DNA of 64,000 nt from Mactra quadrangularis (lineage: Eukaryota; Mollusca; Bivalvia; Venerida; Mactridae), in contig CM046307.1 of assembly GCA_025267735.1 (NCBI GenBank), forward strand, positions 59,577,395 through 59,641,394, written 5' to 3'. This document shows positions 1-64,000 of this stretch, in pieces. The position numbers were made by a program, and so were the translations under genes. The notes beneath the pieces are model-generated. The model worked only from the letters and a program-made list of their open reading frames with translations, was not told the origin of the DNA and searched no databases. Each line of letters starts with the position of its first letter. Position 1 is the stretch's first letter.

Positions 1-400
1 AACACTAAGCCAGGATCTAGCACTGTACTCTTCTCACTCTCATACGTGCTCAACACTAAGCCAGGATCTAGCACTGTACTCTTCTCACTCTCATACGTGC
101 TCAACACTAAGCCAGGATCTAGTACTGTACTCTTCTCACTCTCATACATGCTCAACAGCTAGGCAGGATCTAGTATTGTACACTTCTCACTCTCATACAT
201 GTTCAACACTAAGCCAGGATCTAGCACTGTACTCTTCTCACTCTCATACATGCTCAACACTAAGCCAGGATCTAGCACTGCACTCTTCTCACTCTCATAC
301 ATGCTCAACAGCTAGCCAGGATATAGCTCTATACACCTCCCATTCTCAGAGTTGATGGTCAACAGCTAGCCAGGATCTAGCCCTGAACACCTTAAGAGTT
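1..400. repeat. 51-bp tandem repeat, about 7-8 copies
   Basis: Units begin AACACTAAGCCAGGATCTAG and end CATACGTGCTC, repeating every 51 bases. The first copies are nearly identical; the last two are diverged (CAACAGCTAGCCAGGAT variants). The array is cut by the left edge of the window, so its full length is unknown. No coding frame is suggested. Confidence 0.9.
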
Positions 401-595
401 GTATCTTAGCCATGGCTCTTTATTTCTTATCTGGTGACAAATACTCACCCTGCTCCTGTTTCTAAACAGTTCAACTATTATAATTAGGTGGTGCATAGGA
501 GCAGCGCAAGCTGGTGTTTGGCCCCTTTCATTGTTTGATTTTTTTATTATTTACTTTTATGTACTTCGGACTAGTTTCAGAATTCTAATTCACAT

Positions 596-783
596 TACAG
601 TAAAACTTGGATATAACATACTCGCTGGGCCATAGAAAAAGGTATGTTATAACCATGGTATGTTATATCCATATAGCATACTAAGTATATTATATATCAG
701 GATGAAAAACGGGCCAGAAAAGATGGTATGTTGTAACCGAGTGTATGTTATAACCGACTGTGTTATATCCGAGTTTAACTGTA
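596..783. mobile_element. Tigger/pogo-like MITE with TA target duplication
   Basis: Ends are inverted: the left begins TACAGTAAAACTTGGATATA and the right ends TATATCCGAGTTTAACTGTA. CAGT...ACTG inside TA duplications is the pattern of Tc1/mariner (pogo/Tigger) elements. Internal copies of GGTATGTTATAACC give a repetitive core. The element is about 184 bp and non-coding. Confidence 0.75.
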
Positions 784-1164
784 TAAATATTATGAATGAT
801 TTCTTTCTCTATTCATATCTACTGTTTAATTTAATCACTGTATCACAGTTTTATTCATTTATTTGATCATCAAATTTGAGCACAGGAAATATCTGTGGTA
901 TTTTTCCATTCTCTATTTTTGTAATTTTTTTTTAACTGTAGTATTGACAATAGACTATATCTTGAAATCAAATTGTTCGTTTATTTCCTGCAGTACAAAC
1001 AAACTTCCATTGTCACAATAATAATATGTTTACATAGAACAAAAAGGATTTGTCTGCATTTCATGCTTTTCAGCAATAATGTGTTACAAATTTTGTTGGT
1101 ACCTCCTGCACATGGACCAAAAAGCCCATAAAATTGAGTATTGAATTAAATTAAAAATTTTATT
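784..1164. other. AT-rich gene-free stretch
   Basis: No exon, repeat or RNA structure that I can support is visible here. Confidence 0.5.
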
Positions 1165-1450
1165 TTTTATTTTTTTACTGGGTTTAACACCATGTGTCAA
1201 CACAATTAAGATCATTTTACAGCATTCAGGGCACCTAACCTAGCTTTCCGGGACCCTTGTCTATAACCAGTACTCATCTTCCCCTACCATAAGGCCAGAA
1301 ACATCCATATTTTCTAATCAATGGAGAAAAATTGCCTTTATTGTCAAATTTTCTTGAAAGGGTATAACCTCCCTAGGTGGGATTCGTACCCATACCCCCT
1401 TTGGGATACAAGATTTCAAATCCCGGCGCACTACCAACGGTGCTATAGAC
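1165..1450 (-). mobile_element. tRNA-derived SINE, family A, minus strand
   Basis: Reading the minus strand, a tRNA-like head is followed by the body shared with copies at 7926, 11655, 14611, 22547, 43232 and 60058: an AGGTTATACCCTT-type junction, a Tgacaat...tcgattttcctcc block and GAGTACTGGTTATAGACA. The A-box region (GCACTACCAACGG on plus) is present but decayed. Confidence 0.8.
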
Positions 1451-1549
1451 TTGAGTTTTAAATGGCGAAATAAATTTTACTTTACTTTTTATAAAAATAA
1501 TTCTCAAGTATTTACGAGCAGACATCCATGACTATCTTGAGTCTGAAAT

Positions 1550-1690
1550 GCAGTTGGTACAAGTAACACGCTGGGCTTGCAAATCTGGTTTCCTGAAAGG
1601 GAATGGGTTAAAATCCCTCCCAGGGTAGTTATTCCTGTCCATGAAATTTTGCGAATTGTGATGATGTAAATTTATTTTATGGAGTTACTT
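1550..1690. mobile_element. Possible decayed tRNA-SINE fragment
   Basis: GCTTGCAAATCTGG followed by GGTTAAAATCCCTCCCAGGG and a TCCATGAAATTTTG stretch resembles a degraded tRNA head joined to a SINE body. Divergence is high and the borders are uncertain. Confidence 0.3.
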
Positions 1691-1898
1691 GTATTAAATT
1701 AATAAAAAAAAAATAATTTGGTGTATTTATATTTTTGCAGTTCTGTATTGTGTTCTATTAGTCCTGGGTATGACTTTAAACTGCGTCCATCTGTGGCATC
1801 CCAATGTGGATGTGGGAAAGTGAGGCTGCCCTTTACCACAGTTGCCTCCAGGCTCCCCTTAGGCAAGGGTCAGCACCTGAAATTGCCTCCCTTCTCAG

Positions 1899-2017
1899 GG
1901 TTACGAGCTGCTTCAACAAGAAAGAAAGAATCACATTGTGGTCAGTACTGACCAATGCAGTAGCCTTAGTGGATTGGTGGATGAACTTCGTTTGTGGTCA
2001 ACAACAAAAGGGCAAAG
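1899..2017 (+). CDS. Unrecognised gene, exon (third from last)
   Basis: Open frame of 39 codons plus 2 bases between a polypyrimidine-AG acceptor and a GTATGA donor; encodes ...SSLSGLVDELRLWSTTKGQ.... Two overlapping frames are also open here, but only this one continues in phase into 2849. Confidence 0.6.
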
Positions 2018-3495
2018 GTATGAAACTATTTACTTAACACTCTTTCATTTTATGATGAAATCACTAGATCCAGCAATGAAATTAAAAATAATTATTTTGA
2101 AATAGATCACAAGTCTTGAATGAAATCAAGATTTAGATTTTAGACTCATCTGTTTATGGGAGAAACACACTAGTCCACAATATTGTAGTGTGGTTTCTTA
2201 GTACTTGATTTTATGTAATCAAAGTAATTTTTATTTAGTGTGTGTGGCCTAGAAAATAAGAGCATAGATATAAGACATTCCGAAAAGTGTTTTGACATGA
2301 CTAGACATTAGGTCCAGAGATCTTAAAGAAGAATCACTGGACAGAATCAGGTTTTGTTGGACTGAAGAAATCATCAAAATAACAGATTTTTGCACCTTTA
2401 TCAACAACAATTTTTACTAATAATTGGATTAATTATGGGAATTCCATACGTCATGACAAATGACTGTTTAGACGCTACTCAGTCATTATAAATTATTTTA
2501 ACTTTTAACTGAAGACAAACACAAAATAGGTTCCATATACTTATCAAGAATTTTGATAAAATAGCTGATAATTGTCAGGATTTTAATTTAAAAAAAAGAA
2601 ATTGAACTGGACTTTCGGACCAGGTATGACGGAATTTTTACTGGACCTAATGGAAATTTACCGTCAGGTCCGTTGGACCAGCACTTTTTGGAATCTCTGA
2701 TAGATATTAATCACTTGTTGTTATATGGATATAATTATAGAATATTTCTGACTATATTCATTCATTCCTGTTATTGAAAGCTAGCCACATCTTTTGTTAG
2801 ATTGATGCCCTATGTTAAAAATTCACCTGTATTTGGTTTCGTTTTCAGTTACAAAAATTCACCTTGGAATCAGCTTGTAATTCAAGAACCATCCCTGGTA
2901 AAGGAAGATAACAAGATTCATAAGATAAGTTACTGTTTCTTATACAATTATTTAGTGCTGTATTTATACTGAATACGGTTTTGTCATATTGGAACTTTTT
3001 GTATAAGTTGATATATCAGACGCGTATCTGCCATTACGCACTTTACCCATGTGTGTAACCTGGTTTCCAGAAATCAAAATCAAGTGCCAAAAACACATGA
3101 GAAATAGGATGCTGTTTTCATAAAAATGGGATGGAACAAACGGTATTTTTGTTGTCTAATTAGCATACAACCAGTGGCCAAATTATCACCAAAAACATTG
3201 CAAAATGTACCTTAGCAAATGTAGCGAGAACAAATTTCCAAGGGGGGGAGGCCTAGAGATGTGTCTGTTTATTGCAATACAAAGTCAAACCATTGTACTA
3301 ACATTTTTTTATTGAAATTCTCCTTAAATTATTCTTGTAGTTTTAATGTACCATGATAAAAATCATAATGTTTGTAAAACTTAACTTGTTATAAATTTTC
3401 AGTATGTCATAGCCAGTGAACAGATTTCATCAGAAAAAGAATATAGTCAGTCAATAGATAAAGATGACAATGTTATTGTAGTACAGAATCAATAA
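1899..3495 (+). CDS. C-terminal exons of an unrecognised protein gene (exons at 1899-2017, 2849-2897, 3403-3495)
   Basis: Three blocks splice with compatible phases. 1899-2017 follows a strong acceptor (CTCCCTTCTCAG) and ends AAAG|gtatga in phase 2. 2849-2897 follows GTTTTCAG and ends CCCTG|gtaaag in phase 0. 3403-3495 follows ATTTTCAG and ends with TAA. Together they encode about 87 residues, starting GYELLQQERKNHIVVST and ending SIDKDDNVIVVQNQ. The segment is hydrophilic, acidic near the end, and lacks membrane segments or motifs I recognise, so no function is assigned. The base composition of the first block is clearly less AT-rich than its surroundings, as expected of an exon. Earlier exons must lie left of the window or are too diverged to see. 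A GC-richer tract at 1765-1898 just before the first exon might be more of this exon in a broken frame. I am fairly sure of the exon chain, not of the protein's identity. Confidence 0.6.
2849..2897 (+). CDS. Unrecognised gene, exon (second from last)
   Basis: 49-nt exon after GTTTTCAG, encoding YKNSPWNQLVIQEPSL; donor CTG|GTAAAG. Phase joins both neighbours. Confidence 0.55.
3403..3495 (+). CDS. Unrecognised gene, terminal coding exon
   Basis: Begins YVIASEQISSEKEYSQ and stops at TAA (3493-3495). AATAAA (3491-3496) overlaps the stop, and a perfect GTAAGT donor begins at 3500. The transcript could therefore either end nearby or splice on into non-coding 3' exons. Confidence 0.6.
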   Translation, partial: YVIASEQISSEKEYSQSIDKDDNVIVVQNQ

Positions 3496-4264
3496 AATTG
3501 TAAGTGTAGAATTTTTGTGTATCATTTGTGAAGAAGATAACTCGACATAGATTGTTTGACAATGTATACCTGGTAGTTTAATATAGAGTTAACTCCCTTG
3601 AATACCCCATGTCAAAAGATTGAAATGACTGGAGTGTGATTCAATTCGACATTTTTTTTTACAAAACAAGCAACAAATTGAATGTAAATCTTGTCTTAGT
3701 AGTCAACTAAAAGCCCCATCATCAAAAGTTATACTTTTTGGACTGCAAAGAAAATAGACATTAATTTATTTCAAACACCTCAAATGAACAAGATTTTTTA
3801 AATAAATGCAAGTATTGCTTAAATATATATATGTTATTTATTGCATTTTAAAATGAAAGTAGAATGAAACCCAATGTAGAATTTGGTCGTCAAAAATTGA
3901 AACAATAGTTTTGGTCACAGTATGTTTAAGATGAAGTCATATTATAGAAAAACTTACTCCCAATGACATAATTGAGCTCCAAAACTACCCGGTATTGTGG
4001 ATCAGGTATATTGATCATTATCGTATAATTGAATATGGTGTGCTCTTATAGCAGTACCCCACTTTTTTTAAGAAATGGACACCTTGTTAAACTTAACTTT
4101 AGAAAGCAGAATGGTATGAACTGTTCATTGTGTCTCCAAAACATGATATAGTTTGATAACTTCATGATTGTAAAAGAGTTTTCAAGCCTACTGTACTGAT
4201 AACAAATATATCTTCATATAGTGGCTTTAAGTTAGTGTATTATTATTGTTAACTATTATTTTAG

Positions 4265-4348
4265 AATAAAATGAAGAGAAAAGCAAAACCTGAAGAAATA
4301 GAGATGTTAGATGAACAATTTCCAGCTTTACTATTGATGTAGGATGAG
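4265..4348 (+). pseudogene. Exon-like block with an in-frame stop (possible 3' UTR or decayed exon)
   Basis: Follows TATTATTTTAG and ends GATGAG|gtaaaa; exactly 28 codons long. The phase-0 reading contains MKRKAKPEEIEMLDEQFPA, which looks coding, but has a TAG three codons before the donor. It may be a 3' UTR exon of the preceding gene or a broken exon. Confidence 0.35.
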
Positions 4349-4754
4349 GTAAAAGCTTTCATTCATTGTACTTGTCATGTGTTTTTGTTTGTTTGGGTAA
4401 GCAACGTAGCCTCACATTGCACTGGTCATATCAAGGCAGTCAGTCAACCTACTTATCTGGAAAGGCTTAATCTCTAGATTTAGCTGTTAACCACTCGCTA
4501 AACACATACTTCCATGAGTGACTTACAACTGTCCTACATGATTAAGAATCAGTGGTAGGAGGAAGAATGTCAGGAGAAAATATGTTATGACCAAACTCCA
4601 TGAAAGTACATGTATATCCTGCACGGGAATTGAAATCATGACTCCTCAATCAGTAGACTTGCATGCTAGCAACTGATATATAGTGGGGTGGCTTGTATAT
4701 GATTTAATTTAGTAAGTGGTTTCATTTGATAAATCTTAAATTATTTGTTTTAAG

Positions 4755-4853
4755 GATGACAACATAAACTAATGTCATGACCAACTGGAAGAAAGAAATC
4801 AGACGACAAGTCTTTAATTGGATCAGGACATCGACAGAAGAAAAATAAGCTAA
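4755..4853 (+). pseudogene. Second exon-like block after 4348, with stops
   Basis: Starts after TTTGTTTTAAG. The reading that continues the frame of 4265-4348 gives acidic, glutamine-rich stretches (CHDQLEERNQTTSL, LDQDIDRRKIS) separated by three stops. That fits a decayed exon or non-coding terminal exon. Confidence 0.25.
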
Positions 4854-5065
4854 GAACTTTACATTTACCTAAATCTTTTTTCTGCCAAGTCAATACTGTC
4901 ATTAGATAGAGATATATGTTGACCCTTTATATCAAAATGTTTACTTTACAGATCCAAAGAATAGTTTGGATATCTAAAGTGATCATTTTCCCATGAATCT
5001 GACTTCATTGAAATATTTGTTAGCCATTTTTTACCAATCCAATATATGGAGCACTTGCAGGTTAA

Positions 5066-5321
5066 TTATACCCCCGCTTCGAAGAAGAGGGGGGTATACT
5101 GTTTTACCCTTGTCCGTGCGTGCGTCCGTCCGTTACAAAATTTCCGTCGCAGTTTTTTCAGCAACTATATCATGCAGCAGCCTCATACTTTGCATATTGC
5201 TTCAACCCATAGTCCCATATGGTGTAAAGCGATTTCATGCTCCTTGCTCATCTACTTCCTGTTTGTCGCATATTTTTAGATTTTGGCGGGGGTATCACTA
5301 GTGAGCATTAGCTCACAGATT
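5066..5321. mobile_element. ATACCCCCGC-ended MITE, copy 1
   Basis: TTATACCCCCGC at the left and GCGGGGGTAT at 5286-5295 form a 10-bp terminal inverted repeat. A shared tail GAGCATTAGCTCACAGATT follows. The core holds a CGTCCGTCCGT microsatellite. Nearly the same sequence recurs at 7521. Open frames across it are by-products, not genes. Confidence 0.75.
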
Positions 5322-6251
5322 TTTGGTACTGTAATTGTTGTCTACTCATGTAAAGCTATATGCAAATGTATATGTTTAAGGTAATGGCACAAGAGTACTC
5401 ATTAATGTTGCAAGTTCTCATGGTTTGGTGTAAAACTGGCTAGCCTTCATTTTTTATTGAAGTCTGGTAGTTGGCTAGATTAGATTAGAATATAGTTAGA
5501 TAGTTTGGACTTTTTCTCTACTCATTGCATGTGGAACAAAAATCAATCATGTACAACATGTATTCCATATAAAAAATACCATAATTGCCTTTACATTTGA
5601 ATTAAAATAAGTAAAATGTTTCTTCATTTTACTCTGTACTTTATACACTCTTATATGATCTATAAAATTTTAAATGTCGACTAAATTCTAACAGTATTTA
5701 CAATTAACAGAGAGAGAGAAAGTCCTTCGTGCAAACATCTTTTCCTCCATAGCTGTTTCATGAACCTAATTATTGTAGTTTTTGTACTCTGAGTCATTTC
5801 GGCGGCTCTGGTTTTGATTTTGCTTCCAATACTTTTTAAATTATAGAAAACACATGCTTACATTTTTTTCATCGGTTTTGCTTTCAGTTAAAAAGAATCT
5901 TTTTCATTGTACAAATGAAATCTAATGTTTGTTATTTTTTGCTTTCTTTTATAATCTGTCATGAACTCTCATTGTTTTACATTCAAGCTTATTGAATATA
6001 CAAAAAATATTTATTTTTGTCGGAACTTTAATCTTGTAATAGTTTACTCACATTGACCCGAGACTAGGTTTACAATTACAATATCATTCATTTATTTTTG
6101 TTACATAAGTTAGTCACAGAGTTGATACTAAAACGTTAATTGTATTCATTTGTTTCTGGTCAATATGAACAAGCTATATATTTGTAAAAATTGGAGGAAA
6201 AGATGTAATTTTAGTGTGGAATACCTATGTTAAACTTGTCATTCTTATGTA
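5322..6251. other. Gene-free AT-rich stretch
   Basis: I see no exon, structured RNA or repeat in this stretch beyond low-complexity AT runs and a short GAGAGAGAGA tract near 5710. Confidence 0.5.
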
Positions 6252-6475
6252 GGAGCAGTAGTCCAGTGGTAGGACATGCGCCTAGGAATCGAGAGGTCTT
6301 GGGTTTGAATCCCACTAGAGGCCTGCTAATTACCTGGAGCAAAAAATTTACCTGCCATTGCTTCACTTCACCCGAGTGTAAATAGATACATGCTAGGGTC
6401 ATGCACTGTATGCTGTGGCTGCAATCTGTGCCCTATGTTAACAGTTTGTGAGTGACTCAATGATCGGGGAAGTTA
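6252..6475 (+). mobile_element. tRNA-derived SINE, family B
   Basis: Head GTAGTCCAGTGGTAGGACAT (A-box like) and GGTTTGAATCCCAC (B-box like) are followed by a body with GCAAAAAATTTACCTGCC and CACCCGAGTGTAAATAG. The same body occurs at 10575 and 32262. It lacks a credible functional tRNA fold, so it is a SINE rather than a tRNA gene. Confidence 0.75.
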
Positions 6476-6625
6476 ATGTCAAGAGTCAACTGAATAGTCA
6501 CCAAATACTATAAAATAGACTTTAAAAATCTTTAACTTTAACTTTACTTTGTCACAGTTTGCTTGCAAATTGATGCAATATTGCATCTGATAATTTTGGA
6601 ATAAGGTATAATCTTTACTTGAAAA

Positions 6626-6993
6626 TACAGCGCCCACCAAAAGTTTGGGGGACGAATAAAAATAATTAAAATTCATAAATTTCAATTTTTGGTAGAACCA
6701 AATTTTAAAAAAATATATTTTATATGGTTAGTGATAAAATGAAAACAAATTTCATGAATGCATCACATTTAAAGATTCAGCATCTGAAATCCCAAAGCCT
6801 CAAAAACCAAGTTCAATGTATTTTTTCTATAACATTGATTTTTTATCTACTTTGTTTGTCTCAACACCAAATCACACCAGCAAAAAAGTAAACAAAAGTA
6901 AAAGTATTTTAAAAACCAACGGTGATAAAATTTTGATACTATGTAACAGGCTTAAAAATTGAAAAGGTCTTCAAACTTTTGGTGGGCACTGTA
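6626..6993. mobile_element. Tc1/mariner-type MITE with TA duplication
   Basis: Left end TACAGCGCCCACCAAAAGTT and right end AACTTTTGGTGGGCACTGTA are inverted repeats bounded by TA. It is 364 bp between the duplications and non-coding. A lone right end of the same family lies near 28866-28902. Confidence 0.8.
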
Positions 6994-7048
6994 TTCCCAT
7001 GCCTTTATTTAATGGTGTAGATATTAATGATGGCAATGATGAAGTTAG

Positions 7049-7446
7049 TATAGTCCAACAGAATTAACCTGAGCTTGAACTCCCTAATTATAGTAATTAC
7101 ACACTTCACTTACATTAAATCGTTAGTTTCCGTATGCGTGTATACGGTTATACACGTGTCATTAACAACCGATGTGACAATAAATCAATTTATTAAAAGT
7201 GGCATGTTATTGTTCATTTAATTTTGGACACTTAAGTTTTTGGGGAAACAAGTAAGTCAGCAATATTATGGCACAGTTTCAAAGTATTTATTCTTATGAA
7301 AACAACATTAATTGTTCAGCACGTTTATTTGTCCAAAGCTTCCGATAAAGTACGATTTACAAACATGGACGATAATAGCCTGTAAATACTGAGTTTAATA
7401 TATTCTTGCATAAAGATCAAGCTCAGGTCAATTCTGTTGGACTATA
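7049..7446. mobile_element. 398-bp MITE with ~30-bp inverted termini
   Basis: TATAGTCCAACAGAATTAAC at the left mirrors GTCAATTCTGTTGGACTATA at the right, and the match continues inward over the GAGCTTGA block. A diverged relative is at 10802-11327. Confidence 0.8.
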
Positions 7447-7520
7447 TTTTAAATTGAAATTCTGATCAGTCTCTGCTAGACTGCTGTCAAATGGAAATTT
7501 CTGTTGTTTAAATGGACTTA

Positions 7521-7796
7521 TTATACCCCCGCTTCGAAGAAGAGGGGGGTATACTGTTTTACCCTTGTCCGTGCGTCTGTGCGTCCGTCCATCCGTCCGT
7601 CCGTCCGTTACGAAATTTCCGTCACAGTTTTCTCAGCAACTATAACATGCAGCAGCCTAATAGTTTGCATATTGCTTCATCCCATAGTCCCATGTGGTGT
7701 AAAGCGATTTCATGCTCCTTGCTCATCTACTTCCTGTTTATCGCATATTTTTAGATTTTGGCGGGGGTATCTTTAGTGAGCATTAGCTCACAGATT
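7521..7796. mobile_element. ATACCCCCGC-ended MITE, copy 2
   Basis: Second copy of the element at 5066, very similar throughout, with a longer CCGTCCGTCCGTCCG microsatellite in its first third. Confidence 0.75.
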
Positions 7797-7925
7797 TACT
7801 TATTTGAATATATTAGTGTTTCCACATTCTTATTTTAAGTCTATCACTCCTAACACAGCCTATTTGTATACATGTAGGTACATACAATCTATAATATTTA
7901 GTATTCTTATCTATTTATAGTCTTA

Positions 7926-8200
7926 ACCCGGGTCGATAGCGCAGTTGGTAGCGCGCCGGGATTTGGATACTCCTGCCCGAGGGGGTGCGGGTTCGAATCC
8001 CACCAATGGAGGTTATACCCTTCCATGAAAATTTGACAATAATGTCGATTTTCCTCCATTGATTAGATAACATGGAGAAGTTTCTGGCCTTGTGGAAGGG
8101 TAGTTGAGTACTGGTTATAGACAATGGTCCAGGAAAGCTAGGTTAGGTGCGCTGGACGCCGTGAAATGACCTAAATTGTGTTGATACGGCGTCTGAAAAT
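7926..8200 (+). mobile_element. tRNA-derived SINE, family A
   Basis: Well-preserved head GGGTCGATAGCGCAGTTGGT and B-box GGTTCGAATCCCACC, then the family body ending GTGTTGATACGGCGTC. It lacks the AAAT-rich tail seen at 11655 and 14611. Confidence 0.85.
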
Positions 8201-9368
8201 ATATTTAGGCTAGTGAAAATTATTCCTTCAATATAGTCCAGCTTGTTGATAACTTGTTTTCTTTATTTGGTATGCAATGTATCGATATCGGTACAATATT
8301 TCTGTGAAAGTAAATGGTGGGTAAGGAGTTGTAGACTTTCATTCAATCTAATCCAAGGAAAACATATGTCAAGGGCTTAATGGGAAACATTTCTTTCTCA
8401 TATTTAAAAAAAGTTTTTTTAAATATCTATGGAAATACCAAGTATGAATACTAGTATTTTAACCCAGTGCAAATGTGTATAATATCTGAGAGAATTTGAA
8501 AAATCTAAAAACTTGTGAAAGTTAATGACAGTTATCTGTTAAACCCTTGACATAAAGTTTATTAATGTTAACCTGTTTAAATGAGTACATCCACATCATT
8601 TTTGATCCCAGAGATGATTAAGATTCTCCTAAATGCTGAATCCAGAATCTGATTACTTCCAGGTTAAAAAATGATGCAACTTTTCACACAAAATCTTATA
8701 AAAATGTTATTGTAAGTCAATTTCACAAATTTGCTGTTCAAAGTCAGATGGATAATTAACATAACTATGATAATATTTTTATAATACTCAATGTATACAA
8801 TATTCTACCTAATTCAAAAATATTTGGAATTGATTATCTAGAAAATTACCGTATTAAGAATGTTTCTTGCTTAAATTGACTTACAATGATTTTTGTCATA
8901 AGATTTTTTGTGAAAAGCTACATACTAGATATGTTACTTTGAATCTTCATCTGGAACAGAGATGAGAAGCTGATATTCAGGTATAAGTTGTAGAATACTA
9001 ACACTGTTTCTTGCTACAGTACTTTTAAGTGTATAAATCTATAAGATCTGACAGATAATTGTTTTAAAATAAAAACAAAATGAAATATGCATTTGTTTCT
9101 ATTCTTAATGTTTGTCACACAAAAAATAATTTTCAGTGAAATTTAGTACACACAGTTGTTTGCATTTTAATAAATTCTATAATATCTGAATCATTGCTTG
9201 TGAACAATTTCAAATAAAATTTTAAAACCTAAAGTCATGTTTTACAGCATCCATTCATTAGTTATTGTACTTATTCAGGCTATTTGGAGTAAATTTTCAT
9301 ATGATACTGTGAACTAGTGAAGTACCAAACTGTACATGATGTGCAATATATATACTATATATCAGATA
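8201..9368. other. Gene-free stretch
   Basis: Only AT-rich unique-looking sequence; I find no exon, inverted repeat or tandem repeat that I can support. Confidence 0.5.
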
Positions 9369-9583
9369 TATGGTGGCTGATTTACGCCATGAAACATTTT
9401 ATTAGTCATATTGTCGCATATATATTTGTTGTATTTTTGTTTCTTTGCCGCAAAGATTAGAAAAAATGAAAACACGAATATACAACAATCTGTTAATTTG
9501 AGGTATCTTTGGTTTTTCCGATTTTCTAATTTTCACGGCAAAGAAATGAAAATATGACAATTGGCATAAATCCGCCAGCATAC
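9369..9583. mobile_element. Foldback (palindromic) element
   Basis: TATGGTGGCTGATTTACGCC mirrors GGCATAAATCCGCCAGCAT, and internally TTTCTTTGCCGCAAAGATTAG mirrors CTAATTTTCACGGCAAAGAA. The whole 215 bp can fold as an imperfect hairpin. Confidence 0.65.
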
Positions 9584-9663
9584 ATATAAGATTAATACAC
9601 TTAATAAATTGCTAATGGGACTATCTCATGTAAAGTGCTCTTGTTTGTTTGTTTGTTTGTTAG

Positions 9664-9740
9664 GTTTATTTTCCATGAAAATGTAACAAAAATGTCAGTT
9701 TACTCCATTAATACAGTATATAGAGAAGTTTCTGGCCTTG
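9664..9740 (+). mobile_element. Fragment of SINE family A body
   Basis: TTCCATGAAAATGTAACAAA through GAGAAGTTTCTGGCCTTG matches the middle of the family A body; head and tail are missing. A short TGTTTGTTTGTTTG run precedes it. Confidence 0.55.
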
Positions 9741-10574
9741 TTCAAAAGTTTTTATTACAACTGGGGTTGTTTATTACTTGTAATATTTATATATGTTAAA
9801 ATTCTTAACATTTCATTTAGATAGTCACATTAGCTGGACAGTACTGTAGTAAAAATCATGAAAGGGGATTTGTAATGCATGTAAATTACATTCAGTAGAA
9901 GCTGAGAATACCACACAGCCCTGGGGACTGACAAGACTGTTTCATTTTCCCTAACAGTCCTGTATTCTCAATGCAACATATAACTTTAAAAGCAATATTT
10001 TCTGGACCAAATATAATTTTGTGCAGTTTCTCAACTTTCCCCTTTTCAATGTGTGAAATTCTCAGCTTTTTCTGTAGAACCCTTCATGACATTTAACATT
10101 AGTTAAAAAGCCAACTACCAACATTTTAGATACACATTTATCTTTATGTAATAGACAATATTTGACTTGGACATTTGTTTTACTGTGTTTACTATTTTTA
10201 TATTTCTATGTCTTTAATATAGTTATCTAAATAAGTCATGTATTTTAAGAAAGTTGGGATAGATTTCAAAACTCAAAATTTGTAGCTACACTATATGACC
10301 ATTAGGGGGGAAGGGGGTGGGAAGTTTCGGTGGCAGTAGTGTTGATGGATCAGTTGACTAGTCAGTTATATATAAAATTCTGGCAAGTTGCATGTTGGAG
10401 AATTACTTCACTATTGCAATCTGTGTTGGTAAAACTTTATTTCAGTTTTGTTTGGGGGATGTATGGGGATCTGGCTCACAGTTATAGCCTACCAGTTGAA
10501 TACCAATCTCATTACATTCATGTTCAAGCTACAATATCTGATCAGGACACAGAAATGACAAAATTGATTACTGT
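9741..10574. other. Gene-free stretch
   Basis: Holds a short purine-rich tract (10305-10321, GGGGGGAAGGGGGTGGG). An open frame near 10330-10635 has no exon features and runs into a SINE fragment, so I do not call it a gene. Confidence 0.45.
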
Positions 10575-10750
10575 TAATTTCTTTGAGCAAGACATTTACC
10601 TACAGTTGTTCCATTCAAGTTCAACTCAGGTGTAAATGGGTACTGTGTGGAATCAGCTGCTTGAAGAGGATTTCAATGATCAGGGGTTAAAGTATGAAAT
10701 TGTCAAGTTGGCTGAACTTGTACATGGACGCAGACTTTAAACCACACTTA
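10575..10750 (+). mobile_element. SINE family B fragment (3' part)
   Basis: GAGCAAGACATTTACCTACA, CAGGTGTAAATGGGTACTGT and ACTTTAAACCACACTT match the 32262 copy; the tRNA-like head is missing. Confidence 0.65.
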
Positions 10751-10801
10751 AACTTTTTTAATAAAAACATAATGTTCATGGAGACTGACTGCATGGAGAT
10801 G

Positions 10802-11327
10802 TAGTCCAACAATGTTAACTAGAGCTTGAACTACCAGTATTATGAAAATTACATTGTATATGCTTTAACTACATCAAATTTTGAGTTTCTTGTAATAGAA
10901 GCATGATAGTAATTGTGACCATTATTATTATTCAGGATGGTACACACTTATAAGATTAGCCTCAATTGTAGATTATAAGTTCAGCCTGTATGTCCTTGTG
11001 ATTGAAATTCCCGAACTTTCAACACTAAAAATTAGACAAAAATTCATAGTATTAGATAAATGTGTATTCATTTATAATGATCAAGCTTATGTTGATATTG
11101 TAGGACTGTGATAAGTTTTTTAGTTACAAACTAGGCCGCAGACCAGTGAGATGCATGTAATCTGACTTTAATGAGATAGGTTAAATTCTGTTAAATTATA
11201 CTGTGAGCTAGATAAGTTATGATTTCATGATATCATCACCAGGTCTATTTCATGTATATCATCACAGGTGTTCCCTGTGTAAGGAACTAATTCTTGTGAT
11301 TGCATGGTGCTCTATTTTGTTGGACTA
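10802..11327. mobile_element. MITE related to the 7049 element
   Basis: Left TAGTCCAACAATGTTAACT...GAGCTTGAACT and right CTATTTTGTTGGACTA are inverted. The left end matches the 7049 family over about 30 bp with several changes. Confidence 0.5.
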
Positions 11328-11529
11328 CTTATGTAGGATTGTTTCAAGGGCTGTAATATTAAATCGTAGATTGATTATAGCTAGCTCGGGATAACATGAG
11401 AACTATATAATTGATATGTTTATTGAATTGTGAATTCAAGTCTTGTTATGACTTAACTACATGTAGTTATGTTTCTAGGGTTTTGTTTCAATACATTTTT
11501 AAGATTGTATCAGTATAAATGCAAGTAAC

Positions 11530-12265
11530 TGCCATTTTTTATTATTTCACAAGCTTAATGTTAAGTGGTTAACTAGTTACATAGATAGATAACCTGTTAT
11601 CACTTTTCTCTAAACGAAATTGATTTTGCTACATTGTATTGATACAGTCACAGAGCTGGGTCGATAGTGCAGTTGGTAGCGCGCCGGGATTTGGATTCTC
11701 GTGCCCGAGGGGTTGCGGGTTCGAATCCCACACGGGGAGGTTATACCCTTCCATGAAAATTTGACAATATTAAATGTCGATTTTCCTCCATTGATTAGAT
11801 AATATGGAGAAGTTTCCGGCCTTGTGGAAGGGTAGGTGAGTACTGGTTATAGACAATGGTCCAGGAAAGCTACTAGGTGCGCTAGACGCCTTGAAATGAC
11901 CTAAATTGTGTTGATATTTGCGTCAACTCCAATAAATAAATAAATAAAGCATGACAATGGTGCAATATGCGTATTTCAGATTTTGGGCTATTTCTATTTA
12001 CAGATAAGTTGTGATTTACTAGTTATGTAACCACTTAATCACTTAAAATAAAGCTCATGAAATAATACAAAAATGGCAGTTGTATGTAGTAACTTACATC
12101 TATTTTCGGTTGTGATCATTAATGTAATAGAAAAACTAGTGATGTAATTAGTTTACCATATGATGAACTTAATTTGGTAGTTAACTAGTTATGTAACTAG
12201 TTAACTACTTAAATAACATGTTAATTATGTAGTTATATGGTGGCAGAAATATGCCACTGTAGAGA
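11530..12265. mobile_element. AACTAGTTA-rich foldback element, copy 1, split by a SINE
   Basis: Ends at the right with TATATGGTGGCAGAAATATGCC, the terminus of the copy at 22216. The interior is crowded with TAACTAGTTA/GTTAACTAG palindromes and a CTCATGAAATAATACAAAAA...GGCAGTTGTA block that recurs, inverted, in copy 2. The left border is unclear. A SINE (11655-11949) sits in the middle. Confidence 0.5.
11655..11949 (+). mobile_element. tRNA-derived SINE, family A, with AAAT tail
   Basis: Head GGGTCGATAGTGCAGTTGGT, B-box GGTTCGAATCC, family body and a tail of AATAAATAAATAAATAAA. It is inserted in the foldback element around it. Confidence 0.85.
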
Positions 12266-12359
12266 ATATCTCCAGACAAAATCTGGTGATGAAATCATGA
12301 AATCATTCTTTTCCCCTTCAGTTTGAAATGTTTGTAATGCAGAATCAAATTGATAGCAT

Positions 12360-12710
12360 ACATTCGGAACATCCTCGGCCATTCGCTACGAATAACCTCG
12401 GACATACTTAGGCGCCATTTTGAAACTATGTAAACAAATACACAATCGTTGAGGCGATGACTGAAGTTCCGTTTTTAATCCGTAAATTTAAAATTACACA
12501 GTTCAATGATACCGATAAACAAGATTGTTTCAATTTAAAACTAATAACTCTGTATAGACAAAGATCTGTGTGTATACTATAAGAACTATTTTGCGTAACC
12601 GTTTCGTGCTTTGCCTCGCGTAGGTAGTAAAATCACCAAAATCCAATGAAGACCCCCACGAATCCTTCCAGGATTATTCATTCATAAAAGGTCGAGGATG
12701 TTCCGAATGT
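12360..12710. mobile_element. Inverted-repeat element ending CATTCGGAAC
   Basis: ACATTCGGAACATCCTCGG at the left mirrors CGAGGATGTTCCGAATGT at the right. The left half is homologous to the inner arms of the large foldback at 34233. Confidence 0.7.
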
Positions 12711-12871
12711 GATGGCATAGTCTAGCCTGGATTACCTGCCCCTTACCACTATCATTATCGGGTCAGGCAAACCGTAATAATGGCTGCCCCCCTCCCCTTA
12801 GTTATTATTTGGGTAACAAAATTTTTGTTTACCTTTCTTAATCTTGCATGATTGTTTGCTGACGATAGAAC

Positions 12872-13823
12872 TTAAGGCCATGCCAAATCGGAATTCTGTT
12901 AAGCGTCAACTCAAATTTGACAAACCTAGGTACCTATTCACAAAAACACACAAGCAGATAACGAAAACACAAATATTTTTATGACAAAAACAATGCATTA
13001 TTCTTATTTTTTTCAATGGAATAACATCATTGTAATATGAAACAATGGTCTGAACTTAATATAAAATGACTAGTGATTTTTTACGTAAAATGTATATTGT
13101 ATTAATGTCGCGGTTATGATAAATTGTTAAAGATGAATAACGATGTTGCCAAACTCAATTTTCCCTGAATTAAATTGTCGTATTGAACCCGTAACATAGG
13201 AATTATTTAAGAAAATGTTACCAACAATTTTGTTTTTATATGCCCGAAAGAATTTCGGACATATTATGTATTACTCCCTGGCGTCCTTCAGTCTATCCGT
13301 CCGTCCGTACGTTAGCAATTTGGTTTCCGGAGCATAACTTAAGTTCCATTTGGCCCACAATATTCGAGCTTCATAGGATGATTGTCCATATCGGGTAGAA
13401 GACCCCTATTGATTTTGGGGTCACAAACTTGAAAGTCAAAGGTCAAGGTCACTATTACCATAAAACTGAAAACAGTTTACGGAGCATAACTGAAGTTCCA
13501 TTTGGCCCACAATATTCAAATTTCATAGAATGATTGTCCATATCGGGTAAAAGACCCCTATTGATTTTGGGGTCACAAGGTCAAAGGTCAAGGTCACTAT
13601 TACCTTAAAACTTTTTTCTCTACTTTGTTTTCCACAATTATTCATAATATGATATTCATCTGAAATATTCTTATGTCTTACAAATGTTTCATCTTAACTA
13701 AAAAAACAACACTTTCAGGCATATAATGCTCCACCCAGCGGTGCTCTTGTTTATTTTGATTGAGGACTCTAAAACCTACACGCACACGGACGCTTAACAT
13801 AATTCCGATATGGCATGGCCTAA
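12872..13823. mobile_element. ~950-bp TIR element nested in the 12722 element
   Basis: AGGCCATGCCAAATCGGAAT at the left mirrors ATTCCGATATGGCATGGCC at the right, and both continue over the GTTAAGCGTC block for about 34 bp. The empty site is visible in the copy at 27541-27975. The core holds the 152-bp direct repeats at 13241-13610. Confidence 0.65.
13241..13640 (+). repeat. ATATGCCCGAAAG-type repeat with two 152-bp units
   Basis: Opens with the hairpin ATGCCCGAAAGAATTTCGGACAT and a CCGTCCGTCCGTACG run. Two near-identical units follow, each starting GGAGCATAACT (13329, 13481) and ending in GGTCAAAGGTCAAGGTCAC. Confidence 0.7.
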
Positions 13824-14218
13824 GTAGGAGTTCGGTACTATATGTATATAGGTAATGATTTCGATTTTTCTGATTGCACATATATTTAGCGAATGATTAA
13901 CAGAAAACCATGTCTTAGAGTGATCACAATTCGGACCTGTATTAGTATCGTTAGAATTTGGGATACTTAATTTAATGATCCTTTGATTTAAGCCTGTGTA
14001 GTAAGAAATGTTCATTTGAAAACATAATCATCGAATACCTAATTCATTGGGCGCAGCCATTATCATATTTTGCCTGACATACTTTTACCTCTCATAGTAC
14101 AACTTGGAACCAGAAAAGGCATAGTCCAGTTGGCCTATTCACAAAACTTCCTAGGAAAAAAACTATAGTATTTTAACAACATCTGTGAATTGGTGGCCAG
14201 TACAATATTGATATCATT

Positions 14219-14520
14219 TAATAATGTTAATAATAATGATAATGATGATAATGGTAATGGTAATGATAATAATTATGATAACAGTAATAATGATGATAAT
14301 AATAATCTTAATAATACTGATAATTATGATAATTATAATAATTATAATAACAATAATAATGATAATAATAATAATGTTAATAATAATGATAATGATGATA
14401 ATGATAATGATGACAATGATAATGATGATAATAATTATTCTAATGGTGATAATGATAACAATAACAATAATGATAAAGATTATGATTATAATAATGATAA
14501 TATTATCATTGGTATGTAAT
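14219..14520 (+). repeat. AAT/GAT low-complexity tract
   Basis: About 300 bp of AATAATGATAATGATGATAA-type sequence. Two frames stay open and would encode only Asn/Asp or Ile/Met runs, so I do not treat them as genes. Confidence 0.9.
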
Positions 14521-14610
14521 TTTAGTTGAAGATGTTAGTATGATAAAAACACAATTACAACATGATGTTCAGAATTATATTATATTCTTCATAATTTTAG
14601 AATATTTTGA

Positions 14611-14917
14611 ACCCGGGTTGATAGCGCAGTTGGTAGCGTGCAGGGATTTGGATGCTCGTGCCTGAGGGGTGTGGGTTCGAATCCCACCTGGGGAGGTTAT
14701 ACCCTTCCATGAAAATTTGACAATTATGTTGATTTTCCCCCATTGATTAGATAATATGGAGAAGTTTCCGGCCATGTGGAAGGGTAGGTGAGTACTGGTT
14801 ATTGACAAGGGTACAGGAAAGCTAGGTTAGGTGCACTGGACACCGTGAAATGACAAAATTGTGTTGACACAGCGTTAACTCCAATAAATAAATAAATAAA
14901 ATAAAATAAATAAATAG
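14611..14917 (+). mobile_element. tRNA-derived SINE, family A, with AAAT tail
   Basis: Head CGGGTTGATAGCGCAGTTGG, B-box GGTTCGAATCCCACC, full body, tail AATAAATAAATAAAATAAAA. Confidence 0.85.
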
Positions 14918-15108
14918 AATATTTTGAATTGATAGTCTTGTACTAGGCATACCAGAAAATAATGGTGTTATGAATGTTTCTAATTGCTTCAGACTTACAA
15001 TGATTTGAATCACATGAGTTTTTTAGAAAACGGCCACCGGTTTTTATCTTAACTACTTTTTATACCCCCGCAAACGAAGTTTTCGGGGGTATACTGGAAT
15101 CACCCTGG

Positions 15109-15160
15109 TGGTTGGTTGGTTGGTTGGTTGGTTTGTTGGTTGGTTGGTTGGTTGGTTGGA
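15109..15160 (+). repeat. (GGTT)n microsatellite
   Basis: GGTTGGTTGG runs interrupted once by GGTTTGTTGG. Confidence 0.95.
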
Positions 15161-15369
15161 TATGTGGTCTGTCCCAAAAAATTAATACATTTGTAGTATG
15201 TTTATTTCTTAATGTATTTTAATAGAAGCTGTTATATACCATGACTTAATGGTGTATACAAAACTCATGTAGCTATGGAAACATACCTCACTTGTTTAAG
15301 ATATTTAATGGTGTTATATATTTTAAATCTAATTTGATAACTGTATAGTATGCTTTTTTCTTAATAGAT

Positions 15370-16080
15370 TTTTTTCTTGTCTTATTTTATTTTATAGAAT
15401 TTGCACAGGCGTTTACAGTTGATGTTATAAGCATGTTATATCAATTCCAATTCAAAATGGCCGACTTGCGGCTATCTTGATTTTTTTAATTTAATTTAAT
15501 AACTGCATGCTTATTTCTGAACAGATTTTTTATTTTTTTATTTTATAGAATTTTGCACAGGCGTTTACATTTGATGTGTACATACACTTTATATCAATTC
15601 CAAATTCAAAATGGCCGACTTGCGGCCATCTTGAATTCTTTTTAATTTCGTTTAATTACTGTATGCTTATATCTCAACTGATTTAGATAGAATTTTGCAC
15701 AGGCGTTCACAGTTGATGTGTACATACACTTTAACTCAATTCCAATTCAAAATGGCTGACTGGCTGTCGTCCTTTTTCTAAATTAATACAGTCTTATTTT
15801 GACTTATTATCATACATATTTTGAAAAGAAATTGCATACAAGGTCTCACTAATACAGTTGATCAGGATGACCATTCTTCATCAATTTATATTCAATATGG
15901 CTGACTGGCAGCCATCTTGAATTTTTATTTAAATTACTGTATAGTACATGTATGTGTTTTTTTACTTAATTTTATCCAAATTTCGCTCCAAAGTCTTTAT
16001 TGATGTAGTTGACTTGTACATGGATTTACTTAGGATACAAATTCATTATGGCAGACTGGCAGCCATTTTGACTTTGTTTA
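15370..16080 (+). repeat. Diverged ~150-bp tandem units
   Basis: Units share ATAGAATTTTGCACAGGCGT, then AATTCAAAATGGCCGACTTG and a gCCATCTTGA end, at about 15470, 15628, 15760, 15910 and 16062. Divergence rises along the array. Confidence 0.7.
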
Positions 16081-16149
16081 AATAACTGTATAGTAAGCTT
16101 ATTTCATCACCAATTTCTTCTTGCTGAAGTCTGATTGATTTATTGATTG

Positions 16150-16350
16150 ATTTATTGGATTTTACGGCTTATTAATGCAAAAAGGTCATATTACGCCAAA
16201 AACAATTGATGATACTATTACTTCAATAGATAATGAAGATTGTACGTCCTATATTTATGATAAACATTTATTTCTGTCAAGTATTGTTTGGTTTTACGGT
16301 GCACCAACACAAAAAGGTCATATCGTGTCGAAACCAATCAATGATACTAT
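16150..16350 (+). repeat. Two-copy direct duplication
   Basis: GATTTTACGGCTTATTAATG..AAAAAGGTCATAT and GGTTTTACGGTGCACCAAC..AAAAAGGTCATAT, each followed by AATGATACTATT or GATGATACTATT, lie ~130 bp apart. Confidence 0.65.
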
Positions 16351-17363
16351 TTATTAAATCAATATTAATGATGTAAAGCTCTGTATCTTATTATATACAT
16401 TTATTTCCTTCAAAAAGTTAAGTATCGCATATGATGGTACAGACTCAAAAAGTTCTTCAAGTGAGTTAACTTAAAAATGTTTGTCACGGATGTATTTAAG
16501 ATCCTTGCAGTCAAGGAGAACGTATTTGACATTGAAATGCTCGTCACATGGTATACATTTAGGTGCTTTCTTTCTTTTGAGAAGGTATGAATGTGTTAAT
16601 ATAGTATGACCAATTCTACATCTCATAGTAACTATTTATCTCATTGATTAGCAAAAATTATTGACGAAGATGAATCAAGGGTTTATGGCTTTATGTCATG
16701 TAACTTATTAAATATAGCATTATTCCACATTGTTTGCCATTTTGACTTGCTGAAGTCTATTATGTACTGCTATTTTTATCAAATTCTTATTGTTGAACTT
16801 TTTTTTGATGTATTGATATTTTATCAAATTCATAATGGCTGATTGGCGTTATAGCTACATGAGATTTTAGATATTATTTTAACTTTACTTCTGTGAAAAT
16901 AATGATCGGTAATTTAAGCTTTCTTATGGGGTGTTTGTGAAATTCTTGATACAAGATATTGTAAATACTAATTGTTTGATTTAAATTGTGCATTTTTGCA
17001 ATTGCCTTATTTTTTACTTATTTATCAAAAATTACAAACACATTCTACATTTTGCTCTTCTGGTTACAACATACACATGATGAGTTTAAATGTGATCACT
17101 CTTTGTCTGTTGTCCCACTTTACATTCATAATGACCAAATGGTGTTCATTTTTATGTAAAAAATCATTTGACATATGACAACTCTGTTCATTTTGCTTTT
17201 TCATAAATCTATAGTGAATTACACTGTAATTTGCTGTTTATTTCCAATTTGATTTTTGCATCCTATTCTTTTCTTGGTTTTTATGCTTCTTACAACATTT
17301 ACCCTTTTGGACTTCCACAATGTTGACTTGCTTTTATCTTGAAATGTTGCTGTTGCGGGGGTA

Positions 17364-18977
17364 TTTTCGCCACTGGTGGCAGTTCTAGTTTTTAACGCAA
17401 TAATTGGTTTTAAAGGAATAAAATAGTCTGTTATTGGTAGGACATAAGTAATCTTTCTATACCATTTGATTTGGCAAATGTCTACAAATAAATAAATTTT
17501 GACAAAAACTTTTAACAAGACTATTAGTAATTACCTTCCTTGCATATGAAAGTAGGATATATTTTAAAATTGTGTCCATAAAAAGTCAATGTTGACATTA
17601 TTGAAATATCTAACATGGTTATAAGTTTAGAAATACTTGTAGAAACAAATAAAACTATCTGTAGAATTATTTAGCTGCCTTACATAGCTTTTAGTTGGGG
17701 ATTTAATATCTTGAGTATATTAGGCATAATCGACGATCACTGACAGATATAAAACAAGCTTCTTATGATATGCCCGTTTAAAAAAACTGTCCTATTATGT
17801 TATGGTGCTGGTCTTCCGTTCATCTGTCCATAATATCTTGTGCACATAACTCTTCATTCACTACTTGAACTATTTTCTTAAAGTTCTCTCTGAAACTCTC
17901 ACTGAAGATGTATAGTTGTGCATAAAGGGAATGTTATTAAAATCATCATTTACTGATTCTAAATCATGTAGGCCAGTAGTCAGTCACTGATTGAGTATGC
18001 TCCTAGTAGTTGATTGACAGCTAAACCATGAGATTTAGCCACCGTGAGTAGGTTGACTAACTATACAATGTTTTGCTACGGCATTAATCCCAACTAAAAA
18101 ACAACAAATAAAATTTAATATCTAAGTAACATGAGGTTATAAAATTGATATTCTGTACAATCTAATGAAAAAATATTAATAATTACAAAGTAAATGATAA
18201 TACTTCCCTTAATTACATCATAAAGATCATTTGTAAAGAATAAAATATGAATAGTTGATGAACAATAATGAAATAACATTGATAATTTAAATAAAATGAA
18301 TAATTTATATATCTTGACATATAAAATGATGTTATGCTAGACAGTTGTCGTTTTAATCTGTAAAAACTGCTGAAGAATATCTGACATTTAAGTTTCTGGA
18401 CTTGAATTGCGCAAAACCATTTTAACCATTATATAGTGCCAACTATGTTCAACCCTTCATATATTTATTCTTATCAAATTTAACATTATAATGTAATATT
18501 ACTGCTAAGTGTGTTATCAGTGGTTATTGAAGCATCATCTCCGCAGAACAAATCCTCTGCACAATAACAGCTTTTGACATTTCCCTTTGGCATATTTTTT
18601 ATTTGATTTTAACCTTTGCAATGCAAAGGCATTAATAGCGACATTCTAAAGTCTCCCAGTGGGTGTTGTTTAAGCGAGGTTGTATTGCAATAATTAGCTA
18701 TATTCATATTCAGTAGACGGAAAAGATCAAACTTCGAGTTATTATAGAAATCATATCAAGTAAAGTGATTACTTCAATGTCATCTAGTCTGAGCATTAAT
18801 CTGTATGTACTAAATCATTTCAACCTTATTTTAAAGTACAATTTTAGTAATCTAAGTCTGGCTGTGTGAAATCATTGCTCATGTATAATGCTATTTATTA
18901 AAATGCATGATTGTCATACCTAAACTGAATGTATCTCACAAAACAAGTTGTCATACATGTACATCATTACCTGTAGG
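17364..18977. other. Gene-free stretch
   Basis: A fragment of the ATATGCCCG-type repeat may lie at 17768-17830 (GATATGCCCGTTT then CGTTCATCTGTCCATA). Otherwise nothing supportable is seen. Confidence 0.45.
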
Positions 18978-20110
18978 AACTTTTGATTCTAAAACAAACA
19001 CCAATTGCAAAATTAATTTAAGTGATTTTAAAAGATATATGTAGTTGTCACTAATGATGCTAGAAAATTGGATATAAAAGGAGTTTTGATCCAAGCAATC
19101 TAGAGGTATATGACCATGTTTCCCAGGGTGGTTATACTGTTTAGACTGCTAGATTGAATGTAAAATTGTTCAATGAACAGTTAATGTGGTACTGAAATAT
19201 ATCATGTGAATCTGGCTAGGGTGCTCTTACATATATTATATACTGTACATTTTGGTACAAATTGATGAAATTTAACAAAAAACTCACCATAATTATTAGA
19301 AACTTTTGACTAAAAAAAACAACACTAATTGCAAAATTAGTTTATGATAATTTTAAAATATATGTAGTTGTCACTAATGATGCTAAAATATGAGATATAA
19401 TAAAGATCCATTGGCAATCTAGCGGTATTTGACCATGTTTTCCATGATGGTTAAACTGTTTAGCCTTCTGGATTGAATGTAAAATTGTTCAATGAACAGT
19501 TAATGTAGTAGTGAAATATATTATATCATGTGAATCTGGCTAGGGTGCTCCTACATATATATTATATTCTGTACATATTGGTACATATTGATGAAATTTA
19601 ACAAAGAATCACCAGAATGATTGGAAACTTTTGACTAAAAAAACCAACACTAATTGCAAAATTAGTTTATGATAATTTTAAAATATATGTAGTTGTCACT
19701 AATGATGCTAGAAAATTGGATATAACAGGAGTTTCGATCCAAGCAATCTAGCGGTATTTGACCATGTTTTCCATGATGGTTATACTGTTTAGACTGCTGG
19801 ATTGAATGTAAAATTGTTCTATGAACAGTTACTGTAGTAGTGAAATATATCATGTGAATCTGGCTAGGGTGCTCCTACATGTATAGTAGTTGTCACTAAT
19901 GATGCTAGAAAATTGGATATAAAAGGAGTTTTGATCCAAGCAATATAGCGGTATTTGGCCATGTTTTCCATGATGGTTATACTGTTTAGACTGCTGGATT
20001 GAATGTAAAATTGTTCAATGAACAGTTACTGTGGTACTGAAATATATCATGTGAATCTGGCTAGGGTGCTCTTACATATATTATGTACTGTACATATTTG
20101 TACAAATTAA
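18978..20110 (+). repeat. ~325-bp tandem repeat, three copies plus a truncated fourth
   Basis: The marker TAGTTGTCACTAATGATGCT occurs at about 19042, 19367, 19691 and 19886. Units share GAATCTGGCTAGGGTGCTC and GTTCAATGAACAGTTA. The last copy has lost its first ~130 bp. Confidence 0.85.
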
Positions 20111-22117
20111 CGAAATTTAACAACCACTTGCCATAATTATGATCATTTGCATGGTGAAGTCATATTCAAATATTTTATTTTTACTGGTAATGTGAGATGA
20201 ACTTGTTTAGCTGTTTTACAGTCAGTACAGGGTATTGAGTGTCATGTGATTTATAGGCTATATTGGGAAATAGTTAATAATCATGAATATAGTAATATAG
20301 CAATATTTATTATATGATAGTGATGTTACACATGCACATGGCTTTGTTTACTACATTTTTTACTTTAGATAAAGGTTAATAACTGGTAAAACTGTTTGTG
20401 ACTGGATGACTTGTTAGTATATATTACTTTATTGTGATTTAATTGGGTTTTTAAGTATTAAGCTTTTAAATTCAAAACAATGAATTTAGTTATTATATTT
20501 TTTGAGATTGTAATAAATACAAATGCATGTTACCTATAAAGTGCAAAAAAAAATAAAAATATTCTATTGCACTTTACACAGTTTATTAATTAACCATCAT
20601 GTGTTCATGAAAATAAACTAAGTAAAATAGCTTTAAGTATTGATCTAAAACTGGCCTCGTTGTCAAGTGCCAATATTTGGAGGCATTTTCTGTTTTAATG
20701 TGTCACATAGCTTAAATGATGCATCCTCCCAATTTTAACTAAATAGGTTACATAGAAAGTAGTTGTAAGAACGATTATTTACAAAATCATGGCACAAATG
20801 TTACAATGGTTTTTACAATGGTAATTTTATAAATTAAAGAAATCGAATGATTATGTATTAACCATTATCCTGTGTTTAGTCTCTACAGTTAATATAAACT
20901 GTGCTCATTAAGTTGACATTTTTAACATCCTTGCTTAAAGCATTGATTTCAAACATTACTAGTATAATACATGTTGTCAATTTCAAGGTGAACAACCCCT
21001 AATCAAAACAATGTTTTAAGTTTTTTATGGCCGCTGTAAATTTCTTGAAATAGTTAAACTAGTTTTTACATACCATTTATAAACTTTCCAGCATGTTAGA
21101 CATTTAAATAATATATACACAGACTGTTAATGGACATATTTAAAATTAGTTTATTTTCATATACAAGGGAGGTAATCCTGTTAACATGTTTAATCAAATA
21201 TTTTTGAAATCTCAAGTTATGTAATGAAACAAATCCATACAAAAAGATTGATGGTCTCAATTGCAAATTACAAGAAAAACAATTATACTTTTGAGATCTT
21301 CTTACCAATACATGTAATACATATAAAATGCTGAATTTTTAATTTATTACTTGCTATGTTGATCAGTAAATCTTTCTAGGAAATCAATACGTCTGCTTTG
21401 ATCTATACAAAGTTCAATTTCCGTACATTGTTCAATTTTAGTCATCTTGCTAGTCATAATATCTAGTCCAGTTAATGTATACTTGTTTGTTTGTACAGAG
21501 TTATATTATGCATACAGAATATCCTTCATGGATATGGGACTTAATTAAGATAAAAAAAATTGTTGAACTTAATTTCTTGTTCTGAATGAACTTACTGCGC
21601 AAAAAGACATATGCTCACTGTGAACTTCATTTGTGATCACTTTTTGTCTGTCCGTCCATCAGTTAGACCCCTTATTTTTGTTAGTCCTTTTCTGCATTTC
21701 AAACATTTCAAACTGCATCCTCCAAACCAAACTGAATTCCTATAAGACTGACACAGATTGGGATTTTTCATTCAAAGCTCTAGCATACAACTTTAAGGAA
21801 ACTTATATATAACTGGCCAGGATATTTCCGGTTATACTGCATTGACATTCGAGACCACCGAAACATTACGAATGGGGCATTGGTCATATGGCGTGGCTGG
21901 GGGGAGGGTTTTGGCATTACTTTGAAATCTATCCTGATGTTCGTTTTTTTTTATTTTAATTTTCTCTTTCTTATATTATATTATTATTATATAAATTATT
22001 TTGATATTTATATTTATACTTGTATTGTATATATTATTGTAATTCTATTTTTTCCATTTTTGTATTATATGATTATGCATTACTTGTTTGTTTTACACCA
22101 TTTCTTTTTCTTTTCAG
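20111..22117. other. Gene-free AT-rich stretch
   Basis: No exon, TIR or tandem repeat that I can support; a GTCTGTCCGTCCATC fragment near 21646 is probably a repeat remnant. Confidence 0.45.
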
Positions 22118-22170
22118 TTAATCAATCGTAACTATGGCAACCAGTACTACAAGATCACTTTAACATCAAT
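22118..22170 (+). ncRNA. Possible exon of an unidentified spliced transcript
   Basis: A strong acceptor (TTTCTTTTTCTTTTCAG) and a perfect GTAAGT donor bound 53 bp. In phase with a second acceptor at 23570 (CATCTCATTTCAG) it would give about 30 open codons ending at TAA after 23600. The peptide is unremarkable and AT-driven, so this may be non-coding or chance. Confidence 0.2.
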
Positions 22171-22215
22171 GTAAGTAAACCATTTTTCTTATCATGAATT
22201 CTGAATTTGTCAAAT

Positions 22216-23275
22216 ATGGTAGCATATTTCTGCCACTAGATAACTTTATAATTAACATGTTAATCAAGAAGTTAACTAGCTATCTAACTAGATTTTTCAA
22301 TGAAATAGTGATCATAACAAGAGATAAATGCAAGTTAGTGCCTACAACTGCCTTTTTTGTATTTTTTCATCGGCTCAATGGAAGTTGGTTAACTAGTTAT
22401 ATAGTATCACTTACTAAACTTGTTACTTAAGTGACAAACTAGTTACGTTATTAGATAAAGGCATTCCAGTTAGTGATATTGCGGATAAGTATTAAGTGAT
22501 AAACTAGTTACTGTAACCTCTTAAATAACGTTAATTAAGTAATTTAACCCGGGTTGATAGCGCAGTTGGTAGCGCGCCGGGATTTGGATACTCGTGCCCG
22601 AGGGGGTGCGGGTTCAAATCCCACCCGAGGAGGTTATACCCTTCAATGAAAATTTGACAATTATGTCGATTTTCCCCCATTGATTAGATAATATGGCGAA
22701 GTTTCCGGCCATGTGGAAGGGTAGGTGAGTACTGGTTATAGACAATGGTCCAGGAAAGCTAGGTTAGGTGCGCTGTACGTCGTAAAATGGCCTAAAATTG
22801 TGTTGACACGGCGTTAACTCCAATAAATAAATACATGTAAATAAAGTAGTTATCTAGTAACGTAACTAATTAACCTGTTACCACTTATAAATTAATTCCG
22901 TTTTGCTTCGATGTCTTGTCTGACTGTGTATCAGTTTTACAATGGAGCAAAACAATGCTATTTATAAATAAGCAATTACTTGTTTCGTTTCTTTAACCCC
23001 AAATATTGCTTACTGGTATAAGTAGTTTTGTAGTTACATAACTAGATAATTACTTAAAATAACTAGTTAGTTAAGTGGTTAACTAGTTACGTAATTAGTT
23101 AACTACTTAAAATTAAGCTAGTCAATTAATACAACAACTGCAGTTGTAGGCATTTACTTGCATTTATTTTATATGATCATTAATGTATTTGGGAAAAACT
23201 AGTAACAACTAGTTAACCACATAATTAATTTGTTAATAATACACTTATCTGGTGGCAATAATATGCCACCATAGT
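22216..23275. mobile_element. AACTAGTTA-rich foldback element, copy 2, split by a SINE
   Basis: ATGGTAGCATATTTCTGCCA at the left mirrors TGGCAATAATATGCCACCAT at the right. The interior is rich in TTAACTAGTTA palindromes, and its two halves carry inverted copies of a CAACTGC...GCAAGT...GATCATTA block. A SINE A copy (22547-22845) is inserted in the middle. Confidence 0.65.
22547..22845 (+). mobile_element. tRNA-derived SINE, family A
   Basis: CGGGTTGATAGCGCAGTTGG head, GGTTCAAATCCCACC B-box, full body and an AATAAATACATGTAAATAAA tail, inside the foldback element. Confidence 0.85.
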
Positions 23276-23859
23276 TAAAATGTAACCCACTCATTTCGAT
23301 CGTGTTTAAATGCGTTCTTATAAATTTTGTTGTTACAGTAAAAGTATTGTTAAAATCATGTTAAAATTAGATGGTAATTTTTTTTTTTACCAAGTAATTT
23401 CAGAGTTTTCAAAAGTAGAATTACCATAAGAGAAAATGCTCTTTTTTGGACAACACGTTCAAATAAAAATGTGTTCTTAAAATTTCCTAGATGTTCTACA
23501 TGTTTTTTTTTGCTGTTTTATATTCTGACATTTTATATTTTCATGAAATATTCTTACATCTCATTTCAGATTGTATTGGACTAACACATTCATCAAAATG
23601 ATCTAACAGTCAAGCTGGTCGATGTTACATGGTTTCAATGGTTTTTACAGAAAACTTGAAGAATCAACAGAATGTCAAATTTCTTGTACATGATATAATT
23701 ATGGCCTGCTCCCTTTTAACAAGTCGTCTCGGACATTTTGTCCTTGAGATGTTTGTTGCCCCATTACATGTTTTGAAAGACTGGGTTTTTATTTATAAAA
23801 ATGGGTACATCTGAAGGCGAATGGAAATGTTGGATTTGCATTGGACTTATAGTACCCAC

Positions 23860-26800
23860 TTAAAAAGGGTTCGAAATTTCTAGGTGTGAATCCAAATGTT
23901 TTGATTCGTTCTTCAGTTTTCCTATACCAATTAATTAGATATGGAATTGGTGGGCAAATCGAAATATCACCATTATTTCTCGTTTTTTCGCATCCAAACG
24001 AATATAATTTTCGTCCTCTGAGGTTTTCACTCCTTAATTTGGTTTCGAATTTTCTTTCTCGTTCTTGGAACGTTTCGCTCCTTGAGGTACGAATTTTTGT
24101 GGAGCAAATTGAAATTTGTGTTCAAAATTACTGCATGTTAGCACCTCAAGTCATCCTTGTTTAGATAGTACAGTAGTATATTTTTTTCAATTTGCACACC
24201 TGGAAATTTCGCATTCTATAGGGAAACAAACTTTAGGGGCGAATTGAGACATTTTTATCGTTCACATTCGGAGGACGAACGAAAATTTCAAATCGTACCT
24301 CGAGGAGCGAAACGTTCAAAGAACGAGAAAGAAAATTTCGATTTGCCCTACAAAATCGCTGAAGCAGTAAAAATTCTAGAGACCGAATTTCGTACCCGAG
24401 GATGTAAGATATTTCGAATCCTTACAAATTTCGTACCTAAATAAAGGAGCAAAAGGTTCAACGAACGATAATGGAAATTTCGGTTCTGGAATTTTCGCTC
24501 TTTATTGGGTACGAATTTTTTGTGGGGGTAATCGAAATTTCCTTTTTCGTCTTAAAGCTCCCATATGGGTACGAATTGTCCGTGGGGCGAATCAAACGTC
24601 CTCTGAACTTTAGTTCCTTAATCCAAGAACGAATTTTTTGTGGGGGTAATCGAAATTTCCTTTTTCGTCTTAAAGCTCCCATATGAGTACGAATTGTCCG
24701 TGGGGCGAATCAAACGTCCTCTGAACTTTAGTTCCTTAATCCAAGAACGAATTTTCTGTGGTGCGAATCGAAATTTCATTTTCGTTCTTGGTTTTTTAGG
24801 AGGAATCGCCCCATAAATTTCGTACCCAGATTAAGAAGCGAAAACTATCGGAATAACTTTTTTGTCCTGAAACATTTCGTTTCTTAATTACTGTACAATT
24901 TTCGTCTTCTGAACTTTTCGCTCCTTAATTTGGGTTCGATTTTTTTGTCGAGCAAATTGAAATTTGTGTCCAAAATTACTGCATGTGTTTGCACTTCGAT
25001 TCACCCTTGTATAGAACGAAGTAATATATTTATTTTCGATTTGCCCACTGGGAAATTTTGCATTCTATAGGGAAACGAACTAGAGGGACGAATCGAGACA
25101 TTTTTATCGTTCACATCCGCGAGGACGAACGGAAATTTCAATTCGCACCACAGAAATTTGTACCTCAAGGAGCGAAACGTTCCAAGAACGAGAAAGGAAA
25201 TTTCGATTTGCCCAACAAAATCGCTGAAGCAGTGAAAATTCTAGAGACCGAATTTCGTACCCGAGGATGTAAGAAATTTCGAATCGCTTTACAAATTTCG
25301 TACCTAAATAAAGGAGCAAAAACCTCGGAGAACGATAATGGAAATTTCGATTCTGGAATTTTCGCTCTTTATTGGGTACGAATTTTTTTGTGAGGGTAAT
25401 CGAAATTTCCTTTTTCGTCTTAAAGCTCCCTTATGGGTACGAATTGTCCGTGAGGCGAATCAAACGTCCTCTGAACTTTAGTTCCTTAATCCAAGAACGA
25501 ATTTTCTGTGGTGCGAATCGAAATTTCATTTTCGTTCTTGGTTTTTTAGGAGGAATCGCCCCATAATTTACCCAGATTAAGAAGCGAAAACTATAATCGG
25601 AATAACTTTCGTCCTCTGAAACATTTCGTTTCTTAATTACTGTACAATTTTCGTCCTCTGAACTTTTCGCTCCTTAATTTGGGTTCAATTTTTTGTGGAG
25701 CAAATTGAAATTTGTGTCCAAAATTACTGCATGTGTTTGCACTTCGAGTCATCCTTGTATAGAACGAAGTAATATATTTATTTTCGATTTGCCCACCGGG
25801 AAATTTTGCATTCTATAGGGAAACGAACTTTAGGGACGAATTGAGACATTTTTATCGTTTACATCCCGAGGACGAACGGAAATTTCAATTCACACCACAG
25901 AAATTTGTACCTCAAGGAGCGAAACGTTCCAAGAACGAGAAAGGAAATTTCGATTTGCCCTACAAAATCGCTGAAGCAGTGAAAATTCTAGAGACCGAAT
26001 TTCGTACCCAAGGATGTAAGAAATTTCGAATCGCTTTACAAATTTCGTACCTAAATAAAGGAGCAAAAAGTTCAGAGAACGATAATGGTCATTTCGATTC
26101 TGGAATTTTCGCTCTTTATTGGGTACGAATTTTTTGTGGGGGTAATCGAAATTTCCTTTTTCGTCTTAAAGCTCCCTTATGGGTACGAATTGTCCGTGGG
26201 GCGAATCAAACGTCCTCTGAACTTTAGTTCCTTAATCAAAGAACGAATTTTCTGTGGTGCGAATCAAAATTTCTTTTTCGTTCTTGGTTTTTTAGGAGGA
26301 ATCGCCCCATAAATTTCGTACCCAGATTAAGAAGCGAAAACTATAATCGAAATAACTTTTTTGTCCTCTGAAACATTTCGTTTCTTAATTACTGTACAAT
26401 TTTCGTCCTCTGAACTTTTCGCTCCTTAATTTCGGTACGAAAGTTTTGTTGGGCGAATTGAAATTTATTATATCATTTCTACCACGGAATATTTCTTTGG
26501 GAACGAAATTTCTGAGGAGTGAATCCAAATTAAAGTTGAATTTTGGCTCCTTTAGTTGGGTACGAAATTTCTGTGGGGCGAATAAAAAAATTCTTTTTCG
26601 TCCTCGGAACTTTTCTCTCCTTATTTTGGGTACGAATTTCATATGGGGCGAATCAAAATAGCCTTGTTTGTCCTCGGGAATTTTCGCTTCTCAAAGGTAC
26701 AAAATGTATGGGCGAATAGAAATTTCCTTTTTCACCCCTTTATTTATGTAGGGCGAATCATAATTTTCTTATTAGCCTTTAAGTTTTCGCTTTCTAATTT

Positions 26801-27540
26801 AGGTACGAACTTCTTGTAGGGCTAATTGAAATTTCTTTCACGGAATTTTGATCTCTTTAGGTACGAATCAGTATGTGTAGTAAAAATTGATTTTTTTCTC
26901 GTCTTTTTTTCGCTCCTTCATTTGGTTACGAATTTCCTGTGGGGCGAATCGAAATTTCTTTTAGTCTTGGAAACTTTTAACCACTCAATTTGGGCTACAA
27001 AATTTCTGCAGGGCTAATCAGAATTTCATTCATTCTGAAGTTTTCGCTCCTTAATTTTGGTGGGTACGAATTCTTTATTGGGGCGAATCGAAATATTTAT
27101 TTGTTCTCGAAACTGCCGCTTCTTTTTTGGGTATGAAATTTCTAAGGAGCGAACTGAAATTTTGTTCGTCCTCGGAACTTCTCGCTCATTTATTTGGGTG
27201 CGAATTTTCTGAGGAGCGAATCGTTATTTGCTTTTGCGTCCTCAGAACTTTTCACTTCTTCATTTGAAACGAAATTCTTGTGGGGTGAATCGAAATTTCT
27301 GAGGGATGGATCTTAATATTAGCATTCGATCTCGAAACTTTTAGCTCCTTATTTTGTACGCAATTTTTGTGGACGATTAGAATTAATTCGTCCTCATACA
27401 TTACGTTCCCTTATAAAATTTCACAAATCGTTCTCAATTATCGCAGCCCAATTACTTTGGGTACAATTTTGTGCAAGCAAAAACGTCACACAATTTGTCG
27501 TCAATTTGTTCGCACCCAAATTTGGTTTGTCTTGTTCCCA
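23860..27540. repeat. Satellite-like array of CGAAATTTC / GGTACGAA monomers in both orientations
   Basis: Monomers of roughly 70-80 bp carry CGAAATTTCNTTTTCGTCC, GAACTTTTCGCTCCTTAATT and GGGTACGAATTTTTTGTGGG in order. Blocks of reversed monomers precede forward ones. A higher-order unit repeats with GAGACATTTTTATCG at 24246, 25095 and 25843 (849 and 748 bp apart). CpG is frequent compared with the flanks. Open frames of 60-130 codons here recur in each unit on both strands and are by-products. Confidence 0.8.
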
Positions 27541-27975
27541 GTCGGATAATGGCCGCGCCCTATGTACGAAATTAATTGGGTATTAGATAATTGTTTTCAA
27601 GTGAGCATTACTACACAAGTTTAAATCAAATGATCATTGTTCAAGAATTATACTGGCTATATTTTTGTGTTGTTCGGTTATATTTATGCTAAATAAAGTA
27701 TCCGAAATTCTAACGAGACCAATCCTCGTCCGAATTGTGTTCACTTTGAGACATGTTTTTTGGGTTAATCGTTCGCTATATGTACGTGCAATCAAACAAA
27801 ATCGAATTACCTATATACTCCTATTAAAGTTACTATCGTCAGCAAATGATCGTGCAAGATTAAGAAAATGTAAACGAAAATTTTGTTACCTGAATAATGA
27901 CTTAGGGGGGCATTATTACGATTTGCCTGACCCGATAACGATAGTGGTAAGGGGCAGGTAATCCAGACTATTAAA
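27541..27975. mobile_element. Compact copy of the 12722 inverted-repeat element
   Basis: GATAATGGCCGCGCCCTATG at one end and GTAAGGGGCAGGTAATCCAG at the other match the arms of 12722-14121 in reverse orientation, without the 950-bp insertion. It sits inside the satellite block. Confidence 0.65.
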
Positions 27976-28147
27976 AGTTGGTTAGGAATTAATGTAAATG
28001 ATAAAAATGTCTCAATTCGTCCCCAAATTATTACGATTCCCTATCGGATGCGAAATTTCTGTGGGCAAGTCGAAAAACAAATATATAAACCATTAGTTCT
28101 AACAAGGGTGAATCGAGGCGCAAACACATGCAGTAATTTCAAACACG
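27976..28147. repeat. Inverted terminal arm of the satellite block
   Basis: ATGTCTCAATTCGTCCCC, then CCCTATCGGATGCGAAATTT and AACACATGCAGTAATTT, is the reverse complement of the block at 24127-24260. The whole 24.1-28.15 kb region is therefore framed by inverted arms. Confidence 0.65.
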
Positions 28148-28263
28148 ATAAATAGACGAATTATTTATTTCGTTAACTATTTAATCAACGATGCCATGTA
28201 CGCTATCTGTGTTTCTGCTCTATATCAACAACGTCTTAGACGCTATCTGTGTTTCACATAGAA

Positions 28264-28459
28264 ACATCGCTAGATGCTATAATATATAATAGCTTTAACT
28301 CGAGATTCGAGCCCTGAACAGGACCCATTAGAGTACTGATTTTTACGGAAAAAGCTAAATAACATCGCTAGATGCTATAATATACAATAGCTTTAACTCG
28401 AGATTCGAGCCCTGAACATGACCCATTAGAGTACTGATTTTTATGGAAAAAGCTAAATA
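28264..28459 (+). repeat. 98-bp unit, two tandem copies
   Basis: ACATCGCTAGATGCTATAAT starts the two copies at 28264 and 28362. They differ at only a few bases. CACGTGATAG at 28519-28528 lies just outside. Confidence 0.85.
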
Positions 28460-28865
28460 CCGACATCTAGTGGTATGTGGCCCAAGCCTAAAGAATTTTT
28501 ACCAGGGTAGCCACTATGATCACGTGATAGCCCTAGGTCAAACCTCTCGCGCGGTATACGCCAGTACCCTGCCAAATCGGTTTAGCTCTAGATATCAGCC
28601 CTGACACATGGCCTCGACAAATGGACTTTCCATGTTTAATAACTCGTTATGGTTCCTCGTTTTAGGACTAAAGTAATGTTTTACTATTCCCTATAAAATT
28701 TGCTAGCCAAAATAGCAACTTGTAGCCACTTTCGCTAGCAAAATATTTTTGCTAACTTCAGCAACGTAATCTTAACTACAAATAGTGCCACAACAAAACT
28801 AAAAAGCATTTCAAGATAAATGGTAATCAAATGTTCGATAAAACTTATGTAGTAGGCTTACAGAG

Positions 28866-28902
28866 TAAAAATGTCTCCAAACTTTTGGCGGGCACTGTAT
28901 GT
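28866..28902. mobile_element. Lone right end of the 6626-type MITE
   Basis: CTCCAAACTTTTGGCGGGCACTGTA matches in parts the right terminus at 6970-6993; no matching left end is nearby. Confidence 0.5.
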
Positions 28903-29521
28903 TGCCAGTAAATAGTTTTTGTTGTCATTATCAAATTCTCAACGCTTGAAGGCTATGCCACACTTAGTAAGAAAATTGGCGGTGGATAGGGTTTTTATTA
29001 TCATTTACATAAAAACAGTGGTATGTACTATAAGCGCTAATTTCTTTATGTCTTTGATGTAGAAGATCTCTATCTGTAAGTTGAAGAACTATCAATGTCT
29101 CATAAGCAGTATTTTGTTGACCGATATCTTAAAAAAATGAATTACTGATACAAACGCAATAAACTGTGTATGTTAAACACTAATGCTCAATTTGAATCTA
29201 CCCATTTGTACATTCATAGGCTTAACCGACTATAAATATTTTCAAGGATGTGGTAATTAAAGTACGTGCTTATTATCAATTTGAATCCACCATCAATTTA
29301 TCACCATAAAAGTGTCACCTATTATCAACCATAGATTTTTCAAGCGAAATTTATGTCGCAATATGTCCACCATACATTTCCTTAAGTATTTAATTTTACA
29401 TGATAATACAATGTACTAGGACGTAGTGACAGAATAAGGATGATATTTTTATGAGACAAGTTTAATTGTAAACAACTGTGAAAAAATCAGTGATACATGT
29501 GCTGTAGAATAAATAATAACG
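28903..29521. other. Gene-free stretch upstream of the ENPP start
   Basis: No TATA or other promoter element can be singled out in this AT-rich DNA. The 5' UTR and promoter of the ENPP gene presumably lie here. Confidence 0.3.
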
Positions 29522-29548
29522 ATGGAAAAATTTGATTTAATGCAAAAG
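29522..29548 (+). CDS. ENPP-like gene, putative exon 1 (start codon)
   Basis: ATG in the context AACGATGG encodes MEKFDLMQK and runs to a GTATGT donor in phase 0, matching the phase-0 acceptor at 32029. It is chosen because it is the nearest upstream ATG block that chains to the membrane-anchor exon; other 5' exons are possible. Confidence 0.45.
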
Positions 29549-32500
29549 GTATGTACAAATACAAGGTGATATACACTTTACTTGCTGGTATATATACGCG
29601 TGAGAGAAATTTGTCATTATAAATAGTAAACATGAAATATGAAGACGAATTAAATTATACTGAACGTTTCGGTTCGCATGATATAAACATAATGTTATTC
29701 TCGTTTGAAAAAAACAACTTAATAGAATAATGTATATGATATGTGTGTATATTTTTACATCATATAACACTATATATACACACAATATGTGCCTGTGGAT
29801 GCATAATGATACTTATAAATGTTTCGTTTACATCATTAATATAAAATTCATGAGGAACATTTTTACGAATTCTTCCGTGCCCAGTTCTTCCGACTTTTGC
29901 AGTTTATATACCGGACTAAAAGTCTACCTTTTTAATTTACCAGTACATGTAAAAATTATTAATTCATAAATTTGATATTGCATGTGGTTCGCGGATTAAT
30001 GTTCATTCTGTATATACATGTATAACATTTTACATAATTTAATACAGCTGAACAAATCGAGTAAAATATTTATGACCACACATTTCTTGTAAAAGCAAAG
30101 AAGTGTTGTCTCTATTTACATGTATAGTTGTTTCTTTGTCGTTCCGTCTTGTTTATCTGAGATCTTTTTATGCTATAGTCCGTACAAAAAACATTTCACG
30201 TTTGTGTAAACACTAAAATAAACCAATCCATTCCTAAGGTTGCGCAGTATTGAAAATAAAGGTTGTATAGTTATTTTGCAAGGCGGAAAAACCGCCATCC
30301 TCTTAGACTTAGTCAGTCATGCTCGTAATGGTAGAACACTTGACCATTACACCAACATGACGCTCATACAACATAACAAACTTATTACTGGTACATGTAA
30401 TATATTTTATCGTCATCCTGAGCATCCCCTGACGTGGATTAGTTCATTTTATTGTTTACATAAACAGGTTTTTTTATACGAACCATACGTGGTTACCATT
30501 TTTCCAAACTTACAACCCGGATACTGGTTGTTTTTTTTTTGCTTAGATGATTTATAACGCTGTACTGTTAATAATCACGTAACTATAATTTCTGGTTGAG
30601 AACGTGACTATTTTGTTTACATGCACAGGTATGTCAAATCAATACGTAAATAGGTAAAACAGGATTGTCCCCAACTGAGGCAAATACGAAGGTATGTTCT
30701 TGAATACTAAAGGAACAAAATTAATAAAGACCACGAGTGGAATTGAAACACATGGAAGACGCCTTGAAAAAATTAAGTTATGACGCCTTTCCACTGCGCC
30801 TCTGAAGTGATTACGATATAGAAGATTAGTCTAGCGTATATGCAAACAATATAATTAGCATAAAGGTGTCATCGTTATTCGAAAAGTTCCGATCATTCGC
30901 AGTATTCCGACGAAGCCGGTAAAAAGGCAGTGAACTTGATGAGTAGCCAGTATGGCGGTTTTGCTTCCTTGCAGACATTATAGTAAACTATTGCATGAAG
31001 GTCTAGCTCGGGATAATTTTATGCAAGTAAACTATAATTTGACTAAAATTACAAACAGTCAGAAAAGAAAAACAACGTTAAATCAAGCAAGTTGCTTTTA
31101 AACAAATACACTTCCACTTGAAAAATACTTGTATATTATACAAACTTATTTCACAATGAAGCAAAACATATGTACTATTTCATTGATTTTACTAACATTA
31201 ATCGGATGCTCGAATAATGCAAGCAAAATTAGCCTGTTGAGATGAAAGTGGTATCAAGTGGTTATAACTGCATCAGTTAAAATTTTATAATTTGCTGGCC
31301 AACGTCTACGTCAAGTAAGGAAGGAAGGAAGGAAGGAAGGAAGGTGTTTTGAAAACTTTATTTTTGGCATCGCACTGTTGAATAACCTTCTTCCCGTGAT
31401 GCTGGTTATAGATACATAGACATCTATTCAATTTGTCAGACTATTTTAGAAACCAGAAGACCTTACGACCATTTTTAATCATCGAAAGTCAAAATCATTT
31501 ATACATTGCCAAGAGTCTTGTAAATGGCCAAAGGCATATGTCAATGCCATGTTTTGCCAAATAAAGATGTATGTTTTAACAATATGTTATTTATACAACG
31601 TCCTGTCAAATCTATAATACAACATACCTGATAGACATATTGTCTTGAATTGCATCTTAATATGCCTGCAAGACTATAGTAACTCGCTCTTTAATGTAAT
31701 GCACTTACTACATGATTGGGGCAACCCTTGATATGGAAGTGTTATTAAAATCTCATGGAGGCACAGGCACCAGAGTCCATAACTTACACGTATGAGCATA
31801 AAATAATGCGTATGTAGTATACGATAATGTATACGGCACCGATTTTAATTGAGTTCGTGGATAAATGTTATGATTAAAGCATATATTGGCGTATTTAACA
31901 AGTTTGAGGACTCTGGTGCCAGTGCATGGAGGGCGTATATATAAGGCCAATGACTAAGCCTTGTTTTGACTTTACTGCATGTTTCTAAAAAGTCTCTACG
32001 CAAATTTAAAGTTTGCTTTATTTTACAGAGCGATGACTCAGAAAAAGCAGTTTATTCTGGATCAACTATTTACGTAAGTGTTTTTATTTACATATTTTGT
32101 TATCATGATGCATGCCTTTGAATCATGTTTTCTTTGTTTTATAGGTATGAAAAACTATATGTTTATCTAATTCAAATTGATGTATCAAATTTTCAAGTGT
32201 ATAACTTATAGCATTTTGACTGCGCGCTGTATTTTGGAGACTAAATAATTTCATAGTATGAAGTAGCAATGGTCCAGTGGTAGGACGCGCGCTTAGGGAT
32301 CGAGAGGTCCCGGGTAGGATCCCCACTAAGGGCACTGCTAATTTCCTTGAGCAAGAAATTTACCTACAATCGTTCCACTCCACCCAGGTGTAAATGGGTA
32401 CTGTGAGGGATTGCCTGTCTGAGGGTTATTTCAATGACCATGCAGGAGTTATTGTACAAGATTGTAGGCTGAACAGTCGGCTGAACATGTGTATGGAAGC

Positions 32501-35500
32501 TGACTTTAAACCACACTTTAGGCCACAACAAATTGATCATATGTTCTATGGATTCGCTCGCACCTTAATTTTGACAGTTTTTTACAAAAAATATTTTTAT
32601 TTCCTCGCTCGCTCATAAAAATTTGGTCAAATCACCATATAAAGCAACTGAATTAAGATTTTTTCAATTTTTTTCTTCGCTCGCTCGCCCCATTTTTTTT
32701 CCAGAAAAATCCATAGAACATATCATCAACTTGTTGTGACCTTAACCGCACCTTATGTACATTGGTCTTTCTTCCATACGATAATATCACTTTAACACAT
32801 CACTTCAGTCACACATGTACACTACAATTCTGTAGATCTCTATATGTTTTCTGAAAACCCCATGTCTACTGATCATTTTCCTTGTGTCTACACTGAGTAC
32901 CCTCAGGGCATTGAGGCTTTAGTGATATACAACCTGTATATTACTATTTACTAATTTAGAATATTTGACAAAAATTATTTCATTTTATTACTGAAAACGA
33001 TATAGGTATAATGTATCAATTTGTCTTAATACATTTGGTATTACATGTTGCTAGGATGATGATGCTAATACTCGATGATATATTGACTCCAGTGATAGTA
33101 AAGATGAAATCAATACAGCTAGAAAGCCTACCAAAAGTTATATGTATATTGTATTATCTGGGAAATGAGTATTGCTCAAGCCATTAAATAAAGTATCTGC
33201 TTTGTTTTGTTAACTCGAGATATGTATCACATTGACGACAAGTATCATTTATCATCATTTACATTGCACCTATTTCTCATTTCTTATCATGCTAACCTAA
33301 AGTTCACAGTACATATTTATATTTAGTAACTAAATGCTCTAAAATGAAACCATAGTGTCCGAATTACTCCGTAGCTAAGTACATCATAATATATTTGCAC
33401 TGTTTGATAAATATAATGTCATTGAAGTGCAGCATAATATCTTTGATATTTAATGTATGGAGCATTTAATGAATATATCCATTTTGAGTATTCAGCGACG
33501 GGCAAAGAATTTTTAAGGGGGGGGGGGGGTCGAACAGGATTTTTTATATGTAGCTAATCGTAGAAGTCGTTTCCAGACATTTAACTGTCCAAATATGCTG
33601 ATGTTCCACTGTAAACTTCACAAAGTATATCGTGGATTTTGTTGACGACAAAAGGAAGTATTTCCGGGCCATTTTGACAATATATGTACTAGTTTTTCCA
33701 TGTTTTGCTACAAAATTGACCTTTTTTTAAATGTAATGATCCATAGATCTACCAGTGTTTTTCTGGCTTATTCAAAAAACCTATATGCATTTGATTTCTC
33801 CAAAAATATGAAAGTATACTCGATCCTCTATAAATTTATGGGGTTTCAATAAATTTCCCAGACCCCCTTCAGTACCCACTGGCGGTATGTCCTAAGATGA
33901 TCAATAGACCGATTGCTATTTTCTCATGTTTATGGCATTCAAAAGAAATGCCCATTATCAATCAAATAAAAAATGTGTCAGTGTTATAAGTCATTCCATG
34001 CTAGTTGAACCCAGTCCATGTTTCAATTTTAAGCGATATATAAATTTACACATAAATTGTACAACCAATCTGACGGATTTGTAAATAATGATAAGAATAG
34101 TACCATAAATTATTGTTTTATCTATGTAAGTAAATGTGAATATATTATTTATGGTCCTTGTTCGTTTGAAGGTCACATAGAGAGAAGTGTTCGATATGTA
34201 CAGTAGAGTGTTTGAGCAAGCACATTTTACCTGTAGCCTGTTCAATTACACTAAACGTTTCAAAACGTTCCGTAACGATACATTCGGAACTCCTCGGCCA
34301 TTCGCTCCGAATAATCTAATCTAATAAACAAATATACGATCGTTAATGCAATGAGTGATGTTTCAAAATTTATTGACTAAAAACGAAACATCACTTATTG
34401 CCTAACGATCGTATATTTGTTTACTTCAACAGTCAACACCGGTAGTTTCAAAATAGCGTCTAAATATGTCCGAGATTATTAGCAGGGAATGGCCGAGGAG
34501 TTCCGAATGTATCGTTACGAAACGTTTTGGAACGTTTAGGGTAATTGAACAGGCTACTGATTGTTTCAATTATTATGTTCAGTATACGTGAGTTTATTCC
34601 GCGAGCTCTTTTATTTAGAAATACATGTATTACAAAAATAGAATAAAATAAAACTGGATATAGAATCTATATGCTACTAAGAACAGTAATAATTTTCGAA
34701 CTGAATCTCTTATTTGATCGTTGTGTTTTTATCATAGTAAACAAAACGTATGTGAGAAGATGTTTAATGATTTACAGAAATAATAATTGTGTAAACTGGC
34801 TTTAATGGTGTTATGCAGCTTAAACTAGAGCTGCCGGCAGTGAGAGGCAGTCACTTCTATGTAAAGATTTGTCCATAGTCTTGGGATCGAAACAAGCCAG
34901 GAAACATTAACACAATTCTTATAAATAATAATTTAAATAAAACGAAATCCATTTTCACAGTATTGGGTACTTTATTTTAAATTTATTACAGTTATCTAAT
35001 ATTCAAATACTTATAAAATCATTCACTGACAAATCCTATATAGTCCTGCAGTAAAATGCCATATTTTAGGTGAACCGTACACTTGATTCCCCACAAAGTT
35101 GTTTTGCAGATTCGATATCTTTGAAAGGTGCTGAATAAGAATCCGAATGATGACATTCTGTCATCATTATGCAAATTAAGTCCGCCATTATCGAAATTCC
35201 GTTTTTCGCTAATAACTCAGGAACCAACTTAGATAGAAATTTAAAATATGTTTCCAAACCCATGTTTTCAGGGTCTATCTAAATATTAGCTTGATCAGAT
35301 CATTTAAATATGAAAATTTATGCGAATAAGGTATTTTACGAAAAACAATATTCGGTCTTGAAAACTTAATATTTTGGAAGAGCTTAGATAAAATACGTGC
35401 TCTTCAGTGGAAAGTCAAAGCGTGTATCTAAGATGAACTTTTCCTGCTCGTGCAGGGTTCTGGAATGTCTTTTCAAAGCGAGGCTATTTTGTCCGGAATC

Positions 35501-38500
35501 CTATAACCAAAATGGATTCGGACAGTAATCTGACACTATAGTAATGATTTGATCTTTGAACTCTGTAGTCTTTTTCAGTGAATCATCGGAAACTGTATAA
35601 TTATAACGTAAACAAAACAAGCTAGAATAGAATACAGAGTAACGCCGTACGAGTGTTTTGTATCGGCCTAAATCTAATAAATATGTAAATGTAATTGCTT
35701 TTTAAAACCTTATTAATAACGTCATTTTTAGTTTTAAAGTTCTCAGAGAGGAAACTACATTACTGGCTCTATAGTGTGATACATGCATTGTATTCATTCC
35801 TGTTGTAGACAGTCGTGCATACTTAGTTATTCCTTTGGTATCAAGATATCCTTACTCATAAATTACTTAAAGTCTTAGACCTCTTTAGCTCTCGGCGAAC
35901 GCTCGAATGTCACATGAGAAGACCACAATCAATAGCATTGGGTAACAAGGCTTAGATTTTCCGACTGAGTGCTCACACGATGTGAAATAATTGAAAAGAG
36001 GTTACAATATGAATGAAATAACGGACAAAAACAAAAAATTGTCTCTAAACTGAAGCCTTGCACCCAGCAGAATGGTTAAGTATAAGTGAACAAAGTAGGC
36101 ATAGATCTACTACATGTATATTAATAATATAAGTTTAGTATGATTTTAAAGACTTTATCTTATTAATGCAGCTTGTCATACAATTTTATGTCTATCTTAT
36201 TAATATATTTACCATGTTATATTGTATTAGAATAATATCTTAAAGATCAAAGCTGAGAGAAATATGTAAGGATAATTGATAGGGTTGCTAAGACAGCTAG
36301 ATAATATCATTCTATTATAAATTATTTAATACACTCTAGCAAGCGTTCATTCGGTTATGTTATATATGAACCAGGAAAACTAGTCACATATGACATTTTC
36401 ATGTTGCTATAATATCTTGGCTTTGGTCAGACTACAGTTATCAATAAAATGTAAATAAATCTAACACATGTGCTTACCAGACGACAAAATGTTAAAATGA
36501 CAGGTCAGTAAAGGAAGAGCAAATGAACATGTGTCATGTCGGGGTCAAAATGTTCTGAAAAGTTACAATGTAACTTTTATTTTATTATCAATAACAATGA
36601 AGGAAGTCAGAGAATACCAATGAGGAATTTTAATGGTTCCTTCTTTTTCCCAAGACATGGACAGAAATCCAAGACTGTATTGTTATATGTCTAACTGGCG
36701 AAGCTATAAACTAGACAACCAACTGATCTGGGGTTAAAACAATGAATATCAAATTCACATTGGTCAGACACTCACACAATAGCTCACATTGAGCACTTTG
36801 TGCTCAGGTCAACTAAATACTGTGAACATCCATAAGCTTTGGTCTACGTCGATGAGAGAGACTGGCCTGTAACCACTAGATGATATGTAGTCTCGGAGTC
36901 TCAATGTCAACGATGCATGTCTGTGATATTGATTGGTACATGTAGTTGGTTCCAGTTCTAGATGGGATATGGGAAGAATGAATGATTATACAGTAAAGTC
37001 CCGCTATTAAGATCACTTTTGTTATTTCAAAATCAGGCGATTTTTGACAATTAAGACCCAAATGCTTAATTTATGAACAATAGGGTCTCGATAATAAGAC
37101 CGTTTCGCTATTAACACCATCAATTTTGCTGGTCTTAATGGCGAAACTACTGTATATGTTGGAATTAGTATAAGGCTGGTATAGTCTATGAGATCCTTTA
37201 GTACGTCTGTCATTGTATTCATATGCAGAGATAGCCATAATTTTTCAGACCAGGTTGTCCACAGTGCTAGTTTCTTGAAGTTTCACATAGTTCACGTAGT
37301 CTTGGAGCTAGATGTGACATATCATACAAAACATAAGGTTTGTTGAGCTCCTTTATAGTTTGAACATTCTTAATCAGCATTTACTACTGAGAACGATGTA
37401 TAAATTACATAGTTCCGAAATGCACCCTTCACATCCACTTCACATGAGCCGTTATAATCCTGATAAACTTATTACGACAGCGAGCGACATAATAAATAAA
37501 TGAAAGCAATAAGTAACCTTTATTGATACATGTTTCCATGCCAAGTGTATTTACCTCTGACTTAATTAATTGGTTATCAAAATGCCACGTGTGTAGTTAA
37601 TTTCACTCTCGTGACAGTTTCAATTATATTGCTCTTGTGCAATATGTAATTTATTATAGACTAAACTTGGTCAACAAAACACATTTTATAGCGTTGCCAA
37701 AATTTAATACTAGTTGTTTATACTCAAGGGAACATATAACGTTTGCAACGCAAACATTGCACTATGTTTAGATAAAAGCAGCTGGCTAGCTATTCTGGTC
37801 TGTAGTTGACATATGAATCTTTTCAAGGTGAATTCGCGACATACATTTTTCAATGTGATGATACCACAGGTGACAGACCCAATTTTTCCTTATTATAGTA
37901 TATATAGAGAGAAAAGGTCTCTAACGCCTGTTCAGCAGTCCAGTTTGCTCTATCTTTATTATGGACGAGTTGTTTGACATCGGACGAATTTTAGGGTTTT
38001 GGGGGGATTTATAGGACCATTTCATTAATTGTAGATCGATTTTCTTCAAATAAAAAGTATTCTTTTATGCAGAATAATCCTTTCTAGAGCAAATAGTAAA
38101 AAAGATTTGACGATCGGGTCGTTTGGTGATGAGTTGAAAACTACGACCGTTGAACAGGCGTTAGAGACCTTTTCTCTATATAATACTATAATAAGGAAAA
38201 TTTGGGTCTGTCACCTGTGGATAATAATCAACGCACCTAGGTGCAAATGAATATTAACCACAAAATATATACATCTAATACATCTATAGAAAAGACATCA
38301 AACACGGCTGAGCGTTGATTTCAAGCATTTTTGGAAATGCGAATACTTGTACAATATCTAAAATGATTTCAAAACCGAGATTATTGCTTTGCCAGATCGT
38401 TGGTTTATGTTTAATTTCAACAATACATAAAGAATATTAAAGTAATTCCTAGTCAGAAATTGAAGTATATATGTTTATCCAGAAATAATCTTATTAACGA

Positions 38501-41500
38501 ACAGTAGTTTATGTTAATCACTCTAGTTTATGATAATCAATAATAATCACTATTACGATCGTGTATTTCCCAGACAGAAATTAATACGTTGCTTACAAAT
38601 ATGGAAGTTGCACTCGAGCTAGTAGATCATATGCAAACATGTCTTAGCTAAATGATGTACTTTTTCAATTATTGATAATTATGATATTCATCATAATGCC
38701 TTCATTATCACTGATGAACATCATATTTCTTGGGAGATTGAGTTCATCAGTAGACCCCTTTATAAACCAAAACTGTATCATGTGAAGCTAGTTATTATTA
38801 AGAGTTATTGTTAGGAGTTCAGTAAGAGTTTAGATACGAGAAAGTAACGTTAGGGCTGTGCAAGCGCCCTTTTGGGCTGCTCGCACCATAGTTATTATAT
38901 TGTATTATCATTTTTAAGTTTACACTGGACTTACAAACCTATGTTAATTATGAATGTTGAACTTTACGATCGCGGACCTTAATTAAATGTCACCATCTAA
39001 AGACGTAGTGTTGTTATAATTATATCCTGAAGTGTTATTGACAATGCACATCGTGTTTGAAGAAATTATGTTAAACATGTACAAAACCCATATTGTCGAC
39101 TGAGTTATGCTATGCATTCAAGGTTGTTTATAGTGTTTCACAAGGACTATGACTTGATACCAATTTCTACTGAAATGTTCTTTGTGTGCCACCGTCAATC
39201 CAAACAGGGTAAATTTTCCCAGATGCAAAATATTACCAAAGGAATATATGTACATCAAATTAAGCCCCAAAGTTCTAAGTTTAGTTTAAACCTAATTCAT
39301 TGACATTTTGCATACATGTATAAATTCAATATACCTATAAGTCACAACAAGGTGATGACAGGTTCTACGGATTTTTCTGGGGGAAAAAATGGGGCGAGCG
39401 AGCGAAGAATTTAAAAAAATCTTAATTCAGTTGCTTCATACAGCGGTTTGACAAATTTCTTATGAGCGAGCGAGGAAATAAAAGTATATTTTTTGTAAAA
39501 ACCGTAAAATTTATGGTTCGTGCGAATCCATAGAACAAATGATCAACTTAATTGTTGTGGCCAATTATCTACATAAAACATATATTGCCCAAAATGTAAA
39601 AAAGGTCTGCCTTTACAACTTATTTGTTTACAGGCATTCTTCAAGGTCATAATTAGATAGATAGTGATACTGAATGAAGATTGTGATAGTTATTTATGAA
39701 TTCCTTGTTATTTCGATCGTTAAAAATGTTTCACATTTATATTCATTTTTTTGTTTAAAAATATCGTGCAGGTATATCTCTTTTTGTGGTGGTATAAAAC
39801 ATAGGCACGAGTTTTGATGTGCCAAATTAAGTGTTCTAGAAAGAGTTATTTATTAAAAATATCGTGCAGGTATATCTCTTTTTGTGGTGGTATAAAACAT
39901 AGGCACGAGTTTTGATGTGCCAAATTAAGTGTTCTAGAAAGAGTTATTTATTAAAAATATCGTGCAGGTATATCTCTTTTTGTGGTGGTATAAAACATAG
40001 GCACGAGTTTTGATGTGCCAAATTAAGTGTTCTAGAAAGAGTTATTTAGAAGTTTTAATACACGAATTAAAACAATTGCATATTATATGTATGTGTACAA
40101 CAAATTGTAGAAAAATTATATGCTTTTTTGATTTCTAACATACAACATTTAGTACTTTGGCTGTTAAGTTTTATATGCGATGGGGTAAATTGTAACAGCC
40201 GTGTATAGATCGATGACGTCACAGTAAGCATAGAGTGAAAACCACGTGTCTGTTAGAATGCTGCATATTTAAGTAGATATACAGGTAAAGAAGTTGTTTT
40301 GTCTTTATACTTCTGTAATGTTTAAGAACAATAGCACCACTTCTTACATATTTTTATTAAAGTTTTAAATGGTTTATAAAACATACAATTGTCAAGTGGA
40401 CAGTTTCAATACGTCATGTAGATGACGAAGATCAAATAAACTGAACATTTTCACTGTTTAAATTGTCGTGCAGATCATCTGCCAGATGCCGCTTGTAAGA
40501 GCGGGTTTAGCTATTATATTTTCGATTATGATAATTCGTGATTTTCTTTACAGTTGACAGAAGACGGAAAATTTCAATCATCAAGGTCAAGATGGAAATA
40601 TGTTTTAGTTGTTTTGGTATATATTTATTTTATCAATACTTATTTATTTGTTTGTTTTATTAGGGAATATTAACATAGAATCTATATGTATCATGCAATT
40701 AGTGTTTGGAGAACCAATGGATATACTTTTTAAAAAAAGCTATTAATCTTGGTGCATGGCGACTTTCAAGAGAGATACAAAAATATGCACATTAGAAAAA
40801 ACACCATTGAATCAATGGTGACTGTTAGAAATCTTTCAGTGGCTTTTAATTACAAGTGGTCAAGTGGTTAGTACATTGGATTGACAGTTGGGCTTATATT
40901 CAATGGTAGGGTCTATATAGTCAATAAATAAATTAAGTTGGGTGCATTTTTATTCTTCAGTGCAGCTGTCTAAGCCGACTTGACATTCATTTTTAACCTA
41001 AACAATTTTCTCTATTATACCTGTTTGTCCTATGAAATTCTCTTTTGTATAGAGAAATGGATAAAAGATAAGGTACCATTGGTTATTTGTGATAAATGGG
41101 TGCATAGAACAGACAGAAGTTGCTGACTTCTTACTCTGAGTATAATGGGTAACTCATTATGCTCATTGATTATGCTCTCACTGTGGTATGCTTCTGGTGG
41201 TGTGACTGAACAGTGAATTAATATATGACTTTTTATACTTCAAACAAAATTAACCCTGCTTAGCACCCAATATCTTTTTAAAGATATTTCTTGTTATTGC
41301 TTTGTTGGCATATTATGAATGCATTATATTGTACAAAGAATAAGTTAGTTATTAATAGTAAGACTATTTATCATTTTCTCAGGGTTTACTCTGTGTGGCT
41401 GGTTTGATTGTTGGTCTAGTTGTTGGTCTAAATAAAACCTCTACTAGTTCCACTGGTGAAGAATCATCACAAACGGGCAATGAACAAACAACTACTACTG

Positions 41501-44500
41501 TAAGTAAACCATTGTTATGTATTATATTTTAACTTATGTTCAATTGTGGTTTATTCTTCAACTGTGTTCCATAATTCAGGTTTATCTGCCTGTCCATAAA
41601 TGCTGGCTTAATTATTTTTTACAATAGCAGTACATGTAGTAATTTTGTAAAGTTAAATTTATGATGAACTCATTCCTTAAAAAAAAAACAAATGTTAATT
41701 TATTACAAGTGCTGAGAAATGTTGTCTTCTTCTTGTTTTATTCAAACTAGTTAGTGTTTTGATGTAATTAGTACAAATAGCATTTCATGTATTGACTAAA
41801 GACTCCATGTATCAACCTTATACTTCTCTTGTCTAACTCTACAGACAAGCATCGAAACATCAACACCAACATCCAAAGCAACAACATCAAATCCAACAAC
41901 AACAATTTTACCATCACCATCTACCACTAGACAGACAACGGAAAAGGAGTCAACTACTGCAAACCACACTCCCACAACAGAGAAGGAATCAACCACTACA
42001 AATAATCCAGATAATGTTGATTGGTTAAATGAACCTTGTTCTAGTCCAGAAACTTCACAGTGCCCTTGGAGGTAAGCTTGTCTTCTGAATACTAATTGAG
42101 AAAAAAACTCGCCTACTCGCTTATTTAGATCTGGCCTTTATATTGATTTGTTTGATTAAAGTGATACTTTTTAATACATGTATTTTATTATTTTAAACTA
42201 AGTTATTGTTGTTTGATTTGTATTTTTTGGGGGGAGATTTATTCTTTTTTTTCATATAAAATAGGATTCATATTCAAATTCTACTTTTGGTTACTCTCAA
42301 GTCCAGTCAAGTGTGATTATTTATACTTTTATAGTCTGTCGTATGCCAATCTGATTAAAACCCGATCTAAAATTTTCCACTCGCTTTTTGTTGCCAAATG
42401 CAAGATCTTAGGGTTCATTTTGTTGCCAAATGCAAGATCTTTGTGTTTTAGAGATAATTTGCATGATGACATGTTTGATAAATGATTCATATTTTGTTTT
42501 TGCAGTGATGAATCCAATCCATTACTTCTTATTTCCCTTGATGGATTCCGGGCAGATTATTTACTGAGAAATTTAACACCAACAATAGAGAAGTTAAGAA
42601 CATGTGGTGTTCATACACCATACATGAGATCAGTGTTTCCAACTTTAACATTCCCTAATCATTATTCTATTATAACAGTATGTTCTTTATTTAAAATTAT
42701 TTTTTCATTAAATCTAAATTAATTTGAACTTAACATTATTAATATGTCGATTAACATAACAAACTTTAATTTCATAAGTTGTTATTGAAAATTCCAGAGA
42801 AGGACCATTGCCTATCTGAATGCTGAAAAACATTTACATAAACCGTTTTTTTTTCTGCACCTGTCTACTTGTATTTTATGCATTTGGCATTTTTGTACAT
42901 TTTATCAAGATGTATCACACAGTTACAGCACTGTTTTAAACTGAGAAATTTTGTTAGTGTTTTAACCCTATGACACTGTAGCAGGGCTGTATATATATGG
43001 TTGTGTTATATTCATCAGCCTGATCAGCTAAGTTAGGAGAGCATTTGACTTGCAAGCAGGAGGTTGTGGATTCAATCCCTCATAGGGCATTTATTTTTTC
43101 CTCCTATTATGACACATTTAAGAGACAAAAGTCTCGGCTATAATTACTTAGTTAGTCATTTAAAAGCAACATTTTATGGCAAATTTTATGTGAAATAATA
43201 TAGTATATATCAATCATATTTTGTTCTATATCCTGGGTCTGTAGCGCAGCTGGTAGCACTACAGGATTTTGAATCATGTGTCCCGAAGGGGGTGCAAGTT
43301 TGAATGCCACCCAGGACAGTTATACCCTTCCATGAAAATTTGACAATAATGTCTATTTTCCTCCACTAATAAGGTATATGGAGAAGTTGCCATGCAGCCT
43401 TGTGGATAGGGTAGTTGAGTACTGGTTATAGACAGGGGTCCAAGAAAGATAGATCAGGCACATTGGCCTCCATAAATGACCTAAATTGTGATGACAGGGT
43501 GTTAAACCCAGTTTATATATATATACATGTATATTCTATAATTTCAGGGTTTGTACCCAGAATCCCATGGTATTGTAAGTAATTCTATGTATGAGCCACA
43601 TTATAATAACTCATTCTCTATCGGTGGAGACGGAAAGTTTGAGTCATATTGGTGGGGTGGTGAACCGGTAAGTCTTCTTTATTTCACATTTCATTAATCT
43701 CTGTTCCAAGGTATAAATAAAGTCAAATGATCTTCAGAAGGTAAAGAAATAATTGTTTTTGTCGAGTTCTTGCACCAGCAATACAACAGAATAGAATCAA
43801 GTTGGGAATGATGCTAATTGGTTACTTTTCTTTTTCTCAAAATGCCCATATTAGCCTATGGGTTGTTACTGATTATGCTGACTTCTCTGCACAAACATTT
43901 TTGCAAATGACCTAGTATACCCCATGACTCAATTTTTATGAGAATAACAGAGATTAAGATGTATTTTTATTGATTAGGTCATATAATGGTCTTAATAGAG
44001 TGACATGTATAGGTGGTACCCAGCAGTTATGATATCTAGATGTGATCTTGTACTTTTCTTACAGATATGGTCCACAGCTAAGCAACAAGGAAAAAGAACA
44101 GCATCATACTTCTGGGTTGGAAGTGAAATGAACATATCAGGTATTCAAATGATTCTATTTGTTTTATACTGAGCGACACATGTGTATTTTAAATTTCAAA
44201 ATTGATACATTTTAACATAAGCAATCAAACAATGTATGTAATATTTGATTATTTGAAATTACTTTATTGATGTTTCTGTTGTTGTTTTTGGAGAATACAA
44301 CAAGCTTTGTTACTAAGACATATTTTCACTGTTGGCAGCTGTAAATGATGTATGTGGTTTGTATATACATATATAATTCCATAAAATAGTACATGTACAT
44401 GTAGTTGATTTTGATTGTAACTTTGATATTTTCAGGTCAACAACCAGACATATGGTTTCCTTATGATGGGTAAGTTTGTTATTTTGTTTTTAAAATTACA

Positions 44501-47500
44501 GTGAGTCACAAAGTTAAATACATGTTGCCAAGTTGTATGCAGATTTGCCTCAAAATGTATTAAAACAACCAGTAGACCATGGACAAAGTCCACAGAAATC
44601 ACTACCGATGAAGTGACTCTCGGAATGTGTCAGTGCCATTCCACAATTTTTACAGCCATATTTCATTTTAAATAAGCTATTATTTGTAATTATATTGTCT
44701 ATTCAGTAAAGGGTATGTTATGATAAATTATAATACATACTTTATTTTTTTATGGACTGATGGCCAGTACTCCTATTTAAACAATGGCATCACAAAATTC
44801 TAAAAGTATATTTTACTTGTATATTTACAGTGGTGTCGTAATGTATATTTTACTTGTATATTTACAGTGGTGTCATATAGTATATTTTACTTGTATATTT
44901 ACAGTGGTGTCATATAGTATATTTTACTGGTATATTTACAGTGGTGTCAAAAAGTATATTTTACTTGTATATTTACAGTGGTGTTATATAGTATATTAAC
45001 TTGTATATTTACTGTGGTGTCATAAAGTATATTTTACTTGTATATTTACAGTGGTGTCATATAGTATATTTTACTTGTATATTTACAATGGTGTCATATA
45101 GTATATTTTACTGGTATATTTACAGTGGTGTCATATAGTATATTTTACTGGTATATTTACAATGGTGTCATATAGTTTATTTTACTGGTATATTTACAGT
45201 GGTGTCATATAGTATATTTTACTTGTATATTTACAGTGGTGTCATATAGTATATTTTACTTGTATATTTACAGTGGTGTCATATAGTATATTTTACTGGT
45301 ATATTTACAGTGGTGTCAAAAAGTATATTTTACTTGTATATTTACATTGGTGTTATATAGTATATTAACTTGTATATTTACTGTGGTGTCATAAAGTATA
45401 TTTTACTTGTATATTTACAATGGTGTCATATAGTATATTTTACTGGTATATTTACAGTGGTGTCATATAGTATATTTTACTGGTATATTTACAATGGTGT
45501 CATATAGTATATTTTACTGGTATATTTACAGTGGTGTCGTAATGTATATTTTACTGGTATATTTACAGTGGTGTCATATAGTATATTTTACTGGTATATT
45601 TACAGTGGTGTCATATAGTATATTTTACTGGTATATTTACAATGGTGTCGTATTGTATATTTTACTGGTATATTTACCATGGTGTCATATAGTATATTTT
45701 ACTTGTATATTTACAGTGGTGTCATATAGTATAATTATTTTACTGGTATATTTACAGTAGTGTCATATAGTATATTTTACTTGTATATTTACAATGGTGT
45801 CATATAGTATATATTACTTGTATATTTACAGTGGTGTCATATAGTATATTTTACTTGTATATTTATGGTGGTGCCATATAGTATATTTTACTTGTATATT
45901 TTGCAATCATGTCATATAGTATATTTTACTGGTATATTTACAATGGTGTCATATAGTATATTTTACTTGTATATTTACAGTGGTGTCATATAGTATATTT
46001 TACTTGTATATTTACAGTGGTGTCATATAGTATATTTTACTTGTATATTTACAGTGGTGTCATATAGTATATTTTACTGGTATATTTACAGTGGTGTCAT
46101 ATAGTATATTTTACTTGTATATTTACAGTGGTGTCATATAGTATATTTTACTTGTATATTTACAGTGGTGTCATATAGTATATTTTACTGGTATATTTAC
46201 AATGGTGTCATATAGTATATTTTACTGGTATATTTACAGTGGTGTCATATAGTATATTTTACTGGTATATTTACAGTGGTGTCATATAGTCTATTTTACT
46301 GGTATATTTACAGTGGTGTCATATAGTATATTTACTTGTATATTTACAGTGGTGTCATATAGTATATTTTACTTGTATATTTACAGTGGTGTCATATAGT
46401 ATATTTTACTTGTATATTAACTATGGTGTCATATAGTATATTTTACTTGTATATTTACAGTGGTGTCATATGGTATATTTACTTGTATATTTACAGTGGT
46501 GTCATATAGTATATTTTACTTGTATATTTACAGTGGTGTTATGTAGTATATTTACTGTGGTGTCATAAAGTATATTTTACTTGTATATTTACAGTGGTGT
46601 CATATAGTATATTTTACTGGTATATTTACAATGGTGTCATATACTATATTTTACTTGTATATTTACAATGGTGTTATATAGTATATTTTACTTGTATATT
46701 TACTATGGTGTCATATAGTATAATTTACTTGTATATTTATGGTGGTGTCATATAGTATATTTTACTGGTATATTTATGGTGGTGTCATATAGTATATTTT
46801 ACTTGTACATTAACAATGGTGTCATATAGTATAATTATTTTACTTGTATATTTACAATGGTTTCATATAGTATATTTTACTGGTATATTTACAATGGTGT
46901 CATATAGTATATTTTACTGGTATATTTACAGTGGTGTCATATAGTATATTTTACTTGTATATTTACAGTGGTGTCATATAGTATATTTTACTTGTATATT
47001 TACAGTGGTGTCATATAGTATATTTTACTGGTATATTTACAGTGGTGTCACATAGTATATTTTACTTGTATATTTACAGTGGTGTCATATAGTATATTTT
47101 ACTGGTATATTAACGGTGGTGTCATATAGTATATTTTACTTGTATATTTACAGTGGTGTCATATAGTATATTTTACTTGTATATTTACAGTGGTGTCATA
47201 TAGTATATTTTACTTGTATATTTACAGTGGTGTCACATAGTATATTTTACTTGTATATTTACAGTGGTGTCATATAGTATATTTAACTGGTATATTAACG
47301 GTGGTGTCATATAGTATATTTTAATTGTATATTTACAGTGGTATAACATATGAACATAGAGTAGATACAGCTCTAGAATGGTTAACAATGCCTACAGGAG
47401 AGAGACCAGATTTTATGACGTTATATTTTGATGAACCTGACCATACTGGACATGGCTCTGGACCTGATAGCCAAGAGGTATGCACAATATAAGTTCAAGT

Positions 47501-50500
47501 GACATATTTATGTAAAACTAATACAAAGACTTATCTTGTATTAATTTAATGGGATTGATGTTACTTGTATATGGGCTAACATGTTTTCATTTAAATCTTA
47601 CCAATGATGTACAAACTTGCCGAATTACTCGAAAATCATCAATTGTTGATTTTTTATACCAGGTTACATGAAATTAGGTGGTTGCTGAAGCGTTTTCGAG
47701 TTTTGTTATGAATGTTGTTTAACCCTTTACTGGTTGTGACATGTGTGAAAAGTAGCCATTTTTTCACCATTACTCGCTATTTCAAGATGCTCTTATTTCT
47801 TTACTACTTACCATACAGATGTGCAACTTGGCCAAGTTATTCCCTGGGTGAATATCTTTCAGAAAAACCAAGTTGAGCCCCGATCCCAGTTACCATGCCA
47901 ATGCTGGGGTTGAGCAAAAACGGCAAAAATTGCAATTTTCACTATTTCCACCCCACATTCCATCAGCATTTGACGCCATTTCTCTGCACTCAATGACCCC
48001 AATTTTTTTCTGGCGATGAGGGACGCTGCGCCCCCTTCAAACCCCAGCAACAAAGTCCCTTCGGAACTCCCCATAGACATCTTTTGATGGGTGAGGCACG
48101 CAAAAAAAGCTCATTTTTTGAGGACAACTATCCTGTAGTTTCATTAAATTCATTAAATCTAGTTAAAAAGCACTATTTTCAAGGCTGTGGCAGCCATTTT
48201 GGAGGGGGGTCTAAACATGTCAAAATGCGTCACGGAGCGGTAAAGGGTTGAAGTATAATGTTATTATAGAACACAAAAGATTTTAACTTTCCTGTAACTC
48301 GTCTTATTTTTATCTTCTTCCAATACACAGTGCAAATATTATTAGTTTTAAAAGTTAGTTACATAATATTTATTAAGCAGTAAGTAGTGTACATGCACAT
48401 TATTTATCTGGATAATTGGAAGTTATATTCAAAGCTTTAATTAACATAATTATATACATTGTCATTAAAACACATTATGAAAGATAACATAATCAACCTA
48501 CTGCAAGGTTTTCTAGAATGTTCACTAAATGTATCAAATTTTATATTGTAGGTAAATGAAATGTTGGAGAGAATGGATATTATTATACGTCGATTAATGG
48601 ATGGTCTTCTTGTACGTAAACTGGAACATTGTGTCAATATAGTCATAATTGCTGATCATGGTAAGATGTATATATCAATAATTACAACCTAAGCGATATA
48701 ATACAATTTGATTGGTCAAAAGTGAACACATGACTTGAAAAATGTGTTTTCATTTCCGTATAAACACAGTTGCCAACAAGAATTCATTAATATTCATGAC
48801 TTTAAATTACGTCATGCTGGTACTAGTTCATGAATGAAAAATCTATTTTAGCGCTGTCACACACAAAACAAAAGCTATGCACGTCAATAAAAGAAGTAAA
48901 TCATCGCAAACATGAAAAATGGTCCGATAATATCATATTGAAAATAAAATAAGAAATAAATGTTAACCGAAATAAACATTTCAGTTTCACTTTTATCTTT
49001 ACTATAAATAGCAAGTTGACCTCGACCTTGATAAACACACGGGAAAAGCGTAAAACTTTCAACTTGTTTACACGTTTTTTTAAAGCTACACAATCTTGGT
49101 TTTCCCTTTTAGTGCTCTTTTTATACAAATTAAAATCCAATTACTTACATTTCTTTGCATAATTGGTTCTGTTATGACATTAAACCCTTGAAAAATTGCA
49201 TCAAAGCGGAGAACAAAATGGCCAACGGCTGGCATGAAAGACCTGTGTACGACCAAGATTATTCCGCACTACAATGCATTCAGCTCTTACGCACTAAAAT
49301 ATAGTTCTTGATATCATCGCAATTAATAATGGCTCTGTCGACAAATTTCGCCCATTAGGTTGTAATTGTAAGGAATGAATTCATAGAAACTGACTTTTAT
49401 CGAAAAATAAATGTCACTTTTGGTGATAGCTAATAATTTGCATAAAGGCTGAAGGCCTTCATGCTGGAATTAGCTATCACCAAAAGTGACATTTATTTTT
49501 CGATAAAAGTCAGTTTCTATGAATTCATGTGGCACTACATGTACACTGTCCACATATTAAACTAACTCTGCATCTTCAACTCAACAAGAACATAACGACA
49601 AACACTCATCATAGGTTTATAACTTATTATTAATACAGATTTAACATATCTACAAAACTACGTCCGCTCTCTCCCGGAGCTAGAAAGCAACCCTCTGAAC
49701 TAACTCACGCTGCGGGCCACCAGACCGTATCAATGATCACGTGGTGATCAGTCACGCTCTCATTGGTCAAATAACCACTACAGAACTCTCTATTGTTCTG
49801 GCAGCGAGCCATTGTGTTACATACGTCCCCCACAAAAATGAAGTTTTGAACGAACAAAACTTAAGTGAAAAACGCGAACACAATGGGCGTTAGAACCAAC
49901 ATAAATCTGAAAGTAAAACATAACATGTATTATATATAATACCACGGGTGCACCCAATAAAAGATTAAAATACACATCAAACAAAACATAAATCACGGAT
50001 CCCTACAGTTCATTTCTACGAGTGATAATTATTAAAATAGTTATTCCTACAGTTTATTCACTACTGATAACTATGAATGTTAACTAATATATATAACTGT
50101 TGAATATTCCACCATACTCCACTAAGTTAGATCCAAATTGGTAACCATCAACCACTATGTAGAACGAAGACACCATTAACCACAGAATGAAGAACCATTA
50201 ACCATTATGTACGGTTAAGATGATTTAAATTTATAGGAACTGCAGAATGCTGATATTGTAAGTCCCCAAGACTGTCGCAATTTCAGTCAATTTATCTTCG
50301 GGAACACCAAGGTTCTGTCGTCGTAATTGTGACAAGATCTCCATAAAGAAACGGTTGAACAAATGTCCAAAATTTTCCATTTTAATTATATTGTGATTGA
50401 TGAAGAGAACACATTAAGCGTTTATCCTACACTGAGTGAAGATTATAATCACAAGTCACAAAGTAATCTATTACGGATCAACTAGTAGAAGTAATAACAA

Positions 50501-53500
50501 TTAAATATCAATTGTCCACTTTGGCAATCAATATTAACAACTACATATATTATATTGTAGAGAACCAAACTTCATAGTTAAATGTTATAGACACACTACA
50601 GGCGTGTTGTTTCATTCCTCGACGGAACATACACGTATGGGTACAGTCTCTCAACATTTATTGCGTTGATTGCTTCATTATGTTTCTCATCACCACTTTG
50701 TGGGGCGGATCCGGCTAGTGGTTGTCCCCCACTATTCTCCATTTGTTGGAGTCTCATTTCTGAGGCCGCATCATTTTGTCCCTCCTTGTCCCCCTTACGC
50801 AAACATTTTGACAGGCGGTTTCTAAGTTTTGATATATGTTTCCGGATACAACAGATGGCAGTTATAATAACCACAAGACTGGCTATGGTTGTGCTTAGTT
50901 GGAACCAAGTACTATGTTTGACGGACTTGTTATTAAATTCATTGTAATTGACCCTAGACAAGTCGTCAATTAACATGTTCATTAACATCTCATCAATTTC
51001 TCGTAACTTTGGTGGGATATTAATTTCACTAACATTTGGCAATACAGCATTAAAATCTCCCCATAACAAAGTGTTCGAAAAGTTCGCGAATGCCAACAAA
51101 TTTTGACTATTATGATTAATCATTGACCGACCAATGATATAGGGTGTAGATAATGAAAAATGATTTCCAGAAACAGTACATTGCTCATTTATCTGTATTA
51201 TATCTAGGCGAGGTTTTGTGCTGATTCCGGTGCGCCGGCCGTTGCACACCAGAGACAGACTCAACTCATCGCGTGAAATCACTACCCAAGATGTTCCAAA
51301 TAAGTACTTACTTATAGGAAGTATTTGTTGTTCAATTTTTATTTGACAGAATTTATTCGGACTCCCATTAAGAAACGTATTCACGATACATGATTTACTT
51401 AAACCCACCGTATACACGGGGCTAATTACCATACAATACTTTATATCTCCATGACTACAAGAATTTAATTCAGTTTCTGTTAATAACTGATACTGAGTAC
51501 GTTCCTTATTTATTAATAACCCACTGTTTTCTAACTCAATACTCGCTAACAAATCTTTATCGCCGACAACAGGTGTCGGAGATAATGTAGGTAATGAGAA
51601 TGCTCTATACACTTCGTAGGTTTGATCGACTCTAATTATTGGTATAGAAAGAATCATTACAATCTTATCGGTCATGAATACTACACCAGTCGTTAAATGT
51701 CGATAAAATGACCAAATATCTGTCTGTGGATCGCTAAGGAATGTCATAAGTTTAGGCAACTTTCCTTGAATTTCGACTAACATTTCTTGTAATCTACCAG
51801 GACTAATTATCTTGGTGGATAATTTTCCTTGTCTTAGAGAATTCAACTGCGCATGTATATTACCCAAATATAATCTAGCGTCTCCTAATAAAAGTTTTAT
51901 CTCATCGAGCAGCAAATTGAACTGTAATGTAGTAATGAAAAATTTTCGATTTTCCATAATTTCGCTTAGTAATTCATGATTAATAGTATTTAATTTCATG
52001 TCCAATTGTTTGACTGTTTCTAATAACTTATTGATTGTTTGCCTATTTTCCTGAATCATTACCCGCGATGCATTTATAATTGTTAAGCTATTTTCAACAA
52101 CATGTATAATTCGTTTTTGATTGGTCGCTAAATTGCTTACTTGTTGTCGAATAACCTGTATATCATTCTCACTTGCGAGACCAAATAACCATGACAAACC
52201 TTCTCCGATAATAGGTATAACTGACCTCTTTGTTTTACCTTTAATTTTTCTAAACTGATGAAATTCTGATTTAATTTCATTGAATTCAGAATTTAGATAT
52301 TGGATTTCTTGTTCATATGTATATAGTATCCTCTTAAAAGTGTCCAATTGAGTCCGAGTATAATTATGCATTAATATTTTTACCAAAGACCCTGCGCGCT
52401 GCACATCGTTATCAATATACGAAATAAATCGTTCAAAATCCGCAAAGTCAATTACAATAGTAGCTAACCATTTAGCTCGCGAAGTAGCAACTTCATTTGT
52501 TTTAAAATACACAACCGAATCTTGAATTATCACATTACCACCACCTAAACTGATCAATATTACCGCCGTCAAAATACTTAGCGTAAACGGACTCATGTTT
52601 CAACTGAAACATAAACACAAAAAAAAATATAAGTTTAAACATGATAAATAAGCAGTACATCTGGCGAACTCTGCTGGAGTGAATTGCACAGAGTTCAATG
52701 CCCCGATCTCATAAGTATGCCTATTTATATCAGGATCTACCAACGATGACTCAATATCATCACCCGGACTAGAATCTACCGGTACACGTGAAAGTAGGTC
52801 AGCGACCGTATTTTCAGTGCCTGCTAGATACTCAATCTTACAGTTATAACCGGCTATCGATAATGCCCATAACGAAATTTTCTTATTTTGCATCGGAGAA
52901 TCAAGAAGATACTTCAAAGGTTTATGATCACATTTAATAACAAATTCAGCATTATGAAGATAATGATCCAATTTCTGGAGACTATAGTATATTGCATAAG
53001 CTTCTTTCTCAATTGTAGACCACCTAGTTTGAGTATCACTAAGGCGATGACTAAGATAATAAATCGGTCTCTCAATGGACTCATTATTTTCTATAATTGT
53101 TTGTGTAAGACAAGCACCAATACATTTATCACTGGCATCTGTATATAATGTATACGGTAATGATGGGTCAGGAAAGCAAAGTAATGGCAGTTTTACGAGA
53201 GCTTGTTTAATGTTATCAAAAGCCACCTGGCATGAATCAGTCCAATTAAACTTTGCGTACTTTCTAGTCAACGCAATTAGTGGCTCTGCGATCTCAGAGA
53301 AATGATAAATGTATCTACGATAATAACTAGCCATGCCAATAAATTGTCTTATTTCTCGAACAGTAGTTGGGGCTGGTAATCGGTTAATGACATCAACTTT
53401 TCTTGGCTCTGGCTGAATGCCATGCTCATTAATAACAAATCCCAAATAATTAGTTTCAGATTTCAAGAAACTACATTTCTTTAGCTTAAGCCTGAGACTA

Positions 53501-56500
53501 TGTGTACGCAATCTATCAAATACTTTTTGGATATGAGCCAAATGTTCTTCAAATGTATCCGAATATATTAGAATATCATCAAGATAAGCGGTCGAAAAGT
53601 CATTCAACCCTTCTAATACCCTATTCATTAATTCCTGAAATATAGCTGGTGCATTTACTAATCCAAATGGCATGACATTAAAATGAAATAAACCCCGATG
53701 ACAGGTGAAAGCTGTTTTATCCTTATCTTTATTGTCCATCAACACCTGCCAATATCCGGACTTTAAATCTAATGAGGTGAAGAACTTTGCCTTTCCTAAC
53801 AGTGCAAGAATGTCATCGATAACAGGTAACGGATAAGAGTTCATCTTAGTGACCTTATTTAATTTCCTAAAATCCACGCAATATCTCTTTGTACCATCCT
53901 TCTTATCAACAATTACAACAGGGAACGCCCACTCAGACCTACTCCTGTCAATTATTTTAGCGTCCAACATTTCATCAACAGCCTTATCAATAATTTTCCT
54001 ATTATTAATCTGAGTGCGATAGGGTTTTAATTTAATTGGAGGACTTGTGCCAGTATCAATCTTCATTTTTACTGTATCCGTATGACTCAGCTGAGCATCA
54101 TTCGAAGCGAACAAATCGGAATTCCTAATAAGGAGACGCCTTATAGCGTTTCTATATTTATCCGGCACGTCGATATCACTAAATTGTTCTGAGTTATTCT
54201 CGTTATCAATGCTATCAACTTTATGGCCATTAACACACTTCGCTATAGAGGAAATATCTTGAGGTTCAACGCTAATTAGTTTTCCGACCGGGGAACCTTG
54301 TTTTAACAAGAATGTCTTATTTGTGCTATTTACTATCATAATGGGAATTTTACGACTATTTGTTAGATTACATATCGAAGCAGTTATCAAAACACCAGGC
54401 TCATTAGTAAGAGATCCATTCTCTATGTCCGAAATCTCGTACAACTTATTTTCTGGAAACTGTGGATGTTTACGAACTGAACAATAACAAATTGATGCAG
54501 ACTGCGGTCGGATACTAACCTTTGACCTTAGTCTTAAAATAGAAGCTACATGTATATCATCAACCAACGGAACGTAAGTGTCATGAACTCTAATACACGA
54601 TAAATCATGGTATACACGTACACCACGTGATTGAAGCCAGTCCAGACCTAGAATTATATTTCTGTTCAAATTACGAACAACATAAAATTTATGACTCATA
54701 ATGAGACCGCCTAAGTTGAACTTTAGCTCGATCAGACCATCTACATGAAGAGGAGTGTTGCCAGCCGTTGCTAAATTTAGATTGTGTTTACCTAATTTGG
54801 GTTTGGTTTTCAGACCATCGTATACCCTACGATGAATCAATGATACCTCAGCGCCTGAATCTAAAAGTGCTCTATATTTTTGCTTTTCTATTTTTAGAAG
54901 CAGAGAATTATTACTTACATAAGCTGAATTTATGAATATTGTACGGTTAATGTTATATGTGCTTTTACTACTTCTCGCATTGGCTTCAACATGCGAGAAG
55001 GCCCTTAGTTTAAATTTTTAGTTTTTTTCTGAGAACGGACTTGACAATTCCTAGTTATGTGTCCTGGTTTCCTACACCTAAAGCAAATAATTTCTTTCTC
55101 AGCCTTAACTTGCTCCGAATCAATTTGTACGGCATTTGCTTTATTCTCAAACTGACGTTTTCGACAGTCCTTAATTAAGTGACCCTTTCTATTACAATAT
55201 CTACAGCGCAGACTATGTCTCGAGTGGTCCACCTCTATAGGTGTATGTTCACTCTTTTCCCCATAGTCGTGACCTGTACGAAGCTTAAACCTCTTTTGGA
55301 CGGTCTGCTCCGCCGCTGCAATGCTAATTGCATCTGAAATTTGAGCTGGATTGGCCTTCATAATTCTTAGTTTAAGTTTATCATCTCGCAGGCCATCAAC
55401 AAAACAGCCAATTAATTGATGGTCCCTGACGCATTGTGGTTGACCCTCAAATGCATCATCCGCCAATGAATTTAATCTTTCTGCGTAGATTTGTACCGTT
55501 TCACCTGATTTCTGTTTACATTGTTTTAGCAATAACAACGCGTACTGCGAATCAATAATTTCTCCAAAATTTATTTTTAATGCTAACTTAACTTGTTCCC
55601 AACTATGAGAAGGATGAGCATCTAAATACCGTTTAAGGAAATCTGAGACGGGACCTAGACTAACCTGATAAGCTATAGATTTGGCATTTTCTGTGGGGAT
55701 TTCTGCGGATGAAATGAATTTTTCAATGGATTTTACCCATTCTTTGAATTCTTTTGGTTTCGAACCATCAAAACTTTTAATAATTTTTGTGACCCCCTGT
55801 GTATAAACAGACGATGTTAGTGCTTTCATATTCTGATCTACTGAACGTACGGACGTGGTCAAATTCGCCATCTGTCGATCCATAGAATTGAATAAATGAA
55901 AAAATAAGTCATCTCTATTTGCAGGATTACCACCAGGCAAAGGAATTTCATGTGGCATTTGTACACCTTCCGCCATTCTGTCAAATTACGTAAGAGAAAC
56001 AAATATTGAAACAAAACTTACGGTTTCTTGGAAGAATCTTCGTTGTTACCACTTGAATCCTACACCAGAATTTATTTTATTGTCTATCAAAATTGTCACA
56101 CATTGTTTCACAACACCCAGGTTTAAATTGAATTTTAAAATCTGTCACAAATTTTAAAAAACATCCTGTCAAACGGCACCATAAATAAGTCTATGTGGCA
56201 CTACATGTACACTGTCCACATATTAAACTAACTCTGCATCTTCAACTCAACAAGAACATAACGACAAACACTCATCATAGGTTTATAACTTATTATTAAT
56301 ACAGATTTAACATATCTACAAAACTACGTCCGCTCTCTCCCGGAGCTAGAAAGCAACCCTCTGAACTAACTCACGCTGCGGGCCACCAGACCGTATCAAT
56401 GATCACGTGGTGATCAGTCACGCTCTCATTGGTCAAATAACCACTACAGAACTCTCTATTGTTCTGGCAGCGAGCCATTGTGTTACATTCATTCCTTAAA

Positions 56501-59500
56501 TAGATGTAATTAGATGACCGGGTGGGAGGGGGGTCCCATGTTCAGGAGTGGACTGTAATAAATTCTTATTTCAATCTGCTATGGACTGTTACATAAGACG
56601 GCCGTGTGCAATTAAATGAGATTAATACTCCTACAATTAAAATGTATGTGTTAATGTGTTTGTACCTTGAAGAGTAAAAATGTAACAAAATATGACCAGA
56701 GTAATCATACGTATTTGTATTTCTGCTGGTCTCTGAAAAAAGCAAAGGTATTCTACCAAACTAAACCTTAAGTTGACTATTTATAAGTTGTTGGTTCAAA
56801 TAGATAAACGCTGTTTATTTTTCTGTATTTTAAAGTTATTTTGTATAAGTTCAAAAGTATTACATAATCAGTAGTATCATAAATGATCACCTAGCATTCT
56901 CTTTCTATAGGTATGTCAGCAACATCATGTGAAAGAAGGGTTGTATTAGATAAATATGAGAAAGCTGTCAATGATATGTTGGTTTATTCTGGCACTACTG
57001 GTTTTATTCATACTGGTTTTAAAAAGTTAGAAAGTGGTACAGTGATGGAGAATGAAGAAGGTATACTTACTGTTGCTTTGATTTAGTTGTCATCACGTCT
57101 GTCATGAAAGAAAATTCTATATATAAAACATCAATGTGTTACTCTCTATAAAATTTATATACATTATTAAGATTCATACTGCATACTTTATTCTGCTCCT
57201 ATAGGGATAGTTCTGTAGTATGTCTGTGATGTTAGGATCAATTGTGGATGACAAAATCTACTTATTTTTATATTTCATGGCTCGTCATTAAAGGTTGTCC
57301 TATTGCCCTTGACAACCTATATTTAGGTTTAAGCAACCTGTTATTGCAATTTAAGATAAGATTCGGGAAAGTTAAAAATATAGCTAGCTGTTCATTTGGG
57401 CAATCTAGTTATAAAATTAGTGTGGAACCCTGCCTTTTTACCAATAGTCGTCTGGTTTCCATTCGTTTACTCTTTTTAATCAGTTTACTGAGCTGTTTTA
57501 ACTGCTTAAAAATTACTGTAAGATTTATACGGGCCAAAATGATCAGACTTATGATAACATGTTTTATTGATAGAAAAAGACATGCACAGTAATGCAGTAC
57601 TATATTCTATGTAATATAATTCAGCAGTTGATATCTAGACCCAGTTTGAGCAATGTAAGTGCAACAAATATGTGGCGGCACATAGACCAAGTGCTTTAAA
57701 AGTTTGTATTATTCATCCATCAGAAAATAAATGTTACTGATTTCCATATACGTAATTATTATTTTTCCTTTCTAGTTGTACCAACAGAGAAAGTTTTAGA
57801 GTCATTGACATGTAAGAACTCCCATTTAAATGTATTCTCCCATGCATCTACACCTATACGTCATCATTATACTAATAATGACAGGATTGGGGAAATCTTA
57901 TTAGATATAGAAGATACTTGGCTTGTTAGGTAAAACATTTCTGTTATTATGTTTTTTATCATGGAGTTTTTGGCAGCCATAGCTTGCAATTTCTAAGGTT
58001 TTTTTATGAGTAAGAGCATATGGAAATCTTTCTTTGTTTGGTATGACATTCAATTTTTATCAACTGATAAGAAATTTTATCTAAACTACTAGAGGAAGCT
58101 TGAAGCAAAAAACAATTTCCATAAGGATTTTAGGTACAAAAATATCATATTTTCTTTATGTTGAAACATGACGTTATTCCATGAAAATATATGGTGGAAA
58201 TATACCTTCAAAGCTCATGAGGTCCAGCTCCATTATACCCTTACTCATTGAATTACTCAATTACTTATTGTACAGACAGTTTAGGGCTTTATGTGACACA
58301 TATGATAAAACTTGAATAAATAAACATGTATCATCCTTAATCAGTGATAAAAATGTATTCATTTATATATTTGTTTACAGCCCTACAAGAACTAACTTTT
58401 GTTTAAAAGGTAACCATGGATATGACAACATCTATAAAAGTATGCAGGTATAGTATATATATTTTGTGTTTAAAGATTCATTTAGGATATACTTGCATGT
58501 CTATTAATTATTTAGATTTACTATTTTGTGTTTATACTTGAAGCTCTGATGATAGTTTTATAGTTTATAGATAACAGACTCAAGTGTTTTTGGTTTCTTA
58601 ATAGCATGTAAATGTGGTTGGAATTGTTGTTATTTGATAATCATAATAATGAAAATGTATAATATGTTTCAACATAAAATATCATAGGGTTTATTATAAA
58701 CTTAAAACCACCAACTCAATTTTCACATAAGACAAAACTCAACAGTTCATTAACAGACTCAAATCAATACAATTAAATTAAATCTTATCCAAACATGTTA
58801 GTCAGTTTTATTTTATATAATTTTGCTTTTAAATCGCTAGTGGAGCATCAATTGATACTACATTTGCTGTGACATTGCTTATATTAGTAAAATTATTTAT
58901 CAAAACATAATATTGAGTTTGAGTACTAAATTTAGTTTTTTTTGTGAAACTGTGGCCTGATGTTATCTGAAAGAGCTCACTTGTGGTAAGAATACTCAAG
59001 AAAACCACTATAAAAGCAGATAGTTAGTACTTTACCAACCAAAAGTGATAATATTCAACATATTCTCTGTTATTTACAGATTGTTAAACTTCTAAAAAGA
59101 ATCTATTTAAAAAACACCATTATCTATTTCTCATTGTTTCAGGCATTGTTTTTAGCCCATGGACCTGATATAAAGCAGAATATTGAATCTAAACCGTTTG
59201 AAAATATAGAATTATATAACTTTATGTCAGGTATGTATGTCAGTTTATCTTATTTACTGCTGTAAATGTTGTTACTGCCAACTTCAGAGAAACTTGAATC
59301 ATTTTTAGACTTTTGGCGATTTCGCCGAAAGGCTTAAGTTATACCACAACTCAAAAACCTATTGACGATTCAAATGCCTGATCAGTTTAACTTGCAGAGT
59401 AATACATGTGTCTCTGATTTACTAAGCATTTAATTTCTAGGCGATAAAAGAGGTTCTGTCAATCAACTGACACATCTTTGTTTTGGTTTTAGTGACAGGT

Positions 59501-62500
59501 GTTTAATTGATAAGCGTGTGGATGGGCGGAGTCAAATCTCGTTAATACACTAAGCAGTAATATTTGCCAGTAATACAGGGTAGAATAACACTTCACCTGC
59601 ATTTTTGCCCTGCTCGATTTGTACTTGAATCTAATGTGTAAGGAGTAATCTAGTATGGATTTGTTAGGTTTCAATGTGCACGAAAGTCTTTCTGTGTTTT
59701 AATATTTTTATTAAAATTATTCAGCTATGGATAAATCATAGGAATTTTGATTTTAGATTGATCAGTGACTTGAGTCCACTTCCTGGTCCCTAGTAATAAG
59801 CTAGTAGGATAAAGTTTCTTGCTTGATGAAACAAAGGAGTAGGTCTTTGATGTAACTTGAACCAATGTGAAACTGGTAATCCAATGATTAGTTTAATGTC
59901 GTAACCACTTGTGCGTGCCTATAATGGCAAAGAAATACAAATGCTATATTATACCTCTATAAAATGAGTAATATTTACTTGGAGGTAGGTATTACAGGGT
60001 ATGGTAGATTATAAAGCATTGATACTTATGTATTTACACTCTTTTTGGAAACAAGACATCCCTGGTCTGTGGCACAATAGGTTACATGCAGAATTTCGAA
60101 TCTAGTTTACAGAGCTGGATTTGGCCTCACCTGGGCTGTTTATACCCTTCTATGAAATTTCAGCAATAATATTGATTTTGCTCCATTAATAAGTATTTGG
60201 AGAAGTTTAAAGAAGGCTTTATGGAAGAATAGTTAATTACGGCTTATAGACAGATGTCTATGAAAGCTAGGTTAAGTAAGCTGGCCACCTTAAATGAACG
60301 TAAATTGTGTTGACATTGGGTAAAAACCCAATAAAATATGGAGCCATGCAAGAGCCATCTAGTTACATTACAGTGGTAAATCACATTGTTCCTTTGTGGT
60401 AGCAATATAACAAAATTGTGATATTTAATGATTACAGACTTGTTACATATACAACCTGCACATAACAATGGTACAGTTGGAGCATTATATCATTTATTAC
60501 GTCACCCTCCATCATCCCCAACAAATATAGGAAATAATCTACAAGTTTGTATGAAATCTGGAAATACACCATCAAACACATGTAGCTGCAATAGTACGGT
60601 AAGCTTATTTAAAAAAAACTAACCTGCTTCCTTGAAGTCTTTATACAAAGGAATTTGTGCAGTTTTAAAAGGTTGGTGCTAGCTCTTTATTAGTTTATAC
60701 ACTGTCGTTAGTACCTTGGCTTTTGTCAGCAAATGTGGTTTGTTACTGGTTGTGGTTAGATAAACACAGGTATGATGGTCCTTACTTTGGAAGTCTTATT
60801 TTAATGTTGTATGAATATATGGGAACATTCTATACTCGTACATGTATTTACATATTGAATAAACTATGCCTTAATAGCAATAATGCACATTCTTTATTGA
60901 TGTGTAAAATTATTTTTGATGTTAGGGTTTCTATTTTTTTACATTTCATGAAACATTTTTATGTAATTTTATTTCCTAGGGTACCTACACTCCACCAAGC
61001 AATTCTGGTGATAATATATTTCCATTTGGTATACCAGTAAGTGATAATTTGACATCAGGATGTATACTCCATGGTAACCATTACTCATCTATATTTAATA
61101 CATTATATAAAGTACCAATAGTAACTTCATTTCCACTAACTGCACAACAGGTAAGTTTTTATTTTGTCATGAAAACTATTCAATAAAAGTCACCATATTT
61201 CATATTATTATACCTCATGTTAAAGCTAAAGCCTCAGTTGACATTACTTGTCTTGGGTGAACATTCCATTCTATCATCCTCTGTAGCATGTGATATCTAT
61301 ATTATGCTTAGGTAGAAGTCATGAATTTATCATAGAAAGTTTAAGGGTATACATCTATATCTTTTTATTGTTCAATTGACAAAGTTTAACTATTTTACAT
61401 GTAGTTTATTTACCAGTATATGGTGATAAGAATCAATTATGCAGATCTAAATTGCTACAATATGAATGACAAAACCTCTATCATTTGACCTCAATGTCAT
61501 TTTTTTCTGAAGATGTGACTTCCTATAGGTAAAATACATGCCGCATACAATATTTATGTACAAAAGTATGTCAACTTTAAAGGACAAAATCAGATTTTTT
61601 TTGGGTGTTCAAACTCTTGCTTCTTCACAGAGCAGGTTCATGACACATTATTTTAAATGAAATTTTAATTGTTCTCAAGTACAGTAAAGTTCCCACTATT
61701 AGGACATCAAATGAATAGTCTTAGCAGTAGAATGGTCGTTATATTGGGACCTTTTTTTCTTCTCAATTTAAGCATTTGTGATTTGAAAATCATCAAAAGC
61801 CGTATGATTTTGCAATAACCAAGATGATGTTTATAGCAGAACTAAACTGTATTTGGGACTTAAAAATCATCAAAAAATCATATGATTTTTGCAATAGCAT
61901 ATGTTAAGCGCTTTTGAACATACATTCAATATGAAATGATCGCTATACAAATGCGGTAAATAATAATAATAATAATAATAATATGTCATCTTTACATTGG
62001 AACTTTACTGTATTTGGAAAACTATTTAAACATTGAAATTATCTAAGACATAAATATAAACTATCTAAGGTAGAACAATATACTGCTGACACTGAAGATT
62101 GCTATGTATCTGACACTAGACTTGGTAATGATGATATATTTGATTGTATTGAATATAAGAATATAAATACCAGTATAGATGATCTTAGATTGTTTGATCC
62201 AGGTAACTATAGTAACATTTATTAGTTTTGAAACTACATTTGTATATATCTAAGGTTTGATAGCAGTTTGTTTTTCTTAAAAGTGAAATAATTTCCGTTT
62301 GATAGGTTTGATAACTATTGTTTTTCTTAAAAGTGAAATAATTTTCAAATTCAAATTTTCATGTACAAAGGTATGTTGCTGCTTTACTAGAAGGATATCA
62401 ATAACAATATTTAAATCACTTTTATATGCCTATTAAAGATGAGTCATCTAATGTGAACACCCTTGGCATCTGGTTTGGTATACATCTGGGCCTCTGATTT

Positions 62501-63475
62501 GTCATCTATTTATGTCAAAATCTTTTTATCCGATTTTTGCCAAACCAAGAGATATTATGTTGTGGCTACCTAAGTTATGGCAATTGAATAGTTTTATAAG
62601 ATAGTTTTTACATTTTGGCATATACATTTAATTGGCAGTAATATTAAAATCATTTGATATAAGAAACTGGTCCTAATGTTTTATGGACATAATGTCAGCA
62701 AACCAGAGTTTATTGTACACACCATGAGTTATTGTGACGTCTGATTCTGGTTATCATAAGATTTAAGATATAAACAAAATGTATATTGTTTTGTTCTTTG
62801 CAGGTTTTCTGTCTAGTGATAAAACTGAAGCTAGACTTTCAACCAACAAAGTTCCTATGTTGACTGGTTTCAGAGATGGTATGTAAGAAGGAGTACTTTA
62901 TGCGTGCAGTAGGGGTCCTAAGTCTTATCTTTTTTCAAACAATGAGGGGTGTTTCTTTATCATTAGACAAGCATTTATAGCCTTTGCTAAGTCTGTATAA
63001 GTCTATATACTATTTATGTTAGCTCGATCGTGCAACAAGTTCTTACAACCTAGATTAGGCATTTTCAAGTCCACTTCCTAATTCCTGGTCCTCCAGTACT
63101 GAGCTAGTAGGATAAAGTTGCTTGCTCAAGGAACTATCTAGGTAGATTTTGAATGGGATTTGAACCAAGGCAGACCTGGCTATTCAATGATTAGGTGTGT
63201 ATTAATGATCTTTCATTCCTTTTGTTTCTAAGGCTACAATTTCTACATGTTATGGGGTATTTTTTAACTGACATTAATGTTCAGTAAACAAAATTGAAGA
63301 AAAAAAAATTGTTCAGTATTCACTATATGAGATTATTTACAGGTATCTGGTCGTATGCTTGGCGTTTAGTAAAGGAATATGCTGTAAAATACAATCTTAT
63401 ACATGTTAGTGTTGGTCCTGTGTATGATCATAATTATGATGGATTGGCTGATGAACATCACTCAAATCTTACACA
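29522..63475 (+). CDS. Ectonucleotide pyrophosphatase/phosphodiesterase, ENPP1/3-like (20 exons seen, 3' end outside window)
   Basis: Exons: 29522-29548, 32029-32073, 40554-40616, 41383-41499, 41845-42071, 42506-42677, 43548-43667, 44065-44140, 44436-44469, 47339-47477, 48552-48660, 56911-57060, 57776-57929, 58381-58447, 59143-59230, 60438-60598, 60980-61150, 62070-62202, 62804-62878, 63343-63475; all phases agree, giving 753 codons plus 2 bases. The product hydrolyses nucleotide phosphodiester/pyrophosphate bonds outside the cell. Residues 1-39 are cytoplasmic, 40-61 form a signal anchor ([23 protein letters not shown]), 62-155 a Thr/Ser-rich stalk, ~165-530 the catalytic domain, and ~585 onward a nuclease-like domain. 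Zinc ligands Asp172, Asp328, His332, Asp375, His376 and His490 and nucleophile Thr208 (PTLTFPNH) are all present. The loop [10 protein letters not shown], present in nucleotide-cleaving ENPPs and lost in autotaxin, is kept. No somatomedin-B domains lie between anchor and catalytic domain, unlike vertebrate ENPP1-3. The first two exons are less certain. Vertebrate homologues are about 875-925 residues, so ~100 are missing. Confidence 0.9.
31318..31344 (+). repeat. (GGAA)n microsatellite
   Basis: About seven AAGG units in a row. Confidence 0.95.
31757..31930. mobile_element. Small inverted-repeat element candidate
   Basis: GGCACCAGAGTCC and GGACTCTGGTGCC are a perfect 13-bp inverted pair about 130 bp apart, near matching GAGGCAC and GTGCATGGAG flanks. 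Confidence 0.4.
32029..32073 (+). CDS. ENPP-like gene, putative exon 2 (cytoplasmic tail)
   Basis: 45-nt exon between GCTTTATTTTACAG and GTAAGT, phase 0 at both ends, encoding [15 protein letters not shown]. The acidic, Ser/Tyr-containing peptide suits a cytoplasmic tail. Confidence 0.5.
32262..32522 (+). mobile_element. tRNA-derived SINE, family B
   Basis: Head CAATGGTCCAGTGGTAGGAC, then GAGAGGTCCCGGGTAGGATCC as a B-box relic, then the body GAGCAAGAAATTTACCTACA and CCAGGTGTAAATGGGTACTG through ACTTTAAACCACACTTTAGG. It abuts the MITE at 32524. Confidence 0.8.
32524..32739. mobile_element. GCGAGCGAG-containing MITE, copy 1
   Basis: CACAACAAATTGATCATATG mirrors CATATCATCAACTTGTTGTG. Inside are TTCCTCGCTCGCTC and TTCGCTCGCTCGCCCC. 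An opposite-orientation copy lies at 39343. Confidence 0.75.
32740..34232. other. Gene-free stretch within ENPP intron 2
   Basis: Nothing supportable except a 13-base G run at 33517-33529 in the putative intron. Confidence 0.45.
33517..33529 (+). repeat. 13-base poly-G run
   Basis: Uninterrupted G tract, flanked by TTTTTAA and TCGAAC; a likely sequencing and replication trouble spot. Confidence 0.9.
34233..34557. mobile_element. 325-bp foldback element with ~85-bp arms
   Basis: GTAGCCTGTTCAATTACACT mirrors GGTAATTGAACAGGCTAC, and the match continues inward through AACGATACATTCGGAACTCC and GGCCATTC. A second inner pair (AAACAAATATACGATCGTTA / TAACGATCGTATATTTGTTT) makes nearly the whole element a hairpin. 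The inner part is homologous to 12360-12710. Confidence 0.85.
34558..36988. other. Gene-free stretch within ENPP intron 2
   Basis: A minus-strand open frame at 35066-35263 shows no exon borders or recognisable domain. No repeat is evident. Confidence 0.45.
36989..37154. mobile_element. Tigger/pogo-like MITE
   Basis: TACAGTAAAGTCCCGCTATT and AATGGCGAAACTACTGTA are inverted and include the TA duplications. Internally GGTCTCGATAATAAGACCG is a further hairpin. Confidence 0.75.
37155..37863. other. Gene-free stretch within ENPP intron 2
   Basis: AT-rich; nothing supportable seen. Confidence 0.45.
37864..38220. mobile_element. 357-bp foldback element with ~70-bp arms
   Basis: CCACAGGTGACAGACCCAAT mirrors TTTGGGTCTGTCACCTGTGG, and the arms continue through CCTTATTATAGTAT and AAAAGGTCTCTAACGCCTGT. 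The two arms differ by only a few bases and short indels. Confidence 0.85.
38221..39342. other. Gene-free stretch within ENPP intron 2
   Basis: No exon or repeat that I can support. Confidence 0.45.
39343..39560. mobile_element. GCGAGCGAG-containing MITE, copy 2 (opposite orientation)
   Basis: CACAACAAGGTGATGACAGG mirrors the AACAAATGATCAACTTAATTGTTGTG end; GGGGCGAGCGAGCGAAGAAT and ATGAGCGAGCGAGGAAAT match copy 1 reversed. Confidence 0.75.
39757..40050 (+). repeat. 98-bp unit, three perfect tandem copies
   Basis: ATATCGTGCAGGTATATCTC recurs at 39761, 39859 and 39957, exactly 98 bp apart, with no difference that I can see between copies. Recent triplication or an assembly effect. Confidence 0.9.
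40051..40553. other. End of ENPP intron 2
   Basis: Unique-looking AT-rich DNA leading to the acceptor of exon 3; GATGACGTCACAG at 40211 contains a TGACGTCA (CRE-type) palindrome. Confidence 0.4.
40554..40616 (+). CDS. ENPP-like gene, exon 3 (start of membrane anchor)
   Basis: After TTTCTTTACAG; encodes [21 protein letters not shown]. Basic residues before a hydrophobic run fix the inside-out (type II) orientation. Donor GTATAT, phase 0. Confidence 0.7.
41383..41499 (+). CDS. ENPP-like gene, exon 4 (rest of anchor, stalk start)
   Basis: Encodes [19 protein letters not shown], finishing the membrane span, then a Thr/Ser-rich stretch. NKT is a potential N-glycosylation site right outside the membrane. 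Donor GTAAGT. Confidence 0.85.
41845..42071 (+). CDS. ENPP-like gene, exon 5 (Thr/Ser-rich stalk)
   Basis: 75 codons, about half Thr, Ser or Pro, with TTEKEST occurring in near-repeat form (TEKESTT twice). Mucin-like O-glycosylation is likely. It ends with two cysteines ([12 protein letters not shown]) just before the catalytic domain. No somatomedin-B cysteine pattern is present. Confidence 0.85.
42386..42443 (+). repeat. 33-bp direct duplication in ENPP intron 5
   Basis: TTTTGTTGCCAAATGCAAGA occurs twice, 33 bp apart. Confidence 0.75.
42506..42677 (+). CDS. ENPP-like gene, exon 6 (first metal ligand, nucleophile)
   Basis: Encodes [15 protein letters not shown], with metal-binding Asp172, and [16 protein letters not shown], with nucleophile Thr208 and Asn211. 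Donor GTATGT. Confidence 0.95.
43019..43095 (+). mobile_element. tRNA-like SINE head fragment
   Basis: GATCAGCTAAGTTAGGAGAG, CTTGCAAGCAGGAGG and GGATTCAATCCC look like A-box, anticodon arm (TGC) and B-box regions. It is diverged and intronic, so I call it a SINE fragment, not a tRNA gene. Confidence 0.5.
43232..43512 (+). mobile_element. tRNA-derived SINE, family A (older copy)
   Basis: TGGGTCTGTAGCGCAGCTGG head, GCAAGTTTGAATGCCACC B-box relic, and the full body with numerous substitutions, in ENPP intron 6. Confidence 0.8.
43548..43667 (+). CDS. ENPP-like gene, exon 7 (catalytic domain)
   Basis: Encodes [20 protein letters not shown]...[15 protein letters not shown] is a hallmark of the family. 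120 nt, phase 0 at both ends. Confidence 0.95.
44065..44140 (+). CDS. ENPP-like gene, exon 8 (catalytic domain)
   Basis: Encodes [20 protein letters not shown]; ends in phase 1 at GTATTC. Confidence 0.92.
44436..44469 (+). CDS. ENPP-like gene, exon 9 (34-nt micro-exon)
   Basis: Encodes [11 protein letters not shown], the centre of the insertion loop. It is followed by GTAAGT and then the intron that contains the 37-bp splice-site array. Confidence 0.85.
44806..47338 (+). repeat. 37-bp minisatellite carrying the exon-10 splice acceptor, ~68 copies
   Basis: The unit reads GTATATTTTACTTGTATATT then TACAG|TGGTGTCATATA. It fills most of ENPP intron 9 and runs directly into the real acceptor (TTGTATATTTACAG|TGGTATAACATATG), which is its last, diverged member. 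Variants include TACAG (acceptor intact) and TACAA (acceptor AG lost), CTTGTAT and CTGGTAT. Copy number is estimated from 2533 bp / 37. Open frames across it are by-products. Confidence 0.95.
47339..47477 (+). CDS. ENPP-like gene, exon 10 (metal ligands Asp328, His332)
   Basis: Starts at TGGTATAACATATG after TATATTTACAG, the last member of the array acceptors. Encodes ...[19 protein letters not shown] with two zinc ligands. Confidence 0.95.
47719..48251. mobile_element. piggyBac-like MITE in ENPP intron 10
   Basis: TTAACCCTTTACTGG at the left and GCGGTAAAGGGTTGA at the right are inverted, with CCC..GGG tips next to TTAA (left) and TTGA (right, one change). TTAA plus CCCTTT tips is the piggyBac pattern. 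The 533 bp are non-coding, and GC is higher than in the flanks. Confidence 0.6.
48552..48660 (+). CDS. ENPP-like gene, exon 11 (Asp375-His376)
   Basis: Encodes [18 protein letters not shown] and ends IVIIADHG, with the glycine codon split by the 8.25-kb intron that houses the LTR element. Confidence 0.95.
48680..49367. mobile_element. TIR-bounded element candidate (~690 bp)
   Basis: AATTACAACCTAA at the left and TTAGGTTGTAATT at the right are a perfect 13-bp inverted repeat, followed by GCGA / TCGC a little further in. No frame of note inside. Confidence 0.45.
49369..49527. mobile_element. Palindromic MITE, split by the LTR retrotransposon
   Basis: TAAGGAATGAATTCATAGAA...GTGATAGCTAAT mirrors ATTAGCTATCAC...TTCTATGAATTCA with ~65-bp near-perfect arms. 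The last bases of the right arm (TTCATTCCTTA) are found beyond the LTR element at 56488-56498. Confidence 0.85.
49524..49527. repeat. 4-bp target site duplication, left
   Basis: TTCA; matches 56488-56491. Joining the flanks with one TTCA restores the arm of the palindromic MITE, which confirms the exact insertion point. Confidence 0.9.
49528..49821 (-). repeat. 3' LTR (left-hand copy)
   Basis: Identical by eye to 56194-56487 over all 294 bp. Confidence 0.93.
49822..50595 (-). other. 3' untranslated region of the LTR element
   Basis: About 770 bp without an ORF of note. On minus strand GTGGGGGA (49826-49833), four bases before the LTR, is a weak polypurine-tract candidate. Sequences such as ACTATGAATGTTAACTA and AACCATTAACCA give mild internal repetition. 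It does not contain the missing integrase. Confidence 0.6.
50596..52596 (-). CDS. Env-like class I fusion glycoprotein, baculovirus-F/errantivirus type (666 residues)
   Basis: Predicted membrane glycoprotein that would let the element's particles fuse with cells. Residues 1-20 are a signal peptide ([15 protein letters not shown]). A basic furin-type site KTKR at 121-124 is followed by a hydrophobic, Gly-containing segment ([12 protein letters not shown]) that fits a fusion peptide, then a heptad-rich stretch ~145-250. Several N-glycosylation sites and paired cysteines lie in the rest of the ectodomain. A membrane span at ~563-584 ([15 protein letters not shown]) precedes an 82-residue basic and polar tail. 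This order matches the F-like Env of gypsy-type errantiviruses and baculovirus F, although identity to them is not measurable here. The frame is unbroken. Membership of the Baculo_F family is an inference from architecture. Confidence 0.82.
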   Translation of the reverse strand: MSPFTLSILTAVILISLGGGNVIIQDSVVYFKTNEVATSRAKWLATIVIDFADFERFISYIDNDVQRAGSLVKILMHNYTRTQLDTFKRILYTYEQEIQYLNSEFNEIKSEFHQFRKIKGKTKRSVIPIIGEGLSWLFGLASENDIQVIRQQVSNLATNQKRIIHVVENSLTIINASRVMIQENRQTINKLLETVKQLDMKLNTINHELLSEIMENRKFFITTLQFNLLLDEIKLLLGDARLYLGNIHAQLNSLRQGKLSTKIISPGRLQEMLVEIQGKLPKLMTFLSDPQTDIWSFYRHLTTGVVFMTDKIVMILSIPIIRVDQTYEVYRAFSLPTLSPTPVVGDKDLLASIELENSGLLINKERTQYQLLTETELNSCSHGDIKYCMVISPVYTVGLSKSCIVNTFLNGSPNKFCQIKIEQQILPISKYLFGTSWVVISRDELSLSLVCNGRRTGISTKPRLDIIQINEQCTVSGNHFSLSTPYIIGRSMINHNSQNLLAFANFSNTLLWGDFNAVLPNVSEINIPPKLREIDEMLMNMLIDDLSRVNYNEFNNKSVKHSTWFQLSTTIASLVVIITAICCIRKHISKLRNRLSKCLRKGDKEGQNDAASEMRLQQMENSGGQPLAGSAPQSGDEKHNEAINAINVERLYPYVYVPSRNETTRL
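52600..55017 (-). CDS. Pol protein: protease, reverse transcriptase, RNase H; integrase absent
   Basis: Expressed by -1 frameshift from gag; the open pol frame begins at 55017 and there is no ATG of its own at the start. Protease: [10 protein letters not shown], with catalytic DSG at 54853-54861, and later ILGLDWL. Reverse transcriptase: [16 protein letters not shown], ...[10 protein letters not shown] and catalytic YLDD at 53575-53586. RNase [13 protein letters not shown] and [19 protein letters not shown], ending with the DHKPLKYLL and LLSRVPVD region typical of Ty3/gypsy. About 35 residues later the frame ends (TGA at 52600-52602) in sequence that looks like an intron end. No HHCC zinc finger or DDE core follows, so the ~1.2 kb that usually encodes integrase is missing. 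The remaining domains look intact. Confidence 0.92.
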   Translation of the reverse strand, partial: KFKLRAFSHVEANARSSKSTYNINRTIFINSAYVSNNSLLLKIEKQKYRALLDSGAEVSLIHRRVYDGLKTKPKLGKHNLNLATAGNTPLHVDGLIELKFNLGGLIMSHKFYVVRNLNRNIILGLDWLQSRGVRVYHDLSCIRVHDTYVPLVDDIHVASILRLRSKVSIRPQSASICYCSVRKHPQFPENKLYEISDIENGSLTNEPGVLITASICNLTNSRKIPIMIVNSTNKTFLLKQGSPVGKLISVEPQDISSIAKCVNGHKVDSIDNENNSEQFSDIDVPDKYRNAIRRLLIRNSDLFASNDAQLSHTDTVKMKIDTGTSPPIKLKPYRTQINNRKIIDKAVDEMLDAKIIDRSRSEWAFPVVIVDKKDGTKRYCVDFRKLNKVTKMNSYPLPVIDDILALLGKAKFFTSLDLKSGYWQVLMDNKDKDKTAFTCHRGLFHFNVMPFGLVNAPAIFQELMNRVLEGLNDFSTAYLDDILIYSDTFEEHLAHIQKVFDRLRTHSLRLKLKKCSFLKSETNYLGFVINEHGIQPEPRKVDVINRLPAPTTVREIRQFIGMASYYRRYIYHFSEIAEPLIALTRKYAKFNWTDSCQVAFDNIKQALVKLPLLCFPDPSLPYTLYTDASDKCIGACLTQTIIENNESIERPIYYLSHRLSDTQTRWSTIEKEAYAIYYSLQKLDHYLHNAEFVIKCDHKPLKYLLDSPMQNKKISLWALSIAGYNCKIEYLAGTENTVADLLSRVPVDSSPGDDIESSLVDPDINRHTYEIGALNSVQFTPAEFARCTAYLSCLNLYFFLCLCFS
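52604..52630 (-). promoter_or_regulatory. Splice-acceptor-like site before env
   Basis: A T-rich tract ending TTTATGTTTCAG, with AG at 52604-52605, lies 8 bases before the env ATG. That suits a spliced env mRNA as in errantiviruses and retroviruses. The pol stop lies across the site, giving TGAAACATG between the two frames. Confidence 0.6.
54971..55014 (-). promoter_or_regulatory. -1 ribosomal frameshift signal at the gag-pol junction
   Basis: TTTAAAC (55008-55014) lies in the correct X XXY YYZ register in the gag frame. Next come the gag TAA (55005-55007), a 7-base spacer (55001-55007, including the stop) and a perfect 10-bp stem, CTTCTCGCAT (54991-55000) with ATGCGAGAAG (54971-54980), around a 10-base loop. 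The pol frame is exactly -1 to gag and is open from 55017. UUUAAAC is the heptamer used by coronaviruses. Confidence 0.88.
55005..55976 (-). CDS. Gag protein of the LTR element (323 residues)
   Basis: Structural protein that packages the element RNA in particles. Residues ~75-210 resemble a retrotransposon capsid region ([19 protein letters not shown], then a QxxxExVxxYAERL-like stretch). Two CCHC zinc knuckles are intact: [14 protein letters not shown] and [14 protein letters not shown] near residues 257-312. The start ATG follows a ~217-bp leader after the LTR. The frame ends in TAA directly behind the slippery heptamer TTTAAAC, so part of the ribosomes should shift into the pol frame. No break is seen. 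Confidence 0.92.
   Translation of the reverse strand: MAEGVQMPHEIPLPGGNPANRDDLFFHLFNSMDRQMANLTTSVRSVDQNMKALTSSVYTQGVTKIIKSFDGSKPKEFKEWVKSIEKFISSAEIPTENAKSIAYQVSLGPVSDFLKRYLDAHPSHSWEQVKLALKINFGEIIDSQYALLLLKQCKQKSGETVQIYAERLNSLADDAFEGQPQCVRDHQLIGCFVDGLRDDKLKLRIMKANPAQISDAISIAAAEQTVQKRFKLRTGHDYGEKSEHTPIEVDHSRHSLRCRYCNRKGHLIKDCRKRQFENKANAVQIDSEQVKAEKEIICFRCRKPGHITRNCQVRSQKKTKNLN
56165..56181 (-). other. Candidate tRNA primer-binding site
   Basis: TGGTGCCGTTTGACAGG on minus strand starts with the TGG expected opposite a tRNA CCA end, 12 bases inside the 5' LTR. I cannot name the tRNA. Confidence 0.35.
56194..56487 (-). repeat. 5' LTR (right-hand copy)
   Basis: 294 bp, TG...CA ends. On minus strand it has GACCAATGAG (CCAAT box) and CACGTG within ATCACCACGTGATCATTG, plausible promoter elements. 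No clear TATA box. Confidence 0.93.
56488..56498. mobile_element. Right TSD and remaining tip of the palindromic MITE
   Basis: TTCATTCCTTA completes the arm GAATTCATTCCTTA, mirror of TAAGGAATGAATTC at 49369. Confidence 0.85.
56499..56910. other. End of ENPP intron 11
   Basis: Unique-looking sequence with a GGGTGGGAGGGGGG tract at 56520, leading to the exon 12 acceptor. Confidence 0.45.
56911..57060 (+). CDS. ENPP-like gene, exon 12
   Basis: Starts [18 protein letters not shown] after TTCTCTTTCTATAG; phase 1 at both ends. Confidence 0.92.
57776..57929 (+). CDS. ENPP-like gene, exon 13
   Basis: Encodes [20 protein letters not shown] through [12 protein letters not shown]; ends AG|gtaaaa in phase 2. 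Confidence 0.92.
58381..58447 (+). CDS. ENPP-like gene, exon 14 (His490)
   Basis: Encodes [25 protein letters not shown] carries the last zinc ligand, His490. Confidence 0.95.
59143..59230 (+). CDS. ENPP-like gene, exon 15
   Basis: Encodes [20 protein letters not shown], the conserved end of the catalytic fold (ALF..GP). Confidence 0.94.
59755..59905 (-). mobile_element. tRNA-SINE, family C, diverged
   Basis: Shares TTGAGTCCACTTCCTGGTCC, CTAGTAGGATAAAGTTTCTT and an antisense B-box relic (TTGAACCAA) with 63065-63215. Located in ENPP intron 15. Confidence 0.5.
60058..60340 (+). mobile_element. tRNA-derived SINE, family A, very diverged
   Basis: GGTCTGTGGCACAATAGG head, then TATACCCTTCTATGAAATTT, GAGAAGTTT, and AAATTGTGTTGACATTGGGT retain the family A order in ENPP intron 15. 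Confidence 0.65.
60438..60598 (+). CDS. ENPP-like gene, exon 16 (end of catalytic domain, linker)
   Basis: Encodes [20 protein letters not shown], where the PA.NNGT motif closes the catalytic domain, followed by a Cys-containing linker [17 protein letters not shown]. Confidence 0.93.
60980..61150 (+). CDS. ENPP-like gene, exon 17 (start of nuclease-like domain)
   Basis: 57 codons, including [20 protein letters not shown], which resembles the start of the ENPP nuclease-like domain. Phase 0 at both ends. Confidence 0.88.
61680..62012. mobile_element. Tigger/pogo-like MITE in ENPP intron 17
   Basis: TACAGTAAAGTTCCCACTAT and CATTGGAACTTTACTGTA are inverted and include TA duplications. Two copies of GAAAATCATCAAAA/AAAATCATCAAAAA and an AATAATAATAATAATAATA run are internal. 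Confidence 0.7.
62070..62202 (+). CDS. ENPP-like gene, exon 18
   Basis: Encodes [20 protein letters not shown]...RLFDPG. Its acceptor (AACTATCTAAG) has a poor polypyrimidine tract, so this border is slightly less sure; phase fits both sides. Confidence 0.75.
62255..62345 (+). repeat. Short tandem duplication in ENPP intron 18
   Basis: TTTTTCTTAAAAGTGAAATA occurs twice about 50 bp apart, each copy near a GTTTGATA motif. Confidence 0.7.
62804..62878 (+). CDS. ENPP-like gene, exon 19
   Basis: Encodes [20 protein letters not shown]; the NxVPM segment is typical of the ENPP nuclease-like domain. Confidence 0.88.
63065..63215 (-). mobile_element. tRNA-SINE, family C
   Basis: On minus strand GGTTCAAATCCC is a B-box; plus-strand CAAGTCCACTTCCTAATTCC and GAGCTAGTAGGATAAAGTTG match 59755-59905. 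Located in ENPP intron 19. Confidence 0.55.
63343..63475 (+). CDS. ENPP-like gene, exon 20 (last exon in window)
   Basis: Encodes [20 protein letters not shown] and [17 protein letters not shown], matching the GP.FD.NYDG motif of the family. I place the donor at ACACA|GTAGGT; reading on would hit TAG immediately. Confidence 0.88.
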
Positions 63476-64000
63476 GTAGGTTTTTATATCACATTTAAAT
63501 CACATCGAAAAATTGATATACATGTATATATATTTGTGGATAATTGTATATATTTGTATTTGACTTCAAGTTAAACAAGTTTAACACATGATTGCATGTT
63601 GCTGCAATTTAGCACTGTCTCGGGTCATAATGTAAATATAATCTTTTTTCTCAATTACATTTTTGTTAGATTTTCTTGCAGAAGGTAGCTTGACATTTAG
63701 ATTAGTTTAATTGTTTAATATATCAATCAGGCTCATGGTTTTTATTTCCTATGCTTAGAATGTTTAAAGTTTGTAAAAAGCAGAAGGTTTTTAAAACCAA
63801 CACCTGAATTTGCTTCTAAATTGCAATGTAATTTGATGTTTAAGTTTTCATGCCTTGTTCATGTGTTTAATGCCTGAAAATTTTACTTGGAAAAAATGAG
63901 TAGACAGATAAACTACGTGGAAGGGCATCTGACTTGCGGAAAAGGTTTAGCTCAATATACATTTTCCTCCCATTTCATTTAGTGCACTCTGCATGAGACT
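63476..64000. other. Start of ENPP intron 20
   Basis: No further exon visible. CATCTGACTTGCGGAAAAGG at 63925 may be the start of another tRNA-like SINE cut by the window edge. Confidence 0.45.

Follow-up and report, generated by a model that had tools for sequence, protein, structure and literature searches.

How might a gene find the right splice acceptor when the intron in front of one of its exons is filled with copies of that very acceptor, and how would such an intron have come about? The question is raised by a window of 64,000 nucleotides (the whole stretch of DNA analysed here; C15:59577395-59641394) from the bivalve Mactra quadrangularis, which we set against the complete assembly (979 Mb, 447 contigs). 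The explanation that we find best, and hold to be fairly probable, is that of a single acceptor multiplied to 69 copies, likely grown by duplication and likely tolerated through use of the last copy.

The host gene and the anatomy of the array

Judged from its predicted product, the host gene of the array is an ENPP-like ectonucleotidase. The product matches Pfam PF01663 with an E value of 9.9e-92 as well as the solved ENPP3 and ENPP1 chains in the PDB, and its two top-scoring proteins, among the best 120 of 6112, come from Mytilus, with 51% identity over 63%, and Batillaria, with 46% over 69%. The exons that flank the array intron (Table 1) are the 7th and 8th of the 15 detected, the preliminary description having numbered them 9 and 10; its statement that the upstream exon leaves a GG remainder gives the right phase, with the spliced model open through all 15 predicted exons. 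The downstream exon is expected, for an ENPP enzyme, to hold two zinc ligands.

A second ENPP-like gene of matching exon structure lies directly downstream (L014-L015, C15:59641000-59660000), and further matches on C4 (E 9e-20, L017) and, weakly, on C17 (E 3e-5, L013) point to a small family. Within an intron of the host gene, positions 49528-56488 of the window have a layout that resembles an LTR retroelement, i.e., identical stretches of 295 bp begin at 49528 and 56194, and between them run long reverse-strand open frames of 805, 667 and 326 codons (stop to stop). Beside it, at 49375-49528, stands an inverted repeat with exact 56 bp arms (49375-49430 and from 49473).

Table 1. Predicted features of the array locus (positions within the window)
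Feature	Position	Strand	Remarks
ENPP-like gene model, partial	40554..61150	+	15 predicted exons, single open frame, GT-AG borders
Exons 1-5 of the model	40554-40616, 41383-41499, 41845-42071, 42506-42677, 43548-43667	+	
Exons 6-10 of the model	44065-44140, 44436-44469, 47339-47477, 48552-48660, 56911-57060	+	
Exons 11-15 of the model	57776-57929, 58381-58447, 59143-59230, 60438-60598, 60980-61150	+	
Exon upstream of the array intron	44436..44469	+	34 nt, leaves GG
Array-bearing intron	44470..47338	+	2869 bp, 2534 bp of them array
37-bp acceptor array	44805..47342	+	69 units, last 4 bases exonic; 43 AG-intact, 26 AG-dead
Unit 68, last decoy	47276..47312	+	AG dead (CGG), two YTRAY branch-site-like motifs
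Unit 69, predicted own acceptor plus 4 exon bases	47313..47342	+	C12A private, creates YTRAY 14 nt upstream
Exon downstream of the array	47339..47477	+	139 nt, encodes GGITYEHRV...EPDHTGHGSGP

Tandem Repeats Finder (TRF) places the array at 44805-47342, with a period of 37, 68.8 copies and 88% matches. The array first described, of about 68 copies at 44806..47352, is thus real, whereas the end given for it lies 14 nt within the exon. Wrap-around alignment yields 69 units (a 70th stub made of exon bases was dropped), the last of which is the gene's own predicted acceptor, with its AG at 47337-47338 and the exon starting at 47339. The unit had been described as a close copy of the true boundary and the array as stopping at the real acceptor, and both descriptions hold: 25 of the 26 intron bases and all 4 exon bases (TGGT) of the boundary are identical to the unit consensus, C12A being the one intron change in unit 69, and this unit abuts the exon exactly, its likeness to the consensus ending past TGGT, 4 nt within the exon. 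The AG is kept in 43 of the 69 units, i.e., in 42 decoys and in the gene's own acceptor, and the intact decoy closest to the true site has its end 74 nt upstream. Intact ACAG and dead ACAA forms are both present, as first noticed, with CAA the commonest lesion (14 of the 26 dead units); the dead units are, however, of seven kinds, the others being CTG (3), TGG (3), CTA (2), CGG (2), CAT (1) and CCA (1).

Were a decoy to be used, the predicted translation would end early. From each of the 42 intact decoys, the reading frame closes within the array, with a peptide of 4 to 76 residues. This bears out their earlier description as a poison end and rules out that the array is read in frame over a long distance. 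The peptide foreseen for most of them, Gly-Gly-Val-Ile-stop, is exactly the one predicted for 33 of the 42, with other peptides in the remaining 9, while splicing to the true site is predicted to continue the enzyme frame.

Decoy strength and the choice of the true site

Each copy was scored with a splice-site model, as the preliminary description had proposed, by means of a log-odds matrix made from 35 other acceptors of this gene and the adjoining paralogue (the window, L014 and L015), all of them predicted sites from two related genes. Left out one at a time, these 35 acceptors score from -2.9 to 9.2 bits (median 3.7). The true site reaches 7.3 bits and the 42 intact decoys 4.4-6.5 bits, all above that median, 4.4 being the score of the G14 form of the unit. 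None of the 42 decoys equals the true site, by a margin of 0.8 bit that is small and bears no heavy reading. Among 367 other AGs in 12 introns of the ENPP-like gene (the retroelement-bearing intron being left out), none reaches 7.3 bits and the 99% quantile is 3.3; in the genome background, sites of at least 6.4 bits occur at 0.085 per kb of strand (200 kb, 20 regions, three contigs).

The locus can be regarded as a natural 43-way contest between acceptors whose 26 intron bases are identical or nearly so and whose 4 exon bases are the same in nearly all units. The winner of this contest must depend on position, branch site or exon context, and because the competing acceptors are near-identical locally, exon definition can be tested directly against first-come choice. 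Since the local signals of the units are so nearly identical, the true site would be marked out by its place beside the exon, close to that exon's donor; its branch site may also play a part.

In exon definition, a donor is paired with the nearest upstream acceptor. The mechanism that we propose for the multiplied and tolerated acceptor has four steps: (i) the gene's own acceptor would have been the seed, its unit spreading by slippage or unequal exchange; (ii) exon definition would pair the donor of the 139-nt exon with the closest upstream acceptor, bypassing the decoys; (iii) transcripts spliced wrongly would be degraded through nonsense-mediated decay; and (iv) AG-dead units would have become common through the small cost of working decoys. 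As for the branch site, a YTRAY motif 10-50 nt upstream accompanies 3 of the 43 intact sites (units 45, 64 and 69), with two motifs at unit 69 only, and the two motifs of unit 68 precede the last base of the true AG by 52 and 40 nt. YTRAY also stands at 13 of the 35 other acceptors, so that the branch-site argument carries little weight. Concealment of the decoys by RNA structure was considered as well and is out for the last 431 nt (array plus exon), in which no unusual structure was found: this segment folds less stably than 100 of 100 shuffles (z +2.23).

The founding paper on the amphioxus Adh mirage reportedly appeared in Nucl Acids Res in 2002. Such 'mirage' minisatellites are described in Adh3, the globins BflGb6 and BflGb9, TnC and PGBD5; AG/GT signals are kept in many of their units, and normal splicing is reported to be undisturbed (PMC3087553, PMC3902484). 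The array described here resembles them in that (i) its units span the intron-exon boundary (26 intron bases with the AG, then TGGT, of which these 4 exon bases are certain), (ii) it sits on an authentic boundary of its own gene, unit 69 being the predicted acceptor at 47338, and (iii) the splice signal is kept in many units and not in all (AG in 43 of 69). The dimensions differ. The BflGb6 mirage has units of 150-160 bp, 6 of them in one haplotype and 3 in the other, and the Adh3 units measure 10-72 bp, whereas here 69 units of 37 bp, with 43 intact acceptors, carry only 4 exon bases each. Because mirage arrays built in this way are reported, in amphioxus, to be harmless to splicing, our analysis would favour toleration over the other roles first suggested for the array, i.e., the tuning of splicing and a decoy field for U2AF.

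Lesions at the AG

Lesions are over-represented at the AG. Of the 29 distinct single-base alleles, 5 fall in columns 25-26 of the unit (P 0.018); on one haplotype spanning tree, these columns take 8 of the 45 substitution events (P 0.0026). Across 500 tie-broken spanning trees, they receive a mean of 8.6 of 45 events (range 6-12, expected 2.4) and are the top column pair in 474, the excess being weakest (P 0.033) in the trees with the fewest events there. This over-representation (P about 0.003-0.03) is suggestive, though not proof, of selection against working decoys. In the array, lesions of decoy splice sites are recorded in a form that can be counted.

The same excess could stem from a mutation hotspot, or from slippage beside TGGTGG, in an array that is fully neutral and in which selection played no part. 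We consider this a serious possibility, though one that falls short of an even chance. The TGG and CGG lesions resemble, in our own reading of the units, slippage from the adjoining TGG. The other AG of the unit (columns 1-2) is also somewhat variable, with a mean of 4.0 of 45 events that lies above expectation, and column 14 is as variable, with 5 events. AG loss is moreover independent of decoy strength: of the T14 decoys, the stronger form, 14 of 41 have lost the AG, and of the G14 units 11 of 26 have done so (P 0.61; unit 48 has a gap at column 14 and is left out). The dead units show no clustering by a runs test (P 0.16), yet units 50-57 are all dead. What speaks for selection rather than a hotspot is the variety of the lesions, since the AG has six different dead states, the most of any dinucleotide in the unit, against 4 for the next highest. 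A hotspot would touch one step of the multiplied and tolerated acceptor that we prefer, and is compatible with its remaining steps.

A regulatory decoy field, in which the intact acceptors hold U2AF or the spliceosome and so cause retention or poison splicing, with copy number setting the ENPP level, seems unlikely to us. It would account for 42 decoys that score like real acceptors and are all poison, and decoy exons are among the topics of work on OGT intron retention. A human parallel is the VNTR in intron 18 of ABCA7, built of 25-bp units that contain a splice donor; a retained unit leads to a premature stop, and greater length of the VNTR goes with more skipping of exon 19 (PMC5954066). 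The two have in common an intronic minisatellite with a splice site in its unit; in our array, however, the splice-site-like sequence that was scored unit by unit is an acceptor, whereas that of ABCA7 is a donor, and there it is the next exon whose skipping goes with the length. Regulation should also preserve decoys, yet AG lesions are in excess, and the amphioxus counterparts are reported to leave splicing undisturbed.

Origin of the array and its neighbourhood

The exact 24-mer core of the unit has 26 matches in the assembly, all of them in the array, and the window holds 26; one copy of the locus was found. A second array of the same kind elsewhere in the genome, which the preliminary description had named as the finding that would speak against it, did not turn up for exact 24-mers in the 979 Mb. 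The matching intron of the neighbouring paralogue (953 bp, same phase, after an exon of equal length, 34 nt) lacks the acceptor array, and TRF shows no array touching its acceptor. Growth by duplication of the acceptor, as first proposed, is therefore the best-supported origin, and the gene's own acceptor is likely to have been the seed, because the exact core was found nowhere else in the assembly, the paralogue intron is free of the array, the last unit abuts the exon exactly and strong-acceptor arrays are rare among those sampled. Chance origin is ruled out by 69 ordered units that end on the exon, with the exact core found nowhere else.

The opposite order of events, in which an intronic minisatellite grew to the exon edge and its last unit replaced an older acceptor, strikes us as improbable. 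Minisatellites are frequent in this genome, and the likeness between unit and exon ends after 4 exon bases; growth into the exon edge is kept in play by an exon-side alignment that as a whole has P 0.056 and past TGGT is at chance level (P 0.42). Such growth requires, on the other hand, an array that reaches the exact edge of a coding exon, and an exact copy of the core was found nowhere else. A unit acceptor of at least 4.4 bits is carried by just 2 of 37 TRF rows (period 20-200, at least 4 copies, from the sampled regions and local loci, some overlapping), these being the acceptor array (6.5) and one other at 4.9. The Mytilus and Batillaria proteins are too distant to polarise the event, and the exon's second Gly codon, considered as overwritten by the array, is uninformative, Gly standing there in at least one homologue (P0006, by eye). 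Least likely of the readings weighed here is a copy-number rheostat of 42 near-perfect poison acceptors against one true site, in which the amount of functional ENPP would depend on how long the array is and on what proportion of its units are AG-dead, and selection would have edited decoys at the AG and strengthened the last copy, the latter suggested by its private branch-site change and its best score.

A minisatellite with multiple splice donors is said, going by a title, to lie in an interferon-induced transcript, apparently 6-16/IFI6; it likewise offers many splice sites, donors by that title as against acceptors here. Tandem repeats at exon-intron boundaries in human segmental duplications, likewise minisatellite expansions, are reported to modify gene structure and to be capable of switching on cryptic splice sites and of giving rise to new introns (PMC2812944); with units of 30 bp on average and about 4 copies, they are not described, in the available part of the source, as an acceptor array ending on the true one. 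In number of units our array exceeds the mirages of the amphioxus globins, and its host's two top-scoring proteins, among the best 120 of 6112, are molluscan. From its sequence, it is apparently a further many-unit case of the mirage type, outside amphioxus. No acceptor array outside amphioxus was found in the open-licence literature searched, though this does not prove that none has been published. The locus suggests that boundary minisatellites are no peculiarity of amphioxus.

Other repeats were seen in the neighbourhood and beyond. An intron of the paralogue (L015:2771-3312, on C15) carries, mid-intron and on the sense strand, 5 copies of a 108-bp unit with an acceptor-like TTTCTACAG of 1.7-2.1 bits. 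Its AG has become GG in 2 of the 5 copies, this being one of just 5 variable columns of 108, a loss in the same direction as in the main array and in a sample too small for a test. A 51-bp array at positions 1-385 of the window and at L016:6181-9996 has open frames of up to 319 codons (stop to stop) with a 17-residue repeat; it may be coding, or stop-poor merely since 51 is a multiple of 3. The single COX1 search match in the assembly (L018, C140:18390-19715) is presumably a cytochrome oxidase of bacterial type, and the assembly likely holds in C140 a bacterial contig, from a symbiont or a contaminant. Just upstream of the first detected ENPP-like exon, at 39755-40048 of the window, stand three perfect copies of a 98-bp unit.
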